A DNA stretch of 64,000 bases from Paeniglutamicibacter terrestris (GTDB taxonomy: Bacteria; Actinomycetota; Actinomycetes; Actinomycetales; Micrococcaceae). The translations under genes and the position numbers were made by a program. Location of the stretch: NCBI RefSeq assembly GCF_012271785.1, contig NZ_JAAWVT010000004.1:1-64000 (forward strand). Direction: 5' to 3'. The notes under the pieces were generated by a model, which was not told the DNA's origin, did not search any database, and saw only the letters and a program-made list of their open reading frames with translations. Positions 1 through 64,000 of the stretch are shown here, piece after piece; within the stretch, counting starts at the first letter, position 1, and each line of letters opens with the position of its first letter.

Positions 1-60
1 AATTTCCTCCGATGGCCCGCACCTTCTGTATGTCTTGCGGCAGTGCCCTTGCGAGGGTGC

Positions 61-1425
61 TTAGCCGCGTAGATCCTTGCCCACGGACTCCGGCATCTTG
101 TAGATGGTGAGCGCGCTGATCAGCAGCAGGACGATGGAGTAGATCGCAAAGACGGTGCCACCAGTGGAGAGCCCGAACCAGGCGTTGAACCCGGCCTGCA
201 GGAAGGCAGCGGTGCCACCGAAGCCCGCCACCGCGATGGCGTAGGGGATGGCCACGCCGATGGTGCGGATCGCGGTGGGGAACAGCTCGGCGTAGACGGC
301 CGGAACAATCGAGGCGGAGGCCGCGATGAAGATGAGCATCACCGACATTGCGACGAACAGCTGCCAGGCCTCACCGCGCACCAGGGAGGACATCGGGAAC
401 TGCAGGGCCGCGGCACCCAGTGCTGAGATCAGCAGGACCGGACGACGACCGATGCGGTCCGAAAGCTTGCCCCAGAACGGCAGGGCCGCCATGAACACCA
501 AGTTAGCGGCCACGCCGGTCCACAGCGCGGTGGCCGGATCCATCTTCAGGTTGGCGATCGCGTAGGCGGGGGTCGAGACGGACCAGATGTAGTAGACCAC
601 GGTCAAACCGACGGTCAAACCGATGACCCGCACAGCTTGGCGCCAATTGGCTATGATCTGCGAGAATACCGAGGGGCCCTTGGCACCCGCAGCAGCCTTG
701 GCCGACTTCTGTTCCTCAAACTGCTCGGTTTCCTTAAGTCGTGAACGCATGATCAAGGTGTACAAGCCCATCAACGCACCGACGGCGAAGGGGATGCGCC
801 AGCCAAAGGCGCCCATCTGTTCCTTGGTCAAGGTGACGGTCAGGATCGCACCGAGCAGTGTTCCGGCTACGATGCCTGCGGTACCGGAGAAGTACATCAG
901 CGTGGAGTAGAACCCACGCTTCTGGGCCGGGGCCACCTCGGCGAGGTAGGTCTGCGCGCTGGGCATCTCGCCGCCGTGAGCAAGACCCTGCAACAGACGG
1001 GCCACCAGCAGGATCAGCGAGGCACCGGCGCCGATGCTTGAGTAGGTCGGGGTAATCGCGATGATCAGCGAACCGACCGAGGCCAGACCCACGGCCATGG
1101 TCATGGCCGCCTTGCGGCCGACCTTGTCACCGATCAACCCGAAGAAGGCACCGCCGAAGGGGCGGGCGACGAAACCGACGGCGAAGATCGCCATAGTGGC
1201 TAGGAACGCAGAGGTCGGGTCGGCTTTGGAGAAGAGCTGGCCGGAGATAAAGGAGGCGAACGTGGCGTAAATGGCCCAGTCGAACCATTCCACCGCGTTG
1301 CCCGCGCCAATGCCCAACAGGGTCTTGACGGTGGACTGACCGGGAACCGAATGGCCATTGGATGTGATGGTGGGCTGGGGGGCCTGATGGCCACCGGAGG
1401 GAACCTGCTGGACCTTGATGCTCAT
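61..1425 (-). CDS. MFS transporter, metabolite:H+ symporter (MHS) type
   Basis: Integral membrane carrier of 454 residues, the usual size for the MHS branch of the major facilitator superfamily (KgtP/ProP/ShiA relatives), which bring in organic acids, betaines or aromatic acids with protons. About 12 hydrophobic segments are visible. The first helix carries the MHS-like GNAVEWFDWAIYATF; the MFS loop motif appears as GDKVGRK near residue 100 and again as SDRIGRRP near residue 320. RARLLQGLAHGGE-type residues (ARLLQGLAHGGE) mark helix 4. The start has GAGGA about 9 nt upstream. It lies 47 nt behind the amidohydrolase at 1473-2708 on the same strand, so the two are probably co-transcribed and the substrate may be the hydrolase's substrate or product. 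Family is firm; substrate is unknown. Confidence 0.88.
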   Translation of the reverse strand: MSIKVQQVPSGGHQAPQPTITSNGHSVPGQSTVKTLLGIGAGNAVEWFDWAIYATFASFISGQLFSKADPTSAFLATMAIFAVGFVARPFGGAFFGLIGDKVGRKAAMTMAVGLASVGSLIIAITPTYSSIGAGASLILLVARLLQGLAHGGEMPSAQTYLAEVAPAQKRGFYSTLMYFSGTAGIVAGTLLGAILTVTLTKEQMGAFGWRIPFAVGALMGLYTLIMRSRLKETEQFEEQKSAKAAAGAKGPSVFSQIIANWRQAVRVIGLTVGLTVVYYIWSVSTPAYAIANLKMDPATALWTGVAANLVFMAALPFWGKLSDRIGRRPVLLISALGAAALQFPMSSLVRGEAWQLFVAMSVMLIFIAASASIVPAVYAELFPTAIRTIGVAIPYAIAVAGFGGTAAFLQAGFNAWFGLSTGGTVFAIYSIVLLLISALTIYKMPESVGKDLRG

Positions 1426-1472
1426 GTCGTAAATCCTCGAGTGAGTGAGTGCGTGAGTGGAGAAGGGAGGGG

Positions 1473-2708
1473 TTAGCGTATTGCCAGGGAAGCGAGCTTG
1501 GTGGTGGCCAGCTGCGTGTAGAGCGCGGTACCGCGGCCCAACACCGAATCATCAAAACGTGCATATGGGGAGTGGTTGTAGGCGGCAGATGGACCGTCCA
1601 CACCGGGTGTCAATGCCGAGAGGAAGATAAACGCACCGGGGACCTCTTGAAGTACTCGGGAGAAGTCCTCGGAACCTGCCAGTGGACTGGCCATGGTGGT
1701 GAAGGAATCCGTCCCAAAGAGTTCTCGTACCGCGTCTGCCGCAAATTGCGTTTCCGCTTCGGCGTTAATCGTGGTGGGGTACTCGGTGCGGTATCCCACC
1801 TCAACCTCCAGCCCGTGGGCCTGGGCGATGCCTTGTAGCAAGGCGGGGACCACAAGCTGGAGCTTGTCGTGGTTTGCGTGACTAAAGGAACGAATGGTCG
1901 CTTCGAAGTAGGCGGTGTCCGGAATAATGTTGCGCACCGTTCCGGCCCGCAACACCCCGACGGAGATGACCACCGGGTCAAAGATGTCGAACTGGCGGGT
2001 CACCATCACCTGCAGGGCCGTCACCATTTCCGCGGCGGCAGTCACCGGGTCCTTGGCCGCGAAGGGTGCCGAGCCGTGCCCGCCGGCACCGCGCACCGTC
2101 ACGAACAATCCATCCGAAGCGCTCATCACCGCGCCGTCCTTGGAAGTAAATACTCCGGTGGATCCCATCGAGCTCATCACATGCAAGCCAAAGGCGGCAT
2201 CGACCTTCTTTCCGCTGGCCTCCAGCACGCCCTCGCGCACCATATGGCTCGCACCGTCCCAGCCTTCCTCGCCGGGTTGGAACATCAACACCACATCCCC
2301 TGCGAGGGAGTCGCGGCGTTCGGCCAATAGGGTTGCGGCTCCGGCCAACATCGCTGTGTGCAGGTCGTGCCCACAGGCATGCATGGTGTCACCGGTCTGC
2401 GATGCGAACTCGACACCGGACTTTTCCTGCAGTGGCAGTCCATCCATGTCACCGCGCAGCAATACCGTGGGGCGCTCGCCGACCGGGGCCGTGGAGGATC
2501 CTCCGCGCAGTACTGCCGTCACCGAGGTGAGGTCGGTTCCCAGCGAAAGCTCGTAGCCGAGGGGCTCAAGCCACTGCAACACTCGTTCCTGGGTTCGTGG
2601 CAGCTGCAACCCGGTTTCGGGTTCGCGGTGCAGCGCATGGCGCAGGCGGGTGATCTCCGGAAGGAGTTCGACTGCATCCTGCACAATAGCGGTGGTAGCG
2701 GTGCTCAT
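1473..2708 (-). CDS. M20 family amidohydrolase (hippurate / N-acyl-amino-acid hydrolase type)
   Basis: Cytosolic metallo-amidohydrolase of 411 residues, close to the family norm. M20D signatures are present: RGDMDGLPL near residue 88, HACGHDLHTAML near 108 (metal-binding Cys and His) and QPGEEGWDGA near 143 (catalytic and metal Glu pair). The family cleaves N-acyl amino acids or amidated conjugates such as hippurate. I place the start at the ATG at 2708 because AAGGAGGG lies 8 nt upstream; a 9-residue upstream extension has no such site. It is followed by an MFS carrier, and a divergent Lrp-type regulator starts 159 nt away, which gives a compact uptake/hydrolysis/regulator cassette. The exact acyl substrate cannot be read from sequence. 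Confidence 0.87.
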   Translation of the reverse strand: MSTATTAIVQDAVELLPEITRLRHALHREPETGLQLPRTQERVLQWLEPLGYELSLGTDLTSVTAVLRGGSSTAPVGERPTVLLRGDMDGLPLQEKSGVEFASQTGDTMHACGHDLHTAMLAGAATLLAERRDSLAGDVVLMFQPGEEGWDGASHMVREGVLEASGKKVDAAFGLHVMSSMGSTGVFTSKDGAVMSASDGLFVTVRGAGGHGSAPFAAKDPVTAAAEMVTALQVMVTRQFDIFDPVVISVGVLRAGTVRNIIPDTAYFEATIRSFSHANHDKLQLVVPALLQGIAQAHGLEVEVGYRTEYPTTINAEAETQFAADAVRELFGTDSFTTMASPLAGSEDFSRVLQEVPGAFIFLSALTPGVDGPSAAYNHSPYARFDDSVLGRGTALYTQLATTKLASLAIR

Positions 2709-2817
2709 GCCCCGTGCCCTCCTTCTGATTTCCATCGCCCACCATTCGGTGAGCTATGTCACTATCGAGAGTGGGGCCGTGGCAGGATAATGGAGCTACA
2801 TTCACGAAAAATTGCAC

Positions 2818-2827
2818 AAGCTAGCTT
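2818..2827. promoter_or_regulatory. Perfect 10-bp palindrome in the divergent amidohydrolase/Lrp promoter region
   Basis: AAGCTAGCTT is its own reverse complement and sits between the divergently transcribed amidohydrolase (start 2708) and the Lrp-type regulator (start 2868), inside an AT-rich stretch with repeated TTGCA/TGCAA words. Lrp/AsnC proteins commonly bind such sites next to their own gene. The role is inferred from position only. Confidence 0.35.
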
Positions 2828-2867
2828 TCAAACCACGTTTTATTGCAATGAAAGGAAAGGTGTGTCG

Positions 2868-3854
2868 ATGGAACTACCGGTCGAAGACCTACAGTTGGTG
2901 CACGCATTGCAAATTGCTCCGCGGGCCGGCTGGTCCGAGTTGGGCACGATCCTCGGGCGGCACCCGGCAACACTTTCTGCCCGCTGGGCGCGTTTGCGCG
3001 AAGACCGCATGGCCTGGGTTCTGGGACATCTGAGTGGGCGCCCGGAGCAGCATTGCACCGCCTTCATCGACGTGGTGGCGGACCCGGCGCTCATCGAGGA
3101 GGTGCAGGCGGATCTCTGCGCGATCACCGAGGTGCTGACCGTGGATGACGCTACCAGCACGGCAGACTTCCGGCTCACCTGCCTGGCCGCCGACTGGCTG
3201 GACATGGCGCGTAAGGTCCTCCCTCGCATCCGCGGAACCCGCGGCGTCCAACGCACCAAGGTCTCGCTGTGCACCAAGCTGTATGCCACTGGCAACGCAT
3301 GGCGACTGGACGTACTCTCTCCCGCGCAGCAGGCCCAGCTCCAACGGCTCACCCATCCGCCGCTGGCTCAGCCGACCATCATCCCCGATACCTTTTGGCC
3401 CATGCTCCGGGTCCTCATGCACGATGGCAGGGCAACCGCCGCGGAGATCGCTCAGGCCACCGGACAGCATCCCTCCACCACTGGTCGCTTCCTGAAGGTG
3501 GCGTTAGAAACCGGGATGGTGACCCTGCGCTGCGAACTGGCGAGTCACTACACCGGCTACCCGTTAACGGTGCAGTGGTTCGCCAAGGTCCCGGCCGGCA
3601 CCGCCGACACCGTGGCCGCATTCCTGATGGAACAGCGAACACTTCGTCTCTGCGCCTCCACGACCGGCGCGGCAAACATGACCTTCATGATGCAGCTGCG
3701 TACCCCTGCCGACATTGCGGATGTGGAGGCCAGACTGGCCGTTCGCGTCCCGGGCGTGGAGATCATAGAGGCCTGCGTGGGCGTGCACGCTTTCAAGCGC
3801 ATGGGCTGGATGCTGGATCCGGAGGGGCGTCCTACCGGAGAGGTCGTCACCTGA
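2868..3854 (+). CDS. Tandem Lrp/AsnC family transcriptional regulator
   Basis: 328 residues, about twice a normal Lrp. Two units are visible: a first HTH (SELGTILGRHPATLSARWARL, roughly residues 22-42) with an alpha/beta ligand-type domain, then a second HTH (AEIAQATGQHPSTTGRF, roughly 190-206) with another such domain ending near residue 315. Internally duplicated Lrp proteins are common in actinobacteria. ATG 2868 is chosen because GGAAAGG lies 7 nt upstream; the open frame continues upstream but antisense to the amidohydrolase. It is divergent from the amidohydrolase/MFS pair and probably regulates it in response to an amino-acid-like ligand (inference). Confidence 0.85.
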   Translation: MELPVEDLQLVHALQIAPRAGWSELGTILGRHPATLSARWARLREDRMAWVLGHLSGRPEQHCTAFIDVVADPALIEEVQADLCAITEVLTVDDATSTADFRLTCLAADWLDMARKVLPRIRGTRGVQRTKVSLCTKLYATGNAWRLDVLSPAQQAQLQRLTHPPLAQPTIIPDTFWPMLRVLMHDGRATAAEIAQATGQHPSTTGRFLKVALETGMVTLRCELASHYTGYPLTVQWFAKVPAGTADTVAAFLMEQRTLRLCASTTGAANMTFMMQLRTPADIADVEARLAVRVPGVEIIEACVGVHAFKRMGWMLDPEGRPTGEVVT

Positions 3855-3881
3855 TCCGCTCCTGTGGACTGCCGGTTAAAA

Positions 3882-3924
3882 ACACCACCCCGTGATCCCT
3901 GCAAAAGGGATAACGGGGTGGTGT
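3882..3924. terminator. Bidirectional hairpin terminator
   Basis: Arms ACACCACCCCG and CGGGGTGGTGT (11 bp), extended by an inner ATCCCT/AGGGAT stem, lie between the convergent Lrp gene and the MFS exporter at 3967-5403. Confidence 0.8.
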
Positions 3925-3966
3925 GTGGCCCAGCGCGAGCGGGACCGAATCAGAATTGACCCTCGA

Positions 3967-5403
3967 TTAGTGGGCGTGGACCGGTGCGGTGGCAGGAGTC
4001 TCTGCCTTGGTGAGGAAGAGCGAAATGATGATCATTCCGAGAGAGCAGATCGCCGCGACCATGAAGCCCGCGGAGAATCCGTTAATCTGAGCCTGAATCG
4101 GATCAATTCCGGCTTCGGCTCCGGCGCCGATGCGCGATGCCAAGACACCAACCAGCAGCGCAGTGCCCGCGGCCCCGCCCAACTGCTGCAGCGTGGAAAG
4201 TACCGCCGAGCCATGTGAGTGCAGGGAATGCGGCAACGGGTTCAGTGCGGTGGTGAACGCCGGGGTGAAGATCAGCGAGAGCGCCAATGACATCGCCAGG
4301 TGCAAGGCAATAATTATGCCGATGGCCGTCTCGGCCCCGAGCAGGCGCGAGTAACCAAAGAGCACCAGGGTCAAAATAACGGCTCCCGGGATCACCAGCG
4401 GGCGCGGGCCCACCTTGTCAAAGAGTCGCCCAACAAACGGGGCCAACAGCCCCATCAACAATCCACCGGGCAAGAGCATCAGGCCGGTGGCCAGGGTGTC
4501 TAGCCCACGTACATTCTGCAGGTACATCGGCAACAGGATGATCACCCCGAACAGTGCCACCATCGCCAAAATCATCAGCGAGAGCGACAGCGTGAAGGGT
4601 CGGTAGCTGAAGGTACGCAGGTCAAGCAGCGCGTGGTCCTTCTTTTGCAGGCGAAGCTGCAACATCGTGAAGCACACCAGCGCCAGCACCGCAATCACGA
4701 GGATCGCCACCGTCTGGGTATTCAGTCCATTGGCCGAGAGCCTGCTGAGTCCAAAGACCAGACCGCCGAAGGCCGGAACGGAGAGGATTACCGAGGCGAT
4801 CGACAGCGGCATCTTGGAGGCCTCGGCCACCTTATTCAGCCGCGGTGCGCCAATGAGCAGCGCCGCTAGGGCGATCGGAGCAATGATCAGGAACATGAAG
4901 CGCCAGTTCAGGAACTGCAGGATCAACCCGGAGATGGTCGGGCCGATGGCCGGAGCCACCGAAATGACGATCGACACATTGCCCATGATGACTCCGCGTC
5001 GCTCGGCCGGCACCAGATCAAGGACCGTGGTCATCAACAGCGGCATCATAATTGCCGTACCCGAAGCCTGAATCACGCGGGCGGCGAGCAGCAGTTCGAA
5101 GCCTGGAGCGGCAGCAGCCAACAGAGTTCCGGCGGTGAACAGGATCATCGCGAGCATAAAGACCCCGCGGGTGCTGAAGCGCTGGAGCAGGAATCCGGTG
5201 GCCGGGATGACAACGGCCATGGTGAGCATGAAGATCGTCGAGAGCCACTGAATAGCTTCTTCGCTGACCTTGAATTCATGCATGAGCACCGGCAGTGCCA
5301 CATTCATGATGGTTTCGTTAAGGATCACCACAAACGCGGAAACGATCAGCACCGTGATGGTGGCAAGATCCTTGGGGTTGAGTTTGGTGCTGGTCTCGGT
5401 CAC
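3967..5403 (-). CDS. MFS transporter, DHA2 (EmrB/QacA) type exporter
   Basis: Predicted proton-driven efflux protein of 478 residues with about 14 hydrophobic segments, as expected for the DHA2 drug:H+ antiporters. Visible features: ILNETIMNVALPVL in helix 1 (the DHA2 form of motif D1), ARVIQASGTAIMMPL near residue 110, and GNVSIVISVAPAIGPTISG near 140 (motif C region: Gly and Pro in helix 5). I prefer the GTG at 5403, which has AAGAGG about 8 nt upstream; an in-frame ATG at 5454 would add 17 residues that do not look like a membrane protein N-terminus. No regulator is adjacent. Substrate unknown; multidrug or metabolite export is the family role. Confidence 0.86.
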   Translation of the reverse strand: MTETSTKLNPKDLATITVLIVSAFVVILNETIMNVALPVLMHEFKVSEEAIQWLSTIFMLTMAVVIPATGFLLQRFSTRGVFMLAMILFTAGTLLAAAAPGFELLLAARVIQASGTAIMMPLLMTTVLDLVPAERRGVIMGNVSIVISVAPAIGPTISGLILQFLNWRFMFLIIAPIALAALLIGAPRLNKVAEASKMPLSIASVILSVPAFGGLVFGLSRLSANGLNTQTVAILVIAVLALVCFTMLQLRLQKKDHALLDLRTFSYRPFTLSLSLMILAMVALFGVIILLPMYLQNVRGLDTLATGLMLLPGGLLMGLLAPFVGRLFDKVGPRPLVIPGAVILTLVLFGYSRLLGAETAIGIIIALHLAMSLALSLIFTPAFTTALNPLPHSLHSHGSAVLSTLQQLGGAAGTALLVGVLASRIGAGAEAGIDPIQAQINGFSAGFMVAAICSLGMIIISLFLTKAETPATAPVHAH

Positions 5404-5564
5404 GGGTAGTGGCCTCTTCCATAAAAGGGGGGCTGGCGTTGATGAACATTCCATTCTAGCGCTGGGTGTCCACGGTTCATTCCCCAAAGTGAAAACATTC
5501 TGGGAATCTCACAACACGGCCCACGGCGAGGCCAGCCACGGGTTCGATGGGTCAAGATGGGAAC

Positions 5565-6104
5565 ATGAACGTTCGCACTCCGGATCCCTATCCCGGCTGG
5601 TTGTCCGATGAAGACCTCTACGAGGCCCGAGCCCGGTTGCCCATGCTCTACATCGAAGCGATCCCGGTACGCCTGGATCCGCTCGGCTACGTCATGGAGA
5701 TCGGGCTATTGCTCACTGCCGATCCCGAGGGGCGAATGCTGCGCACCTTCGTCTCGGGCAGGGTGATGTACCGGGAAACCATTCGGGCCGCGCTGACTCG
5801 GCACATCGAAAAGGACCTTGGCCCGCTGGCCATGCCGCAATTGCCGCCGAGCCCCGCGCCCTTCACCGTGGCGGAGTACTTCCCGTCTCCCTCGGAAACG
5901 GGATTAACCGACGAACGACAGCATGCCGTGGCACTGGCCTACATCGTTCCGGTTCGCGGAGAATGCTCACCGCGTCAGGATGCACTCGAGCTCACCTGGC
6001 TCACGCCGGAAGAAGCGCTCAGCCCAAATATTCAAGAAGAATTCGCCGGCGGTCGCGAGAATCTTGTTCGACAGGCCCTCGCCCACGTCGGCTACAACCG
6101 CTAA
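5565..6104 (+). CDS. DUF4916 / Nudix-like protein
   Basis: 179-residue cytosolic protein that I recognise as the actinobacterial DUF4916 group, which is described as Nudix-hydrolase-like. The core reads YIEAIPVRLDPLGYVMEIGLLL, a Nudix-type N-terminal strand pattern, with LTWLTPEEAL near residue 150. No canonical Nudix box (GX5EX7REUXEEXGU) is visible, so hydrolase activity is doubtful. Two starts are possible: ATG 5547 without a ribosome site, or ATG 5565 with GGGA 4 nt upstream; a CAAGAT box 6 nt before 5565 could also indicate a leaderless message. No informative neighbours. Confidence 0.7.
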   Translation: MNVRTPDPYPGWLSDEDLYEARARLPMLYIEAIPVRLDPLGYVMEIGLLLTADPEGRMLRTFVSGRVMYRETIRAALTRHIEKDLGPLAMPQLPPSPAPFTVAEYFPSPSETGLTDERQHAVALAYIVPVRGECSPRQDALELTWLTPEEALSPNIQEEFAGGRENLVRQALAHVGYNR

Positions 6105-6123
6105 ACACCACCCACGCCAATAA

Positions 6124-6177
6124 AAAGGCCTAAGCCCTGTCGCAACAGCATGTTGATGCGACAGGGCTTAGGCCTTT
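6124..6177. terminator. Strong bidirectional terminator, 21-bp stem
   Basis: The arms 6124-6144 and 6157-6177 are perfectly complementary (AAAGGCCTAAGCCCTGTC... and its complement) around a 12-nt loop. A-rich and T-rich flanks make it work on both strands between the convergent Nudix-like and FUSC genes. Confidence 0.9.
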
Positions 6178-6272
6178 GTGGTGTTGTCTTAGTTATCCTT
6201 CAACACGCTTGACCTTACCTACGAGTAACACGTAGGACAGGATGCCGGCCGCAGTAATTCGCCGGCCGATGT

Positions 6273-7343
6273 CTATGATTGTGCCGGAAGTATTCGCCGC
6301 TTGTACCAAGAGCCAAAGAGCGAACCCAGCAACACCACAATCACACCAACGACGGCGCCAATGATTGTCTCCAGCACCCTGTCGTAGAGCAGCTTGGTAC
6401 TCAATCCGGTTCCGATGGAGACTCCCACCAGCGCCAACGGTGTCACGAAGATCTGGGCGATGAAGTAGTTTCTGGCGATGAACAGCTCGGCGCATACCTG
6501 CAGCATCCCGATGACGATCAAAAGCACCCAGATCGGTGGCTGGAACGCGATAATGGCCGCCATAACCACGATGCCGGTGAGTGTTCCCAAGATACGGTGC
6601 AGCCCACGGCGCACCCGCAGGCCCGTAGTGTGCCCCACCAGCGGGACAACTGCCGCCACCATGGCCCAATAGCTGTGCCCCGTGGAGAGTACTGGCGCGA
6701 GCAGCGTAGCAATGGTTCCGGCCAGCCCTGCAGCCAGCAGGTAGAAAAGCGATTCCCACCAGATCGCTGTACGCACCTTAGCGGAGAGCGCTGGGAGCTG
6801 CACACGTTCACCCCATCCCTGATTACCGGGCAACATGCTGCCGGAAAAACCAATGATGATGGCCAAGACCACGGCCGCCAATGCTGCCACCATGGATTCG
6901 AGCATCGGCGGTTGAGTGGGCATCGAGGCGATGGCAGCAAAAGCGAAGATATGGAAGAGCGAGCCACCGGGCCGAAGCTGGAGGTAGGAGGTGACAACGT
7001 TACAAACACCCGAAACGACCGTTGTCAAAATGACGATCGTCCAGGCTCCACGCACCAGGTCCTCATGGTCAACCAAGAATTCAGAGGAAAGCACAGCTAC
7101 AAGGATGACCGCGAGAAACAATGCACCGGCCTTCGATTGAGCCACCAGCCGGTTCAGATATCCAGGAACTCGTCCATACACACCGGTGAAGGCACCAAAA
7201 ATCACGAAGATCATCAGATCCAGCCGGCCAACGGCAAGAAGGCCAAAAAGCGGGACAAAAACACCGATTCCGGTGCGTAGAGCAATCCAGTGATCGTTGC
7301 GTGCTGGTCCAAGGGTCAACAGACTGCCGTAATTTTTGCCCAT
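6273..7343 (-). CDS. FUSC-family membrane protein
   Basis: About 356 residues with two clusters of hydrophobic segments (roughly residues 25-165 and 225-330), the layout of FUSC / aromatic-acid-exporter-like proteins (YccS, AaeB relatives). The second cluster contains SYWAMVAAVVPLVGHTTGLR and RGLHRILGTLTGI, matching the FUSC signature in which an R-h-x-x-x-G-T-x-x-G motif follows a hydrophobic strand. The start is uncertain: ATG 7343 (used here) or ATG 7397 (18 residues longer); neither has a convincing ribosome site. It is divergent from tgt. The substrate is unknown; the family is associated with efflux of aromatic carboxylates. Confidence 0.75.
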   Translation of the reverse strand: MGKNYGSLLTLGPARNDHWIALRTGIGVFVPLFGLLAVGRLDLMIFVIFGAFTGVYGRVPGYLNRLVAQSKAGALFLAVILVAVLSSEFLVDHEDLVRGAWTIVILTTVVSGVCNVVTSYLQLRPGGSLFHIFAFAAIASMPTQPPMLESMVAALAAVVLAIIIGFSGSMLPGNQGWGERVQLPALSAKVRTAIWWESLFYLLAAGLAGTIATLLAPVLSTGHSYWAMVAAVVPLVGHTTGLRVRRGLHRILGTLTGIVVMAAIIAFQPPIWVLLIVIGMLQVCAELFIARNYFIAQIFVTPLALVGVSIGTGLSTKLLYDRVLETIIGAVVGVIVVLLGSLFGSWYKRRILPAQS

Positions 7344-7518
7344 GTTTGCTTGGTAGCCGCTCTCTGTTGCGCTGTCTTGGATCCTGCCAGGTCTCATTCC
7401 AACGCTACGCCGAACACAGTGCTGATAGTCGATGATGTGAGCGAAGAAATACCCCGAGGTGAGCCAATGCACGCCCACATTTTGCCTTCTCACCGGGACC
7501 ATGCGGCACACTAGGTAG

Positions 7519-8805
<1,287 letters not shown>

Positions 8806-9154
8806 CTTACATCGCACTCAGCACCGATTATGTCTGAAAAGTGAAATAGTCCTAAATCTTTTGGTACAAAATTACGCGTTAGCCAAAGGGTTCGCCGATT
8901 AGCACGGCCGTCCCCCGACGTGGCATAAAATCGTCTATTTTCCCACGTCAGGATGAAAATTTACGCGAACTAAACTGCCTGTTCGATTTTTGATCCACCG
9001 CAACCAATCATGCAAGTGCACATGCGATTGTCTTGCAGTTAGTCATATGATCAATGCCGACTTAGATCACGATCACTAACCTCGTCCAAGTGATGCGGTT
9101 CATGTCCTGTTCAACATCCGATTGTCCTTTTACCACAATCGAAAGAGCCCCAAC
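8806..9154 (+). promoter_or_regulatory. AT-rich leader of the APC permease with an RBS-proximal hairpin
   Basis: Roughly 350 nt without a gene, clearly more AT-rich than the surroundings. Just before the ribosome site of the permease, CGATTGT (9119-9125) and ACAATCG (9135-9141) form a 7-bp stem with a 9-nt loop, ending directly at GAAAGAG. Upstream are TCATATGA and a GATCACGATC repeat that could be operator half-sites. I see no tRNA, terminator or known riboswitch. A regulatory role is inferred from placement. Confidence 0.35.
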
Positions 9155-10576
9155 ATGAACACGGATGCACAGCTTTCAAAGACGCTGAAGCCCCGACACC
9201 TCTCCATGATCGCCATCGCTGGTGTCATCGGTGCTGGCTTATTCGTCGGTTCCGGTGCAGCCATCGCACTTGCTGGCCCCGGCATCTTGCTGGCCTACAT
9301 GGCAGCAGGACTTGTCGTCATCCTCGTCATGAGGATGCTCGGAGAAATGGCGGCAGCCAATCCCGAAACAGGATCATTTTCCGCCTACGCCGATAAGGCA
9401 CTGGGCCGCTGGGCCGGATTCAGTATCGGTTGGCTCTATGCCTGGTTCTGGATCATCGTTTTAGGCATTGAAGCCACGGCCGGCGCAGCCATCATGCACC
9501 GCTGGGTACCCGGCATTGAACAATGGGTATGGGCTCTACTCCTGATGCTTGTCCTGACGGCAACCAATCTTGGTTCGGTCAAATCTTTTGGTGAATTCGA
9601 ATTCTGGTTTGCCTCCATCAAGGTTGCCGCCATCGTGCTATTCCTGCTGTTCGGCATCGCCGCCATCTTGGGTCTGGTTCCCGGGGTACCTGCACCGGGG
9701 CTGAGCAACCTTGTAGAAAACGGCGGATTCCTCCCGAACGGACCCGGCGCCGTATTAGCTGGCATCCTCGTAGTGGTATTTTCCTTCTTTGGTGCAGAAA
9801 TCGCCACGATCGCCGCTGGTGAATCAGCGAATCCCGTGGAAGCTGTCAAGAAGGCCGTCAAGTCCACCGTCTGGCGCATCTTGGTGTTCTACATCGGTTC
9901 CATCGCCATCGTCGTAACGCTCCTCCCTTGGAATTCGGCCAGCGTCGCCAAGAGTCCCTACGTCGCGGTCATCGAGCTCTTTGGGATCCCGGGCGCAGGC
10001 ACCATCATGGACATCGTGGTGCTCACCTCGGTGCTTTCGTGCCTGAATTCCGGCCTTTACACGGCCAGCCGGATGCTCTTCTCCCTTTCCAGCCGAGGAG
10101 ACGCTCCCAGGTCCTGGACCAAAACCTCCAAGTCTGGCGTACCAGTACCCGCGCTCCTGGCTTCGACCATCGTTGGATTCATTACCGTCGGACTGAATTA
10201 CATCTCCCCCGATACGGTGTTCCTCTTCTTGGTCAATACCTCGGGTGCCATTGCGCTATTTGTTTGGTTGGTCATTGCCACCTCGCAGTTGATCTTGCGC
10301 CGCCGAATGGGCGCCGCAGCCAAGGATCTTCCCTTGAAAATGTGGCTCTTTCCGTACCTTACGTGGACAGCCATTGCCAGCATCGTCGCGCTGGTCATTG
10401 GCATGCTGATCCTTGAATCAACTCGTGAATCCTTGCTGCTTTCCACAGCATTGGCGGGAGTTGTTGTCGGTCTCGGTGTATGGCGGAACCGAAAGAATTT
10501 GGGCCCACAAGACCCCGAGCGCGGAGAGAACATCAACGCTGTTGATGCGACTGAGGATTCTGTTTCGGCACAGTAA
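9155..10576 (+). CDS. Amino acid permease, APC superfamily (GabP/AroP/ProY group)
   Basis: 473-residue membrane transporter with about 12 hydrophobic segments. The N-terminus LKPRHLSMIAIAGVIGAGLF with FVGSGAAI matches the amino acid transporter (AAT) branch, where the GVIGAGLF loop binds the substrate carboxylate. AANPETGSFSAYADKALG and FFGAEIATIAAGESANP (helix 6 and following loop, GABA-permease-like) are further hallmarks. The start ATG 9155 has GAAAGAG 8 nt upstream; a TTG 33 nt earlier is less likely. It is alone in its transcription unit, with a long AT-rich leader and terminators downstream. Likely substrates are GABA, proline or aromatic amino acids; this is not decidable here. Confidence 0.88.
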   Translation: MNTDAQLSKTLKPRHLSMIAIAGVIGAGLFVGSGAAIALAGPGILLAYMAAGLVVILVMRMLGEMAAANPETGSFSAYADKALGRWAGFSIGWLYAWFWIIVLGIEATAGAAIMHRWVPGIEQWVWALLLMLVLTATNLGSVKSFGEFEFWFASIKVAAIVLFLLFGIAAILGLVPGVPAPGLSNLVENGGFLPNGPGAVLAGILVVVFSFFGAEIATIAAGESANPVEAVKKAVKSTVWRILVFYIGSIAIVVTLLPWNSASVAKSPYVAVIELFGIPGAGTIMDIVVLTSVLSCLNSGLYTASRMLFSLSSRGDAPRSWTKTSKSGVPVPALLASTIVGFITVGLNYISPDTVFLFLVNTSGAIALFVWLVIATSQLILRRRMGAAAKDLPLKMWLFPYLTWTAIASIVALVIGMLILESTRESLLLSTALAGVVVGLGVWRNRKNLGPQDPERGENINAVDATEDSVSAQ

Positions 10577-10623
10577 CAACCGAAGGGCGCTGCCGCAGCA
10601 GCGTCGGGTTCCGGACCCGATGA

Positions 10624-10657
10624 GGCTACACCCGCAAAAGAAACTCGCGTTGTAGCC
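10624..10657 (+). terminator. Weak hairpin after the APC permease
   Basis: GGCTACA and TGTAGCC (7 bp) flank a 20-nt loop about 50 nt behind the permease stop. There is no T-run, so this may be only an RNA-stabilising stem ahead of the stronger hairpin at 10661-10706. Confidence 0.4.
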
Positions 10658-10660
10658 ACC

Positions 10661-10706
10661 CACCACATTCGCGGTTTTCCTTGAAAGGAAGGCCGCGAAT
10701 TTGGTG
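10661..10706. terminator. Bidirectional hairpin between convergent genes
   Basis: ATTCGCGG pairs with CCGCGAAT around TTTTCCTT/AAGGAAGG, with outer CACCA/TGGTG. It separates the APC permease from the DUF4126 gene, which ends at 10730. Confidence 0.7.
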
Positions 10707-10729
10707 TTAAACGCCCCCGCCCTGTGGCC

Positions 10730-11320
10730 CTATAATTCCTTCCGCATTCGTCGTGGACGCAACTTCGCCACCCCGACGAGAAGCACTACGCCCAGGCCCA
10801 CGACCACAATGATCACCACGACCGGCAGAGCGATGGCTAAGACGCTCAGGCCCAGTGAGGCTCCGTCTTCGGCGGTGCTGACCACCGGCGCGGCGACTCC
10901 CGCGCTCCCCAAATTCAGCAATGGTCGAGCCCCAGACTTCAGCAGGTGGAAGATCAACGCGATCCCCGCACCAATCACTAACGGTACCCATTGCGAGGTT
11001 CCGAACGTGTCATCGGGGTTGTTTACTGCGATGGTCTGCGCGCCGACTCCGGAGGCGAAAACTAGCCCGCCCGAGGCTGGACGCACCACGGTCTGCAGTA
11101 CGTCATTAAACGAGTCAACGACAGGTATCTTGTCCGCCACCACCTCAATCGCCAGGAGCACGGCCAGTATTCCCAGCGCCCAACCGTTGGACAGCCAGCC
11201 CCACCCCTCGGGTAAAGCCACCCATGAGGTAAAGCGGTTTAACAACCCCAATATGAGCAAAGGGATGTAGGCGTTTAATCCTGCTGCCGAGCTCAGCCCA
11301 GCTGCCGTGAGGAGTTCCAT
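10730..11320 (-). CDS. DUF4126 family membrane protein
   Basis: 196 residues with about five hydrophobic segments. The opening MELLTAAGLSSAAGLNAYIP and the central VDKIP-type segment (EVVADKIPVVDSFNDVLQT) followed by RPASGGLVFAS are the hallmark of DUF4126 proteins, whose function is unknown. A short basic tail (KLRPRRMRKEL) is probably cytosolic. TACGAT lies 6 nt before the ATG and no ribosome site is visible, so the message may be leaderless. It follows the DUF6297/ABC ATPase pair on the same strand but seems to have its own promoter. Confidence 0.82.
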   Translation of the reverse strand: MELLTAAGLSSAAGLNAYIPLLILGLLNRFTSWVALPEGWGWLSNGWALGILAVLLAIEVVADKIPVVDSFNDVLQTVVRPASGGLVFASGVGAQTIAVNNPDDTFGTSQWVPLVIGAGIALIFHLLKSGARPLLNLGSAGVAAPVVSTAEDGASLGLSVLAIALPVVVIIVVVGLGVVLLVGVAKLRPRRMRKEL

Positions 11321-11326
11321 GAGCCC

Positions 11327-11332
11327 ATCGTA
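11327..11332 (-). promoter_or_regulatory. -10 box of a probable leaderless DUF4126 transcript
   Basis: TACGAT on the minus strand is followed by exactly 6 nt (GGGCTC) and the ATG at 11320. Confidence 0.5.
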
Positions 11333-11379
11333 GGGGCAGATTCGGCATCAGCCACAGATTTCACGATCGTTGCTTCGTG

Positions 11380-13083
11380 CTACAGCTGAGAACGGTGAGC
11401 GTGAGAGCGCACCGCCGTCGATGTTCCCGCCGCCCAAGCAACAACGGCAACCAGCACGGCTAACAGGACCAAGGTGGGCGGTACGGGAACTAAGACGAAC
11501 GCTGCCAGCAGTCCGATGACCGAGAGCACCATGACGTCGTAGCCGTAGAGTAGATGCTGAATCATGGGCCCGGCGGCCTTTCCCACGGCGGACATGAGCA
11601 AAACAGAGCCCCAATCCAGTGCTGGTCGGAAAGCCATTCTCACGGCGCCCGCGGCCAAACCGATTCCCGTGAGTGCACCGAGACCGAGCATCAGAAAAAA
11701 TCCCGTCCCTTCTAAGTGCACCGCCCAGCCCAGGAATGCCGCAAGGCAAATCCCCCAGGGGACCAGCAGCAGCGCTGCGACTAGCGCGTGGGTCTGGCGC
11801 ACCGCCCCGCGATTCAGCGGAATGATGGAATCCAGCGCTGGTACATCCGCGGCTTGAGCAGCCGCCGCCGAGGCTGCCCGCGCCGCCAGAATCGCTCCAA
11901 CGATCACCAATATTCCGAGCACCACCGCGCTCGCGCCCTGGACAGCAAAGACGCCAGCCAGCGGCACACTCCATCCCGCCAATAGACCGCTCCAAGTCTT
12001 CTTGGTGCGCAGGAGTACCAACAATTCGGCTCGGATCAAGGCCGAAAATGGGCCCCGGACCCATGACGCCGGAAGCATACGTGAGAAGGGATCTCCCCCG
12101 CGTTGCTTATTTCTTTCCAGTACGAGCATGACCCGCTTGCTGTCCCCGGCGCCCGCGGCGCCCGCGGCGCCGATGGCACTACCTAGTGCCTTATCGTCTA
12201 GCAGTGCCAGCGCGGCACCAGCATGCGCACTGGACGCCCCTCGAGAGATTAATTCCGCACTCGGAATACGTTGAAGCTGGCCCCTCAGTACGGCGAACCC
12301 GACAAGAGCCGCAACGATCAGAGCCACGGGGACCCACCACGCTCCTGCCTGAGCCACTACGGGCAACCGGGAAGGCAGCGAAAACCAGAACCATTCCATG
12401 GTGCCGCTTCCGCCCACACGCAAGAGCACGTCCACCAGATAAGCCACCAGCACCGCTGCGCTCATCCAATTCAGCACGGCAAGGAAGGTTGACCCCCGCC
12501 CGCGGGTCTGCGAGAACGCCGCCAGTAGTGAGAGCAGCACAAAAAGCATCCCTAGAGTCACGGCGCCGAGCAACACTCCCAGCGCTGAGCCGGGCGAAAT
12601 GCCTGCCATCACGCTTCCATAGCCGATGGGCAACCAAAGGAAGGCACCAATGGCGAAGGTACTGACCAAACGCTGACGCAGCAATCGAGCCAAGAACCCG
12701 GTGCGCACCACGGGCAAACTCAACCACCAAAACCCTTGAGCCCGATCCACTGCGGCCGGGCCCAGCCGAGCAATCAGCGACAAACCACCCAATAAGCCGA
12801 GCATGACCAGCGTCGAGGCGGCGGATGAGCCAGGCACCACCCCAAGGCCATCACGGATTAATCCTCCGTCGGACGCGGATCGAAGTTGGTCAGCGAAGGC
12901 GAAGGCCAGACCCGCGGCGTAGGAAAAAATGATCGCTGCGCCCAGCATAGTGATATAAAAATCGCCCAAACGGTCCCAGAAGTCATCGCGGCGAGCTAAC
13001 TTTTCCGCCACGCGGTTTCGCGCCCATGGGTCAAAGTCGACGGGCGCGTTATCCAGAGCCGCCAGCGCGTCAGCTGTGGGCAA
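11380..13083 (-). CDS. DUF6297 family membrane protein (ABC exporter permease partner)
   Basis: About 567 residues with roughly 12-14 hydrophobic segments and a hydrophilic N-terminus (DNAPVDFDPWARNRVAEKL). I recognise the DUF6297 type of actinobacterial membrane protein that is encoded with a small ABC ATPase. A soluble central stretch near residues 300-345 contains SKRVMLVLERNKQRGGDPF. The start is unclear: a TTG at 13083 with GGGGCGG upstream fits best and overlaps the ATPase stop by 14 nt; an ATG at 13128 would overlap by 59 nt. Translational coupling to the ATPase indicates a two-gene exporter. Cargo unknown. Confidence 0.78.
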   Translation of the reverse strand: MPTADALAALDNAPVDFDPWARNRVAEKLARRDDFWDRLGDFYITMLGAAIIFSYAAGLAFAFADQLRSASDGGLIRDGLGVVPGSSAASTLVMLGLLGGLSLIARLGPAAVDRAQGFWWLSLPVVRTGFLARLLRQRLVSTFAIGAFLWLPIGYGSVMAGISPGSALGVLLGAVTLGMLFVLLSLLAAFSQTRGRGSTFLAVLNWMSAAVLVAYLVDVLLRVGGSGTMEWFWFSLPSRLPVVAQAGAWWVPVALIVAALVGFAVLRGQLQRIPSAELISRGASSAHAGAALALLDDKALGSAIGAAGAAGAGDSKRVMLVLERNKQRGGDPFSRMLPASWVRGPFSALIRAELLVLLRTKKTWSGLLAGWSVPLAGVFAVQGASAVVLGILVIVGAILAARAASAAAAQAADVPALDSIIPLNRGAVRQTHALVAALLLVPWGICLAAFLGWAVHLEGTGFFLMLGLGALTGIGLAAGAVRMAFRPALDWGSVLLMSAVGKAAGPMIQHLLYGYDVMVLSVIGLLAAFVLVPVPPTLVLLAVLVAVVAWAAGTSTAVRSHAHRSQL

Positions 13084-13762
13084 TTGATGCCGCCCCGTCT
13101 TGGACGCTTGCGGGAATGACCTGTCCATCCACGATGAGCAGCACGGAGTCAGCCACCATGGTGAGGAACTCGGGGTCATGCGTTATGACCAGCAGCGCAG
13201 TGCCGGCATCGGCCAGACGTCGTAGACGCAGCCCTAATGCGGCGCGCATGACCGGGTCCAGTCGCTGTTCGGGTTCGTCCAGGACCAGTAAAAGGGATGG
13301 GCGTAGCAGTGCCGCGGCCAACAGCAATCTGCGGCGCTGTCCGGAGGACAAGCGGTGAGGATATGAGGTTCGAGCCGCGGTGAGGTCAAAGAATTTCAAT
13401 TCCGCCTCGACTGCGGCTTGTGCCTCCTCGATCTGGTGGCCGCCGGCAATCAACTGCAGATGTTCTTCCACGCTCAGTGAGGGGAAGAACGCATCTTCGT
13501 CGAATACCACCGAAACAGCTTTTCGGTAGATGAAACTTGAGTCGTCTGTGAACGATCCTAGGATGACAGATTCTCCGCTGACTGGTTCCTGATATCCCAC
13601 CAGGGTGCGCAGCAGCGTGGATTTACCTGCGGCATTAAACCCGACAATACCCAGCGCTTGGCCGGCTTCGAGCACAAGGTCTAGCGGGCCGCACACGTCG
13701 TTGCCGCCATAGCCAGCGACTAGTCCGCTGGCCCGTAGCAGCTCGCGGTGAGTGGTCTCCAT
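13070..13762 (-). CDS. ABC transporter ATP-binding protein
   Basis: 230-residue nucleotide-binding subunit. Walker A GFNAAGKST near residue 41, ABC signature LSSGQRRRL near 137, Walker B LLLVLDEP near 160 and H-loop VITHDPE near 195 are all present. The Q-loop position reads FDEDAFFP, with Asp where most ABC ATPases have Gln; I believe this is shared by ATPases paired with DUF6297 permeases. A TAGCAT box lies 6 nt before the ATG and no ribosome site is seen, so the message may be leaderless. It is the first gene of the pair with the downstream DUF6297 permease. Export direction is inferred from the absence of any binding protein. Confidence 0.88.
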   Translation of the reverse strand: METTHRELLRASGLVAGYGGNDVCGPLDLVLEAGQALGIVGFNAAGKSTLLRTLVGYQEPVSGESVILGSFTDDSSFIYRKAVSVVFDEDAFFPSLSVEEHLQLIAGGHQIEEAQAAVEAELKFFDLTAARTSYPHRLSSGQRRRLLLAAALLRPSLLLVLDEPEQRLDPVMRAALGLRLRRLADAGTALLVITHDPEFLTMVADSVLLIVDGQVIPASVQDGAASIAHS

Positions 13763-13768
13763 GCCCCG

Positions 13769-13774
13769 ATGCTA
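13769..13774 (-). promoter_or_regulatory. -10 box of a probable leaderless ABC ATPase transcript
   Basis: TAGCAT on the minus strand, then CGGGGC (6 nt), then the ATG at 13762. Confidence 0.5.
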
Positions 13775-13826
13775 CCAATGCTCCGCACCAACAAGCCTCA
13801 GCATTTCGGATGAGAACTGTGGACAC

Positions 13827-13894
13827 AACAAGGGGCCGCAAACCTCCCCTTGAGCATGTGCCATTGGTGAAAGGTAGGCTTGCAGCCCCTTGTT
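13827..13894 (-). terminator. Hairpin downstream of the queuosine-precursor transporter
   Basis: AACAAGGGGC pairs with GCCCCTTGTT at the two ends, with further pairing of the flanking GCAAACCT and AGG(TA)GGCTTGC segments and a loop of about 26 nt. It follows the yhhQ-like stop at 13907. Confidence 0.6.
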
Positions 13895-13906
13895 AGTGGT
13901 GCACGG

Positions 13907-14632
13907 CTAAACGGCGTTATCGGCCGCCGAGCCGGTAGCGACATAGCTAGGTTCACGTCGCTTAAACCAGCGGATGACCAGCGTCGTCACGGGGACAAAG
14001 AGGAACTCCACCGCGGTTTTGTAAACGAAACCGACCACCAGGTAGTTCAGGAACGTTTTCAGGTCGGTTATCCCGATGACGGAAGCAGCAATGGAGCAGA
14101 AGATCAAGGTGTCGGCGAATTCGCCCACCCCCGTGGAACCCATGAGGCGTCCCACCAGCCCGCGTTCTCCAAAGCGTTCTTTCATCTTTACCAAGACAAA
14201 TGAATTCAGTGTTTGCCCCACCAAGAACCCCAGTAACGAAGCTAGGACTATCAACCAGACCGGTCCCAATGTGCGCTCGAGTGCGGCCTGGCCGTCATAC
14301 CAATCGGCGGCGGGCAGTTCGATCATGATCCAGAAGCAGAGGGTGGAGAAGGCTGCCAGCACAAAGGTGGTGATGATGGCCCGGCGGGCTACCCTGAAGC
14401 CGTAAACCTCGGAGATGACATCGCCGAGGATGTAGGCCAGTGGGAAAAGGAAGAATCCGCCGTCGGTGACGATCGGACCAAAGGTCACCCCCTTCGCGGC
14501 GCCGATGTTGGACAGGATGACCACGACGGCCATCAGTGCCAGCACCGTGGAAAAATAGGGGCTTCCCGCGGACGCAAAAATGGCGCGCGAAGCCTGTGGA
14601 CGTAGTTTGATGGAGGCGGATTTTTCGCCCAT
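13907..14632 (-). CDS. yhhQ: Queuosine precursor transporter (YhhQ / VUT family)
   Basis: 241-residue membrane protein of the ECF-like VUT_1 family, which imports queuosine precursors such as preQ0 or preQ1 in bacteria. Visible family features: LSNIGAAKGVTFGP near residue 35, LAYILGDVISEVYGFRVARR near 65, and LGFLVGQTLNSFVLVKMKER near 140, then GSTGVGEFADTLIF. Six or seven hydrophobic segments. The ATG at 14632 is preferred over a GTG at 14692 because the extra 20 residues are hydrophilic and lack a ribosome site. With tgt 5 kb away and no biosynthetic genes in view, it supports a salvage model. I searched its leader for a preQ1 aptamer and saw none. Confidence 0.87.
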   Translation of the reverse strand: MGEKSASIKLRPQASRAIFASAGSPYFSTVLALMAVVVILSNIGAAKGVTFGPIVTDGGFFLFPLAYILGDVISEVYGFRVARRAIITTFVLAAFSTLCFWIMIELPAADWYDGQAALERTLGPVWLIVLASLLGFLVGQTLNSFVLVKMKERFGERGLVGRLMGSTGVGEFADTLIFCSIAASVIGITDLKTFLNYLVVGFVYKTAVEFLFVPVTTLVIRWFKRREPSYVATGSAADNAV

Positions 14633-15040
14633 GGTTGTACCCAATCGAAGAAGTGGTTCGCCAAGTTGGTCTTTGAGAGCAACGATCTCCACGACGAGGT
14701 ACGCCGATGGAAAATATGTGCGGTCAGGACCACTCGCTGTATTAGCACTTGAGGTTCAAGTATCCCATGTCGGGTGGGCGGCGCCGCTGTACCGGAATCA
14801 ACAGCTCCACTGCTAATGTCCGCACACCCCATTACCCGCGTTGAGTCGACTCCCATCCGTCATGTCATCGCTCCCTCATGGCCGGGCCCCGAAAGCTGGG
14901 GACGTGCCGTCAACCGTTGAAAATCGTTCAGCCGTTTCCTATGCGTTCTGTGTCTACGCACATGAACTTTGCGGTTTCCCGAGGAAATCCGAAAACCTCT
15001 AAAGACCCGCAGGGGAACTCGGGCTTTGACCAAAACAGCG

Positions 15041-15064
15041 CATTTTTGAACACGTTCAAAAATG
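15041..15064. promoter_or_regulatory. Palindromic operator of the TetR-type gene
   Basis: CATTTTTGAAC and GTTCAAAAATG are perfect 11-bp arms around AC. The palindrome covers the -35 element and most of the spacer of the promoter of the downstream TetR gene, which is typical of autorepression. Confidence 0.8.
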
Positions 15065-15072
15065 ACTATAAT
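15044..15072 (+). promoter_or_regulatory. Sigma70-type promoter of the TetR gene
   Basis: TTTTGA (15044-15049), 17-nt spacer, TATAAT (15067-15072), about 33 nt before the ATG at 15106. It overlaps the palindromic operator. Confidence 0.75.
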
Positions 15073-15105
15073 GAGTGTCAGCGAAGATCCAGTAAGGGGA
15101 AAGTC

Positions 15106-15756
15106 ATGGGACAGCAAACAGCAAAGGGCATTGAAACCCGTCAGCTGCTGCTGGACACTGCCATGAAGTTATTCGCTGCCCAAGGGTTTGCTGGCACCAC
15201 GATGCGCAGTATCGCCCAAGAATCCGGCCTTTCTTTGGGCAACGCGTACTACTACTTCGATTCAAAGGATGAGATCGTCCACGAGTTATTTCGTGGATTG
15301 GTGCAGAAACACCGAAGTAGCGTTGGACCGTTGCTACGCCCGGGGAACAATTTGGAAGCCAACATTCGCTTGGCGCTGGGCAACGGCTTGAAAATTCTGG
15401 CGCCGTTCCACGAATTTGGCCCCGCTTTTATCCGCGCGGCTTTTGCCGAATCTCCCGCAGAACCCAACGAAGCGCAACGAAGCATGGAATTTGAGCTGTG
15501 GCGCCAAGTGGTGTCTGCCAGTAGTCCGTTGCCGCCGCTGGCCATTCGTCATGACCTTCCCGAACTTCTCTGGTTGATCCAACGTGGCATTTTCCTCTTT
15601 TGGGCCTACGACACTTCGGACGAGGCATCGCGTAGCCATCGACTCATCAAAAACATTTCGCCGGTCATCGCCCGTTTGGTCGTCCTTTCGCGCCTACCCG
15701 TGGTGCGCAGCATCCTCGATGACTTGCTCTCCTTGGTTCGTTCCATCTCCCGGTGA
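15106..15756 (+). CDS. TetR/AcrR family transcriptional regulator
   Basis: 216 residues, normal for the family. The N-terminal HTH is clear: TRQLLLDTAMKLFAAQGF, then TTMRSIAQESGLSLGNAYYYF (recognition helix) and a DSKDEIVHELF linker, roughly residues 8-60. The remainder is the variable ligand/dimer domain. ATG 15106 has AGGGGA 7 nt upstream. A perfect 11-bp inverted repeat sits on its promoter (15041-15064), so it probably represses itself. The adjacent genes do not carry an obvious second copy of the operator, so targets elsewhere are likely. Ligand unknown. Confidence 0.9.
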   Translation: MGQQTAKGIETRQLLLDTAMKLFAAQGFAGTTMRSIAQESGLSLGNAYYYFDSKDEIVHELFRGLVQKHRSSVGPLLRPGNNLEANIRLALGNGLKILAPFHEFGPAFIRAAFAESPAEPNEAQRSMEFELWRQVVSASSPLPPLAIRHDLPELLWLIQRGIFLFWAYDTSDEASRSHRLIKNISPVIARLVVLSRLPVVRSILDDLLSLVRSISR

Positions 15757-15930
15757 TCAGCGTGGCGGGTGATCCTCGCAGTGTCCCAAGAACCACCCGC
15801 AGCAGGCGTAGAGTCGGTAGTGAAGTAGGAAATGGGGAGGAATAGTCAGCGGCAGCCCCACCGGTTGGTCTGCCACGTCGCGTCCTTCGTGTTCCTGCGA
15901 TGACCTCTATGAGAAATAGGAGCATCCTGA

Positions 15931-16587
15931 ATGTCGTTCGAGTCCACCACCCTCCCGCATTGGGTTCAGGCATTTGCCGTACTTAGAGACCGCACGGTAC
16001 TGCGAGATGAAGACGGCCAACTCCACAGCGTTTCCGAAGACGGTAGTGACTATGAAATCACCAGCAGATGGCCCGCTGCTTCCGATCTCAACGGTCTGTT
16101 AGAAGAAACCACAGCAGACTCCCCCGATTCCCAGACACGTTTGACGTTCCTCGGTACCCCCGATGCAGAGGTTGGTCGGGATCTGGCCACACGCGGGTGG
16201 ACACTCACCGACCGCCGAGTGTTGTTGGCTGCACTGTCCAGCGATGTGGAACAGGTGGCACAGTTGCCCGAAACGGCCACGCTCTTTGAAGCTCCCATGA
16301 ACGACTATGACGTGGTTGAAATTGCCGATTTTGATGCAACCGCGGGTCGGGGTCGAGTCCATTTCGGCGACGGTTTTGCGCTATTGGCCGATCCCAGCAT
16401 CACGGCCACCGCAAACGTTGAGCAATTCCGTGCGGCCATCTTGGCCAATCTCTCGGCCGCCGCTGCGGGCCAGGGCTTGGCGGTGTTGTTTATGGTGATC
16501 TGCGCCGACACCGCTCTGGGCACACGCGAACATCGGCCCGCGGGGTGGTCCAACGCCACTCAGTTGACCACGTTCACTCGGTCCTGA
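15931..16587 (+). CDS. GNAT-like protein of unknown function
   Basis: 218 residues, cytosolic and acidic. No family is certain. The C-terminal third has a GNAT acetyltransferase-like pattern: YDVVEIADFDATAGRGRVHF near residue 128, then EQFRAAILANLSAAAAGQGL and LFMVICADTA, resembling the last strands of degenerate actinobacterial GNATs. The acetyl-CoA loop RxxGxG/A is not visible, so catalytic activity is uncertain. ATG 15931 has AGGAG 8 nt upstream. It stands alone between the TetR gene and pdxK. Confidence 0.7.
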   Translation: MSFESTTLPHWVQAFAVLRDRTVLRDEDGQLHSVSEDGSDYEITSRWPAASDLNGLLEETTADSPDSQTRLTFLGTPDAEVGRDLATRGWTLTDRRVLLAALSSDVEQVAQLPETATLFEAPMNDYDVVEIADFDATAGRGRVHFGDGFALLADPSITATANVEQFRAAILANLSAAAAGQGLAVLFMVICADTALGTREHRPAGWSNATQLTTFTRS

Positions 16588-16656
16588 ACGCTAACAGCGA
16601 CTATCGATCTGGCCATCCGATGATCGTGGCTGCGCCGTAGCATGGAAAAGCGCGCC

Positions 16657-16662
16657 TAAAAT
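16657..16662 (+). promoter_or_regulatory. -10 box of a probable leaderless pdxK transcript
   Basis: TAAAAT, then GAATTC (6 nt), then the ATG at 16669; there is no purine-rich ribosome site. Confidence 0.5.
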
Positions 16663-16668
16663 GAATTC

Positions 16669-17493
16669 ATGACCTCTGTCTCCACCGGGAACCGTCCCGC
16701 CATCACTTTGACCATCGCCGGATCTGAAGCAACCGGCGGCGCCGGCGCCCAGGCCGACCTGAAGACCTTCCAGGAACTGGGCACCTACGGCATTGTCGCG
16801 TTGACGTGCATCGTATCTTTCAACCCGAAGGACAACTGGAACCATCGCTTCGTTCCCGTCGAACCACAGGTCATTGCCGATCAGCTGGAAGCCATCCAGA
16901 CCTGTTACGCCGCAGATCTAAAAACCGTAAAGCTCGGCATGATGGGCTCCCCGGCCACCATCAACACCGTCGCAACGGCTCTAAAGTCCCAGAAATGGGA
17001 CAACGTTCTGCTCGACCCTGTGTTGATCTGCAAGGGCCAGGAGCCGGGCCACGCGCTGGACACCGACGAAGCGCTCAAAGCAAACCTGTTGCCACTTGCC
17101 ACCTTTGTTACCCCCAACCACTTTGAGGCCGAGTCCCTCTCCGGGATGAAGATCAACAACGTTGAGGACCTGACCGAGGCCGCCAAGAAGATCCATGCCA
17201 TCTCGGGGGCAACGGTACTGGCCAAGGGCGGAATCCGCCTTGCTGGCAGCGAAGCCGTGGACGTCTACTACGACGGTGAAACCCTCGAGATTCTCTCCGC
17301 ACCCAAGGTCGGCGAGGTGGCAGTCTCTGGTGCTGGCTGCTCGTTAGCTGCTGCGATCACCGCAGAGCTGGCCAAGGGTGAGACACCCTTGCAGGCTGCT
17401 CGCAACGCAAAGGCCTTTGTTACCGAGGGCATCAAGAACCGCGTTTCCTCGGCGGCTCCCTTTGATGCATTGTGGCAGGGCGGTTCACGCTAA
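16669..17493 (+). CDS. pdxK: Pyridoxine/pyridoxal kinase, ThiD-like (PdxK)
   Basis: 274-residue ribokinase-fold kinase that phosphorylates vitamin B6 vitamers to supply pyridoxal phosphate. It resembles Bacillus PdxK (formerly ThiD2) rather than true ThiD: TIAGSEATGGAGAQADLKTF near residue 15, LTCIVSFNPKDNWNH near 45 (the PdxK-specific VA-x-DP-x-x-x-WNH region), LDPVLICKG near 118, and GAGCSLAAAITAELAKG near 223. This last segment holds the catalytic Gly-Ala-Gly-Cys lid that replaces the usual Asp. TAAAAT lies 6 nt before the ATG, suggesting leaderless translation. A perfect hairpin terminator follows. HMP kinase activity in thiamine synthesis is the alternative but less likely. Confidence 0.87.
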   Translation: MTSVSTGNRPAITLTIAGSEATGGAGAQADLKTFQELGTYGIVALTCIVSFNPKDNWNHRFVPVEPQVIADQLEAIQTCYAADLKTVKLGMMGSPATINTVATALKSQKWDNVLLDPVLICKGQEPGHALDTDEALKANLLPLATFVTPNHFEAESLSGMKINNVEDLTEAAKKIHAISGATVLAKGGIRLAGSEAVDVYYDGETLEILSAPKVGEVAVSGAGCSLAAAITAELAKGETPLQAARNAKAFVTEGIKNRVSSAAPFDALWQGGSR

Positions 17494-17517
17494 TCCTGAA
17501 TACCTTCGGCGATGAGT

Positions 17518-17554
17518 AAACGCTGGTCCCATGCATTGCATGGGACCAGCGTTT
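17518..17554 (+). terminator. Perfect hairpin terminator after pdxK
   Basis: AAACGCTGGTCCCATGCA and its exact complement (18 bp) are separated by one base and followed by a further T and CCGTTT. Confidence 0.88.
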
Positions 17555-17821
17555 TCCGTTTCCCCAAGAAACGGCCGAGCCACACCGTATGTTTGTCCCT
17601 CAATTGCGGTCGACATCCTTGCCCAGGGCCACCCGCAACCCGGTGATACATTCCGGCGCTCATGCTGATCGGCTGAGGTTCCTCACAGAACCACCGACCT
17701 GAAAACACGCTAACAACCAGCGCCGACACTTCGTCCCCAGCTTTCCTCACCAACGACTCTCACACGCATGGGCACTTGGGTCGGCACGATGTCTTTTTTG
17801 TAAAAAATATCAAACAACCCC
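17555..17821. other. Intergenic stretch upstream of the subtilase
   Basis: About 270 nt with no supported gene, RNA or repeat. Its right end becomes AT-rich and leads into the promoter at 17822-17849. Confidence 0.5.
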
Positions 17822-17849
17822 TTGATATGTGCTTGAACTCACATAGGAT
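17822..17849 (+). promoter_or_regulatory. Promoter of the secreted subtilase
   Basis: TTGATA (17822-17827), 16-nt spacer, TAGGAT (17844-17849), in an AT-rich stretch 67 nt before the start codon. Confidence 0.55.
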
Positions 17850-17915
17850 GTCGCTTGGGAATCCCCTGTTTCACGGGTGTTTCTCGCATCGCTCCCATCC
17901 CATTCAAGGAGAACT

Positions 17916-20900
17916 ATGCTTACCCCGCGTCGCCACAAGCTTGCGCGGACGATTTTGGCATCGGCATCCGGGCTAGCCCTGGCCGTCACCATGTCCGTCC
18001 CCTCTCTTGCAGCACCTCCCACGATCGACGTCGCCCCGAATGGCGATTCCCCATCAATCGGCGGACTAGCCACCAAGTCGTTGCAGGACTTGAAGGTAGC
18101 TGGCCCCCTGTCCACTGCCAGCGGAGAAGTTTCCGTATTCGTGCAGTTCGAGGGACAGGGCGCGTTTACCGCCACCCAGCCAGACAGCGCCAAAAAGCCC
18201 CACGGCAAGACCACCAAGAACGCTGGCAAGGTCAAGGAAATCCGTAACGACATCAAGGCCAAGGGAAAGTCTGCGGCAGCGCAGGCCAAGGCAGATGTCA
18301 TCTACTCGACCACCAACTCCATTCCAGGCGTAGCCCTGCGCGGCGACGCGGAGGCGTTGCGCGCATTGGCTTCCCGCAGCGACGTCAAGAAGATCACCGC
18401 CATTGTTCCCAAGTCACCCGAGAACAAGAACGCCGACATCGACACCCGCGCCCTGCAAGCATGGAGCGCGTTAAAAGAAACCGGCGAAGGCGTCACCATT
18501 GCCGTTCTGGATACCGGCATCGACTACACCCACGCCGGATTCGGTGGACCCGGAACCGTCGACGGATACAAGCAGGCACAGGACTCGACAGCGCTCCCCG
18601 CTGCTGACTCCGGACTCTACGATCCGGCCAAGTTCATCGGCGGATGGGATCTGGTGGGCGATAACTACAACGCCGACCCCGATGCCGAGGACTACCAGCC
18701 GGTTCCGCAGCCCGACGCCAACCCGCTGGACTGTGCGGCCGCCGGACACGGCTCCCACGTCGCAGGTTCGGCTGCCGGTTACGGCGTTAACGCTGACGGC
18801 TCCACCTTTACCGGCGACTACACCAAACTCACGGCCGACGATGTGGCGGCCATGCGCATCGGTCCCGGCAGCGCCCCGGAAGCCGCGCTAGTTGGCATTC
18901 GTGTCTTCGGCTGTGGCGGTTCTTCCTCTGTGGTGGGTCAGGCTCTTGACTACGTGTTGGACCCCAACAACGATGGCAACTTCGATGACCGCGCCCAGAT
19001 TGTGAACATGTCGCTGGGCTCGGATCATTCCCCAGCCGATGACCCAGAAAATGACATTGTTAATTCGCTGACCGACTTGGGCATCCTCTCGGTGGTGGCT
19101 TCGGGCAACGCCGGTGACGTGACGGACGTCGGAGGCTCCCCGGGCAATGCCCGTTCCGCACTGACCGTCGCTAACTCCGTGGCCACCAAGGTCACGCTCG
19201 ATGGCATCACCGTCAATGCTCCTGCCGAGAACGCTGGCACAGCGGCCGGTCAGTATTCCTCCAACTTCAATTACACCGCTGCCGATCCCGCTGCGCTAAG
19301 CGGCGCCGTGGTGATGGCCCCGGAGTCCAACGCCTTCGGCTGCGATCCTTTTGAGGCGGGCTCGCTTACCGGTAAGTGGGTGTGGCTCCAGTGGAGCGAA
19401 AACCTCGAGTTCCCCTGTGGCTCCGGAACCCGCTTTAACAATGCCGAGGCAGCCGGCGCCACCGGAGTCATCCTAGACTCCGAGGTCTCAGTCTTCGAGG
19501 CCGGCATCGCCGGCAACGCGACCATCCCCGGCGCACAGTTCACCAAGGCCTACTCCGATAGCTTGCGCCCGGCAGCCCAGGCCGGCACCCTGAACGTCAC
19601 CCTGGATCCGGCGCTCGTTGGCACCGCATCAAGTGACTCCGGGCTGGGAGACACATTAAACTCGTCCTCCTCGCGTGGTGTCCACGGCTCCGAAGGCGTG
19701 GTGAAGCCGGATATTGCTGCCCCCGGAACTCTCATCGGTTCCGTCGGAGTGGGTACCGGCAACGCTCCGGCAGTCATGTCGGGTACCTCCATGGCCACCC
19801 CGCACGCCGCGGGCATCGCCGCACTTGTCGCCGGCAGCGGAAACTACACCGCGTACCAAATCAAGTCGATCATGATGAATACCGCCACCGCGGATGTGCT
19901 GGCCGCCAACGGCGAGGCCTACGGCCCCAACCGCGTGGGTTCCGGTCGAGTGATCGCCGACGCCGCATTGGAGACTCCCGTCTACGCCTTCGCCACCGCG
20001 GACCCGGACCTCACCAGCGTGAGCTTCGGTGTCATCGAGGTGGACAAGAAGAAGTACTCGGCCACCAAGTCCATCACTGTGGTCAACAAGTCCGATAAGA
20101 GCCAGACCTACAAGGTGGCCTACCTTCCGGCCACGAAGATTCCGGGCGCCAGCTACACGCTGAGCCAGAAATCGGTCAAGCTCGCCGCGGGCGCCACCAC
20201 CAACGTCAAGGTGACGTTGAACGTGGATGCGAACAAGTACGCGAAGACCATCGATCCAACCATGGACACCGAGCAGCTTGGTCTGCCGCGGGCTTGGGTT
20301 GCCGATGTTTCGGGTCGAGTGGAACTCACCAGCTCCACCGCACCGACCTTGCGTGTTCCCGTCCATGCGGCACCAAAACTGGTTTCCGACATGGCCGCAA
20401 AGAAGGCATCCTTCGCTAAGGGCGCCACCACCGGCACCATCAAACTTGCCGGCGACGACGTCGTGGCGGGATCCGGTGCCACTCAGGTACGCTCGCTGGT
20501 CTCCGCCTTTGAACTTGGCGCATCGTCGACCAAGCTCCCGGCAAGCGCCGATGAGGTTCCGGGCGCACGCGAAATGGATCTGCAGCACGTGGGTGCGGCC
20601 ACCACCGCCCCCAGCACCGGAGCTGCGGATGGTCTGCTGAACTTCGGTGTGAGCACCTGGGGCAACTGGGCGCATTTGGCCGGCGGTACCGAGATCGACA
20701 TCGAGATCGACACCAATGGCGACGGCGAGGCAGACTTTGTCACCTTTAATACCGTCGCCGACGGACTCGACGCCGATCTGGTAGCCACCTACAGCCTGAA
20801 CCCCGTGAAGCAGGTTGACCTGCAGCTCCTGAACGGACTGGGCGGAGATGTTGATTCGAATACCTTCGACACCAACGTAGCCGGCTTCCCGGTCTCGCTC

Positions 20901-21203
20901 GCTGCGCTGGGTTTGACTGGCTCGGACGCACCGATCTCCTACCGCGTGTACTCCTACTCGCAGTACAACTCCGATGAGACAGGCGCCAACGTTCCTGTTG
21001 ACGCCACCGACTGGATCGACTTCAACGCGATCAAGCCGGCATTGTCCTTCGCCGGTGAGGGAACGGTGTTCGCCGATCTCAACAAGAGCCAGCTAAAAGC
21101 CACGGTAGCCTCCACCGATACCAAGGCCAAGGCACTGCTCCTGCACCTGCACAATTCCTCGGGACAGCGCGCCCAGGTATTGGACGTGCAGCCTCGCAAG
21201 TAG
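17916..21203 (+). CDS. Secreted S8 subtilisin-like serine protease with PA domain
   Basis: 1095-residue extracellular protease. Layout: signal peptide (basic TPRRHKLAR, hydrophobic core, cleavage near SLAAP at residue 28), an I9-type propeptide (about 45-165), and a peptidase S8 domain with catalytic Asp in VAVLDTGIDYTHAGF, His in GHGSHVAGSAAG, oxyanion Asn in VASGNAG and Ser in SGTSMATPHAAG. A PA domain (about 445-560) is inserted between the Asn and the Ser. The last 380 residues form beta-rich Fn3-like domains without cell-wall anchor or membrane helix. ATG 17916 has AAGGAG 4-5 nt upstream. It is a single-gene unit between its own promoter and a strong terminator; the likely role is extracellular protein degradation. 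Confidence 0.93.
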   Translation: MLTPRRHKLARTILASASGLALAVTMSVPSLAAPPTIDVAPNGDSPSIGGLATKSLQDLKVAGPLSTASGEVSVFVQFEGQGAFTATQPDSAKKPHGKTTKNAGKVKEIRNDIKAKGKSAAAQAKADVIYSTTNSIPGVALRGDAEALRALASRSDVKKITAIVPKSPENKNADIDTRALQAWSALKETGEGVTIAVLDTGIDYTHAGFGGPGTVDGYKQAQDSTALPAADSGLYDPAKFIGGWDLVGDNYNADPDAEDYQPVPQPDANPLDCAAAGHGSHVAGSAAGYGVNADGSTFTGDYTKLTADDVAAMRIGPGSAPEAALVGIRVFGCGGSSSVVGQALDYVLDPNNDGNFDDRAQIVNMSLGSDHSPADDPENDIVNSLTDLGILSVVASGNAGDVTDVGGSPGNARSALTVANSVATKVTLDGITVNAPAENAGTAAGQYSSNFNYTAADPAALSGAVVMAPESNAFGCDPFEAGSLTGKWVWLQWSENLEFPCGSGTRFNNAEAAGATGVILDSEVSVFEAGIAGNATIPGAQFTKAYSDSLRPAAQAGTLNVTLDPALVGTASSDSGLGDTLNSSSSRGVHGSEGVVKPDIAAPGTLIGSVGVGTGNAPAVMSGTSMATPHAAGIAALVAGSGNYTAYQIKSIMMNTATADVLAANGEAYGPNRVGSGRVIADAALETPVYAFATADPDLTSVSFGVIEVDKKKYSATKSITVVNKSDKSQTYKVAYLPATKIPGASYTLSQKSVKLAAGATTNVKVTLNVDANKYAKTIDPTMDTEQLGLPRAWVADVSGRVELTSSTAPTLRVPVHAAPKLVSDMAAKKASFAKGATTGTIKLAGDDVVAGSGATQVRSLVSAFELGASSTKLPASADEVPGAREMDLQHVGAATTAPSTGAADGLLNFGVSTWGNWAHLAGGTEIDIEIDTNGDGEADFVTFNTVADGLDADLVATYSLNPVKQVDLQLLNGLGGDVDSNTFDTNVAGFPVSLAALGLTGSDAPISYRVYSYSQYNSDETGANVPVDATDWIDFNAIKPALSFAGEGTVFADLNKSQLKATVASTDTKAKALLLHLHNSSGQRAQVLDVQPRK

Positions 21204-21244
21204 CACTACAGCACTGGTTCCGATGAAGCTATTGGCACCTTACG

Positions 21245-21302
21245 GGCGCGGCCCGGGGACGGCGCGGTGAATATTTCACCGCAGGTGTCCCCGGGCCGCG
21301 CC
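21245..21302 (+). terminator. Strong terminator after the subtilase
   Basis: GGCGCGGCCCGGGGAC and its exact complement (16 bp) enclose a second stem GCGGTGAA/TTCACCGC; TTTT follows. Confidence 0.88.
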
Positions 21303-21308
21303 TTTTGC

Positions 21309-21336
21309 TTGCGCCGTGCGAATGCTGACCTATGCT
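21309..21336 (+). promoter_or_regulatory. Promoter of a probable leaderless serine hydrolase message
   Basis: TTGCGC (21309-21314), 16-nt spacer, TATGCT (21331-21336), 7 nt before the ATG at 21344. Confidence 0.45.
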
Positions 21337-21343
21337 CATTGCC

Positions 21344-22522
21344 ATGAGTAGTGCTGCGGCCTTTGAATCGTTGGTGGCACAGCTACCCGCTGGCTCGGCC
21401 GCCGCCTGGCGGGATCCCAGCGAATCCGGAGTCCTGCGTATTTTCGGAGTCAAAGATGCGCTTCCGGTCTTTAGCCTGACCAAGATGTTTATTGCCGCTG
21501 CGATACTGCGATTGATGGATGCCGGCGCCCTGCGTGTCACCGACAAGATCGCTAAATTCCTTCCCGGAGCTCCGGGGCATGGCAGCATCAAAGCGGTGCT
21601 GAACCACACCGCGGGACTCGGCGACTATGCCCACACTCCGGCCTATCTTCGCGCCGTCCACGAGCAGCCGGACCAGCCATGGGACCTGAGACAGATCGCC
21701 TCCATCTCATCCACCGGGATCCCCGGATCCTTCGCCTATAGCAACACCGGATACTGGTTATTGGGCGCACTGTTGGAATCCTTGTTGGCCGAACCCTTGC
21801 ACCTCGTGCTGGAACGCGAAGTCTTTACGCCGCTGGGCATGGTCTCAACACGCTATCCACTACCCGAAACCTCGCTGAGTCCCACCGGCTACTCCACCTT
21901 GTGGGCTGGCCCGGCCGGCGCGGCGTTCTCCACGCCGAGCGACGTGCTCCGCTTCCAAGCCATCCTGCAGTCAACGACGGGCGTGAGCGGCGACTACTTA
22001 TCCGTCGCGGCCCGCGAACTCCTTTTCAGCTGTGTAGCTGTCGATGCGCAGGCACCGTGGAGGGCACCCAAATATGCCATGGGGATCATGGTGGATCCTG
22101 CCCTGCGCTTGTGGGGTCATGGTGGAAGCGGTCCGGGCTACCAGTCTGCCGCCTTCAGCTCCCTGGCCACAGGAGTCGGCGCCTCCATCATCTGTCCGTC
22201 ATCCGGAACGCTGAACCCTGAGGCCATACTCATCAAGCATTTGGGTGTTCAAGAGCGGTTGGTGGTTCATTTGGAGCCAGCGCATGGGCGGCGCTGGCCA
22301 TTGTGGGACCCCGCATCGGGGCGCGAGATCGATCCGCACCGGCTGGGGCTCGATCCTGAGCTCATCGCAGACTTACGCTCGTGGGCTGAGGGATGGGAAT
22401 CGGGCCATAGCGATCAACATGGCTGGATTTCGAAGAAGTCCCGGCTGGGCTTCGAAGCGCAGCGTCTTGTTCTGTTGGCGTCGCTGCGCGAAAGGGCCGG
22501 AGGATATCTTTTGGTTCTCTAG
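21344..22522 (+). CDS. Serine hydrolase, beta-lactamase class C / PBP4* family
   Basis: 392 residues of the AmpC/esterase EstB/D-aminopeptidase superfamily. The serine-Lys pair is in FSLTKMF near residue 45 (SxxK), the Tyr motif in AYSNTGYWLLG near 130 (YxN), and the third motif is HGGSGPG near 260 (H-x-G type). No signal peptide is visible, so it is probably cytosolic. There is no ribosome site; a TATGCT box 7 nt before the ATG suggests a leaderless message, and an in-frame ATG at 21332 is the alternative. Its stop codon overlaps the stop of the convergent GH3 gene in a shared CTAG. Substrate (peptide, ester or beta-lactam) is unknown. Confidence 0.83.
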   Translation: MSSAAAFESLVAQLPAGSAAAWRDPSESGVLRIFGVKDALPVFSLTKMFIAAAILRLMDAGALRVTDKIAKFLPGAPGHGSIKAVLNHTAGLGDYAHTPAYLRAVHEQPDQPWDLRQIASISSTGIPGSFAYSNTGYWLLGALLESLLAEPLHLVLEREVFTPLGMVSTRYPLPETSLSPTGYSTLWAGPAGAAFSTPSDVLRFQAILQSTTGVSGDYLSVAARELLFSCVAVDAQAPWRAPKYAMGIMVDPALRLWGHGGSGPGYQSAAFSSLATGVGASIICPSSGTLNPEAILIKHLGVQERLVVHLEPAHGRRWPLWDPASGREIDPHRLGLDPELIADLRSWAEGWESGHSDQHGWISKKSRLGFEAQRLVLLASLRERAGGYLLVL

Positions 22523-23802
22523 GAACCTTCGTCTTGCTTGGCTTCGAGCACCTTGAGCGCCGCGGCATCAATGAGGCGGGCGAATCCTGGATCCTTTTTC
22601 GCTTGCTCTGCCAGAGCTTCGGAAATCTGGTCCAGCTTCCCAGCATTCACACACAGCATCATCGTTCCGCCCGCCTCGAAGAAGCGCACTGCGCGCGTCG
22701 CATAGCTCCACGGCGAAAGTTGCGTAGCGTCGCACATGTCATCGGAAATGATGACGCCGGTAAAACCGAGGTCTTCGCGCAGCATCCCCCGCATGATGGT
22801 GGAAGAGAACGGCGCAATGTTCTTGGCGTCGATCTTCGAGTAATAGGAGTTGGAGACCATCACCCACTCATTACCAGCAGCGATGCCCGCCCGGAAGGGT
22901 GCAAGATACGGATCATTGCGGGTGGTCTTGGTGTCAATAACGTTCTTGACGATATCGGTGTTCTGCGTGACGCGTCCCAGTCCTGGAAAATGCTTAATAA
23001 CGGAATCAACTCCCGGCGCCCCCATCCCCTTGGTGAAGGCTTGTGACGCCCTCGAGACGGCCTTGGGGGTATAACCGTATTCGCGCTTCCACTGTCCAAT
23101 GGGACCGTTGGATGGCGCAAAGGACGCCGAGGATACGGTGTCGGCCACCGGGGCGAGGTTGAGGTTGATGCCGACCGCGGCCAGCTCCTTGCCCCATTTG
23201 GTGGCGCGGTGAGTCAGTGTCGTGGCGTCCCAGCTGCCTTGGACCAAGGCCGTAGGCAGGGTGGAAAAGCCAGCACCCCTCAGCACCTGGACGTTGCCGC
23301 CTTCCTGATCGGTGGCAACATATGGCGTGATCTCCGCGGCTGTTCCCTTGACGATGGCCGTATTAATGCGCTCGACGACCTCGCCCGTTGCCGCACTCCC
23401 GCGACTACTTCGACCCTTGAGGAACACGTTCCCCAACGCGTTGCGGGTGATGATTGATAAATCGGCGGAGTTGCTCCCCGTGGCGGGGACTCCCACCATG
23501 AGCACCTGACCAATCTTTTCTTTCCTGCTCATCGTGTCCAGCTGCCGATGCGCGGCATCTAGCGGGACAGCTGACGGCTTGGCGCTAGGGCTCGGCATGG
23601 CAGTGGTTCCGGGGTCGCGGGGTGAGGTGTCTGCACTCGAGGTCACCGGGGTGGGCGTGGGGATCGTGATGGGAGCGCGGGTGTTGGGGGACGATGCGGA
23701 AGAGCTGTGCGTCTGCGTGCTTGGCGCGGGTGCTGCGGTGCAACCAACTAAAACCAGTGCCGGGAGTATCACCAGCGGCAGGCGTTTTCTACGCTGGTGC
23801 AT
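22519..23802 (-). CDS. Glycoside hydrolase family 3 lipoprotein (NagZ-related)
   Basis: 427-residue exported lipoprotein: basic MHQRRKR, hydrophobic stretch and lipobox LVGC near residue 20, then a Ser/Thr/Pro-rich linker to about residue 85. The GH3 barrel shows IGQVLMVGVP, YVATDQEGGNVQVL, KHFPGLGRVTQNTD and the nucleophile region VIISDDMCD. In NagZ-type beta-N-acetylglucosaminidases the loop is KHFPGHG followed by D-S-H, where Asp-His is the acid/base dyad; here it reads GLG and N-T-D, so the classical His is missing. ATG 23802 has AGGAG 7 nt upstream; an ATG at 23823 is also possible. Probable role is peptidoglycan amino-sugar trimming at the cell surface, with altered chemistry. Confidence 0.85.
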   Translation of the reverse strand: MHQRRKRLPLVILPALVLVGCTAAPAPSTQTHSSSASSPNTRAPITIPTPTPVTSSADTSPRDPGTTAMPSPSAKPSAVPLDAAHRQLDTMSRKEKIGQVLMVGVPATGSNSADLSIITRNALGNVFLKGRSSRGSAATGEVVERINTAIVKGTAAEITPYVATDQEGGNVQVLRGAGFSTLPTALVQGSWDATTLTHRATKWGKELAAVGINLNLAPVADTVSSASFAPSNGPIGQWKREYGYTPKAVSRASQAFTKGMGAPGVDSVIKHFPGLGRVTQNTDIVKNVIDTKTTRNDPYLAPFRAGIAAGNEWVMVSNSYYSKIDAKNIAPFSSTIMRGMLREDLGFTGVIISDDMCDATQLSPWSYATRAVRFFEAGGTMMLCVNAGKLDQISEALAEQAKKDPGFARLIDAAALKVLEAKQDEGS

Positions 23803-24029
23803 CGCTGTTCTCCTGCGGTTCATGACGGCCCGCTCCTTTCCCTCGACTTTTAGCCTGTCAGAGATTTGTGGGATTCTCCGAATTTAGAAAGAAAATTCAC
23901 TACCAGTACTCCCCCGCTTGGCATTCCCTACCCAGCCGCGCTCGATAATGTGTCCCTCCTTCTCGGTATCTCGGGCACCCGTGGGTGGCCACGCCTATGC
24001 TGAGCCCAAGAGCATTTTAAGGAGGAACC

Positions 24030-24464
24030 GTGGAAACTTCGCCGCTGTCTAACAACCAAAAATTCATTGCTGGGTTCCCGGCCGACTCCCCGAAAGAACC
24101 GGCCGAGCTTGATCACGAATCAGATATTTGGCAGCTTCCATCGCGGGGCGTCGAATGGTGCGATTGCGGTCGGCACCATGTTCTAGATAGGGACATCGTC
24201 GCCGCGATTGCTCACGATGTGGTTGATGACCCCGATTTCATGACCCATAACGAAGTCATTGATACGGCGATGGACCTATGGAAGTACGAATCTGTGTGCC
24301 AGTTCTTCCTCCTTGCCATCCGCCATTCAGCGACCGCCATGAATGGCCACCCCGCCGAAAGGTACGCTTTTGAGCGCGGTCTTCAGATCGTGGCGCATTT
24401 TTCTAAAACGTGGCAGGGCTGCCCCGAGGAAACCTGCTCCCCCGCTCATGACCGTGAAAACTAG
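24030..24464 (+). CDS. Hypothetical protein with CxC/His motif
   Basis: 144 residues, acidic, no signal peptide or membrane segment. I do not recognise the family. Visible: [15 protein letters not shown] near residue 45 with a CxCxxHH cluster that could bind a metal, and [20 protein letters not shown] in the middle, predicted helical. The start is a GTG at 24030 with an excellent AGGAGG 5 nt upstream, which is the best support that this is a real gene. It ends in a CTAG shared with the stop codon of the convergent umuC-type gene. Confidence 0.72.
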
Positions 24465-25735
24465 GCCTTCACGACCGGAATCTCAGCCCACTCGGTAGTG
24501 AACTTTGGCGAGGAATAGTCTCGCTTCATCGACCATCCGGGTTCCGTGGCTAGTCCCCCAGAGCCTAAGCCAATTGATTTGTTCCCGAACCGGGCCTTGA
24601 CCGCTCCGAGCACATCACCAACGTGTTTCTCATCCGATCCGGCGTCAAAGATTCCAAAGACCGCTTGTTCGGGTTCGGGCTGCAATCCGGAGAGAATGAC
24701 CCCTCCGCGTACGTAGGAAGCGCCCGGAAGCATGATTTCCCGCATGGCCCCGACGGCCAGCCGGGTCAGCAGAATCGGGTCCTGGGTGGGCGCGGGAAGT
24801 TTGAGGGTGATCGAGGGAAATGACGCTTCTCCGGAGGCGAAGCGGCTGGTGCCAGCGGTGATGGTGAGCAGTGTGGCCCAGAGACCGTCGTTCATCAATC
24901 GGGAGGCACCGCGTTGGGCATAAATGGACATCACCTCAACCATCTCCTCGATGGTTCGCACCGGGCTGGAAAACGAGCGTGAGTACATGATTTGCTGCTT
25001 GTCAGCTCGCTCCTCATTGTGGGCGATACACGGTGTTCCGTTAAGTTCCAGCACGGTGCGTTGAAGCACAACGGAGAATTTCTTGCGAATGTCAGTAACA
25101 TCGGCGGCCTTGAGGTCAGCGATGCTGGTGATGCCCAACCCGGCGAGCCGGGTTCCGGTGCGCGAGCCGACGCCCCATAGATCCGTGACCGGAACCCTGG
25201 ATTGGATGTCCGCAACAAGCTGTGGGTCCATGGAATCCATGGAACATACCCCACCAAGATGGGCATTGTGCTTGGCGACGTGGTTGGCGAACTTGGCCAG
25301 AGTTTTGGTGGGCGCAACGCCCACGCACACCGGTACCCCGACGCTGCGGGCTACGGCGGCACGAATAGTTGTCGCTAATTTGCCGAGCTGGTCGGGATTA
25401 CCTTGAACACCGATAAACGACTCATCGATGGAGTAAACCTCTTGCCATGTCCCGTAGCGCGAGAGCACTTCCATGACCCTGGCGCTCATGTCCCCATAGA
25501 GTTCATAATTGCTCGATCGCACGACCATGCCATGACTTTGCATGAACTGTTTGACCTGGAAAAAAGGTGCACCGGTGGTAATTCCTAGGCTCTTAGCCTC
25601 CTGCGAGCGCGCCACAACGCAACCATCGTTGTTGGACAGGACAACAACCGGTCGGCCGACGAGTTTGGGGTCAAAGACCCGCTCGCAGGAGACATAGAAG
25701 TTATTAACGTCCACCAACGCAATTCGTTCGCTCAT
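24461..25735 (-). CDS. umuC: Y-family DNA polymerase V catalytic subunit (UmuC)
   Basis: 424 residues, the normal UmuC length. It carries out error-prone translesion synthesis across DNA damage. Catalytic acidic residues are in [12 protein letters not shown] (first Asp) and [10 protein letters not shown] (Asp-Glu). [13 protein letters not shown] (dNTP-binding region), [17 protein letters not shown] and the helix-hairpin-helix-like [17 protein letters not shown] are typical. QAVFGIF near residue 365 resembles the beta-clamp binding motif of UmuC. ATG 25735 has GCGAGGA 6 nt upstream. It follows a umuD-type gene on the same strand after about 138 nt, forming the usual umuDC order under an upstream LexA-like box. 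Confidence 0.92.
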
Positions 25736-25873
25736 GATGTCCTCGCCAAGGAACGCTGTAATCCAAGTGGAACCTCTGTAGCCGACGCCGCCACGGTGGT
25801 GTCGCTCGGATGAGGCTGGCCGGCACAAGTTCTGGCAGGTACGCCACGACGCGTTGGCGCGATGACTGATTTC

Positions 25874-26296
25874 CTACACATGGTGCAAACATCGTGTGAC
25901 GACGCCCCACACGATGGTCTCTTCGGCGACGGCTTCTGCCTGTTCTGCTGGCACTTCGTCACTGACGAGGACGAGGGCGCCCCGGTACTCTACCAACCTG
26001 CGGATCACCAGTTCTCCGTCTTGGATGGCAATGACCACTGATCCATCGCGTGGCGCCAGGGCTCTATCCACAATGACTTCGTCTCCGTGGCTGATCCCCG
26101 CGGAGGCCATTGAATTGCCGGCGACGCGCATGAGAAAAGTGGACGTTCGGTCCTTAATGAGGAGGCGGTTCAGGTCGATTCCACCGTTGTAGTAATCTCG
26201 CGCCGGAGAGGGAAACCCCATGGCCTCTACGGCACCGACCGGACCTTGTGAATCGGGCGAGGGCGGCTGTGGCTGCGGCAAATCTGTTCCGAACAC
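25874..26296 (-). CDS. umuD: UmuD-like S24 family protein lacking the catalytic lysine
   Basis: 140-residue homologue of UmuD, the partner of UmuC. The body aligns well with E. coli UmuD: GFPSPARDYYNGGIDLNRLL, then VAGNSMASAGISHGDEVIVD containing the catalytic Ser, then DGELVIRRL. In E. coli UmuD the cleavage site is Cys-Gly and the catalytic Lys97 is in EFTVKKL; here the site is Met-Gly and Lys97 is Arg (codon CGC). Lys is needed for autocleavage in the family, so self-processing is doubtful. GTG 26296 has AAGGCGG 5 nt upstream; GTG 26302 is the alternative. A LexA-like box lies about 16 nt before the start. It is first in a umuDC operon. Confidence 0.88.
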   Translation of the reverse strand: MFGTDLPQPQPPSPDSQGPVGAVEAMGFPSPARDYYNGGIDLNRLLIKDRTSTFLMRVAGNSMASAGISHGDEVIVDRALAPRDGSVVIAIQDGELVIRRLVEYRGALVLVSDEVPAEQAEAVAEETIVWGVVTRCLHHV

Positions 26297-26311
26297 GAGC
26301 ACCGCCTTTTC

Positions 26312-26327
26312 TAGAACAAAGATTCGA
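26312..26327 (-). promoter_or_regulatory. Probable LexA (SOS) box upstream of umuDC
   Basis: TCGAATCTTTGTTCTA on the minus strand matches the Gram-positive/actinobacterial LexA consensus TCGAACN4GTTCGA at 9 of 12 fixed positions and lies just before the umuD start. SOS induction is inferred. Confidence 0.6.
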
Positions 26328-26611
26328 TACTCAGCCTACCAGCGGAAGCGCACACGGGTAATCCCCGCTACCCCATCCCGTGAGGATTAATGCGCGGCAT
26401 ATCCGTGCCCGGACACTACGTGATTCTAGATCAAGTAGCCGCCCCGTCACCCACTAAGTCACGGAGCTACGCCGGCATCCAGCAGCAATCCGGAGCATCG
26501 GCCTAACCGTCGAACGGCGGCCGTGCCCCGGGGAAGATCTACACGGGCGCAGCACCTTAATGCGCCTGAGTCGCGGATTCCTTGGGCCCGGCGCCACGTG
26601 CGGTTAGCGAA
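26328..26611. other. Intergenic stretch without a supported gene
   Basis: About 285 nt between umuD and the SH3-protein pseudogene. Short reading frames here have no ribosome site or recognisable product; no hairpin terminator or repeat stands out. Confidence 0.5.
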
Positions 26612-28023
26612 TTATTTGTCGGCCCGGGAAGGTGAAATTTCCGCGTGAATGTGGTCCATATGTTTGGTGGTTGCGTTCCACCCGCGTGATGATTCCAGGT
26701 TTTTGCCCCAGCCTCCGGTTGAGTAGGGACCCCATTGGCCATCTTCTGCCAGCCACAGTCGATCGCGCCAGATCAAATAGCTGATGCCCAACCTCTCATG
26801 GTTTTTCGCCAAGTACGCGGCAATGGCATCGCCCGCATCGATACCCGAGGCCGAGGTGTAGTCCTTGATCATGAAGTCGGCAGCCAGTCCGGAGCTATGA
26901 CCGGTGGAACCGGCGCGCGATCCGCCGACTGCGCTGATACTGGCGTCGAAGCGACCTTGCACCTCCTTGACCATCGACCGAGTCATGGGCTGCAGCTGCT
27001 TTGGCGCGTGGTACTCAACACTGCTCAGCAACGTGTTCTTAATCCACCCGGTCCCCTTCGAAGTGGCCACCTTCGACCAGCCGTCGGAAGATTGCAGATA
27101 GGAAACTTTTTCATTCCCAGCGACAAGTCCCAGCGACTCGTACGAGAGCGCTGGGCCGGTTCGAACGTTAGCGGCTGAAGCAGTCCAGCGATACGAGGTG
27201 GAATTACCCGACCCTTGCGGCTCATTGGCCACTAGCGATGAAACGGGGATCCATCCGTGACCCGCTGTCGTATCGATGTATGACCATGCTCCGGTGCTCT
27301 TGATCAGCCGAACCTTGGACCCACCTGTTTGAACCGCAAGACGGTTAGAGGTCAACGACGCCTTCGCATAAATTGGCTGAGTTCCGTCCACCCAGCGGTC
27401 GGCGCCCGCGACCGCTTCCGGATCGGGAGGCGAATCAGGAGAAGGATCTGGAGCGCTGTCCGATGAGCCCGTGAGGTAATGAGAACTCACCCACCCGGTG
27501 ACCGAGCCTGCCTTTACCTCCCACCAAGCGCCCTTAATGTCCCCCGTCCGAGAGACCACGGTGCCTTCGGGAGCACTGTCAGCGAGGTGAAGTGGGCACC
27601 CGCGTTTTGTCGCAGATTGAGGTTCACAGTGGTTCGCAGTCCAGTGCTGGCTTCTGGTGCCGGAGCTGCATTGGTTCGAGAGGTCAGATAGACCGAACTC
27701 ACCCACCCGGTCAGCGAGCCGATCTTCACTTCCCGCCAACGTCCGGAAGTTTTTCCCGTCGGGGCAACAATGGCGCCCTTCTTCAGGACTACCAAAGATT
27801 TGTGCTGGGCACCCGGCTTCTGGCGCAGGTTCAAATTATCGGTGGTTTGGGTGATGGTGACGCTGCGCGTGCGCGGAGTCATTGATATTTTCGCGCGGAT
27901 CTTTTCCAGGGAGGGCTTCATCGCCGGTGCCGGCTCGGCGGCTGCCAGCGGCAAGCCTCCAACGATCATCGATGCACCAAAGGTGGCCACCGCGATTTTC
28001 AACGAAACGTGTTGAGGACGCAT
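26612..28023 (-). pseudogene. Secreted SH3-repeat / M15-like peptidase protein interrupted by a frameshift
   Basis: Two overlapping reading frames together encode one protein. The 5' part (28023 to 27514) has a signal peptide (IAVATFGASMIVGGLPLAAA) and a bacterial SH3 repeat (LNLRQKPGAQHKSLVVL ... GSLTGWVSSVYL), then begins a second repeat LNLRQNAGAHFTSLTVL. The rest of that repeat (EGTVVSRTG ... GSVTGWVSSHYL) continues in another frame that runs to 26612. The switch falls at about 27569-27571, in a run of three C on the coding strand, where one missing base would explain it. Downstream are two more SH3-like repeats and a C-terminal domain with GHSSGLAADF and HMDHIHAE, the metal-site pattern of M15-like/ARB_07466-type cell-wall proteins. 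Loss of function, a sequencing error or slippage are all possible. The intact form would act on peptidoglycan. Confidence 0.82.
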
Positions 28024-28155
28024 GGTATCTACTCTTTCAGCCAAGGAGGAGACGGGGGAGTCGCCTATTTCCTGCGGATAAGTACTCGTGCTGGGTACAC
28101 CCTATGTGGCTAATGTTGCTGGTGTCACGGATGTGACTGCGTAGAAATAGCACCA

Positions 28156-28194
28156 CGTCAACCCGCCTAATGTTCGGTTTCGGCTGGGTTGACG
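28156..28194. terminator. Hairpin behind the acyl-CoA synthetase gene
   Basis: CGTCAACCC and GGGTTGACG (9 bp), extended by GCC/GGC, lie immediately past the stop of the leftward gene at 28201. Confidence 0.65.
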
Positions 28195-28200
28195 CGGTTT

Positions 28201-29832
28201 CTAGGTCCTCGGTTCCGGCGCGTAAGCGTTTTGCCTCAGCACGTTTTTCTGCACCTTACCGGTGGAAGTACGCGGCAAATCCTGCGGGAACTTGATAATT
28301 TTGGGAACCTTGTAGCCCGCCAATTGGGTGCGGGCATGAGCCTGCAGAGTTGGTGCATCAACGTCGGATCCGCTGGCCCGGATGACGTAGGCCACCGGAG
28401 TTTCGCCCCATTTTTCGTCCGGCACACCGATCACCGCGACGTCCAGGACCTCCGGATGACTCGCGATAGCCTGCTCGACCTCAATCGTCGAAATATTCTC
28501 ACCGCCGGAAATGATGATGTCCTTGGCCCGGTCCTTGAGCTGAATGTAGCCATCGGGATGCATCACACCCAAATCCCCGGTGTGGAACCACCCTCCGGCG
28601 AACGCGGTGGCTGTGGCTTCGTCGTCGCGGTAATAGCCAATCATCACGTTATTGCCACGCAGCACGATTTCACCCATGGTTTCCCCATCGGCAGGCACAT
28701 CCTTCATATCCATATCCACGATGCGCGCCGATTCTGCCTGAACCATGCCCACGCCCTGCCGGGAGACCTTCTGCGCCTTGGCCTCTTGATCCAAATCGTC
28801 CCAGGCGTCCTGATACTCACAGATCGTATAGGGACCGTAGACCTCGGTGAGACCGTAGACGTGGACCACGTCGATGCTCAGCTTTTGCAGCTTTTGAATG
28901 ATTGCTGGGGAGGGCGGCGCCCCGGCGGTGGTGATCTTGATGCCGCGCTCCAGCGCGTGGGCCCGGGTTGAGTCGGCAATGATGGAGCATACGGTCGGGG
29001 CACCGCAGAGGTGGGTGACGCCGAGATCATCAATCGCGTCCCACACCGGCTGATCGCGGACACCGCGCAGGCACAGGTGCGTGCCGCCCGCCGCAGTGAC
29101 AGCCCAGGGCGTGCACCACCCGTTGCAATGGAACATCGGCAGCGTCCACAGATACCGCGTGTGCGCATCGAAGCCCTGGTGGAAGGCCTCCCCCAGAGAA
29201 TTCAGGTAACTGCCGCGGTGCGAGTACAGCACACCCTTGGGTTTGCCAGTGGTCCCCGAGGTGTAGTTCAGCGTGATCGGAGCGCGCTCATCGGCAATCG
29301 CATAGTCAAGATCCGCCCCGGTACCCGCGGATATGAAGTCGCTATAGGTGCCATCAACCGCTACCTCTGGCCGGCTGCCGGTGAACTCCGCATCCTGGAT
29401 CTCAATGAGAGCCTCGAGGGTTGGAATCTCCGAGCGCAGCGTAACGGTTGCGGCGAGCAGCTCGGAGTCGGCAAGAAGTATCTTTGTTCCCGAATGTTCC
29501 ATGATGTAGCCCAGCTCTCGGGCGGAGAGCCGGGTATTCAGGGCCACGAGGACGCCACCCGCAAGCGGGACAGCATAGTGAGCGAAAAGCATTTCGGGAA
29601 TGTTGGGAGCCAGCACCGCCACCCGATCTCCCGGTTTGATTCGAGCGGCAAGCGCCTTCGCGAACGCTTGAACCTCAGCACCGAATTGTGCATAGCTATA
29701 GGTCCTCGCGCCATGGACGATGGCGTCCTTGGACGGGTAAACCTCCACGGAGCGTTGCAGGAATCGCAGCGGCGTCAGCTCCGAGTAGTTGGCCAGTGGC
29801 TGCACATCCATGTAGTCCTCTATTCCGATCAT
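28201..29832 (-). CDS. Acyl-CoA synthetase (AMP-forming)
   Basis: 543-residue adenylate-forming enzyme that activates a carboxylic acid with ATP and loads it onto CoA. Motifs: P-loop-like YTSGTTGKPKGVLYSHRG near residue 185, YGLTEVYGPY near 325, the A8 hinge HTGDLGVMHPDGYIQLKDR near 420 and the A10 lysine in LPRTSTGKVQKNVLR near 525. Length and motifs resemble the medium/long-chain FadD-like group that also includes DmdB (methylmercaptopropionate-CoA ligase). ATG 29832 has AGGGGA 8 nt upstream. It stands alone, with a hairpin downstream. Chain-length preference cannot be told. Confidence 0.88.
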   Translation of the reverse strand: MIGIEDYMDVQPLANYSELTPLRFLQRSVEVYPSKDAIVHGARTYSYAQFGAEVQAFAKALAARIKPGDRVAVLAPNIPEMLFAHYAVPLAGGVLVALNTRLSARELGYIMEHSGTKILLADSELLAATVTLRSEIPTLEALIEIQDAEFTGSRPEVAVDGTYSDFISAGTGADLDYAIADERAPITLNYTSGTTGKPKGVLYSHRGSYLNSLGEAFHQGFDAHTRYLWTLPMFHCNGWCTPWAVTAAGGTHLCLRGVRDQPVWDAIDDLGVTHLCGAPTVCSIIADSTRAHALERGIKITTAGAPPSPAIIQKLQKLSIDVVHVYGLTEVYGPYTICEYQDAWDDLDQEAKAQKVSRQGVGMVQAESARIVDMDMKDVPADGETMGEIVLRGNNVMIGYYRDDEATATAFAGGWFHTGDLGVMHPDGYIQLKDRAKDIIISGGENISTIEVEQAIASHPEVLDVAVIGVPDEKWGETPVAYVIRASGSDVDAPTLQAHARTQLAGYKVPKIIKFPQDLPRTSTGKVQKNVLRQNAYAPEPRT

Positions 29833-30179
29833 GATCCATCCCCTGCGGGAGACTCGCTTTTCGTGTGACGCGCGATACAACCGTCATTTCCAGACTAGAG
29901 GCTGAAACTGCGTTTCACAATCGGACACCGAGTTCCGAATTGGTTGTGGTATGAGGGCCTTTCCTAGGCCGCAAATGCCATATTCGATCCATTTCGCCGT
30001 TCAAAATCCGCCTACGGATCTCGCAAAGAGAGGCCAAAAACCCATGACACCGGGCCACGAATTCGCATCTCGGTCGGTGAACGGCAGAAAGATTATCTCG
30101 ATCCATCGGCGCGACTGCCCGCCGGAATGCGCCGCGACCATAATCGGCGTAGGCTCAACGAGAGGGCGAAAGGTGAATA
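29833..30179. promoter_or_regulatory. Divergent promoter region between the acyl-CoA synthetase and the UDG-like gene
   Basis: About 345 nt without a supported gene. It must contain both promoters. I see no inverted repeat longer than a few bases and no known RNA motif; AAAGGTG at its right end is the ribosome site of the UDG-like gene. Confidence 0.4.
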
Positions 30180-30809
30180 ATGAGCCAATCTGAATACTTT
30201 GAAGAACAGCTGAGCAAGGTGGAGGACGATTCCGTCGCCGAACTCACTGCGTTATGTCGCAAGCTGCAGGACCAGCAGCCCGGTTCCCGGGTTCCGCTCA
30301 TCGACCCAGTGCACGACGTAGATGAAGCTCGGGTTATTTCCCTGCAAATCGCGCCGGGCCCCGGAACGTCTTCGGGCTTCCTGTCTTTGCGCAACGACGA
30401 TCCCACCGCGGCACGGCTTGCTGCAGTCTATGAGGCTGCCGGGCTGGAGCCGCGTTTTGGTATCCCGTGGAATGTCTTCCCGTGGGAACTACCCGAGGGG
30501 GGCACCAAGCTAACGCCCGATCAGGTGAAGGCGGGTATCCGACCGCTGAAGGAGCTCATGCGCATCGCATACCGCACCTCAGCGATCATCGCCCATGGCA
30601 CCGAGGCCAAGCGCCTGGTGCAGGCTTGGATCAAGGCAGGTGGCCAGCAGGTCATCAACCAGCGTGGCATCAAGATCTACGAAGTCCGCTCCACCGCTGA
30701 TCGCGCCTTCTTAGGCTCGGCAGAAAAGCAGCAGGCATGGTTCGACGAAATGGTTGCCGCTTACACGGACGCCATGGCGCGCGCCGGATTGCGTCCAGCA
30801 GCAAAGTGA
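30180..30809 (+). CDS. Uracil-DNA glycosylase superfamily protein
   Basis: 209 residues. The core reads ARVISLQIAPGPGTSSGFLS near residue 50 and IPWNVFPWELPEGG near 97, which match UDG-superfamily motif A (GEAPGP-like) and the following WN-containing segment (LWNVVPW) of actinobacterial UDG-like proteins. The usual motif A Glu/Asp-x-Pro-Gly is QIAPGPG here and the C-terminal motif B His-Pro-Ser is not obvious (AHGTEAKRLV near 138 is a candidate), so base-excision activity is uncertain. ATG 30180 has AAAGGTG 5-7 nt upstream. Its stop overlaps the next start by 4 nt (GTGA), so the two genes are translationally coupled. Confidence 0.77.
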   Translation: MSQSEYFEEQLSKVEDDSVAELTALCRKLQDQQPGSRVPLIDPVHDVDEARVISLQIAPGPGTSSGFLSLRNDDPTAARLAAVYEAAGLEPRFGIPWNVFPWELPEGGTKLTPDQVKAGIRPLKELMRIAYRTSAIIAHGTEAKRLVQAWIKAGGQQVINQRGIKIYEVRSTADRAFLGSAEKQQAWFDEMVAAYTDAMARAGLRPAAK

Positions 30810-31660
30810 AGGTACTCGTCCTCGGTGCCGGAGACCTCGGCACCGAGGTCGGACTCCGCTTTCAGGCCGCAGGCCACCACGTCACAGCGTGGCGCCGCCG
30901 CCCCGAAGTACTCCCCTCAACCTTTGCCAGCGCGCGGGTTGACTTGGGCACGAATGCCGCCACATGGCCCCGGATCGATGCCGACACCGAGGTCATAGTT
31001 TTCACTCCCGCGGCGCCCGAACGCAGCGAAGAAGCTTACCGCCGCACGTATTTAGAAGCAACGCGCCGCCTCATCCAGACGCTGGAGCGCGACGGAGTTA
31101 CCCCCCGGCGTTTGCTCATGGTCTCCTCCACCGCCGTATTCGGCGATGCGAATGGCGGATGGGTCAACGAGGACACCCCGATTGCCCCGCGCACCGCTAC
31201 GGCACAGATCCTCGCCGAGGCAGAAACGCTGCTGCATCAATTCTCCCCATCTGCCATCGTCCTTCGCTTGGCTGGCATCTACGGTCCGGGGCGCAACTAC
31301 CTGATCAACCAGGTAAAAACCGGGGCCGCCCGTAAACCCGAACATTCAGTGTGGACCAACAGGATCCACCGCGACGATGCCGCCGCCGCCGTTGTGCACC
31401 TCTGCACCATGGAGAATACCCCGGCGCAGCTCTACCTGGGGATAGATCATGAACCCGCCGAATTATCCGAGGTCCAGACATTCTTGGCACACCAACTCGG
31501 GCTGCCCGAACCTCAAGTCGGCGCCGCCACGGTGAACCGGGGAGGCGACAGACGCTTGTCCAACGCACGCCTGCTGGCAACCGGTTTCGAGTTCAGCTTC
31601 CCGAGCTACCGCGAAGGATATGCGAGCGTGCTGGGCGGCCACGGCGTACGCCACCCTTAA
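30806..31660 (+). CDS. NAD-dependent epimerase/dehydratase-like SDR (YeeZ type)
   Basis: 284 residues. A Rossmann NAD(P)-binding loop opens the protein: KVLVLGAGDLGTEVGLRF. Extended-SDR features follow: MVSSTAVFGDANGGWVNEDT near residue 108, LRLAGIYGPGRNYL near 155 and RIHRDDAAAAVVHL near 187. The usual YxxxK catalytic pair is not evident (AQILAEAETLL occupies that region), as in YeeZ-like proteins. The GTG start at 30806 overlaps the stop of the UDG-like gene by 4 nt. Substrate unknown; the coupling to a DNA-repair-like gene is unexplained. Confidence 0.83.
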   Translation: MKVLVLGAGDLGTEVGLRFQAAGHHVTAWRRRPEVLPSTFASARVDLGTNAATWPRIDADTEVIVFTPAAPERSEEAYRRTYLEATRRLIQTLERDGVTPRRLLMVSSTAVFGDANGGWVNEDTPIAPRTATAQILAEAETLLHQFSPSAIVLRLAGIYGPGRNYLINQVKTGAARKPEHSVWTNRIHRDDAAAAVVHLCTMENTPAQLYLGIDHEPAELSEVQTFLAHQLGLPEPQVGAATVNRGGDRRLSNARLLATGFEFSFPSYREGYASVLGGHGVRHP

Positions 31661-31697
31661 CCTCGCAGTGGAGCGATGACCCGATGGCTTAACGCCC

Positions 31698-31758
31698 AAC
31701 ACCCGGGAGCCGTGGTACTCACCCAAGGGTAGGTGCACACCACAGCTCGCGGGTGTTG
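31698..31758. terminator. Hairpin between convergent SDR genes
   Basis: CAACACCCG and CGGGTGTTG (9 bp), with further GAGC/GCTC and TGGT/ACCA pairing, lie 38 nt behind one stop and 18 nt from the other. Confidence 0.65.
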
Positions 31759-31775
31759 ATCATGATTACTGGGTA

Positions 31776-32561
31776 CTACTTTGACCAGATGTCGTCCCCG
31801 CGCAGCGTTGCGTCCGCGCCGCCGTCAATGTAAATCGTTTGACCGGTGACGTGGGTATTTTCCTCGCTCGTCAGCCAGGCCAGCATGCGGGCAATCACCA
31901 CGGCCTCGGAGTGGTAGTTCAGCGGCATCGGCACATTGTCGTCCGCCATCTTGCGGCCCTCTTCGGTGGCCAGCAATTCACGGGTCATATTGGTAATGAC
32001 GGTGCCGGGCGCCACCGCATTAAGTGGAATTCCTGCACCCGCCCATGCCTCGGTGATGCATTCGCGGCGGACCCAGCGGGAAATCGCGCGTTTCGATGAT
32101 GGGTAGTTCAGGTAGCCGGCGCGCGGTCCCGCAGCTTCCAGCTCGCCACCAATGCGGAGAGCTTCGGTCTCATCACCGGACATCAGCGCCTCGACCAGCG
32201 CTTCGGAATTCGCTTGCAGGGAAGCCATCGAGGAAACGACGGCAACCCGTGGGGCGGACGATGCGGAGAGCGCGGGCAGCAGACCTTCGAGGAAGCTCGT
32301 TACACCGAAGAAGTTGACCGCGACGGTGAACGCCTTGGGTGCGGAGACACCTGCTGCGGCGATGACCGCATCGATCTTTCCAGCGCTGGCAAGCAAAGTG
32401 TCGGCAATGGCGCTTGCACGTCCGGCTGCGGTGGAAAGATCGGCGTTCACTTCGGCGTTCCGAAGGTCCACGCTGATAACTTTATGGCCGCGCTCGCGAA
32501 GTAATTCGGCGGTTGCAGCACCGATGCCAGAAGCGGATCCTGTGACGACGTACGTTCTCAT
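31776..32561 (-). CDS. Short-chain dehydrogenase/reductase (3-alpha-hydroxysteroid dehydrogenase-like)
   Basis: 261-residue classical SDR. Cofactor loop TGSASGIGAATAELL at residue 8, VDLRNAEVNADLS near 33, the AAAGVS segment near 70, a catalytic Ser in VVSSMASLQ near 107, and YPSSKRAISRWVR (YxxxK) near 158. The insertion between the Ser and Tyr resembles HSDH-type SDRs (3-alpha-HSD/carbonyl reductase of Comamonas). The start ATG 32561 excludes a 27-residue upstream extension with no domain content. It reduces or oxidises an unidentified carbonyl/alcohol. Confidence 0.86.
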   Translation of the reverse strand: MRTYVVTGSASGIGAATAELLRERGHKVISVDLRNAEVNADLSTAAGRASAIADTLLASAGKIDAVIAAAGVSAPKAFTVAVNFFGVTSFLEGLLPALSASSAPRVAVVSSMASLQANSEALVEALMSGDETEALRIGGELEAAGPRAGYLNYPSSKRAISRWVRRECITEAWAGAGIPLNAVAPGTVITNMTRELLATEEGRKMADDNVPMPLNYHSEAVVIARMLAWLTSEENTHVTGQTIYIDGGADATLRGDDIWSK

Positions 32562-32867
32562 GGAGAGCTGACCCTTCTCGGGAGTCCATGGGTGGCCGAG
32601 ACCGATTGTCCCGCCCTCATCCCCAACGGACGATCCCTTCATGATCCCGACGTTACTCCTCAGTATCCTGGCATTCCGCCGCTTTCACCCATAGCGCGAG
32701 GCATGGAATTTCTAGAAACCAGTGCTACGTACGGTATTGAGCTCTTCCTCGTTCGGACGGCACCACAATCGACCCTAGCGCCCTCCGTCCTCGAGGCTTC
32801 AGATCCGAGCGACAGAAGAACCACGGCCGCTAAGATTCAGATTTTGTGTCAACAGTCGTGAAGTCAA
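32562..32867. other. Intergenic stretch upstream of the SDR gene
   Basis: About 300 nt. A rightward open frame (32592-32861) has no ribosome site and unlikely composition. Nothing else is supported apart from the terminator to its right. Confidence 0.45.
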
Positions 32868-32922
32868 AGGAGCCCCAAGGAACGGCGCGGAAATCACCTC
32901 CGCACCAACCTTTGGGGCTCCT
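32868..32922 (-). terminator. Hairpin terminator behind the D-amino-acid dehydrogenase gene
   Basis: AGGAGCCCCAA and TTGGGGCTCCT (11 bp) flank a 33-nt loop just past the stop of the leftward gene at 32949; the minus-strand exit is TTTGACTTC. Confidence 0.7.
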
Positions 32923-32948
32923 CGTCACGTCATTGACAAAAGAGTGGC

Positions 32949-34226
32949 TCAGAAGCCCTTACGCAGTGGGTTGAAGTGTCGCGCCACGGCCGGCTTTTCC
33001 TTGCCGACGATCCCGGCGGCGAGCATCTTGCCAGTGAGCGGACCCAGAGCAACGCCCCACATGCCATGGCCGCCGCCCACATGAACGCGTGGGGAGCGAG
33101 TGGCGCCGACCAGCGGCAGACCATCGGCGGTGCAGGGACGACCGCCAACCCATTCCTCCTTGCGGTTCTCCCAATTGATGCCCTTGTAAACCGGCGCCGC
33201 GGCAGCCACGATGGCCTCGATGCGCTTGGGTTCCAACTGATGGTTCACGTCGCGGAATTCCATGGTGCCCGCAATGCGGAAACGATCGCCCAACGGGGTG
33301 CAGGCAACACGCTGGGACGGGAAGTAGATCGGATGCGTCGGCATGACCTCGGGCTGAACCGTGAACGAGTATCCTCGGCCGGCCTGCACCACAACGTTGA
33401 CACCAAACTTCTTTGTCAGGTCATTCATCCAGGCTCCGGTGGCCATGACCACGTGGTCCGCGGTCATCGCGCGACCCTCGGAACCAATGACGGTCACCGA
33501 GGTGCCGTTGTCACGGATATCGGTGACATTGAAGGCGCCAACGATATCGCCACCGCGAGCCACCACAGATTCGGCGAGGGACTCCATGTACTTCGGCGGA
33601 TTAAGGAAGCGTTGATTCTTGATGGCGACGCCGGCAGCTACATCATCGGAGAGAGTCGGCTCGATGGCGCGCAGTTCGTCTCCGGTGAGGAGGTCGAATT
33701 CGACGTTGCCGCCAGTCTTATGAATCATCTCGAATTCGTGCAACAGGACTTCGCGGTCCTTCAATGATTTGAATCCGGTCAGGAACGGGTCGGCCGACTT
33801 GGTTTTTTCAGCGACTCCCGGGCCCGCGCCGGTACCTTCGGCGATCTCGTCAAAGGCATCCAGACCGGTGGTCCCGATCTCCGAGTAGACGCGCATGGCT
33901 TCCTGCCACTTCTTCGGGGTACTGTGCCACGCGAAGCCCACCAGGAAACGCAGCAGCTTGGCGTCGGCCTTGAGCGGAATGTAGAGCGGGGAGGCCGGGT
34001 CGAACATCATCTTCAAGCCGTTGGTGAAGATCGACGGTTCGGCAATTGGCAAGGTCAGCGCCGGGGTGAGCCAACCAGCATTGCCCCACGAAGATCCCGA
34101 AGCCACGCCGCCACGGTCAACCACGGTGACCTTAACGCCCTCTTCTTGCAGGTACCAAGCCGCAGACAGACCGACGAAGCCTGCACCGACAATAACTACA
34201 TGTTCTGGCGTTGCTGTGCTGGCCAT
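32949..34226 (-). CDS. D-amino acid dehydrogenase / FAD-dependent oxidoreductase (DadA-like)
   Basis: 425-residue flavoenzyme of the DAO family that deaminates D-amino acids (in DadA, D-alanine to pyruvate) and passes electrons to the respiratory chain. N-terminal FAD-binding loop VVIVGAGFVGLSAAWYL with DRGGVASGSSWGNAGW at residue 38, which is characteristic of DadA (ASxxNAG). The C-terminal FAD motif is GGGHGMWGVALGPLTGKML near residue 385, preceded by GGRPCTADGLPLVGA. The ATG at 34226 has GGGAGAG upstream. It is monocistronic with its own terminator; no regulator or alanine racemase is adjacent. Substrate range unknown. Confidence 0.86.
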   Translation of the reverse strand: MASTATPEHVVIVGAGFVGLSAAWYLQEEGVKVTVVDRGGVASGSSWGNAGWLTPALTLPIAEPSIFTNGLKMMFDPASPLYIPLKADAKLLRFLVGFAWHSTPKKWQEAMRVYSEIGTTGLDAFDEIAEGTGAGPGVAEKTKSADPFLTGFKSLKDREVLLHEFEMIHKTGGNVEFDLLTGDELRAIEPTLSDDVAAGVAIKNQRFLNPPKYMESLAESVVARGGDIVGAFNVTDIRDNGTSVTVIGSEGRAMTADHVVMATGAWMNDLTKKFGVNVVVQAGRGYSFTVQPEVMPTHPIYFPSQRVACTPLGDRFRIAGTMEFRDVNHQLEPKRIEAIVAAAAPVYKGINWENRKEEWVGGRPCTADGLPLVGATRSPRVHVGGGHGMWGVALGPLTGKMLAAGIVGKEKPAVARHFNPLRKGF

Positions 34227-34605
34227 AATCCACTCTCCCGTTCAAGAAAATTCAAATATCTAATCTCAACTTTGGCCGGGAAGTTGATGCGATGCAACGC
34301 CAGTTCACTTTTCATCGGTGACTCACGACACAACAACACTCGATCTGCAATAACTGCAACAAATACCTGATTTAGCCGCAGTTTCTACAATAAGACATGT
34401 AACGCGCTGATTTCTGACCCGTTACACCGCGGTGTTATCCCACCTTCATCCTCGATCCATTCGGCTCGAAGAGCAAGAGCTGAAGCTAGTTCTCCCGCAG
34501 CGTGTTTTTTCGTTTTCCAGCCCGCTAGGCTGCAGACCAAACAGTCGCAACCATGGTGTGCACCACGGCGACGGCACAAAGGGCTGTAACGTGGGCGCAC
34601 CCCTT
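34227..34605. promoter_or_regulatory. Divergent promoter region of the D-amino-acid dehydrogenase and SNF2 genes
   Basis: About 380 nt without a gene. On the minus strand TTGCAG occurs twice, 3 nt apart, and GTTGATGC...GATGCAAC (34284-34299) is an imperfect palindrome about 60 nt before the dehydrogenase start. These could be operator sites; this is not established. Confidence 0.35.
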
Positions 34606-34611
34606 TAGACT
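34606..34611 (+). promoter_or_regulatory. -10 box of a probable leaderless SNF2 transcript
   Basis: TAGACT, then GATTGC (6 nt), then the ATG at 34618, with no ribosome site. Confidence 0.55.
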
Positions 34612-34617
34612 GATTGC

Positions 34618-37600
34618 ATGTCTTCTGCTGCACCCATGATCTCGTCGACCACCCTGATTCGAAATCTGGTCGGCCCCCTCAGCCTCGATCGCGGCGCAGC
34701 TTACGCGACTCAGGGCCGGGTTCTGGACGTTGACTGGATCGCACCGATGAGCATCGTACGAGCCAGCGTCCTCGGAGCGGGCGGAAACATTTACCGGACG
34801 GCAGTGCACTCCCAAATCCGCGACGGCTACCTGATGCCACAACACGGCATTTGCACCTGCCCCGTGGGCTCAAACTGCAAACATGCTGCGGCTGCACTCT
34901 TGGCCTACATGTGGGGCGGATCCACCGAAGTCGAGGAAGTCGATCCACGGGCCCCTTGGGAAAGAACCCTGCTCTCACTGATGGGTGAAGACGGCACCGA
35001 GAAGCAAAACCTCGAAGAACGCACACTAGGGGTTCAGTTTGAGCTTCGCCCAAGGACTCTGCACCGGTATCAGGCCGCAGCGATAGCGAAGATCAAGGGC
35101 GGGGAAATTCCGCACACCTCAAAGCTTGAGTTGGTGCTCCGCCCCGTCCAGCTTAATGACAAGGGTCGCTGGGTCTCCGGCAATCTCGCATGGCAGCATT
35201 TTCGCTACACCCGCACCGGCGGCATCCCGGTTTTGCCCTTCGATTTTGCCTACGACCCGGACCATATTGAATGGTTCTGCGCACTATTGCAGTTAAACTC
35301 ATTTACCGCCTGGAACGGCACCCATCTCTCGGCCAGCGACTTCCTCTCCCCCATGTTGTGGGAGCATCTGCGCTCGGCCGCCGGGCTCGGCATCGAACTA
35401 CGTGGACCATCGGCAAAATCCACCATTAAGCTGCACGAGCCCGTCGCCATCAGGACCGATGTTCTCACCGAGGGCAAGAAGCTTCGCGTCCGTCCCCTCG
35501 TTGACATACTTCCCGCGGACTTCAATACCGACTTTATCGGCAGCGTCGCTGACCACGGAGTTTTCTGGTGGAGCGCCACCGAGGGCATGAAACACGTGAA
35601 CCTCAATTTGGCACCGACCCGCGCACGTATTCCTCCGATTCTTACCGGCCTGCTCGGCACGGACAAAAAGGTACTCATCCCGGCCAACGCTCGGGAGAAC
35701 TTTGAGCAGGAATACCTTCCTAAATTAGCCAAGGCCTCCGAGCTCTCCTCAGTTGACCACTCCATTCAGGTTCCAACCTCGATGGAACCCACCATGCAGC
35801 TGCTGCTTAGGCACGTCTTGTGGAGCCCCGAGACGCCGCGTAAGCGCAAGGAGGACAAGGCCTCCGTTCCCGGATTTGAGTTGCACTGGGGCTATTCCTA
35901 TGGCGACACTCTCCTACCCTTGCGCGCGCAGCCCACTGCCGGCATCGAGCGAAACACCAAGGCCGAAATGGTGCTGCAGCGCGAGGCAAGCGCCGCCATG
36001 GCCGACTTCCCGGGCGCCTTCAACTCGGTGTTCACAAATTCGCAGCACCATGCCGTTGCCAAGAACACCGTCGTTACCTTGACCGGAGTTGAGGCAGCAC
36101 ACTTCATCAACACCGCGCTGCCCGCCCTGCGTCGCATCAAGAATTTGGAAGTCACCGTCGAGGGTGTGCCCGCGGATTATGAGGAACTCACGGCCGACCC
36201 ATTGATCACCATCTCCACGGAAAACACCGAATCGAATGACTGGTTCGATCTTGGTGTGGAGGTACGCATCGATGGGAACAATGTTCCGTTCACCGAGCTG
36301 TTCCAAGCCCTGGCGCACGCGGATCAATACCTCATGCTGCCCGACGGGAAGTACTTTGCGCTGGACCGCCCGGAATACGAGCAGTTGCGCCGGCTCATCG
36401 AGGAGGCGCGCACCCTCTCGGATGCGACCGCGGACGGAAGCATACGAATTTCCAAGCATCAGGCATCTCTTTGGGAGGACCTCAAAGACATCGCCACCAA
36501 CGTGGAGGCCTCCGAAGCGTGGAAGGTGTCCGCCGAGGGACTGACGAACATCTTGACCGTCGAGCATGCCCCGGTGCCGGCTGGCATCAATGCCACGCTG
36601 CGTCCATACCAGCGCGAGGGCTTTGAATGGCTCTCCTTCCTTTACGACAATTCACTCGGCGGGGTGCTCGCAGATGACATGGGACTGGGCAAAACTTTGC
36701 AGACGCTGGCCCTGATCCAACATGCCAAGGACAACCACGACGAGTCCACGGGACCGATGCCACCGTTCTTGGTCATCGCCCCGACCTCCGTCGTTTCGAA
36801 CTGGGAAGCCGAAGCCAGACGCTTCGCCCCGGAGCTGAGCAGCATCTACATCACCGAAACGGTCCGCCGCGGTGGTGTCCCGCTGCAAGATATCGCGGCA
36901 GCTGTGGATATCGTCATCACCTCCTACGGCCTGTTCCGCATCGATCAGGACGAATACGCCGCCACCAAGTTCTCGGGGTTGATCCTCGATGAGGCGCAGT
37001 TCGTGAAGAACCCGGCGACTCAGGCGGCCAAGCAGGCCCGCGACTTCCCCACACCCTTCAAGCTGGCCATCACCGGCACTCCGATGGAGAACAATCTATC
37101 GGAACTTTGGTCCTTGTTCGCCGTTGCTGCGCCGGGGCTTTTCCCCACGCTTAAGCGCTTTGACGAGACTTACCGGAAACCCATCGAGAAGGACGGAGAC
37201 GACGAGGCCTTGAAGCGCCTACGCCGCCGCATCCGTCCGCTCATGCTGCGCCGCACCAAGGAATTGGTGGCTACCGACCTGCCGGAGAAACAAGAGCAGG
37301 TTCTTGAGCTTGATCTCAGCCCCAAACATCGAGTGATCTACCAGCGCCACCTGCAGCGCGAGCGCCAGAAGGTGCTGGGAATGCTCGAAGACATGGACAA
37401 GAACCGTTTCGCCGTGTTCTCGTCGCTCACCAAACTGCGCCAGCTTTCGCTGGATGCCTCACTCATCGACGACGAGTACTCCTCGGTGCCCAGCAGCAAA
37501 CTTGATGCCCTGCTTGAGCAACTCGAGGATCTCACCTCCGAGGGCCACAATGCCCTGGTCTTCAGCCAGTTCACTTCCTTCCTCACCAAGGCCAGTGATC

Positions 37601-37998
37601 GGCTCAACGCGGCAGGAATCGAGCACGCCTATCTTGATGGTTCCACCACCAAGCGTGCCAAGGTTATCGAATCGTTTACCTCCGGCAAGGTTCAGGTGTT
37701 CCTGATCTCGCTGAAGGCCGGCGGCTTCGGTCTAAACCTCACCCAGGCTGATTACTGTTTCCTCATGGACCCGTGGTGGAACCCGGCCTCGGAGAACCAA
37801 GCCGTTGACCGCGCCCACCGCATTGGGCAGAAGCGCAACGTTATGGTCTACCGCATGGTTTCCAAGAACACCATCGAAGAAAAGGTCATGGCGTTGAAGG
37901 ACAAAAAGGCCAAGCTCTTCACCGCGGTGCTTGACGATGATGCGGCGTTCGCCTCCGCGATCAGCGCCGATGATGTGCGCTCGCTCTTCGCCGACTAA
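34618..37998 (+). CDS. SNF2-family helicase with N-terminal SWIM zinc finger
   Basis: 1126-residue DNA translocase of superfamily 2. The N-terminus has a SWIM zinc finger, CTCPVGSNCKHAAA near residue 79 (CxC...CxH). A long unassigned middle region follows. The helicase core covers the last 480 residues: motif I DDMGLGKTLQTL near 680, motif II LILDEAQFVKNP near 795, motif III ITGTPMENNLSELWSL near 818, motif V KAGGFGLNLTQADYCF near 1035 and motif VI DRAHRIGQKRNVMVYR near 1062. There is no ribosome site; TAGACT 6 nt upstream indicates a leaderless message. An uncharacterised gene (38069) follows 70 nt later. SWIM-SNF2 proteins remodel or translocate on DNA; their bacterial roles include repair and, in some systems, defence. 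Confidence 0.93.
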   Translation: MSSAAPMISSTTLIRNLVGPLSLDRGAAYATQGRVLDVDWIAPMSIVRASVLGAGGNIYRTAVHSQIRDGYLMPQHGICTCPVGSNCKHAAAALLAYMWGGSTEVEEVDPRAPWERTLLSLMGEDGTEKQNLEERTLGVQFELRPRTLHRYQAAAIAKIKGGEIPHTSKLELVLRPVQLNDKGRWVSGNLAWQHFRYTRTGGIPVLPFDFAYDPDHIEWFCALLQLNSFTAWNGTHLSASDFLSPMLWEHLRSAAGLGIELRGPSAKSTIKLHEPVAIRTDVLTEGKKLRVRPLVDILPADFNTDFIGSVADHGVFWWSATEGMKHVNLNLAPTRARIPPILTGLLGTDKKVLIPANARENFEQEYLPKLAKASELSSVDHSIQVPTSMEPTMQLLLRHVLWSPETPRKRKEDKASVPGFELHWGYSYGDTLLPLRAQPTAGIERNTKAEMVLQREASAAMADFPGAFNSVFTNSQHHAVAKNTVVTLTGVEAAHFINTALPALRRIKNLEVTVEGVPADYEELTADPLITISTENTESNDWFDLGVEVRIDGNNVPFTELFQALAHADQYLMLPDGKYFALDRPEYEQLRRLIEEARTLSDATADGSIRISKHQASLWEDLKDIATNVEASEAWKVSAEGLTNILTVEHAPVPAGINATLRPYQREGFEWLSFLYDNSLGGVLADDMGLGKTLQTLALIQHAKDNHDESTGPMPPFLVIAPTSVVSNWEAEARRFAPELSSIYITETVRRGGVPLQDIAAAVDIVITSYGLFRIDQDEYAATKFSGLILDEAQFVKNPATQAAKQARDFPTPFKLAITGTPMENNLSELWSLFAVAAPGLFPTLKRFDETYRKPIEKDGDDEALKRLRRRIRPLMLRRTKELVATDLPEKQEQVLELDLSPKHRVIYQRHLQRERQKVLGMLEDMDKNRFAVFSSLTKLRQLSLDASLIDDEYSSVPSSKLDALLEQLEDLTSEGHNALVFSQFTSFLTKASDRLNAAGIEHAYLDGSTTKRAKVIESFTSGKVQVFLISLKAGGFGLNLTQADYCFLMDPWWNPASENQAVDRAHRIGQKRNVMVYRMVSKNTIEEKVMALKDKKAKLFTAVLDDDAAFASAISADDVRSLFAD

Positions 37999-38068
37999 CA
38001 CCTACGAGCAGCACCACCCCCAGCATAAATCCAATGATTGCACCCATTTAGAGGGAGACGGTAAAGAC

Positions 38069-39235
38069 ATGTCAAAAGCAAAGTCTGCCAAGAACAAGGC
38101 CCATGCAGGGCACCCCGCCCGCAATCCCAGTGCCGGGGCCTCGAAGTTTGAAGACCAAGTTCGCGGGGCCATGCTGCCCTACATGGCGGCGCTGCGCGCG
38201 TACTTCAATCAGCAGCACTCCCCCGCCGACACGGAAGCGGGAATCGAGGGGCTGGTCACCTTGCTGACGGTGCACGCTCGGCTGCGCGAAAAGGTGGCGG
38301 TGTCCGAGCTGAACCATGATGCGCTGGCGATTCAGTTCAAGGATCTGCGGTCGATCGGCGACGAAGTAGCAGTGACCTGCGCCAGCATGCTGCGCGAGTT
38401 TGTGCTCTTTCTCGCCGAGAGCGGGCGTTGGAGCGGATCCGTCGAGGAATTCCAGGCGGTCTTTGACCTCATCACCGCCCAGGGCGGGCAATCCCCCGTG
38501 CAAGTTCCGGAACTTGACGATGCCAGCGCGGACGAACGTTGGGCCAAGTTGCCGATGGTTCACACCGCACGAGCCTTACTCGAGTGGGTCGGCGAGGGCC
38601 GCGAAGTCCAACCCAACGGGGGATTATTGGAAGCTGACCTCGTGGCAGCTGCCGCAGCCATTGGCCTGGAGGTCAGTCTGGATGCTACGGCCACGGAGGC
38701 AGCGGTTTGGATTCCGGAAGCTGGAACGGCCATCGCCTCCATCGAGCAGCTTCCCAAGGTTGGTGCCTACTGGGATGCACTATTGCGCGCTGGCCTGCTG
38801 ACTAAACAGCAAGAGAAGGCTGTACCCACCCCGGCCGTCGCCGACGCGTTGAATGCCGACTCTGGGTTCAGCGCCCGTGGTGTCAAGGATCTTTTGGCCG
38901 AAGGCATCTATGCTCACATGCTGCTCAACGGCGTGGAGACCAAGCACGGGAACATGGTCACCCAGATGTCAGCGGCACTGCTCGGAAAGGCTGGATCGGC
39001 CAACCCGCCGCGGACAGAAGCAGCGTTCTCGATTCCCGCACCCGGTGAATTGGCACCCGAACAAGAACACCTCCAGCCACTATTTGAAAAGACGGTTCCT
39101 GCCGCACAGACGTTGTTGCGTGCCATGGAGGCTGAAGGGTTGGTAAGAATCGGAAAGCATATCCGAGTGCCACGCGTGCTTCGAGCTTCTTTGGAACGCG
39201 CGTTGACGCGTGTGGCCGAACAGATTCTGGCCTAG
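38069..39235 (+). CDS. Uncharacterised protein, partner of the SNF2 helicase (family member A)
   Basis: 388 residues, cytosolic, mostly helical, with a basic N-terminus (KAKSAKNKAHAGHPARN) that could contact nucleic acid. I do not recognise the family. Conserved-looking segments: FLAESGRWSGSVEEFQAV near residue 115, LLEWVGEGREV near 170, LPKVGAYWDALLRAGLL near 228 and LVRIGKHIRVPRVLRASLE near 360. The same segments recur in the protein at 45451-46701, so the window holds two paralogues. ATG 38069 has GAGGGAGACGG about 8-9 nt upstream. It lies 70 nt behind the SNF2 gene on the same strand and is probably co-transcribed. Winged-helix-like repeats are possible but cannot be proven by eye. Confidence 0.8.
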   Translation: MSKAKSAKNKAHAGHPARNPSAGASKFEDQVRGAMLPYMAALRAYFNQQHSPADTEAGIEGLVTLLTVHARLREKVAVSELNHDALAIQFKDLRSIGDEVAVTCASMLREFVLFLAESGRWSGSVEEFQAVFDLITAQGGQSPVQVPELDDASADERWAKLPMVHTARALLEWVGEGREVQPNGGLLEADLVAAAAAIGLEVSLDATATEAAVWIPEAGTAIASIEQLPKVGAYWDALLRAGLLTKQQEKAVPTPAVADALNADSGFSARGVKDLLAEGIYAHMLLNGVETKHGNMVTQMSAALLGKAGSANPPRTEAAFSIPAPGELAPEQEHLQPLFEKTVPAAQTLLRAMEAEGLVRIGKHIRVPRVLRASLERALTRVAEQILA

Positions 39236-39252
39236 CCCTTCGTCCTTAACGA

Positions 39253-39294
39253 CGTCGGGCGGAGGAAACGCAGATACGCGTCCTCCGCCCGACG
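39253..39294. terminator. Bidirectional hairpin terminator
   Basis: CGTCGGGCGGAGGA and TCCTCCGCCCGACG (14 bp, 14-nt loop) lie between convergent genes. Confidence 0.82.
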
Positions 39295-39311
39295 ATGTTA
39301 GGTTCAGGTAC

Positions 39312-39935
39312 CTAGATGCTGCGGGTGGCCATTTCAGTGTCAAGGCGCGGCAACCGGTCGAACCAGGGGTTTTCGCCTGGAGTGCCCACATTGACGATCA
39401 GGAAGGCGTGGTTAGCTGTTCCCTCGTTGATGACGCTGTCCACTCCAGCTGCGTTAAATCCGCCCATGGGGCCGGCATGCAGGCCTGCGGCGCGGACGGA
39501 CATGATGAAGTATCCGGCCTGCATCCATGCGTTGTTCTTGGCGATCTCGGCACGCATCGTGGCATCTCCGTCGAACATCGCTTTGCGTTCGGCCGCGTGT
39601 GGGAAGAACACGGGGAACTGTTCGTGCCAATCGGCGTCATAGCTCAACACCGCCAGCGCGGGTGCAGATAGGGACTTGGGCCGATTCATTTCCATCATTT
39701 GACCAACAACAGCCTCGCGGGCTTCTGCACTCTTGACCCAGGTGATGCGCAGCGGCTGATTGTTCATCATCGTCGGGCCCATTTTGGTGAGCTCGTAAAT
39801 GGCTTCAAGGGTCTCTTCGGAGACTTCGTCGATCGAAAAAGTATTGGCTGTGCGGGCTTCAAGGAACAGCTTGTCTGCCGTGTCCTTGTCGATAACTAGC
39901 TGGTCGTACACGTTCGTGACAGCTTCAATGCTCAT
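39312..39935 (-). CDS. Nitroreductase-family protein, malonic semialdehyde reductase (RutE/HadB) group
   Basis: 207-residue FMN-dependent NAD(P)H oxidoreductase. It looks like the RutE/HadB branch: LFLEARTANTFS near residue 23, LTKMGPTMMNNQPLRITWV near 48 (FMN phosphate contact region), AWMQAGYFIMSVRAAGLHAGPMG near 137 and NPWFDRLPRL at the end. RutE reduces malonic semialdehyde to 3-hydroxypropionate in pyrimidine breakdown, but no other rut genes are present, so the physiological substrate may differ. The ATG at 39935 has GGAG about 12 nt upstream, which is weak. Single-gene unit. Confidence 0.82.
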   Translation of the reverse strand: MSIEAVTNVYDQLVIDKDTADKLFLEARTANTFSIDEVSEETLEAIYELTKMGPTMMNNQPLRITWVKSAEAREAVVGQMMEMNRPKSLSAPALAVLSYDADWHEQFPVFFPHAAERKAMFDGDATMRAEIAKNNAWMQAGYFIMSVRAAGLHAGPMGGFNAAGVDSVINEGTANHAFLIVNVGTPGENPWFDRLPRLDTEMATRSI

Positions 39936-40087
39936 TTATGTTGTGCTCCATGCGGGATTCGGTAGTCATCTCCTGATGGCTAACCGCTTGGCAAGACCAA
40001 TTCATTCCCGCTAGAGCAGATAACCGGATCACTCGATCCGAATTCGGCTGAAGGTGCTTAAACGTCAGCACGCCCGACGGCGCCGAA

Positions 40088-40201
40088 GGTAGCTTCCCTT
40101 GGGGGTAGAAACTACCAGGAATCTCGGGCGTCAAATGCTCCTTGGGGGAAAGCATTTGACACGATTCCCCTAGTGCTGACCAACTTGGGGGCTTGGTCAG
40201 C
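40088..40201 (-). ncRNA. Candidate small RNA with three CCCCCAAG-loop hairpins (6C-like)
   Basis: Read on the minus strand, three stem-loops follow each other. At 40201-40175, GCTGACCA pairs with TGGTCAGC around AGCCCCCAAGT. At 40160-40130, GTCAAATGCT pairs with AGCATTTGAC around an 11-nt loop with CCCCCAAG. At 40116-40088, GGTAGTTT pairs with AAGCTACC (one mismatch) around a loop with CCCCCAAG. The stems differ in sequence while the loop is constant, which is the signature of a conserved RNA. Actinobacterial 6C RNAs have two stem-loops with runs of six C; this has three loops with five C, so it is at best 6C-like. No convincing promoter or T-rich terminator was found. C-rich loops of this kind could pair with G-rich ribosome sites of target mRNAs. 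Confidence 0.6.
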
Positions 40202-40346
40202 GGGACTGGCGTCGTCTGGCGTGCTGGAGGTGGTACCTAGAAACGCCACTCGCAAAACATTTCCGGGTTCCACCAATCGGCTATGCCGCCGATCTAGTAA
40301 CAACACTATCCGCACCGGCAGTACAGCACATTAGACTATTGGCCAT

Positions 40347-40371
40347 AGTTGGTGAGGTAACCTCACTAACT
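40347..40371 (-). terminator. Inverted repeat at the end of the histidine kinase gene
   Basis: AGTTGGTGAGGT and ACCTCACTAACT (11 of 12 pair, one G:T) are centred on one A and overlap the kinase stop codon at 40366-40368. There is no T-run, so an operator is an alternative reading. Confidence 0.45.
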
Positions 40372-41652
40372 ACTTTGCCCACCTGACTGTGCCGCATGGT
40401 GCCCCTTGCTCATTCCCAGCGTACTTGCGGGCAGTTCCGCGCGCACAACCCAATCACCGCGAACACGTTGGGCCGAAAGCGTGCCCCCGAAAGTTGCCAT
40501 CCTGTCGGCCATTCCAACGATCCCCGAGCTGTGCTCACCGTCGCCAAAGCCTTGATCTGTGCTTAGTCGAGGCAACGTGTTGGCAATTTCCAGCCAAATG
40601 CGGTTTCCGACAACCAACGCTTCGATCCGGCAAGGGGCATCCGGTTCCGCATGCTTGACGATGTTTGTCGTGGATTCCTGCAATACACGATACAACGCCG
40701 TCTGCGCGGATTGCGGCAGCGATGCAAGCTTAGGGTCAACCTTGGTTTCGGTGGGATGCCCTAGATCCATCAAACGTTCGGCAAAAACCTCAACACCAAT
40801 CAGGATCTCCAGACTGCTGGCCGCATTTCCCGCCGAATCGACGAGCGATCCATCCACACGCGTGGCGGGGCCGTCCTTGCGCAGCACATTGAGCATGACC
40901 CGCAAATCCTGCAGCGCTTCCCTTGACGTTGCCCCGATAACCTTCAGGGCCGCCTGGGCCACCGCTGGATCACCAGAGAATCCCGCGGCCTTGGCCTGCA
41001 TGGAAATGACGGTGATGTCGTGCGCGACGATGTCATGAAGATCCCTCGCGATGGCCTTGCGCTCTGCATCAACGGCTTCTTGTTGCTTGATTCGCAGGTC
41101 TTCGATGCGCTTCCGGTCAGCTTCGCGTTGCTCCTGATATTTCCGTGCAAAAAGCGCAACGAAGTAAGCAGCGGACAACAACGGGATCATGATAATAATG
41201 AATCCCACATCGTACGACCGCACCACAACGATGGAAATCGACCAAGCCAACGTCAGGCAAAAATATCTTAAAGAGAACTTTCGGGCTTGGGTCAGCGTCA
41301 CCAAGCCCAAAAGAAGCGGAACAACCAAAAGTGAAAAGAGGTACTTGCCGACGAGCAACGCCAAGATCATGGCCAGCACTGAGGCTACGACAGCTATTCG
41401 AGTCCTTACCCACAGCAGGCCCAAGGCCAAAGTGAAAGCCCCGCTAACCATGACCTCCGTCGCGCGAACTCTTAGCTCGGCAGGATCAGATTCGCTGAGC
41501 AAGCTCACCACATCAGTGACGAGCAGCAAAGCAACAATACCGCTGGCGATGAGAAGAATCGTCCGCCCTAGCGGCGCGGACGAAGGTTCATTTACGGTCA
41601 GTGGAGAACGAGATAGTTTCACTACCCCATTCTGTCGGAAAGTAGGGCGCAT
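40366..41652 (-). CDS. Two-component sensor histidine kinase (NarL-type partner, HisKA_3)
   Basis: 428-residue membrane sensor. Residues 28-165 hold about 5-6 membrane helices with almost no extracellular domain, so the signal is likely sensed in or near the membrane. A coiled-coil linker (KYQEQREADRKRIEDLRIKQ) leads to the HisKA_3 phosphoacceptor ARDLHDIVAHDITVISMQA (His in DLHD). The ATPase domain shows the N-box LQESTTNIVKHAE near 335 and G-box SGIVGMADRMATFGG near 385. It is 28 nt behind a 63-residue secreted peptide gene, and the response regulator is divergent at 41974, so the three form one signalling cassette. The start ATG 41652 is uncertain; a GTG 30 nt further in has GGGG nearby. 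Confidence 0.88.
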   Translation of the reverse strand: MRPTFRQNGVVKLSRSPLTVNEPSSAPLGRTILLIASGIVALLLVTDVVSLLSESDPAELRVRATEVMVSGAFTLALGLLWVRTRIAVVASVLAMILALLVGKYLFSLLVVPLLLGLVTLTQARKFSLRYFCLTLAWSISIVVVRSYDVGFIIIMIPLLSAAYFVALFARKYQEQREADRKRIEDLRIKQQEAVDAERKAIARDLHDIVAHDITVISMQAKAAGFSGDPAVAQAALKVIGATSREALQDLRVMLNVLRKDGPATRVDGSLVDSAGNAASSLEILIGVEVFAERLMDLGHPTETKVDPKLASLPQSAQTALYRVLQESTTNIVKHAEPDAPCRIEALVVGNRIWLEIANTLPRLSTDQGFGDGEHSSGIVGMADRMATFGGTLSAQRVRGDWVVRAELPASTLGMSKGHHAAQSGGQSS

Positions 41653-41680
41653 GTCTGTGAGCTCTACTTTCTAAAAGAAA

Positions 41681-41872
41681 TCAGCGGCACAGGGCCCCGA
41701 GGTTGCGGCACATCCAGTCATTGAAGGCATCCGAAGCACCGGCCGGTGAGGCAACTGGGAGCGATAGACCTTGTGCTCCCGCTGCTTGGGCGGGAATGGC
41801 AGCAGGAAGAAGCAAGGCCAAGGACATGGTTACAGCAGCGAGAATGCGAGTTTTTGGCGTCATGTTGCTCAT
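41681..41872 (-). CDS. Small secreted peptide in a two-component cassette
   Basis: 63 residues with a complete signal peptide: NMTPKTRILAAVTMSLALLLPA and cleavage after AQA (near residue 30). The predicted mature peptide is about 33 residues, Gly/Ala/Ser-rich, and ends in WMCRNLGALCR, with two Cys six residues apart that could form a disulfide ring. It lies 28 nt upstream of the sensor kinase on the same strand, and the response regulator is divergent. A peptide signal sensed by the kinase, or a small accessory sensor protein, are both plausible (inference). No AgrB-like processing or dedicated exporter gene is adjacent. ATG 41872 has AGG 8 nt upstream; ATG 41863 is an alternative. Confidence 0.72.
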   Translation of the reverse strand: MSNMTPKTRILAAVTMSLALLLPAAIPAQAAGAQGLSLPVASPAGASDAFNDWMCRNLGALCR

Positions 41873-41961
41873 TCTTGCACCTATTTCTCAAAGTCAACAG
41901 ATAAATCTCAATGAATTCTTTATGACAGGCCCGTCGCCACTATCCGGTGAGCGAAGTTCAT

Positions 41962-41967
41962 TAGACT
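41962..41967 (+). promoter_or_regulatory. -10 box of a probable leaderless response regulator transcript
   Basis: TAGACT, then CAAAAC (6 nt), then the GTG at 41974. This is the same box and spacing as in front of the SNF2 gene. Confidence 0.55.
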
Positions 41968-41973
41968 CAAAAC

Positions 41974-42645
41974 GTGACAGATATCCAGATTCTTGTAGTC
42001 GATAATGAACCACTCATGCGCCAAGCCCTGAAAATTATCATCGAGGCCGCCCCCGGATTCCACTGGATGGGGGAAGCCACTAATGGAATTGAGGCCGTTG
42101 ATTTCTGCGTGGGAAACTCCCCTGATGTCATTTTGATGGACATGCAGATGCCACGCATGGACGGCGTGGAAGCCACCGGGATCATTACAACCAATTATCC
42201 TGGCATCGGAGTTTTGGCCATCACGGCCTTCTCTTCCGAGGAATTCCTCGTTCCCGCCCTGCGCGCGGGCGCAGCCGGCTATCTCGTAAAAGACGCTGAA
42301 CCAACGGAGATCCTCGGAGCCATTCAGGCGGTACACGATGGAAACGCGGCCATTTCTGCTTCGGTCTCACAGGACCTTATTCGTGCGATTCGTGACGCGC
42401 ATGAAGTCAAGGCCAATAATTCCAATCGTCATGGCACGATGGCACTGTCGGACCGAGAGCTAGAAGTTCTACGATTGCTAGCGAGGGGTTTGAATAATCC
42501 GGAGATTGCCGCCACGCTGCACCTTTCCGAGGCAACCGTCAAAGCTCATCTGAGCCGCGCTATGGCGAAGTTCGGCGTTCGCGACAGGGTTCAAGTCTTG
42601 ATCCGCGCCACCCAGCTCGGACTTGTTGAACTGCACATGGATTAG
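41974..42645 (+). CDS. Two-component response regulator, NarL/LuxR type
   Basis: 223 residues. Receiver domain (about 1-120): acidic pocket VVDNEP (Asp-Asn instead of the common Asp-Asp), phosphoacceptor Asp in DVILMDMQMPRMDG near residue 54, Thr/Ser position in AITAFS near 82 and Lys in GYLVKDAEP near 105. LuxR-type HTH (about 155-215): LSDRELEVLRLLARGLNNPE and LHLSEATVKAHLSRAMAKF. The GTG start has no ribosome site but a TAGACT box 6 nt upstream (leaderless). It is divergent from the secreted peptide/kinase genes and convergent with an APC permease 10 nt away. Likely target: the peptide-kinase promoter and unknown others. Confidence 0.9.
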   Translation: MTDIQILVVDNEPLMRQALKIIIEAAPGFHWMGEATNGIEAVDFCVGNSPDVILMDMQMPRMDGVEATGIITTNYPGIGVLAITAFSSEEFLVPALRAGAAGYLVKDAEPTEILGAIQAVHDGNAAISASVSQDLIRAIRDAHEVKANNSNRHGTMALSDRELEVLRLLARGLNNPEIAATLHLSEATVKAHLSRAMAKFGVRDRVQVLIRATQLGLVELHMD

Positions 42646-42654
42646 GCGGCCGAG

Positions 42655-43908
42655 TCAGCCAAGGGCCCGTAAGCGGATCAATCGATATCCGATGCCACAA
42701 GCAAACATGACAGTACCGCCGATGACAGCACTCGTCGGAAGCGTCACCACAAGTACTGCACAGCCAATAGCTCCGGCGACCCCCAGCCAGACTGGATTCA
42801 AACGTTCACCGCGTGGCTGCTTAACCGCCGCAATGTTGGCGATCAAGTAATACACCAGCACCCCAAAGGACGAGAACCCGATGGCCGTGCCCAAATCGAA
42901 GAAGACGATCAGCAGTAGTACTGCCGCTCCAACGGCGAGTTCGGCTCGGTGCGGTGTTGAAAAACGAGGGTGGATGGCGGACAACGCATGAGGCAAATCG
43001 CGCTCTCGAGCCATGGCCATCGCGGTCCTCCCCAATCCGGCTATCAACGCTAAAAGGGCACCCAGAGACGCCAGCGCCGCAGCGATTTGGACCAACGGCA
43101 AGGCCCACGAGTCACCTAATGCAGTAGCCAACGGTCGAGTACTCTGGGCGATCCCTCCGGGTCCCAAGACATTAATCAACACCGCGGCCACCGCTGCATA
43201 GAGCACCACTACTATTCCCAGCCCAATCCCGATGGCACGGGGAATTGCCGTTCGTGGGTTCCTAACTTCCTCACCAAGTGTCGCAATGCGTGCGTAACCA
43301 GCAAAGGCGAAGAACAGCAGCCCTGCTCCTTGCAACACTCCGAGAATTCCTGTTCCGGCCCCTGGTACATAGTCTGGCCCCGAATGTCCGCCAGCCAGAA
43401 TCATCACCACGATCACAGCCAAAAGAGCCAGCACTGACGAAACTATGATGCGTGCGGCAACGGCGGTTCGCGTGACACCAAGATAGTTAACGCTCACCAG
43501 CAGCAGCACTGCAGCTGCGGCCACTGGTTTGACCCACGCATCGGGAACCACATATGTCGCAAAGGTTAGCGCCATGGCTGCTGCAGAAGCTGTTTTCCCG
43601 ACAACAAATCCCCAGCCAGCGATGAAGCCCGGCCACTGCCCCAAGACCTCTCGCCCGTAAGCATACGTGCCGCCGGAAGTCGGGTAACGAGCCGCGAGCT
43701 GGGCGCTCGAGCGAGCGTTGGCATACGCCAAAGCTGCGGCAAGAACTAGCGAGATGAGAAGCGCAGAACCTGCCGCTGCGGCGGCTGGTGTAAACGCTGA
43801 AAACAGCCCGGCCCCGACCATCGCGCCGAGACCGATCATGACCGCGTCAGAGGTGCCCAATCGACGTTGAAGTTTGGGTCCGACAGTTTCTTCACTATTA
43901 CCGAGCAT
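42655..43908 (-). CDS. APC superfamily amino acid permease
   Basis: 417 residues, about 12 membrane segments, shorter than the AAT permeases. Characteristic APC segments: LGTSDAVMIGLGAMVGAGLF at residue 17, ARYPTSGGTYAYGREVLG near 73, and FAFAGYARIATLGEEVRNPRTA near 200 (helix 6 and the following E-x-x-N-P loop, typical of YveA/YjeH/cationic amino acid transporters). AAAGGAGAGG directly precedes the ATG. Its stop is 10 nt from the convergent response regulator stop. Substrate unknown. Confidence 0.86.
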   Translation of the reverse strand: MLGNSEETVGPKLQRRLGTSDAVMIGLGAMVGAGLFSAFTPAAAAAGSALLISLVLAAALAYANARSSAQLAARYPTSGGTYAYGREVLGQWPGFIAGWGFVVGKTASAAAMALTFATYVVPDAWVKPVAAAAVLLLVSVNYLGVTRTAVAARIIVSSVLALLAVIVVMILAGGHSGPDYVPGAGTGILGVLQGAGLLFFAFAGYARIATLGEEVRNPRTAIPRAIGIGLGIVVVLYAAVAAVLINVLGPGGIAQSTRPLATALGDSWALPLVQIAAALASLGALLALIAGLGRTAMAMARERDLPHALSAIHPRFSTPHRAELAVGAAVLLLIVFFDLGTAIGFSSFGVLVYYLIANIAAVKQPRGERLNPVWLGVAGAIGCAVLVVTLPTSAVIGGTVMFACGIGYRLIRLRALG

Positions 43909-44086
43909 CCTCTCCTTTTACCGGAGCTAGGTTAACGAAAGGCAACGGGATCCACGGAATGATTGATATGCCCGGTATGAGTCCTCGGGAATTGTTCACA
44001 CCCCAGCTGGCGCTCGGCCCCGGGCAGTGCCAATCCACTTATGATCAGAGGGCATTGTTGAATTCTGGAATGGAACGGGGACATCG

Positions 44087-45331
44087 ATGAACTTGGGGCA
44101 CTTTGCAGTTATTGACACCGAAACCACGGGACTATTTCCTGGTAATCATGACCGCATCGCGGAAATTGCTGTCATCACCATGGACCGTTCTGGCACAGTC
44201 TTGGACCGCTGGGAAACCCTCATCAATCCAGAACGCGATCTGGGCAAGCAATCTATCCACGGCATACGAGCCAAAGATATCCTCAGCGCTCCGCGGTTTA
44301 TGGATATCGCTTCAGAACTCGAATGGCGGCTGTCTGGAACTATTGTCGTCGGGCACAATCTCGGGTTCGATGCCCGCTTCCTTGACGCTGAATTCCGTCG
44401 CGCTGGGCTCACCCTTCCAGAGTTCTACTTACCCCGCGGTTTATGCACGATGCAGATGGCCCATGAATATCTCCCGGGCGCCGGGCGCTCCCTACAAGAC
44501 TGCTGCGATTCCTTCAGCATCGAGTTGCGACATGCTCACAGTGCCGGGGACGATGCCGAAGCTACCGCGGTGCTCTTGGCAAGATACATGGAATTGGACC
44601 CCGACCTGGGCGATTGGGACTTTCTGCTCAACGAAGCGGCTCAGACCATGTGGGTTCCTAATCCTCCGCGGCAGCTGCTGGAACCCACGCATAGGTCTAC
44701 CTCCGATTCCAAGGAAGTTCATTTTGTTGATCGAGTTGTTGATCGGCTTCCCGAAATCAGCGGACCAACTGAGCATCAGGAGTATTTGGCGTTGTTGGAC
44801 CGGGCGCTCCTGGATCGCCAACTCTCGGCACATGAGCAATCAGCGTTGATCGCATTGGCCGATGAGCTGCAGATTAGCCGGCCGACCGTCATCGAACTGC
44901 ACTCCCGGTACTTCTCATCCGTGGCAGCAACCGCATGGAACGATGGACTTCTCACCATAAGAGAACTCGAGGATCTAGAAACCATTGCCCATCTGCTTCG
45001 GATTCCCCCAGCACAACTCGAAGTCGCTTCTCGCACAAAACCACGTCGCAGCGCCGTCGATTCCGTCGTGGCAGCTTCGCCGCGGACGGTACTCAAACCC
45101 GGCGACCTAATCGTCCTCACCGGGGACATGACCCAACCCCGCAGCACCATCGAGACGGCACTTGAATCCTCGGGATACATCCCCCATTCGGCCGTTACGA
45201 AGAAGGTCAAGCTACTCGTCGCGGCCGATCCGGACAGCCTATCGGGCAAGGCACGCAAAGCCCGCGCCTACGGCATTCCAGTCGTCGGCGAAGACTTCTT
45301 GTGGAACCAAATCCTCAACATTTCTCCCTAA
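44087..45331 (+). CDS. DEDDh 3'-5' exonuclease with C-terminal BRCT domain
   Basis: 414 residues. The N-terminal exonuclease domain (about 1-170) is of the DnaQ/epsilon type: Exo I VIDTETTGLFPGNHDRIAEI (Asp, Glu), Exo II VGHNLGFDARFLDAEF (Asp) and Exo III HAHSAGDDAEATAVL (His and Asp). A helical middle (about 220-310) is unassigned. The C-terminus (about 335-412) looks like a BRCT domain: LKPGDLIVLTGDM, VTKKVKLLVAADPDS, KARKARAYGIPVVGEDFLW. This architecture suits processing of DNA 3' ends in repair or replication. ATG 44087 has GGGGA upstream. A gene of unknown family (45451), paralogous to the SNF2 partner, follows 119 nt later. Confidence 0.88.
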   Translation: MNLGHFAVIDTETTGLFPGNHDRIAEIAVITMDRSGTVLDRWETLINPERDLGKQSIHGIRAKDILSAPRFMDIASELEWRLSGTIVVGHNLGFDARFLDAEFRRAGLTLPEFYLPRGLCTMQMAHEYLPGAGRSLQDCCDSFSIELRHAHSAGDDAEATAVLLARYMELDPDLGDWDFLLNEAAQTMWVPNPPRQLLEPTHRSTSDSKEVHFVDRVVDRLPEISGPTEHQEYLALLDRALLDRQLSAHEQSALIALADELQISRPTVIELHSRYFSSVAATAWNDGLLTIRELEDLETIAHLLRIPPAQLEVASRTKPRRSAVDSVVAASPRTVLKPGDLIVLTGDMTQPRSTIETALESSGYIPHSAVTKKVKLLVAADPDSLSGKARKARAYGIPVVGEDFLWNQILNISP

Positions 45332-45450
45332 AGAAACCAGAAATTTCTTCCCCCGGTACCATCGGCCGGAGCGCGCTAGTATGCTCAAGCCATCAACTGC
45401 GATGCTCTGGTTCCAGGCATCATCCAGAGGTTCAACAGTGTGGAATGACG

Positions 45451-46701
45451 ATGTCCCCCAAATATCCGAAATCATTCACCAAACCGCAGCGGTCACGAGG
45501 TAATACTTCCAGTCCATCGGTAGTCCGCCTCGACGAGGTGCGGCTACGGCACGAACTGCCACGCGTCCTGCCGGCCTTCGAAGCTTGGTGCGAGAAAACC
45601 CATTTTGATCGGCACGGTTCCGAGCTCACGAATCGAATATCGGCGGTTCTGGAAAACTACGGGCGAGTTAGCGGCAGCCGAATGATCACGTTTTTGGACG
45701 TTCCGGCCCTCGCATTAACGCTTGACGAATTGATGTTCGGCCAACCCACGAACGATTTCCTAGAAATGTCTCATGTTCTGGGTGCCTACCTCCAATTCCT
45801 GCACGACACGAACTCCTGGACCGGGACCCCAGAAGAATTCCAGCGTGTCTCGTCCTATTTAGATTGCTTCAGCTTCCCTAAGCTCGAACCCGACTATTCC
45901 GAGATCCCACAGCTCCATGGGGTGCTCGTTACGGTCCCGAGGCTGAGCCAAGAGGAAGTCTATGAATGCATCGCGAATCTGCCCCTGACGCGCCGAATGC
46001 AGTCGTTCTTTCGATGGTTCGGTCCGAGGCGAGAGATTACCGGTGCGAAGGTCTTGACCCGGAAACTTGTTCAAGAGGCGGAAAAATCACTGGATGTCGA
46101 AGCCGTCTACGACCCCGTAGGGTCACCGAAGAGTGGGTCATCTGATGATGATCCAACGGTGTTCACCAGCGCGCGGCATGTCACGAGGCTCTCGCTGTAC
46201 TGGGACGCAATGGTGGGGGCCGGTCTCATCGATCTGAGTACCACTCGCGCCTATCCGAGCAGGCAGGCTATCTTGGCCTTCGAAGACCCCACGCGCCACC
46301 TCGCCATAGCTGTCCGACGCGTAGCGCAACGCATGTACCGCTCGGTTTCCGTGGAAGATGAATCAATCTACCAAGGCGTGGAGACGGGCTATCTGACCCG
46401 CTATTTTCTTTTGGAAGCGGCAGTTGAACCGATCAACGTTGCCGTACTCAAACACCCCATCCGCGGACTCGAAAACGACGATCCACGGGGAAATCCCGAA
46501 GCCATCAACGCGTCGTGGAAGCGCTTGGAAAAGCTGCGTCCCGAGGGGCTGATCCGAATTGATTCGCGGCTTTCCGTTCCCAAAGCTCTGATCAAGCCGT
46601 TGGTGTTGGAACTTGCCGGCCCCTCTGCGGTTCAGTTCCAGTTCGCACAGACCGATGATGATGATCCCGACTTCACCGGGCACCCCGCGTCATGGAGCTG
46701 A
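45451..46701 (+). CDS. Uncharacterised protein, exonuclease neighbour (family member B)
   Basis: 416 residues, cytosolic, basic N-terminus (SPKYPKSFTKPQRSRGN), helical, with an acidic tail (TDDDDPDF). The family is not recognised. Segments equivalent to those of the SNF2 partner at 38069-39235: FLHDTNSWTGTPEEFQRV, SFFRWFGPRREITG, VTRLSLYWDAMVGAGLI and GLIRIDSRLSVPKALIKPLV, in the same order and at similar spacing. The two are therefore diverged paralogues. Starts at 45445 or 45451; GTGGA precedes the latter by 6 nt. Position behind a DEDDh-BRCT exonuclease, like its relative's behind a helicase, suggests a DNA-related accessory role (inference). Confidence 0.8.
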   Translation: MSPKYPKSFTKPQRSRGNTSSPSVVRLDEVRLRHELPRVLPAFEAWCEKTHFDRHGSELTNRISAVLENYGRVSGSRMITFLDVPALALTLDELMFGQPTNDFLEMSHVLGAYLQFLHDTNSWTGTPEEFQRVSSYLDCFSFPKLEPDYSEIPQLHGVLVTVPRLSQEEVYECIANLPLTRRMQSFFRWFGPRREITGAKVLTRKLVQEAEKSLDVEAVYDPVGSPKSGSSDDDPTVFTSARHVTRLSLYWDAMVGAGLIDLSTTRAYPSRQAILAFEDPTRHLAIAVRRVAQRMYRSVSVEDESIYQGVETGYLTRYFLLEAAVEPINVAVLKHPIRGLENDDPRGNPEAINASWKRLEKLRPEGLIRIDSRLSVPKALIKPLVLELAGPSAVQFQFAQTDDDDPDFTGHPASWS

Positions 46702-46717
46702 AGTGCCTTCGCGCCGA

Positions 46718-47287
46718 CTACAGGGCGGCTTCGGCCTCGATCACTCCACCATTGACGCTGCGTACCTTCCAGGTGCCTTCGTTATTGTCGATCAACGACA
46801 CCGAGGCATTAAAGATGGTGTCGAATGTGTACCCGGCGAGCGCCGACAAGGTGTAACGGATGATGGTTCCGTGGCATACCACTGCGACATTCTTGCCCGG
46901 GAAATCGGCGGCTATCTTGGCTATAGCTGCTTGGCCGCGCGCCACAGTCGAGTCTAAAGTCTCGATTCCACCGCCGGTTTTGTTGGGCCAGAGCTTCTCC
47001 GACTCTTCCAGTCGTATGCCTTCAGCCTGGCCGTAATCGCGTTCTATCAGCTCGTCGTAGGTACGGCCTAGCTCAATACCCAAACCATCGGCAAGAATCT
47101 GCGCCGTCTCGCGTGCCCGTGAGAGCGGTGAACTAACAATGGCATCCCAAGTTGTTGCGCCCAAAATCGCGACCGCATCGCGAGCTTGCTGTCGACCCAC
47201 GTCGTTCAGCGGAATGTCGGTTGAGCCCTGCAGGAAGTCCTGCGCGTTCCAGTTGGTCTGTCCATGACGAATGAATCCGATTTTCAT
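46718..47287 (-). CDS. Histidine phosphatase family protein (phosphoglycerate-mutase-like)
   Basis: 189 residues. The phospho-accepting motif is IGFIRHGQTNWN at the N-terminus (RHG). The second catalytic His is in VAVVCHGTIIRY near residue 145, with the acid Glu in YDELIERDYGQAEG near 80 and the Arg in SPLSRARETAQ near 60. The family covers cofactor-dependent phosphoglycerate mutases and broad phosphatases; the length fits the CobC/PhoE-like phosphatases. ATG 47287 is preferred because the protein begins with the first strand there; GGAGG is almost adjacent to it. Substrate unknown. Confidence 0.86.
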   Translation of the reverse strand: MKIGFIRHGQTNWNAQDFLQGSTDIPLNDVGRQQARDAVAILGATTWDAIVSSPLSRARETAQILADGLGIELGRTYDELIERDYGQAEGIRLEESEKLWPNKTGGGIETLDSTVARGQAAIAKIAADFPGKNVAVVCHGTIIRYTLSALAGYTFDTIFNASVSLIDNNEGTWKVRSVNGGVIEAEAAL

Positions 47288-47393
47288 GCCTCCATTCTCT
47301 CGCGGGCGGCCCCACCACTCGCCCACCGACAGGCAGCGGAGGGCACATTCCTGCCGATGTTACGGAAGATACCGCCTGGCCCAACACTCGACG

Positions 47394-48986
47394 CTATTGC
47401 TCAATCATCTCGCTCACGAGCCCGGTGGCGGTGTCGACCAGAAAGGTTCGTTCCCACCGATCGGATCCCGAAACCACCGCGCACTCTACGATGGCCCTGC
47501 CGAGTGCGACGTCAGGGGCAGTTACCGTATAGGTAGGAGTGAAATACAGGGTCTCGGCTCCGGACGCAAGGTCGACCGGAGGGAATGACTTGGTGACATC
47601 GCCGTCGAAGTTGCCCATCAGTTTCACCCTTATCGGCTCCTTCCCTTGGTTCCTGAAACGTCCGGTGAAGGCCAGAATGTCTCCCGCTCGGAGCCCAGGG
47701 GCTGGCGGCCCATAGTTGACGTCTTGAGCTTCGCGTGTGCCCAGCTCTTGTTCACCGTCACCGTATCCCTGGCCAATTTCCTTCCACGTGTGCACGCCCC
47801 AAGTTCCGGCCGAGGCGGAGATGACGTGGGTGTCACCCACGTTGACCCATGTTTCGGGTCGTCCCGGGGTGATCGAGCGCAACACCATGGCAAAGCTTCC
47901 GCCGTCGTTGTCTCGATACGCAGCCGCCGCTGACTCCAGCGCCCGCGCGGACACCCCCTGAGGGTCCAGTCTCGCAAAAACGATCTCCGAGTACCCATTG
48001 CGTTCATAGAGCACCCCCAAGGAACCATCCGCAAGTATGGCTCCGCTGGAATAGGCGCTGCTGCCCGCGCAAATCGTCGCTACGGGTCGCCAGCTGAACC
48101 CCTCGTCGGTGGAGAGACTAAGTACCGTGTTCCGGCGCAGCTCGGTGTCGCGGTTATTGGTCATCAGGAGGGCTCGCTCTTTTCCCATGCCCGTCGCCAG
48201 GATGCTGCCGTTGTCGCTCGGGTCGGGCAGTGAAGGCACCGGTTGAAGCGGCCCATAGCTGTGGCCGCCATCCGTCGAGACGGCCTGAAGCCGCATGCCC
48301 TTTGCGCGCGAATTCAGCAGTACCCTTCCCCCGCTGATTTCTACGACCTTGTTTTCATTGGCTTCTACCGCGGTGAGTTCACCCAGAGTCCAAGATTCAC
48401 CATGGTCATCCGAATAAGCTGAAGCGGCCCGGATCTCACCGTGTGCCAAAAGCACCATTTGTTGAACGAGGCGCCCGGCGTATGGCCCGGATTCTAGCTG
48501 AATGCCCGTTCCGGCAGCGGCAAAGAGACCGGTAATGCCCTCGGACTTGAGCTGCGCGGTGATCCGCCGATGAGTCCAGGTCAACCCGTCATCATCCGAA
48601 TGCGAGAGATCCACATGCTGAACGGAGTCCTCGGGTTCAAGCCCTTCGATGGCCTCGAAGAAACCGGCGTGGGTTCCGGCGGCGTGAAAACAGAAAATTC
48701 TGGAGGTTAGCTTGTCTACCAGGAGACTCGGATCGCCGAAGCCTTGGAGTCCAGACCCTGAACGGATGTTGGCCTGAGGTTCCCAACTGCGCCCATGGTC
48801 GAGACTGCGCCTGATCAAAAGATCAATGGTGTTGGGTAGGTCATCAAGGTTAGGTCGGCCGTCGTAGGCGGCCAGTACGGTTCCGGCGGTAGAGACGGCA
48901 AGCGCGGGAATCCGATATTGGCGATAGCCTCCGGCTCCGCGCGTTGCGAGGATTTGGTGAGAGAACTCATGAAGTTCATGTGACAT
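47394..48986 (-). CDS. Sialidase (GH33, exo-alpha-sialidase family)
   Basis: 530 residues. Sialidase hallmarks: YRIPALAVS (Arg of the first triad position) at residue 24, five Asp boxes (SLDHGRSWE, SDDDGLTWT, SDDHGESWT, STDGGHSYG, STDEGFSWR), NTIDLLIRRS with the acid/base Asp region near 55, and YERNGYSEIVFARL near 325 supplying the Glu/Tyr nucleophile pair. Residues 440-530 form a beta-rich extension. No signal peptide or anchor is visible, which is unusual for an enzyme acting on outside glycans. No sialic acid uptake or lyase genes are adjacent. ATG 48986 is preceded directly by AGAGG, so the start is not ideal. It cleaves terminal sialic or related nonulosonic acids. Confidence 0.85.
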   Translation of the reverse strand: MSHELHEFSHQILATRGAGGYRQYRIPALAVSTAGTVLAAYDGRPNLDDLPNTIDLLIRRSLDHGRSWEPQANIRSGSGLQGFGDPSLLVDKLTSRIFCFHAAGTHAGFFEAIEGLEPEDSVQHVDLSHSDDDGLTWTHRRITAQLKSEGITGLFAAAGTGIQLESGPYAGRLVQQMVLLAHGEIRAASAYSDDHGESWTLGELTAVEANENKVVEISGGRVLLNSRAKGMRLQAVSTDGGHSYGPLQPVPSLPDPSDNGSILATGMGKERALLMTNNRDTELRRNTVLSLSTDEGFSWRPVATICAGSSAYSSGAILADGSLGVLYERNGYSEIVFARLDPQGVSARALESAAAAYRDNDGGSFAMVLRSITPGRPETWVNVGDTHVISASAGTWGVHTWKEIGQGYGDGEQELGTREAQDVNYGPPAPGLRAGDILAFTGRFRNQGKEPIRVKLMGNFDGDVTKSFPPVDLASGAETLYFTPTYTVTAPDVALGRAIVECAVVSGSDRWERTFLVDTATGLVSEMIEQ

Positions 48987-49134
48987 CCTCTAGAACTACA
49001 ACATTTGCTCTCCTACACCCAACTTTGAGTCGTTGCTCCGGCGTTCTTTCCTTCTCACCCCGGTCATCGCGCGCTTCCACGAAGCGAGCACATAGATACC
49101 CTTTGATGGGTCTCCGGCTGGACGGAGCACCTAA

Positions 49135-50208
49135 TTAGAGCTGCAACAACAGCACTCCGGCATAGGCCAACCCGGCAATCAATGCCCATGCACTAAGGGC
49201 CATGAGCACTGCCGCGCCCTTTGAGGCAAAGAGTTGGCGGATCCGCACGGCCGAGCCTAGGCCGAAGAGCGCCGCTGCCAACACCACGTCCTGCACTAGG
49301 GTCACCGCCTCCAACACTTCGGTGGGGATATCGAAGATTGAACGAACGGCCACCAGCAGAACAAACCCAACAACAAATCCCGGAACGATGGGTGGGAGTT
49401 TGAGCCCTTGTCCGTTGATTTTTTGCTGCCCGCGGCGGCCTATGATTCCTGCTGCGGCAACCATCGGCGCGAGCATCAGCATCCGGGTGAGCTTGATGAC
49501 GATGGCAATGGCCAGGGCCGAGGCCCCCGCGGTCTGTGCGGTGGCGACCACCTGACCCACGTCATGAACCGAGGCACCCACCCATTGCCCAAAGGCAACC
49601 GGCCCCAGACCCAATGGATCACGCAGCAGCGGCAAAACCGCAATCGCCAACGTTCCGCAAAGTGTCACCAGGGCCACGGGAATCACGGTGTCCGAATCCT
49701 TGGACCGACGCACGGCGCTCATAGCGCCGACCGCTGAGGCGCCACAAATAGAGAATCCGGTGGCCACCAATAGGGGCTGATCCCCCGGCAGCCGGAAGGC
49801 CTTACCCAATAGGTAGGTTCCGCCGAAGGCCAGCAGCACAATGGCCGCCACCACCCCAAAGGTCGCCCAGCCTAGGTCCAGTACATCTATGATGCTCAGT
49901 TTCAGGCCAAGCAGCACAATCCCGGTGTGCATGAGCTTCTTGGACGCGAATTTCAGGCCCAAACGCCATGGTCCAGCGACCAATGATCCGGTGCCGGGAA
50001 GGTTAGCTGCTAGAACACCAAGGGCCACCGCGGTGGTCATCACCGGAACGGAGGGTAGCAACCGATGCACCACGAAGGCGAGCACCACCGCCACGGCACA
50101 GGCGGCCAAACCCGGCCAACGGGTGTGCAGCCATGCTCTTGTACCCGGGCGGACCGTGCCTTCCCCATGAAACTCGGGTGCGTTCTCGTCCCGTGTTCGA
50201 TCGCCCAT
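49135..50208 (-). CDS. YeiH/UPF0324-type membrane transporter (putative sulfate exporter family)
   Basis: 357 residues, about 10 membrane helices. Conserved family segments: LGVLAANLPG near residue 65, FASKKLMHTGIVLLGLKLS near 88, ATGFSICGASAVGAMSAVR near 148 and GASVHDVGQVVATAQTAG near 210 (the VHDVGQV signature). The family is annotated as putative sulfate exporter (PSE), with little experimental support. The ATG at 50208 has AAGGA 8 nt upstream; a GTG just before it is possible. It sits next to the RamB-like regulator but with 114 nt between. Confidence 0.83.
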   Translation of the reverse strand: MGDRTRDENAPEFHGEGTVRPGTRAWLHTRWPGLAACAVAVVLAFVVHRLLPSVPVMTTAVALGVLAANLPGTGSLVAGPWRLGLKFASKKLMHTGIVLLGLKLSIIDVLDLGWATFGVVAAIVLLAFGGTYLLGKAFRLPGDQPLLVATGFSICGASAVGAMSAVRRSKDSDTVIPVALVTLCGTLAIAVLPLLRDPLGLGPVAFGQWVGASVHDVGQVVATAQTAGASALAIAIVIKLTRMLMLAPMVAAAGIIGRRGQQKINGQGLKLPPIVPGFVVGFVLLVAVRSIFDIPTEVLEAVTLVQDVVLAAALFGLGSAVRIRQLFASKGAAVLMALSAWALIAGLAYAGVLLLQL

Positions 50209-50325
50209 CACGGCGTTCCTTCCAAACGTTCATTCCCCGCTACGTTGCGGGGCTTCACCCATTCTGCCGTGTTTGCGTCGACGCACCGCATCCGAGATAG
50301 ACGTCGGCCACGGGTACGATTCGGG

Positions 50326-51825
50326 CTACTTGTCCCCGGCGTGATGTGCGAGGAATGAATACACTTCTGTCTCGTCTACACCCGGGAAGGCACCCTGTGG
50401 CATGGCCGCCAAGAGGTGGGTCTGGGCGCGTGCGCTGGGCCAGGCTTGGCCAGCCCACTGCTTCTGCAGATCAAGTGGCGGACGGCGGCAGCAGGATTCA
50501 TCCGGGCAGGTGGATATGGATCGTTCGGTGGTGTCGCGGCCACGGAACCACTTCACGTGCACATAGGGCACGCCGATGCTGAGCGAGAACTTTCCTGCCG
50601 TTGATCGTTCGGTCCGCGCGGTGCACCAGAAGGTACCCGCAGTGGTGTCGGTGTACTGGTTGTAGGCGCTGAATTGGTCGGCCACGTCAAAGACTTCGCG
50701 GCTGGTCCAGTGGCGGCATACCGCCTGCCCCTCGATCGATCCGGTGTGATCCATCGGGAAGTTCACTCCGTCGTTTTCATACGCCTTGTGAATGATGCCC
50801 GATTCGTGGACCTTCTGGAAGTGCACGGTGATGCCTAGGTGTTCGGTGGCTAGGTTGGTAAAGCGATGGGCTGCCGTCTCATAGGACACCGAGAAGGCGT
50901 CACGGATGTCCTCGACGGCCAGCTCGCGTGCATTCTTGGCCTTCTGCAAGAAGTCCACCGTTGCCTTCTCCGGCATCATCAGCGACGCGGCAAAGTAGTT
51001 GGTAGCTACGCGTTGGCGCAGAAAATCGGCGTAGTCGGTGGGCGGAGCATGGCCCAATACGTGGTGCCCGAACGCCTGCAAAAGCACCGAGCGGGTGGAA
51101 TGCTCGGAGCGCTGGGACTGCGTGAGATACACGCGCATGTTCTTGAGATCCGTGACCGACCGAGTGGAGTGCGGCAGATCTGAAACATTGTGGAGGGAAA
51201 AGCCCAGGTGCGATGCGATGTCGGCAACTTGGTGATGCGAGAGCGGTCCGGAGGTGTGGCCGATGGCTTTGAGCAGCCCCGCTGCTTCCTTCTCGATCGC
51301 TGGGAAGTAGTTGTTGCGTTCCTTCATTTCTCCGCGCAGTTCGGCATTGGCGCGTCTGGCTTCCTCGGGCGTGGCCGACTGCTCGTTGAGTCGACGCTCG
51401 AGTTCTCCCTGCAACCCGACGAGGGATTCAAGCACGTCCATGGGCAGTCTCGAAGAGATCCTCACCTTGGGCAAGTCAAGGGATTGGTAGAGCGGACCGC
51501 GTTGGGCGCGCTCCAACTCGATTTCCAGAGCAGCGCGCCGGGTGGGTGGCGCGGCGCCGAGTAGCTCATCCAGACCTACGCCGAAGATCGTCGCCAGTGC
51601 CTTGAGCATGCTGAGCTTTGGTTCGCGCTTCCCATTTTCCATCAGCGACAGCTGGCTGGGCGCGGTGCCCACCGCTGCGGAGAGATCATCAAGCGTCATT
51701 GACTTGGCCTTGCGCAGATGACGAATTCGCCGGCCCAGAGAAATGATGTCCAGTTGCTCGGCATCTTCCGGCGACAGGACGCTCTTCTCCGGTGTTGCTG
51801 GCCGGTTCCATGTGGGGGTGCTCAC
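50326..51825 (-). CDS. RamB/ScfR-like XRE family regulator with IrrE-like domain
   Basis: 499 residues. N-terminal HTH_3: LGRRIRHLRKAKSMTLDDLS and GTAPSQLSLMENGKREPKLS (about 30-80). A coiled segment is followed by an ImmA/IrrE-like domain where the metalloprotease HExxH is replaced by LLQAFGHHVLGH, so protease activity is not expected. The C-terminal domain (about 330-460) ends in a Cys-rich CPDESCCRRPP. This layout matches RamB and other short-chain fatty acyl-CoA regulators that control acetate, propionate and glyoxylate metabolism. The GTG at 51825 follows TACTCT by 6 nt (leaderless); the frame is open upstream but without supporting features. Target genes are not evident nearby. Confidence 0.87.
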   Translation of the reverse strand: MSTPTWNRPATPEKSVLSPEDAEQLDIISLGRRIRHLRKAKSMTLDDLSAAVGTAPSQLSLMENGKREPKLSMLKALATIFGVGLDELLGAAPPTRRAALEIELERAQRGPLYQSLDLPKVRISSRLPMDVLESLVGLQGELERRLNEQSATPEEARRANAELRGEMKERNNYFPAIEKEAAGLLKAIGHTSGPLSHHQVADIASHLGFSLHNVSDLPHSTRSVTDLKNMRVYLTQSQRSEHSTRSVLLQAFGHHVLGHAPPTDYADFLRQRVATNYFAASLMMPEKATVDFLQKAKNARELAVEDIRDAFSVSYETAAHRFTNLATEHLGITVHFQKVHESGIIHKAYENDGVNFPMDHTGSIEGQAVCRHWTSREVFDVADQFSAYNQYTDTTAGTFWCTARTERSTAGKFSLSIGVPYVHVKWFRGRDTTERSISTCPDESCCRRPPLDLQKQWAGQAWPSARAQTHLLAAMPQGAFPGVDETEVYSFLAHHAGDK

Positions 51826-51831
51826 ATTTTT

Positions 51832-51837
51832 AGAGTA
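51832..51837 (-). promoter_or_regulatory. -10 box of a probable leaderless RamB-like transcript
   Basis: TACTCT on the minus strand, then AAAAAT (6 nt), then the GTG at 51825. Confidence 0.5.
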
Positions 51838-52025
51838 CGCGAAGAAGTGAAGACCTTTCCAGCAAAGCGGCGAGTAAGTCGTTAATAGAACACCGAAGTA
51901 TGCGTTTTTAGCAAAGAAGGCAGAGTTGTCCTGGCTCCCGCGTTGGTGCGTAAACCTCACGAGGTTCGGTGGACATCTATTCGGCAGGAAACCCGGGGTT
52001 GCGCCCGGACATTCGCCCTGCAAGC

Positions 52026-52823
52026 ATGAAACCGATGACTGACCAGCTGAAATACCTCGCGGCCTACGATGAGCAACTACGCACAGATGCTGAAACACCC
52101 AGCGCTATCCGGGTGGAGGTCGAAGGCCCCGTCCGGCTGGTGACATTCGCCGGTGGGCGCGGTTTCGTCACCTACAGAGATCTTGGAACGCTCGACGCCG
52201 GTGGAATCAACCAGCTCGTGAATCGGGCGTTGAATTACTACCGCGCCGATCCGGCCATTACCCAGGTCGAGTGGAAAACCCGTGGGCACGACCGAGCCCC
52301 GGGTCTACACGAAGCACTACTGGATCACGGATTCCGGCCAGATGAACCAGAATCGATCATGATCGGCGCTCTGGAGGGGTTATGTCGCGGGGTTCAAACC
52401 CCTCAGGGGGTTCTCCTGCGACGCGTCACCGGTGATAGCGATATTCGCGCCATGAGTGAAATGGTCGAGGAGGCATTCGGCGATCCCGCCAGCACCCGCC
52501 TTGCCGATGCCCTCATCGGGCGTCTGGCACGCAACGACGGCATGGAATTATGGGTGGCCGAGACCGATGGTCGCATGGTCAGCGCGGGCAGGCTCGAACC
52601 CGTTCCGAACACCGACTTCGTCGGCATTTGGGGAGGAGCCACTCTGGAGGCTTACCGTGGTCGCGGGATATACCGCGCGCTAACTGCTGAGCGTGCGCGT
52701 TCGGCCATGGCTTCGGGCAAAAAATTGGTCCACAGCGATTCGACGGAGTACTCCCGGCCTATTCTGGAACGTTCCGGACTGATCAAGGTTTCCACCACCA
52801 CGCCCTACAACTGGTCGCGCTAA
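52026..52823 (+). CDS. GNAT family N-acetyltransferase
   Basis: 265 residues with two GNAT-like halves. The C-terminal half is the better one: MELWVAETDGRMVSAGRLE near residue 170 and the acetyl-CoA loop TLEAYRGRGIYRALTAERAR near 205 (R-G-R-G-I/x-Y). The N-terminal half (VEGPVRLVTFAGGRGFVTYR) is diverged. The start is uncertain: ATG 52026, ATG 52035 or an upstream GTG at 51969 with GAGG; none is clearly best. Substrate unknown. It is divergent from the RamB-like gene. Confidence 0.8.
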   Translation: MKPMTDQLKYLAAYDEQLRTDAETPSAIRVEVEGPVRLVTFAGGRGFVTYRDLGTLDAGGINQLVNRALNYYRADPAITQVEWKTRGHDRAPGLHEALLDHGFRPDEPESIMIGALEGLCRGVQTPQGVLLRRVTGDSDIRAMSEMVEEAFGDPASTRLADALIGRLARNDGMELWVAETDGRMVSAGRLEPVPNTDFVGIWGGATLEAYRGRGIYRALTAERARSAMASGKKLVHSDSTEYSRPILERSGLIKVSTTTPYNWSR

Positions 52824-52997
52824 CCCCCTCGAAGGTCAGCGTTAGCCACCACTGGGTGGACAATGAACTCCGGGTCAACGTTCGGATCCGTGGCGACAAC
52901 AACGTCCTCCAGTCGCTCCAAAAGACTAGATCGAGTCGCCCCGGCCACCGACTCGGGCACCGAGACTAAGTCGGCGGCCACCGGTCCGGCGGAGGGT

Positions 52998-54224
52998 TTA
53001 GGTATAGAGCGATAGTGGCTGCAACTCGCCATGCAAGAAGTGGGCCCCAACTTCGATCTTCTTGTAGTCGACGGGGTCATGCAGGGTATGCGTGCGTACA
53101 TTTCGCCAGAATAGGTCCAACCCTACGGAATTGGCTGTTGAGCTGGCGCCGGTGACCTCATAAATGCGGTTCGCGACCTCAATGCCGGTTTCGGTGGCCA
53201 CAACTTTGAGCTCGGCAATGGCAATGGCATACTCACCGCGCTGCTGCGCGGTGAGCTCGTGCGAGCGGGCGACCTCGGTATCAAAGCGACGGTTCAATTT
53301 CTCCGCAAGCGCCTCCACTGCTGCAGTTCGCGCCTTGAGCTCCCCGATAGTGCGCTGGAAAATCACGTCGTGCGCGTAGCTTTCGGCATCAGAGAGGAAC
53401 CAGGCGTTTTTGCGCGCCAGCAGTAGTTCACGTCCCTTGGCCAGTGCGCCCTGAGCGACACCGAGGTAAAAGTTGCCGAAGCCCAACTGCACACCGGGTG
53501 TCAACAGCGAGGCGATGGGCTCGTCGGTGACTTCGCCAAGGATATCTTGCGGGTGCACCGCAACATCGGTGTACTTCACCGAACCAGAAGCCGTCAGCCG
53601 CTGTCCTAGGTGATCCCAATCCCCCAGTAGCTCCAATCCTTCTCGCCCGGTATCCAGCACAAAAGCCAACACCTTGCCGTGGTTTGCCCCGCCATCGATG
53701 ACCGCGTTGACGATGATGACCTCGCCAACACCGGAGCCGGTGGAGAAGCGCTTCAGCCCGTTAAGTCGGTAACCCTCGCCATCTTCGGTGAGCACCAAAG
53801 TCGGGTCCACGGGGTTCACCGAGTCGCCCCAGAGCCAGCCGCCCTCCACGGTCCGACGCCACCAGGTTGCTTGGTTTGCCGGGGCAGCATAAAAGCCGAT
53901 GCCTGCCTGATTAAAGTAGTGGTAAGCCAACAGTTGCGAGATCGATCCGTCGGCAGTGGCCAGGATGCGCACGGTGTGGAAGGCGGATTCGAAGTGTCCC
54001 CCGCCGCCACCGAATTCCGCGGGCACTAGTAGGTTCAGCAGACCCGAGGAACGCAACAATTCGGCTTCGGCGCGCGGTGTCGCGTTGGCGCGGTCGCGCT
54101 CCAGCGCGTTGGCGGCAAGGGTCTCGGCGACCGACTGAGCGATGGTGCTCCAGTGGGAGATCTCCGCTTCATCAGCCTGAGAGGTCCAGGGGGTTCGGCG
54201 CAGGGTTTGGGGTTGGGCAATCAT
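52998..54224 (-). CDS. Acyl-CoA-dehydrogenase-fold flavin monooxygenase (DszC/SfnB-like)
   Basis: 408 residues of the acyl-CoA dehydrogenase superfamily, in the branch that includes DszC (dibenzothiophene monooxygenase) and SfnB. Segments: LLVPAEFGGGGGHFESAFH near residue 65, GDSVNPVDPTLVLTEDGEG near 132, LNGLKRFSTGSGVGEVIIV near 152, RLTASGSVKYTDVAV near 208 and YEVTGASSTANSVGLDLFWR near 368, ending in a His-containing RTHTLHDPVDYKK. In DszC-type enzymes reduced FMN and O2 oxygenate sulfur. It is the last gene of the SAM-riboswitch-led operon, 15 nt behind the DszA-like gene. Its own flavin reductase is not in the operon. Confidence 0.84.
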   Translation of the reverse strand: MIAQPQTLRRTPWTSQADEAEISHWSTIAQSVAETLAANALERDRANATPRAEAELLRSSGLLNLLVPAEFGGGGGHFESAFHTVRILATADGSISQLLAYHYFNQAGIGFYAAPANQATWWRRTVEGGWLWGDSVNPVDPTLVLTEDGEGYRLNGLKRFSTGSGVGEVIIVNAVIDGGANHGKVLAFVLDTGREGLELLGDWDHLGQRLTASGSVKYTDVAVHPQDILGEVTDEPIASLLTPGVQLGFGNFYLGVAQGALAKGRELLLARKNAWFLSDAESYAHDVIFQRTIGELKARTAAVEALAEKLNRRFDTEVARSHELTAQQRGEYAIAIAELKVVATETGIEVANRIYEVTGASSTANSVGLDLFWRNVRTHTLHDPVDYKKIEVGAHFLHGELQPLSLYT

Positions 54225-54239
54225 GGTTCTGCTTCTTTC

Positions 54240-55682
54240 CTAGGCTTGGTTTTCAGCCAAGACGGCTTCGGGAGTGGCGCTTGCCGCGGCATCGGCAGCG
54301 GAAGACTTATTGGCGTAGGCGCCGCGGTAGACGGCGGCCGGGTGAGTGTCTGCCACCTTGGTGTTGCCCTCTCCAGCGACGTATTCGCGGAGGGTTGAAC
54401 CCTCATAGTTTTCCCACACCCGCCCGCGCTTACGCAGTTCTGGGACCACCAGATCACTGAACTGCTCGAAGGATCCAGGAGTCACCGCGTAGGCCAGGTT
54501 GATGCCGTCGAGTCCCGACTCGTCAACCCAACGCTCCACCTCATCGGCGACGGTCTCGGCGGACCCGACAAAGACCGGTCCAATCCCGCCAATGCCGAGA
54601 TAGTCGGCAATCGCATTGGGGGTCCATGACCTAGTGGGATCCGCGGTGGTGAATATGGACAGTGCCGAGCGCGCGGCGTTGGTATCGATGTACTTCAGTT
54701 CCTCGTCACCTGCGTACTTGCTCAAATCCAAACCCGACCATCCACCATAGAAGGTCATGGCACCTTCGCGGGAGGAATATGACTGGTACTCGCGGTACAG
54801 CGCTTCGGCCTTGGCATCGGAGTCGGCCACCACGGTGGTGACCAACGCGTAGAGCTTGGCGGCATCGCGCGGGCGCCCCACCAGTTCAAATTCGTCGCGG
54901 ATCGCCTCGGTCTGCCGGCGGGTGACAGTGGTGTTGATCGAGTTGAGGAAGATCCCTTCGGCGTGTGTCGCTCCGAAACGACGGCCGCGGGACGAGGCCC
55001 CGGCTTGGAAGATGGCGGGGGTGCGCTGAATGGACGGCTCTGAGAGGTGGATGCCTGGCACCTTGTAGTAGGTGCCGTCGTGGTTGATCGGGTGGACCTT
55101 GGCAGGGTCGGTATAGATCCCGCGTTCCCTGTCCTTGACGACAGCCCCGTCTTCCCATGATCCTTCCCAGAGCTTGTACACAACTTCCATGAATTCGTCA
55201 GCCAGATCGTAGCGCTCGTCGTGATCCAGCTGGCGGGTGTATCCCAGATTTCGGGCCGCTGACTCAAGGTAACTGGTCACCACGTTCCAACCGATCCGGC
55301 CTCCGGTGAGGTGGTCAAGGGTGGAGAACTTGCGCGCCAAGGCGTAGGGCTGTTCGTAGGTCAGCGCGCTAGTCACCGCGAACCCGAGATTCTTGGTGAC
55401 AGCCGCCATCGCGGAGACCTGCATAAATGGGTCATTGAGCGGGACCTGGTCGGCATCCAACAATGCCGGAGCGCTGGAGTTTTGATAAACATCGTAGATG
55501 CCCAACACATCCGCAAGGAAGAGAGCGTCGAAGCCACCAGATTCGAGGGTCTTGGCGAGGGATGTCCAATATTCGAGGGTGTTGTAGCCGTCAGCGCGGT
55601 TCTCCGGATGGCGCCAGAGCCCTGGACTCTGGTGCGTCGGGGTAGTCATGTCGAAGGCGTTGAGGGAGATACGTTGTGCCAT
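54240..55682 (-). CDS. LLM-class flavin monooxygenase, DszA/NtaA/SnaA family
   Basis: 480 residues of the bacterial luciferase-like FMNH2-dependent monooxygenases, in the long NtaA/SnaA/DszA branch that cleaves C-S or C-N bonds. Typical segments: HQSPGLWRHPENRADGYNTL near residue 17, GGFDALFLADVLGIYDVY near 48, GRIGWNVVTSYLESAARNLG near 127, HDERYDLADEFMEVVYKLWEGSW near 153 and PAIFQAGASSRGRRFGATHAEGIFL near 218. It follows two sugar-type permease genes by 19 nt and precedes a DszC-like gene. Together with the SAM riboswitch this favours desulfurisation of an organosulfur compound. The exact substrate is unknown. Confidence 0.87.
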   Translation of the reverse strand: MAQRISLNAFDMTTPTHQSPGLWRHPENRADGYNTLEYWTSLAKTLESGGFDALFLADVLGIYDVYQNSSAPALLDADQVPLNDPFMQVSAMAAVTKNLGFAVTSALTYEQPYALARKFSTLDHLTGGRIGWNVVTSYLESAARNLGYTRQLDHDERYDLADEFMEVVYKLWEGSWEDGAVVKDRERGIYTDPAKVHPINHDGTYYKVPGIHLSEPSIQRTPAIFQAGASSRGRRFGATHAEGIFLNSINTTVTRRQTEAIRDEFELVGRPRDAAKLYALVTTVVADSDAKAEALYREYQSYSSREGAMTFYGGWSGLDLSKYAGDEELKYIDTNAARSALSIFTTADPTRSWTPNAIADYLGIGGIGPVFVGSAETVADEVERWVDESGLDGINLAYAVTPGSFEQFSDLVVPELRKRGRVWENYEGSTLREYVAGEGNTKVADTHPAAVYRGAYANKSSAADAAASATPEAVLAENQA

Positions 55683-55701
55683 GGGTGCTCGAGCCCTGTC
55701 T

Positions 55702-56802
55702 TTAGGTAGTTGTTCTCGCGGTGGAGCGCGCTGCCGGTCGAGTGAACAGCCGAGTCAAGATTCCTGTGCCAGACGGAAGGTTCCGGGAAAGTAGAACCCC
55801 GAGCAACAGAATGGCCAGCAACACCACACCGCGGCCCAACCCCTGCCAGAAGAAGGAGAGTCCGACCAGGTTCATCCCGTTGCTCAGCAATCCGAAGATC
55901 AGCACGCCCATAAGGGTTCCGGGCACCGAGACTCGGGAGAAGCGTGAGAGCGTGGCGCCGATGAAGACCGCGCCGATAGCGTCCATCAGGTAGGCCTGGC
56001 CGGAACCGGGAACAAAGCCGTTGGTCCGGGAGGCCAGAATGACCCCGGCAAACCCGCCAACAAGAGAACAGAGCAGGTACGCCGAAACAGTGATCCGGTT
56101 GATGCGCAACCCGGAGATCCGTGCAGCGGTGGGCTGTTCCCCGGTGACAGTGACCGAACGTCCCCAACGTGTCGTTCCAAGCAACGCTCCGATGAACAGT
56201 GCGACCAATGCAGCACTGACGATGACGCCGTCCACATCGAGCAGGTAGCCGCGGCCTAGCAGCGCGAATTCGATCGGTACTCGCGGCTTCGAGAGATAGA
56301 TGGGCGCCCCACCACCGGTGAGCAGTTGCTGGACGCTGCTGCCGATGAACCAAACGCTCAGTGTTGCCAAGAAGGGCGGAATGCGTAGGCCAACGATCAA
56401 TGCCGCATTAACGACTCCGACCAATAGTCCGAAGAACAATCCCACGACAATGGCAACCCACGCCCTATAGCCGTCTGCGATCAGCGCAGCCGACGCCAGT
56501 GCGGCAAGGTCCACGGCAACACCGATGGAGAGGTCGATGCCGCCGGCCCTGACCACCACGGTCAAACCCGTAGCCACCAACGCAAGGATCGCCATTTGAC
56601 CCAGCACCCCTACCAGATTCCCAACGCTCAGAAAGACTGGGGAGAGCAACGAGAAGCCCAGCAGAATGGCTGCCAATGCCACCGGCGCGATCAATCGCGG
56701 AGCAAGGGATCGCCAACGGCGGGGAACGGTGACCGGAGATAGTTCACGCGTCTCTGACCGCGGAGCGGGGAGATTTTTTTGGGGTTGTTGGGTGATAGTC
56801 AT
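55702..56802 (-). CDS. ABC transporter permease, ribose/RbsC type (second permease)
   Basis: 366 residues, about 9-10 membrane helices, BPD_transp_2 family. Features: LTVVVRAGGIDLSIGVAVDLAAL near residue 85 (the GGIDLSVG signature), GLRIPPFLATLSVWFIGSS near 140, and GVILASRTNGFVPGSGQAYLMDAIGAV near 250. ATG 56802 overlaps the stop of the first permease by 4 nt (ATGA); a longer upstream extension is antisense-like and unlikely. It forms a heteromeric pore with the neighbouring permease. The family usually imports sugars or autoinducer-2, but the operon context suggests a sulfur compound. Confidence 0.88.
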   Translation of the reverse strand: MTITQQPQKNLPAPRSETRELSPVTVPRRWRSLAPRLIAPVALAAILLGFSLLSPVFLSVGNLVGVLGQMAILALVATGLTVVVRAGGIDLSIGVAVDLAALASAALIADGYRAWVAIVVGLFFGLLVGVVNAALIVGLRIPPFLATLSVWFIGSSVQQLLTGGGAPIYLSKPRVPIEFALLGRGYLLDVDGVIVSAALVALFIGALLGTTRWGRSVTVTGEQPTAARISGLRINRITVSAYLLCSLVGGFAGVILASRTNGFVPGSGQAYLMDAIGAVFIGATLSRFSRVSVPGTLMGVLIFGLLSNGMNLVGLSFFWQGLGRGVVLLAILLLGVLLSRNLPSGTGILTRLFTRPAARSTARTTT

Positions 56803-57806
56803 TTGGCAGTGTTCCTTCCGCGAACAACCACGACGGCGAGTACCAACAGGATCAACACGCCCTTGGCGGCACCGACCCACTGGCTGGCGACTCCCAGCAG
56901 CGTCAGCCCATTGGCCAGCCCTGCCACAAAGATCGCGGCAACTACTGTGCCGGGGATATTCACCACCAGTCGACGCGAGAAGACGGTAGACATGTAGGCA
57001 ACCAGGATGATGTCCAGCAGGATTTGTCCGCCGATTCCGGGGACTGCTGCGGAGAGCCGGGAAGCCAGCAGAACCCCGGCGATGCCGCCGAGGACGCCGC
57101 TGATCACGTAGCTCATAAAGCGGTGACGGGCAACGGACAGGCCGGCAATTGAGGCAGCAATGGAATTCTGTCCCACCGCATAGCTATGTACACCCCACGA
57201 TGTCCTGGCCACTGCCCACCACGACACCAACGCGGCGACGGCCAAGACCAGCACGGAGGCAGGTAACCCGGCGATGCTACCCTGGCGCAGCCAAAGGAAG
57301 ACACCCCCATCGAGCGCGACCTTGATATTGTCGCTGACCACTAGATCCAGAGATGTAGCGATGCCCATCGTGGCCAACGTCGCAAGGAGCGGCCGCAGAC
57401 CCAGAATCACTGCCGCACCGTTAAGCGCACCCAGAGCTGCGGCCACAGCCAGACCGGTCAACACCGCGCGCAGGCTTCCCGCACCGGCTGCAGCTGCAAC
57501 CGCGGTAACGCTCCCGGCCAAACCTGCTGTGGCGCCGACGGACAGGTCGATACCGCCCTCCAAGACATCGTCACCCCCGGTGATGATCACCACGGCCAAT
57601 CCGATGCCGGCGATGCCGAATACCGCTGCCTGGTTTAGCACCGAGGACAGGTTCTCCCACTGCAGGAAGTATGGCGATCCGAGGGCAAAGATCCCTAGGA
57701 CCAGAACGACAACGCCATAGCCAGCCCACGCGAGCAGCGACGGGCGTTTCCGCGTCGGCGTCGGCGCACCGGTATCCCCAGGGATTTCAAGAATTGCGGT
57801 GCTCAT
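56799..57806 (-). CDS. ABC transporter permease, ribose/RbsC type (first permease)
   Basis: 335 residues of the BPD_transp_2 family. Features: GLAVVIITGGDDVLEGGIDLSVGATAGLAG near residues 69-98, LRPLLATLATMGIATSLDLV near 140, and IAGVLLASRLSAAVPGIGGQ near 245. GGDD before the GGIDLSVG motif is a small insertion relative to RbsC. Its start overlaps the ATPase stop by 4 nt and its stop overlaps the next permease start by 4 nt, so translation is coupled throughout. Confidence 0.88.
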   Translation of the reverse strand: MSTAILEIPGDTGAPTPTRKRPSLLAWAGYGVVVLVLGIFALGSPYFLQWENLSSVLNQAAVFGIAGIGLAVVIITGGDDVLEGGIDLSVGATAGLAGSVTAVAAAAGAGSLRAVLTGLAVAAALGALNGAAVILGLRPLLATLATMGIATSLDLVVSDNIKVALDGGVFLWLRQGSIAGLPASVLVLAVAALVSWWAVARTSWGVHSYAVGQNSIAASIAGLSVARHRFMSYVISGVLGGIAGVLLASRLSAAVPGIGGQILLDIILVAYMSTVFSRRLVVNIPGTVVAAIFVAGLANGLTLLGVASQWVGAAKGVLILLVLAVVVVRGRNTAK

Positions 57807-59368
57807 GCGTCCTGCCTGACGTTGATGGGGTTAGTGGCTTTGGCAGAAAGCTCTGCGGCGCCGTTGGTTCCAGAGGCGATGGCCAGGAGTTTTTCGGTGG
57901 TGACAGCGTTGCCGGAGAGTTCGGCGGCGATGTTCCCGCGGTAGAGCACCAGGGTCCGATCGGCGATGCCGACCAGTTCCTCGAGGTCCACGCTGATCAG
58001 CAACACGGCCGCGCCGCCATCCACCAGTTCATTGATCTGGGCGTAGATTTGGGCGCGGCTGCCAACATCGACGCCGGAGGTCGGCTGATCCAGGACTAGC
58101 ACCGAGGCATCGCTCGCCAGCCACTTGGCCAGCACCACCTTTTGCTGGTTGCCGCCGGACAGACTTCCGGCAATCGCAGAGCCGTTGGCCGGGCGCACAT
58201 CAAGTTTGTTGATCAATCGTTGTGCAAGTTTGTTTTCCAGCGCCGGGGCGATCACGCCCAGTGACCGGGTAATCTTACTTAGAGCGGTCACGGAGATGTT
58301 CTCGGCCACGGTGTTGCGCAGGAAGATTCCATCGCGGCGTCGGTTGGAGGGCACGTAGGCTCCTCCGCGAGCGACAAAATCCGCCACGTCACGTACGCGC
58401 CCACCTTTCACCTCGACGGTTCCATGCCGCTTGGTGATGCCGGTGAGGGCATCGGCCAAAATCTCAATTCCGGAGCCCACCAGACCAGTGACAGCCAAGA
58501 CCTCGCCGGGCAAGACCTGAAAATCCAATCCGTTCAAGGCTCGTGGCACACCAAGCCCGGTAACTTTCAGCGCGGCGTCCTCCGTCTGGGGGCTACGAGG
58601 GGTGCGTCCATGGTCGAACTCCACGACCTTGCGTCCAACCATCAACTCCACCACGTCATCAAGGGTGTCCCCGGATCCCAGCGACACCTCACCGGCGTTT
58701 CGGCCATTGCGCAGCACGGTAATTCTGTCGGTGATGGTGTTCAGTTCCTGCAGGTAGTGGGAAATGTAGATGATGCCCACACCCACCTCCTGCAGACGGC
58801 GCAACGTGCCGAAGAGTTGCTCGACCTCGCCGGCCGCTAATGGTGCTGTGGGCTCGTCGAGAATCAAGACGCGCGGTTCGGAAAGCACCGCCCGGGTGAT
58901 CTGGATCAGCTGCTGTTGGGCAACGGTGAGTTGCCCTACCAGGAGCGCGGCATCGATGTTCTGCCCGGTGACCCGTTTAATGTCTGCGCTGGCCCGTTCC
59001 TCGAGCCGGCCGCGCCGGACCCAAGCCCCACCCAGTTTTCCAAGGCCCAGGTAAAGCTGTTCGGCGACGCTCAATTGTGGGGCCAGATACCGTTCCTGGT
59101 GAATCACGTGGATCCCTAGGGCCTCGGCATCGGCGGGGCAGGTTATCACCACGGGCTTGCCGTCGAGCAGGATGCTGCCCGAATCGGCGGTGTGGAGCCC
59201 CGTGAGAATCTTGATCAGGGTGGACTTCCCGGCACCATTCTCACCCACCAGTCCTAGGATCTGTCCAGAGGCCAGCTCGAGGGAAACCTCGGAGAGCACC
59301 TGGGCCGATCCGAAGGACTTGGTGATGCCGCTCATCGAGAGCAGTCGATCGTTAGATACCGAGGTCAT
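57803..59368 (-). CDS. ABC transporter ATP-binding protein, RbsA type (two ABC domains)
   Basis: 521 residues with two nucleotide-binding domains, as in ribose/galactose importers. First domain: Walker A GENGAGKST near residue 42, a diverged signature LTVAQQQLIQI near 145, Walker B RVLILDEPTAPL near 165 and H-loop YISHYLQEL. Second domain: the degenerate P-loop GLVGSGIEIL normal for RbsA, signature LSGGNQQKVVLAKW near 400, VLVLDQPTSGVDVGSR (Gln for the Walker B Glu) and LISVDLEEL, in which the H-loop His is Val. The second domain thus looks catalytically weak, which is common in this family. It overlaps both neighbours (17 nt with the binding protein, 4 nt with the permease). Confidence 0.9.
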   Translation of the reverse strand: MTSVSNDRLLSMSGITKSFGSAQVLSEVSLELASGQILGLVGENGAGKSTLIKILTGLHTADSGSILLDGKPVVITCPADAEALGIHVIHQERYLAPQLSVAEQLYLGLGKLGGAWVRRGRLEERASADIKRVTGQNIDAALLVGQLTVAQQQLIQITRAVLSEPRVLILDEPTAPLAAGEVEQLFGTLRRLQEVGVGIIYISHYLQELNTITDRITVLRNGRNAGEVSLGSGDTLDDVVELMVGRKVVEFDHGRTPRSPQTEDAALKVTGLGVPRALNGLDFQVLPGEVLAVTGLVGSGIEILADALTGITKRHGTVEVKGGRVRDVADFVARGGAYVPSNRRRDGIFLRNTVAENISVTALSKITRSLGVIAPALENKLAQRLINKLDVRPANGSAIAGSLSGGNQQKVVLAKWLASDASVLVLDQPTSGVDVGSRAQIYAQINELVDGGAAVLLISVDLEELVGIADRTLVLYRGNIAAELSGNAVTTEKLLAIASGTNGAAELSAKATNPINVRQDA

Positions 59369-60446
59369 GCCGCACCTGGTTCACGTTGGTTTTGTTAACG
59401 AATACGGGGTCTAGGTAGCTGGTGGTGGGGACCTCATCGGCACGATCGCCAAGGAAGAGCGCGACGTTTGCCACAGATGCGGCAGCCATGCCCTTGGTCT
59501 GTTGTGCCACCGTGCCGGTGTAGGAGCTTTCAGGGTCAGCAATCAGGTCCAAGGCGCCCGGTTCGGCGTCAACGCCGTACAGCTTGATGTCATTGCCCAA
59601 TGTGGGGTCGATGGCTTGGGCGGCGCCAATCAGCGGGATATCCCAGCAGCTCCAGATGGCGTCGACCTCTCCGGCGGGAAGGCGGCGCAGCTGGTCTTGG
59701 ATCTGCTTCTTGGCATCTTCGATAGTGCCCTCATACTTGTCCTGCAGCTCCGGATCCAAGATTTCGATTCCTGGGTAGTCCTCAAGCACCACTTTGAGTT
59801 CGCTGTACCGAATGCGGCAGGGAGTCACCCCGGGGAAACCATTAAAGACGAGAATCTTGCCCTTACCGCCGATATCTTCAGCAAGCGTTCGCGCAACGGT
59901 GGAACCGATGTTCCAATTGTCGCTGGTGACGTTATTGGCGCTGTATTCGGACTGAAAATCGACGGTGAACAGGGCAACACCAGCCTCGTTGATCTTTTTC
60001 AGAGCAGGACTCAACGTCTGTGCGTCACCGAGGATCACGATGATCGCATCGGGTTTCTGGGTGAGCAGGTTCTCCACATTGCTGACATGTTTGTCGTCCT
60101 TGGCCTCAGCCTGAGTAGCAATGACCGTGCCACCAAGGCCCTTGATCTTCGTCTGAAGTTCCTCATAAACGACGCGACTGAAGTCGTGGACGATGTCCTT
60201 GGCAGCGATGCCAACCGTCTTGCCTGCCAAGGACGGAACTCCAGCCAGCGGGTCGGCGGCAGCCGACGGGGCGCCAGCTACCGCGGTTCCCCCACCGGTG
60301 GAGATTGGCGCGGAAGCGGCCACGGGTTCTTTGAGCGAGCAGCCGGTGACAAGCAGTGTCATGGCGGCCGCGATGGCTGCGCCCTTCAGCATGGCGCGAT
60401 GCAACGCATTGCTAGACCGCGCACTGTGGGTCTGGAGAATTTCCAT
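59352..60446 (-). CDS. Substrate-binding lipoprotein of the ribose-type ABC importer
   Basis: 364 residues, Peripla_BP_4/RbsB-like fold. Lipoprotein signal: hydrophobic GAAIAAAMTLLV and lipobox VTGC near residue 36, then a Gly/Ala/Ser-rich linker. Fold segments: KTVGIAAKDIVHDFSRVVYE near 77, LLTQKPDAIIVILGD near 125, KILVFNGFPGVTPCRIRYSEL near 198 and DAIWSCWDIPLIGAAQAI near 265. Unlike RbsB it has three Cys/Trp-rich positions around the predicted cleft, compatible with a non-sugar ligand (weak inference). AAGGA lies 9 nt before the ATG. It is the first gene of the operon and directly follows the SAM riboswitch leader. Confidence 0.87.
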   Translation of the reverse strand: MEILQTHSARSSNALHRAMLKGAAIAAAMTLLVTGCSLKEPVAASAPISTGGGTAVAGAPSAAADPLAGVPSLAGKTVGIAAKDIVHDFSRVVYEELQTKIKGLGGTVIATQAEAKDDKHVSNVENLLTQKPDAIIVILGDAQTLSPALKKINEAGVALFTVDFQSEYSANNVTSDNWNIGSTVARTLAEDIGGKGKILVFNGFPGVTPCRIRYSELKVVLEDYPGIEILDPELQDKYEGTIEDAKKQIQDQLRRLPAGEVDAIWSCWDIPLIGAAQAIDPTLGNDIKLYGVDAEPGALDLIADPESSYTGTVAQQTKGMAAASVANVALFLGDRADEVPTTSYLDPVFVNKTNVNQVRHDLGI

Positions 60447-60519
60447 AAATCGAGTTCCTTCAACAATCTAGGCGGAGAAGAAATCGGTAAACAAACCGTC
60501 CCAAAGTTGGTGCGTGCGT

Positions 60520-60640
60520 GCCATGGGCGGAATCGCGAGATCTCCATCGGACCTGGCTGAAGCACTATTCACGGATTGCTTCGTGAACTTGCTGCGGCGT
60601 CAACAAGCCAGGTCTCTCGGCCGCTCTGGATGGGTACTCC
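60520..60640 (-). promoter_or_regulatory. SAM riboswitch (SAM-I/SAM-IV clan, probably SAM-IV) leading the organosulfur operon
   Basis: On the minus strand the leader shows the S-box core in order: CCATC (60633-60629), CAGAG, P2 GCGGC (60624-60620), CGAGAGA, then TTGACGCCGCAGCAA. P2 pairs with GCCGC (60598-60594), P3 is the TTCACG/CGTGAA hairpin (60587-60568), and P1 closes with GATGG (60548-60544). CCTGGCT in the P2 loop (60612-60606) is exactly complementary to AGCCAGG after P3 (60558-60552), the expected pseudoknot. There is no P4 hairpin, and GATT (60534-60531) can pair with AATC in the P3 loop; both points favour the actinobacterial SAM-IV form. Located 98 nt before the binding-protein start, it should turn the operon off when S-adenosylmethionine is plentiful. 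The expression platform is not obvious. Confidence 0.82.
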
Positions 60641-61050
60641 TCGATTTAAGCACTCGAGTTCATTCGAATAAATACGGTCGTAACATGGCGAGGAAGCAAC
60701 TCCTCGTGACGTCATTGGGCGTCTTCTTCACCTCTTGATGCAGTCATAAACGACCACCGGTCATCGCCAGCACGTCATATGTCGCAAGGATTCGTCTCTC
60801 TTCGTCGTCAATTTCGCGCAAGTCGCGATCGTATGGCCAGTCCAGTCAGTTCCCGTGGTGCTTAGCCGTCAGATTCATACCAAGCATTGTCAGCATTGTT
60901 TTCCCTTCCTGCTGCTGTGAACCGCGAACCGGCCGAATCAAAATGTGGATCCATCGGACCTACACGCCGGGCGGCAGCCAAAGAGGTTCACCGATTACAT
61001 GCTCCGATGAGTCGAGGAAATCTAGAATTGAGATACGGACAGAGGACCCA
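60641..61050. other. Divergent intergenic region upstream of the riboswitch and the small basic protein
   Basis: About 410 nt. It should hold the operon promoter (TTAAAT and TATTTATT are candidate -10 elements on the minus strand near 60655-60675) and the promoter for the small gene at 61051. Open frames here have no ribosome site. No repeat or RNA family is recognised. Confidence 0.4.
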
Positions 61051-61320
61051 GTGATCAATATGAAGAAAACCATCCGCCACCCGAATAACTCGGCGAGCAA
61101 GACTTCGAAAATGGGGCCCAGCGCCCTGCATGGTTCAGCGTCAAGCCTCGGGCTTCCGCATCTGGCCGGTGCTCAGATCCCCGGGCCCGGTACCAAGCAT
61201 CTCCTATACGGCGAAGATGGCCGTCTATCCGACGCTGCCGCCGACCCCTGGGAGCTCGAAGGCCATTTGGGTTCGCACGGCGGACTGCGGCTTTTCATGC
61301 GCAAAATCTTTGGACGCTGA
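61051..61320 (+). CDS. Small basic protein of unknown function
   Basis: 89 residues from GTG 61051 (or 86 from ATG 61060); AGAGG lies 5-6 nt before the GTG. The first half is Ser/Lys/His-rich and probably disordered (KKTIRHPNNSASKTSK); the second half is more ordered, with LLYGEDGRLSDAAADPWELE and an amphipathic basic end LRLFMRKIFGR. There is no signal peptide. I do not recognise a family. Support comes from the ribosome site, the organised C-terminal half and the hairpin right behind the stop. It is unrelated in sequence to its neighbours. Confidence 0.5.
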   Translation: MINMKKTIRHPNNSASKTSKMGPSALHGSASSLGLPHLAGAQIPGPGTKHLLYGEDGRLSDAAADPWELEGHLGSHGGLRLFMRKIFGR

Positions 61321-61338
61321 GGATTCCGCACGGAATCC
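61321..61338 (+). terminator. Short hairpin directly after the small basic protein gene
   Basis: GGATTCC and GGAATCC (7 bp, GCAC loop) begin at the first base after the stop codon; there is no clear T-run. Confidence 0.45.
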
Positions 61339-61365
61339 ACGTCAATCGATTCACATGGTGCGAAG

Positions 61366-61417
61366 GATCGGCGAAGGGCTGGAGGCTACCCACGTGGCTT
61401 CTGGCCCTTCGCCGATC
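61366..61417. repeat. 14-bp inverted repeat (stem-loop of unknown role)
   Basis: GATCGGCGAAGGGC and GCCCTTCGCCGATC are perfectly complementary around 24 nt. It may be a second terminator for the small gene, or part of an RNA; no T-run follows on either strand. Confidence 0.5.
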
Positions 61418-61744
61418 ACGTTCCCAACAGTTCAGGAAGCGCCAACCCATTGGGTCAATCGATGACTGAACCTACAAGGCTCAACGAGGCTCATACCTTG
61501 ACATAAATACCATCTGGTGCGGATTGCTCAGTGCGCTGGCGTCCATCGTGCAGGCGCTCCACCAGCCAGACTCCAATCACTAGGGCCGCGAGCCCCGAAG
61601 CTACGGGACTCCCCCTCGTTGTGTCAGCGCTGGGCCGCCTCGAAGCGCCCGGGCGGGTCGCTTGCTACCACTACCTTGCATCCCCTAACGCAGCGCTTGA
61701 ACCTCGCACCATAGGTCGGCAATTCTTCACCTGCATGCCTCCTC
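61418..61744. other. Intergenic stretch without a supported gene
   Basis: About 325 nt. A TTGACA (near 61497) could be a -35 element for the phosphoesterase. Arg/Pro-rich open frames here lack ribosome sites and look like non-coding GC-rich sequence. Confidence 0.4.
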
Positions 61745-61762
61745 CCCGGATCTCGATCCGGG
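61745..61762 (+). promoter_or_regulatory. Hairpin in the leader of the metallophosphoesterase gene
   Basis: CCCGGAT and ATCCGGG (7 bp) around CTCG, about 80 nt before the start codon. It could attenuate or stabilise the leader; function not known. Confidence 0.4.
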
Positions 61763-61842
61763 TTCCCCATTCATCTGCGCTTGGAACGTTTGTTGGGTCG
61801 ACCTATTAGTTGGCAGGTTTCACTCAAACCCGGAGGTACATC

Positions 61843-63669
61843 GTGCAGTCGTTTGCCCATTCGTCCAAAAAACGCCAAGCCCGACCGATCGCCGTCACAG
61901 CCGCCACCCTAGCCAGCATGCTGACCGCAGTCGCCTTGCTCTCCCCCGCCGCCAGTGCCGACCCAGCTCCCAGCAACTGGGATGCAGACGCCTACCGCGG
62001 CACCGTCGACGTCGTAAAATCGACAGGAATCACCGGCGAGCAGCTCATCGATGGCATCGTCTTCGAAGATGAGAACAAGAACTCCACACAGGACACCAAC
62101 GAACCTGGCCTCAAGAGCGTGAGTGTGTCCAACGGCCGTGAGGTCACCACCACAGATTCACAGGGTCGCTACGAGCTGCCAGCCTTCGATAACATGAGCG
62201 TTTTTGTCACCCAGCCGCGCGGCTACCAGGTCCCCGTTGATCACAACAACGTCGCCCAGTTCTCCTACCACCACCTTTCCGAAGGTTCCCCGGAACTGAA
62301 ATTCGGCGGTCTGGACCCGACCGGTGCCCTGCCTCAGGCCGTGAACTTCCCCTTGGCCAAGAGCAAGCTGACCAAGTCCACTGAGCAGCACTGCCTCATC
62401 GGCGGCGACGTTCAGACCTACGACCAGGACGAGGTCGAATACGCCCGCCATGGTGCCTTCGCCGATCTGGCCCAGCGCACCGACTACGAGGGCTGCGGGG
62501 CACTGTTTATTGGGGACGTGGTCGGCGACGATCTTTCCTTGTACCCGCAGACACGCGAGCTAACCAACGTTCTAAACGGCCCGGCACGCTTCTTGCCCGG
62601 AAACCACGATCTGGATTACGACGCGACCACCAGTGAGCATGCGTTCGACACCTTCAAGGCCAACCTCGGTCCGGAGTACTACTCCTTTGATGCAGGCAAG
62701 GCCCACGTGGTTGCGCTGAACACCGTCGAATATCCAACGAAGCAGCCCGCCGCTCACGGTGACTACACCGGAGCCCTCGATGAGCAGCAGCTTCAGTGGC
62801 TGCGCAACGATATCGCTCAGGTGCCCAAGAACAAGGTCATTGTGATCGCCGCACACATCCCGCTGCTGGATTACGCGGACCAGTCAAATCCCAAGCACCA
62901 AGTTGCTCAGGTCGCCGAAATCTACAAGATGTTAGAAGGCCGCGAGGTCGTGGCTCTGGGCGGACACACCCACAGCCTCGAAAACCTCCGTGAAGGCGAC
63001 AAGACTGCCGGATGGAATGAGGCCTTCGGCGTTGATGGGTTGCCCTTCACTCACATCACCGCCGGCGCAATCTCCGGTGACTGGTTCTCCGGACGGGAGG
63101 GTGAGAACGGTTACCCGCTGGCCCTGCAGCGAGACGGCGGACGTCCGGGTGTGCTGACCCTAGACATCAAGAACACCGATGTGGTTGAGCGCTTCACGGT
63201 TCGTGGCGAAGATGACTCGGTGCAGATGGCCCTCGGGCTGAACACTCCTGCCTACCGCGCATGGTTCGACGCGAACCTCGCTAACAAGGGCAAGGCTCCC
63301 GCCTTTGAGAACCCGCTGACCGTTCCGAAGTCGGATCTGAGCAATAAAACGTGGTTGACCACCAACTTCTGGATGGGTTCCACCGGTTCCACCGTCAACA
63401 TCAGCATCGACGGCGCTCCTAGCACCGAAGCCACACGCACGCAGGCGATGGAAGGCGAGGCCCAACTCTCCGGCGCCGAGTTCTCCGACCCGGTCGCCGC
63501 ACAAGAGCAGCTGGTTAATGGCGGCAGCCTCGCGGACCGCACCATGCACCTGTGGCGCCTGGAACTGCCCTCCGAGCTTGCCGTTGGCGCGCACACCGCA
63601 GAGGTCACCGCGACCGACGTGCACGGCCGCGAATTTACTCAGACCCTGAGCTTCGAGGTCACCGAGTAA
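61843..63669 (+). CDS. Secreted calcineurin-like metallophosphoesterase
   Basis: 608 residues. Signal peptide: basic SSKKRQARP, hydrophobic AATLASMLTAVALLSP, cleavage near ASA-DP (residue 42). Residues 60-130 form an SdrD-B/MPPED N-terminal-like beta domain (GIVFEDENKNSTQDTNEPGL, a repeat common in surface proteins). The phosphoesterase domain follows: IGGDVQ, LFIGDVVGDDLS, LPGNHDLDYD, VIAAHIPLLD and ALGGHTHSLE, giving the Asp, Asn and His ligands of a di-metal site. A C-terminal beta domain (about 500-608) matches the Calcineurin_C type. GTG 61843 has GGAGG 6 nt upstream. It probably cleaves phosphate esters outside the cell; substrate unknown. Confidence 0.88.
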   Translation: MQSFAHSSKKRQARPIAVTAATLASMLTAVALLSPAASADPAPSNWDADAYRGTVDVVKSTGITGEQLIDGIVFEDENKNSTQDTNEPGLKSVSVSNGREVTTTDSQGRYELPAFDNMSVFVTQPRGYQVPVDHNNVAQFSYHHLSEGSPELKFGGLDPTGALPQAVNFPLAKSKLTKSTEQHCLIGGDVQTYDQDEVEYARHGAFADLAQRTDYEGCGALFIGDVVGDDLSLYPQTRELTNVLNGPARFLPGNHDLDYDATTSEHAFDTFKANLGPEYYSFDAGKAHVVALNTVEYPTKQPAAHGDYTGALDEQQLQWLRNDIAQVPKNKVIVIAAHIPLLDYADQSNPKHQVAQVAEIYKMLEGREVVALGGHTHSLENLREGDKTAGWNEAFGVDGLPFTHITAGAISGDWFSGREGENGYPLALQRDGGRPGVLTLDIKNTDVVERFTVRGEDDSVQMALGLNTPAYRAWFDANLANKGKAPAFENPLTVPKSDLSNKTWLTTNFWMGSTGSTVNISIDGAPSTEATRTQAMEGEAQLSGAEFSDPVAAQEQLVNGGSLADRTMHLWRLELPSELAVGAHTAEVTATDVHGREFTQTLSFEVTE

Positions 63670-63696
63670 TACCGCGCTCCACACGTTCCAACGCAT

Positions 63697-63736
63697 CGGT
63701 GGTGCGTCGCAGCCTTTCGGCCGCGGCGCACCACCG
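63697..63736 (+). terminator. Terminator after the metallophosphoesterase
   Basis: CGGTGGTGCG and CGCACCACCG (10 bp) with an inner GC-rich stem, followed by TCGTTT. Confidence 0.72.
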
Positions 63737-63913
63737 TCGTTTAACGTTCCGGCTGCCCGCCTCTCACACTCGCGGCAAAAGTCGAGAGCGCTAAAACCAA
63801 AGACAGCTCACCGACATGGGGGTGTTTGGCCCGGGGTGTATCGGACATATTCGGTCCACAAACCCGGCGGCTTCTTCACGCGGTGCGGCACCCGTAATGG
63901 GCGGACCGTTAGG

Positions 63914-64000
63914 TTAAACCGAGGGTGCGCCCTCCAGCATAAAGTCGCGGGCGGCTTGGATTTGCTCGTCGGTTGGGGTGATGCCGGTGTAAAGAACAAA
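63914..64000 (-). CDS. 3' end of a gene running off the window (unidentified)
   Basis: Reading the minus strand from 64000, an uninterrupted frame gives VLYTGITPTDEQIQAARDFM followed by LEGAPSV and a TAA stop (63916-63914). Amino-acid content and codon bias look coding, with G/C in most third positions. Only 28 residues are visible, so the family cannot be named. Confidence 0.5.
   Translation of the reverse strand, partial: FVLYTGITPTDEQIQAARDFMLEGAPSV

Follow-up and report, generated by a model that had tools for sequence, protein, structure and literature searches.

In SAM-I (S box) structures, A45 and U57 hold the adenine of SAM, and C47 stacks alongside. The SAM-I/IV class has P4 and lacks the pseudoknot PK-1, according to the excerpt of PMC6890682, and its P2 is undivided, without an internal loop, in the excerpted text of PMC2864571. 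Spermidine-sensing SAM-I variants, changed in J1/2 and in the P3 internal loop, are reported in the abstracted part of PMC10853860. Masking of the ribosome site by P1 itself is described for SAM-I in a section of PMC2258182. Among the literature matches listed, none described the SAM riboswitches of the host family or a P4-less SAM-I; the P4-less form of this family may have been described earlier.

The window, the whole 64,000-nucleotide stretch of Paeniglutamicibacter terrestris DNA analysed here, was said in the initial annotation to carry a SAM-clan riboswitch, and this was borne out. The whole RF00162 (SAM) model was aligned at 60636..60541 on the minus strand with 44.9 bits, above the gathering score of 44.4 (E = 5.1e-07 for 64 kb), in cmscan output that gives only the best family per clan. 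Of the three models proposed there for the search, SAM alone matched this RNA. In a search of the host's own genome that scored 150 of 889 first-look candidates, RF00634 (SAM-IV) had no match at the window aptamer at E 10 but passed its cut-off at five other places. RF01725 (SAM-I/IV) had no match in the host genome at E 10 (138 of 138 candidates scored). Because of these results and the SAM-I-like GA steps of P2, a likeness to SAM-IV beyond the missing P4 was not upheld. RF00162 was present in 121 of 149 sampled family genomes at E 1e-5 and exceeded the cut-off in 113. Plasmid records gave short matches only, in three records. The coordinates of all features are collected in Table 1.

Table 1. 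Features of the aptamer, its leader and the downstream operon.
Feature	Position	Strand	Evidence
P4-less SAM-I type aptamer, core variant	60541..60636	-	RF00162 44.9 bits; alignments A2, A3
P1 5' strand CCATC	60629..60633	-	
P2 (P2a, GA/GA kink-turn-like bulge, P2b) with L2	60594..60624	-	
Pseudoknot strand CCTGG	60608..60612	-	
P3 with enlarged internal loop AA / AGU (core AAG...UAGUGC)	60561..60593	-	Covariation; 14 exact genome matches
Pseudoknot strand CCAGG	60552..60556	-	
P1 3' strand GATGG	60544..60548	-	
Putative Shine-Dalgarno GAAGGA of first gene	60456..60461	-	
Substrate-binding protein, Peripla_BP_4, CUT2 (ribose) type	59352..60446	-	Fold nearest 4wt7 Z 34.7, 3l49 Z 33.1
ABC ATPase, sugar-importer type	57803..59368	-	
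ABC permease 1 (BPD_transp_2)	56799..57806	-	
ABC permease 2 (BPD_transp_2)	55702..56880	-	
NtaA/DmoA-family FMN monooxygenase	54240..55682	-	TIGR03860 520 bits (cut-off 280)
DszC/SfnB/MsuC-like flavin monooxygenase, acyl-CoA dehydrogenase fold	52998..54224	-	Relatives 8cda, 6u76

P1 (CCATC/GATGG), P2 (GCGGC/GCCGC), P3 and the core words were all located as the initial annotation had them. Its 7-bp pseudoknot CCTGGCT/AGCCAGG is complementary as claimed, but was counted as 5 bp (CCUGG/CCAGG), because in the family alignment the final two bases of the first arm are taken up by pairing within P2b. In that alignment, 97.8% of cells of the L2-J3 pseudoknot were paired, with both-side changes in two of five pairs. 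Over the whole aptamer, pairing reaches 98.9% of cells in 37 distinct sequences, with both-side changes in 9 of 23 pairs. The GA steps of P2 were invariant on both strands in 38 of 38 sequences, and a putative kink-turn was read from them.

The absence of P4 was confirmed, with 13 nt and no hairpin between GUGC and the P1 3' strand in the window. This spacing was exactly 13 nt in all 29 parsed family loci (30 tried; L028 unparsed) and 12 or 13 nt in the host's own P4-less elements, and the 13-nt P4-less form was also found at three loci from other families of the order. In the phylum-wide comparison set, which consists of the 30 best-scoring loci and is biased toward canonical forms, at least 24 nt with a predicted stem stood at the P4 site in 26 of 29 parsed segments. 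The other three segments were short since the search expression ended early, as the full sequences indicate for two of them; the third is L089. Since P4 is absent, the window RNA was classed as a variant of the SAM-I type. It is a P4-less SAM-I type RNA with a kink-turn-like P2, a type that is common in the host family and present in other families of the order.

The P3 core reads GCAAG...UAGUGC in the window, compared to the canonical GCAACC...GGUGC; this noncanonical internal loop was absent from the initial annotation. The exact variant pattern, which preset the loop letters and left the stem register and gene context free, matched 14 times in 395 family genomes, once per genome and in three genera, and had zero matches in the reversed control. 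Conservation of the loop is partly an effect of how the loci were picked, because the pattern fixed its letters. The 14 exact variants preceded a window-type binding protein (9), a window-type DszC-like gene (3) or another SfnB-like gene (2). Two near forms bring the total to 16 loci: one, which has A at 47, precedes an SfnB-like gene, and the other, with A and C54, a DszC-like gene. All 16 lie before importer or SfnB/DszC-like genes, and none lies before methionine genes. A pattern open at position 47 gave 64 matches in the host genus, of which 57 were canonical at positions 47-48 and 7 carried the variant. This count covers only aptamers matched by the pattern and so omits, for example, the metF element of the host. 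A looser order-wide pattern was noisy, with 8 matches in 396 genomes versus 4 in the reversed control. In this sample, where the host genus is thinly represented, the variant or a near form appeared in the window and in G023, another genome of the family, and nowhere else; the remaining matches were judged by eye to be canonical, short or due to chance.

When 15 variants were aligned, both-side changes were observed in five of the six outer P3 pairs, and 96.7% of cells paired in the register that places AA opposite AGU. None of 500 shuffles reached the values of these variants for cells paired, double-change cells or covariation, and three reached the count of changed pairs; for pair types, the variants were no higher than the shuffles (reached by 491 of 500). 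The alternative register, in which position 47 pairs with 56, was supported by 0 of 15 cells and was rejected. Covariation therefore supports a predicted enlarged AA/AGU loop in place of AA/U. P2a and the pseudoknot were invariant in all 15 variants, and the RF00162 scores of the 15 other variant loci ranged from 29.3 to 56.4 bits, with 10 over the cut-off. The enlarged loop lies at what we take to be the SAM adenine-binding site of SAM-I, and the window bases presumably equivalent to A45, A46, U57 and G58 are kept. With A45 and U57 kept and their neighbour C47 changed, the variant would alter the wall of the pocket and retain its contacts.

The importer/monooxygenase operon that had been proposed downstream of the aptamer (52998-60446) was substantiated by domain profiles. 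The structural relatives of the predicted binding-protein model (mean pLDDT 75.9) were of sugar type only. They include 4ry8, by its title a 5-methylthioribose binding protein, at 21-22% identity; from this likeness it follows that the fold could carry a sulfur-bearing sugar, and no more. Few genomes encode the window binding protein (at E 1e-40, 4 of the 297 sampled from the order), and its nearest named relative is from Paeniglutamicibacter sulfureus (82%). The first monooxygenase belongs by profile to the NtaA/DmoA family; its nearest solved relative is the dimethyl-sulfide monooxygenase 6ak1 (606 bits), and dimethyl sulfide may be its substrate. The second scored under the equivalog cut-offs for both DszC (NF043015, 257.7 versus 850) and SfnB (TIGR04022, 240 versus 431).

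Three neighboring units were also recorded. An HTH_3 plus IrrE-type protein (50326-52098) follows the operon, and the same architecture follows a variant-core SfnB-like locus of another genome (L153:5845-7644). A Cons_hypoth698/YeiH-type putative transporter, under the NCBIfam cut-off, lies at 49135-50211. The gene at 61810-63669, which points away from the operon, encodes a large calcineurin-like phosphoesterase with MetallophosN and MetallophosC domains.

The named genome collection has 11 loci with relatives of the binding protein. At 10 of them the importer has both monooxygenases as neighbours, in a single operon order at five and in divergent orientation at five; at L063 the importer had no monooxygenase match within 10 kb. 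A SAM aptamer at the cut-off was detected at five loci (L054, L055, L056, L060 and L061) and by motif only at L062 and L053, the L062 aptamer also occurring in L105 and L106 with 41.1 bits. Neither the gathering score nor the motif revealed a SAM aptamer at L063 or at the three Rathayibacter loci (L057, L058 and L059). The aptamer-free divergent promoter region of the latter, which lies ahead of the monooxygenase gene and the binding-protein gene, shares, by eye, GTTGCG/GTGACG-like repeats, which are perhaps the site of a protein regulator. The orthologous operons of Arthrobacter mobilis and Arthrobacter sp. B0490 (L055 and L056) stand behind a P4-less SAM-I with canonical core. Quadrisphaera (L060) and a MAG (L061) have SAM-IV before the importer (92.5 and 91.1 bits) and a P4-less SAM-I before the divergent monooxygenases (51.0 and 52.0 bits). 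The placing of one orthologous gene set under two SAM-sensing classes is the best evidence for SAM as the signal.

The host genome contains five P4-less SAM-I elements, including the window one, and five SAM-IV elements. The four P4-less sisters precede a metF-metE-metY-metB-like operon, whose metE and metB exceed an equivalog cut-off; an operon that combines an importer and its TIGR04028-like binding protein (below cut-off) with SfnB-like and DmoA-family genes; a pair made up of an SfnB-like and a DmoA-family gene; and acsA (C26:213324-213413, equivalent to L008:17324-17413, plus strand), whose product is over the equivalog cut-off. P4-less SAM-I elements before AcsA were also found in relatives (L044, L108, L118, L124 and L147), and this control perhaps serves to recapture acetate released by the use of O-acetylhomoserine. 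Among the SAM-IV elements, one precedes metY-metX and one an OsmC-like gene. Another (L012:10614-10727, minus strand) precedes a flavin reductase, whose ATG lies about 70 nt downstream. Two-component flavin monooxygenases require a flavin reductase, and this one is a likely partner of the SAM-controlled monooxygenases.

The context of the best SAM-I element per family genome (n = 30) was assigned by tblastn with host proteins, L138 to L143 being excluded from the tallies. It comprised an ABC ATPase in 10 cases, a DmoA-family gene in 7, a TIGR04028-like binding protein in 7, MetY in 3, an SfnB-like gene in 2 and AcsA in 1. Two of the 10 ABC ATPases were checked, and both had MetN as the top score, below the MetN cut-off.

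Of 81 leaders, 21 have a potential start codon (ATG or GTG) 7-10 nt after GATGG, although start calls are crude; the Shine-Dalgarno would thus fall within P1 and the ribosome site would be hidden by P1 itself. All of these 21 leaders carry a canonical core and many come from a single genus; the 16 variant-core rows contribute none. The window start codon lies 97 nt from P1. When 17 leaders were folded with P1 forced or forbidden, the Shine-Dalgarno was hidden in the SAM state in 7, the window leader among them, the opposite was seen in 5, and the change was at most 0.05 in 5, so that a single expression platform for all leaders was not found. In the window leader, the unpaired value of the Shine-Dalgarno was 0.04 in the SAM state versus 0.40. 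By consensus, no promoter-like site was found in 60350-60950 and no intrinsic terminator in the leader; the sole terminator match, against a chance expectation of 0.5, is located upstream of the aptamer. The idea of a conserved short reading frame in the leader was rejected, because the ATG frame of the window does not keep its place in relatives (by eye). Control would be at the level of translation.

Taken together, the window RNA is quite probably a cis-acting OFF riboswitch of SAM-I type without P4, controlling organosulfur import and sulfur release. When SAM is abundant, it would bind between P1, P3 and the pseudoknot and stabilise P1, and the translation start of the operon would be closed; when SAM falls, the operon would be made. 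The sugar-type ABC importer would then bring in an organic sulfur compound, and the two flavin monooxygenases would free its sulfur, probably fed by the flavin reductase behind SAM-IV elsewhere in the genome. From family and context we infer SAM as the ligand, repression as its effect and an organosulfur compound as the substrate. The operon is thus most likely switched on only under sulfur shortage. The assignment to sulfur acquisition, already made in the initial annotation, gains support from the contexts of the sister elements, the linkage of importer and monooxygenases, and the divergent units behind SAM-IV and SAM-I in two relatives, which also argue for repression by SAM. Against this reading, the variant differs in its core at a position next to the ligand site that is otherwise strongly conserved. 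The mixed folding results, the 97-nt distance to the start codon, the leader's want of promoter-like and terminator-like sites and the four loci at which no SAM aptamer was detected also count against it. The variant most likely tunes SAM binding or affinity, which is favoured because orthologous operons carry canonical-core SAM-I (L055 and L056) or SAM-IV (L060).

The variant core could instead sense another sulfur metabolite, such as methionine or a sulfonium compound without adenine, and still repress scavenging genes. The 16 loci in three genera, all before importer or SfnB/DszC-like genes and none before met genes, would fit this, as would the covariation in favour of AA/AGU over AA/U and the precedent of spermidine-sensing variants altered in J1/2 and the P3 internal loop (excerpt of PMC10853860). 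It is improbable, however, given the canonical-core P4-less SAM-I before the importer operons of the two Arthrobacter strains and the SAM-IV before the orthologous importer genes of Quadrisphaera. The presumed equivalents of A45, A46, U57 and G58 are also retained. A new ligand class within SAM-I, in which the enlarged loop shuts the adenine pocket and methionine or an adenine-free sulfur metabolite gates organosulfur scavenging, likewise has only a slim chance; if true, it would act independently of the canonical, SAM-sensing sister elements of that cell. Decay into a non-functional relic is suggested by the marginal 44.9 bits of the window and by 5 of the 15 other variant loci scoring below gathering, one at 29.3 bits, but is very improbable because the identical loop is found with differing, paired P3 stems in three genera and P2a and the pseudoknot are unchanged in 15 of 15.

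The missing P4 is shared with SAM-IV, but a true SAM-IV or SAM-I/IV riboswitch is hardly credible in light of the RF00634 and RF01725 searches above. In addition, the SAM-I/IV class lacks the P2 internal loop (in the excerpt of PMC2864571) and PK-1 but has P4 (in that of PMC6890682), the reverse of the window RNA. The alternative that the importer carries a plain sugar or polyol, with the monooxygenases alone serving sulfur, is unlikely but has some weight: the nearest binding-protein relatives are sugar-type, the L063 importer lacks a nearby monooxygenase match, and at four g23 loci a variant aptamer precedes monooxygenases with no importer match in the stretch examined. The linkage at 10 of 11 loci under common SAM-clan control and the 5-methylthioribose binding protein of the same fold (4ry8, by title) argue against it. 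SAM-controlled organosulfur scavenging is therefore retained as the preferred reading. In the host family, where SAM-IV can occur as well, SAM-I usually lacks P4, and two riboswitch classes would guard the two halves of one pathway. A sugar-type importer would be assigned to sulfur scavenging through its RNA control, and the natural series of core variants would allow pocket affinity and specificity to be compared with canonical sisters of the same genome.

Compared to known systems, the window RNA shares P1, a kink-turn-like P2, P3, the L2-J3 pseudoknot and the core words with SAM-I (RF00162), whereas it lacks P4 and its P3 loop is AA/AGU rather than AA/U closed by C-G pairs. With SAM-IV (RF00634) it has in common the missing P4, a related core and occurrence in the same genome; in contrast, no 3' P5 hairpin or second pseudoknot was recognised in the window RNA, which was folded only as part of whole leaders. 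A related core is also shared with SAM-I/IV (RF01725). The architecture of P1, divided P2, P3 and PK-1, without P4 or a recognised SAM-IV tail, differs from SAM-I, SAM-IV and SAM-I/IV as set out in the excerpt of PMC6890682. Like the spermidine-sensing variants, as far as the excerpt of PMC10853860 describes them, it is a rare SAM-I variant with an altered P3 internal loop, but J1/2 is little changed and the genes are different. The operon shares DmoA/DszA-type and DszC/SfnB/MsuC-type flavin monooxygenases with the dsz/sfn/msu and DmoA systems, whereas in the window these genes stand with a CUT2 sugar-type importer under SAM-clan riboswitches.
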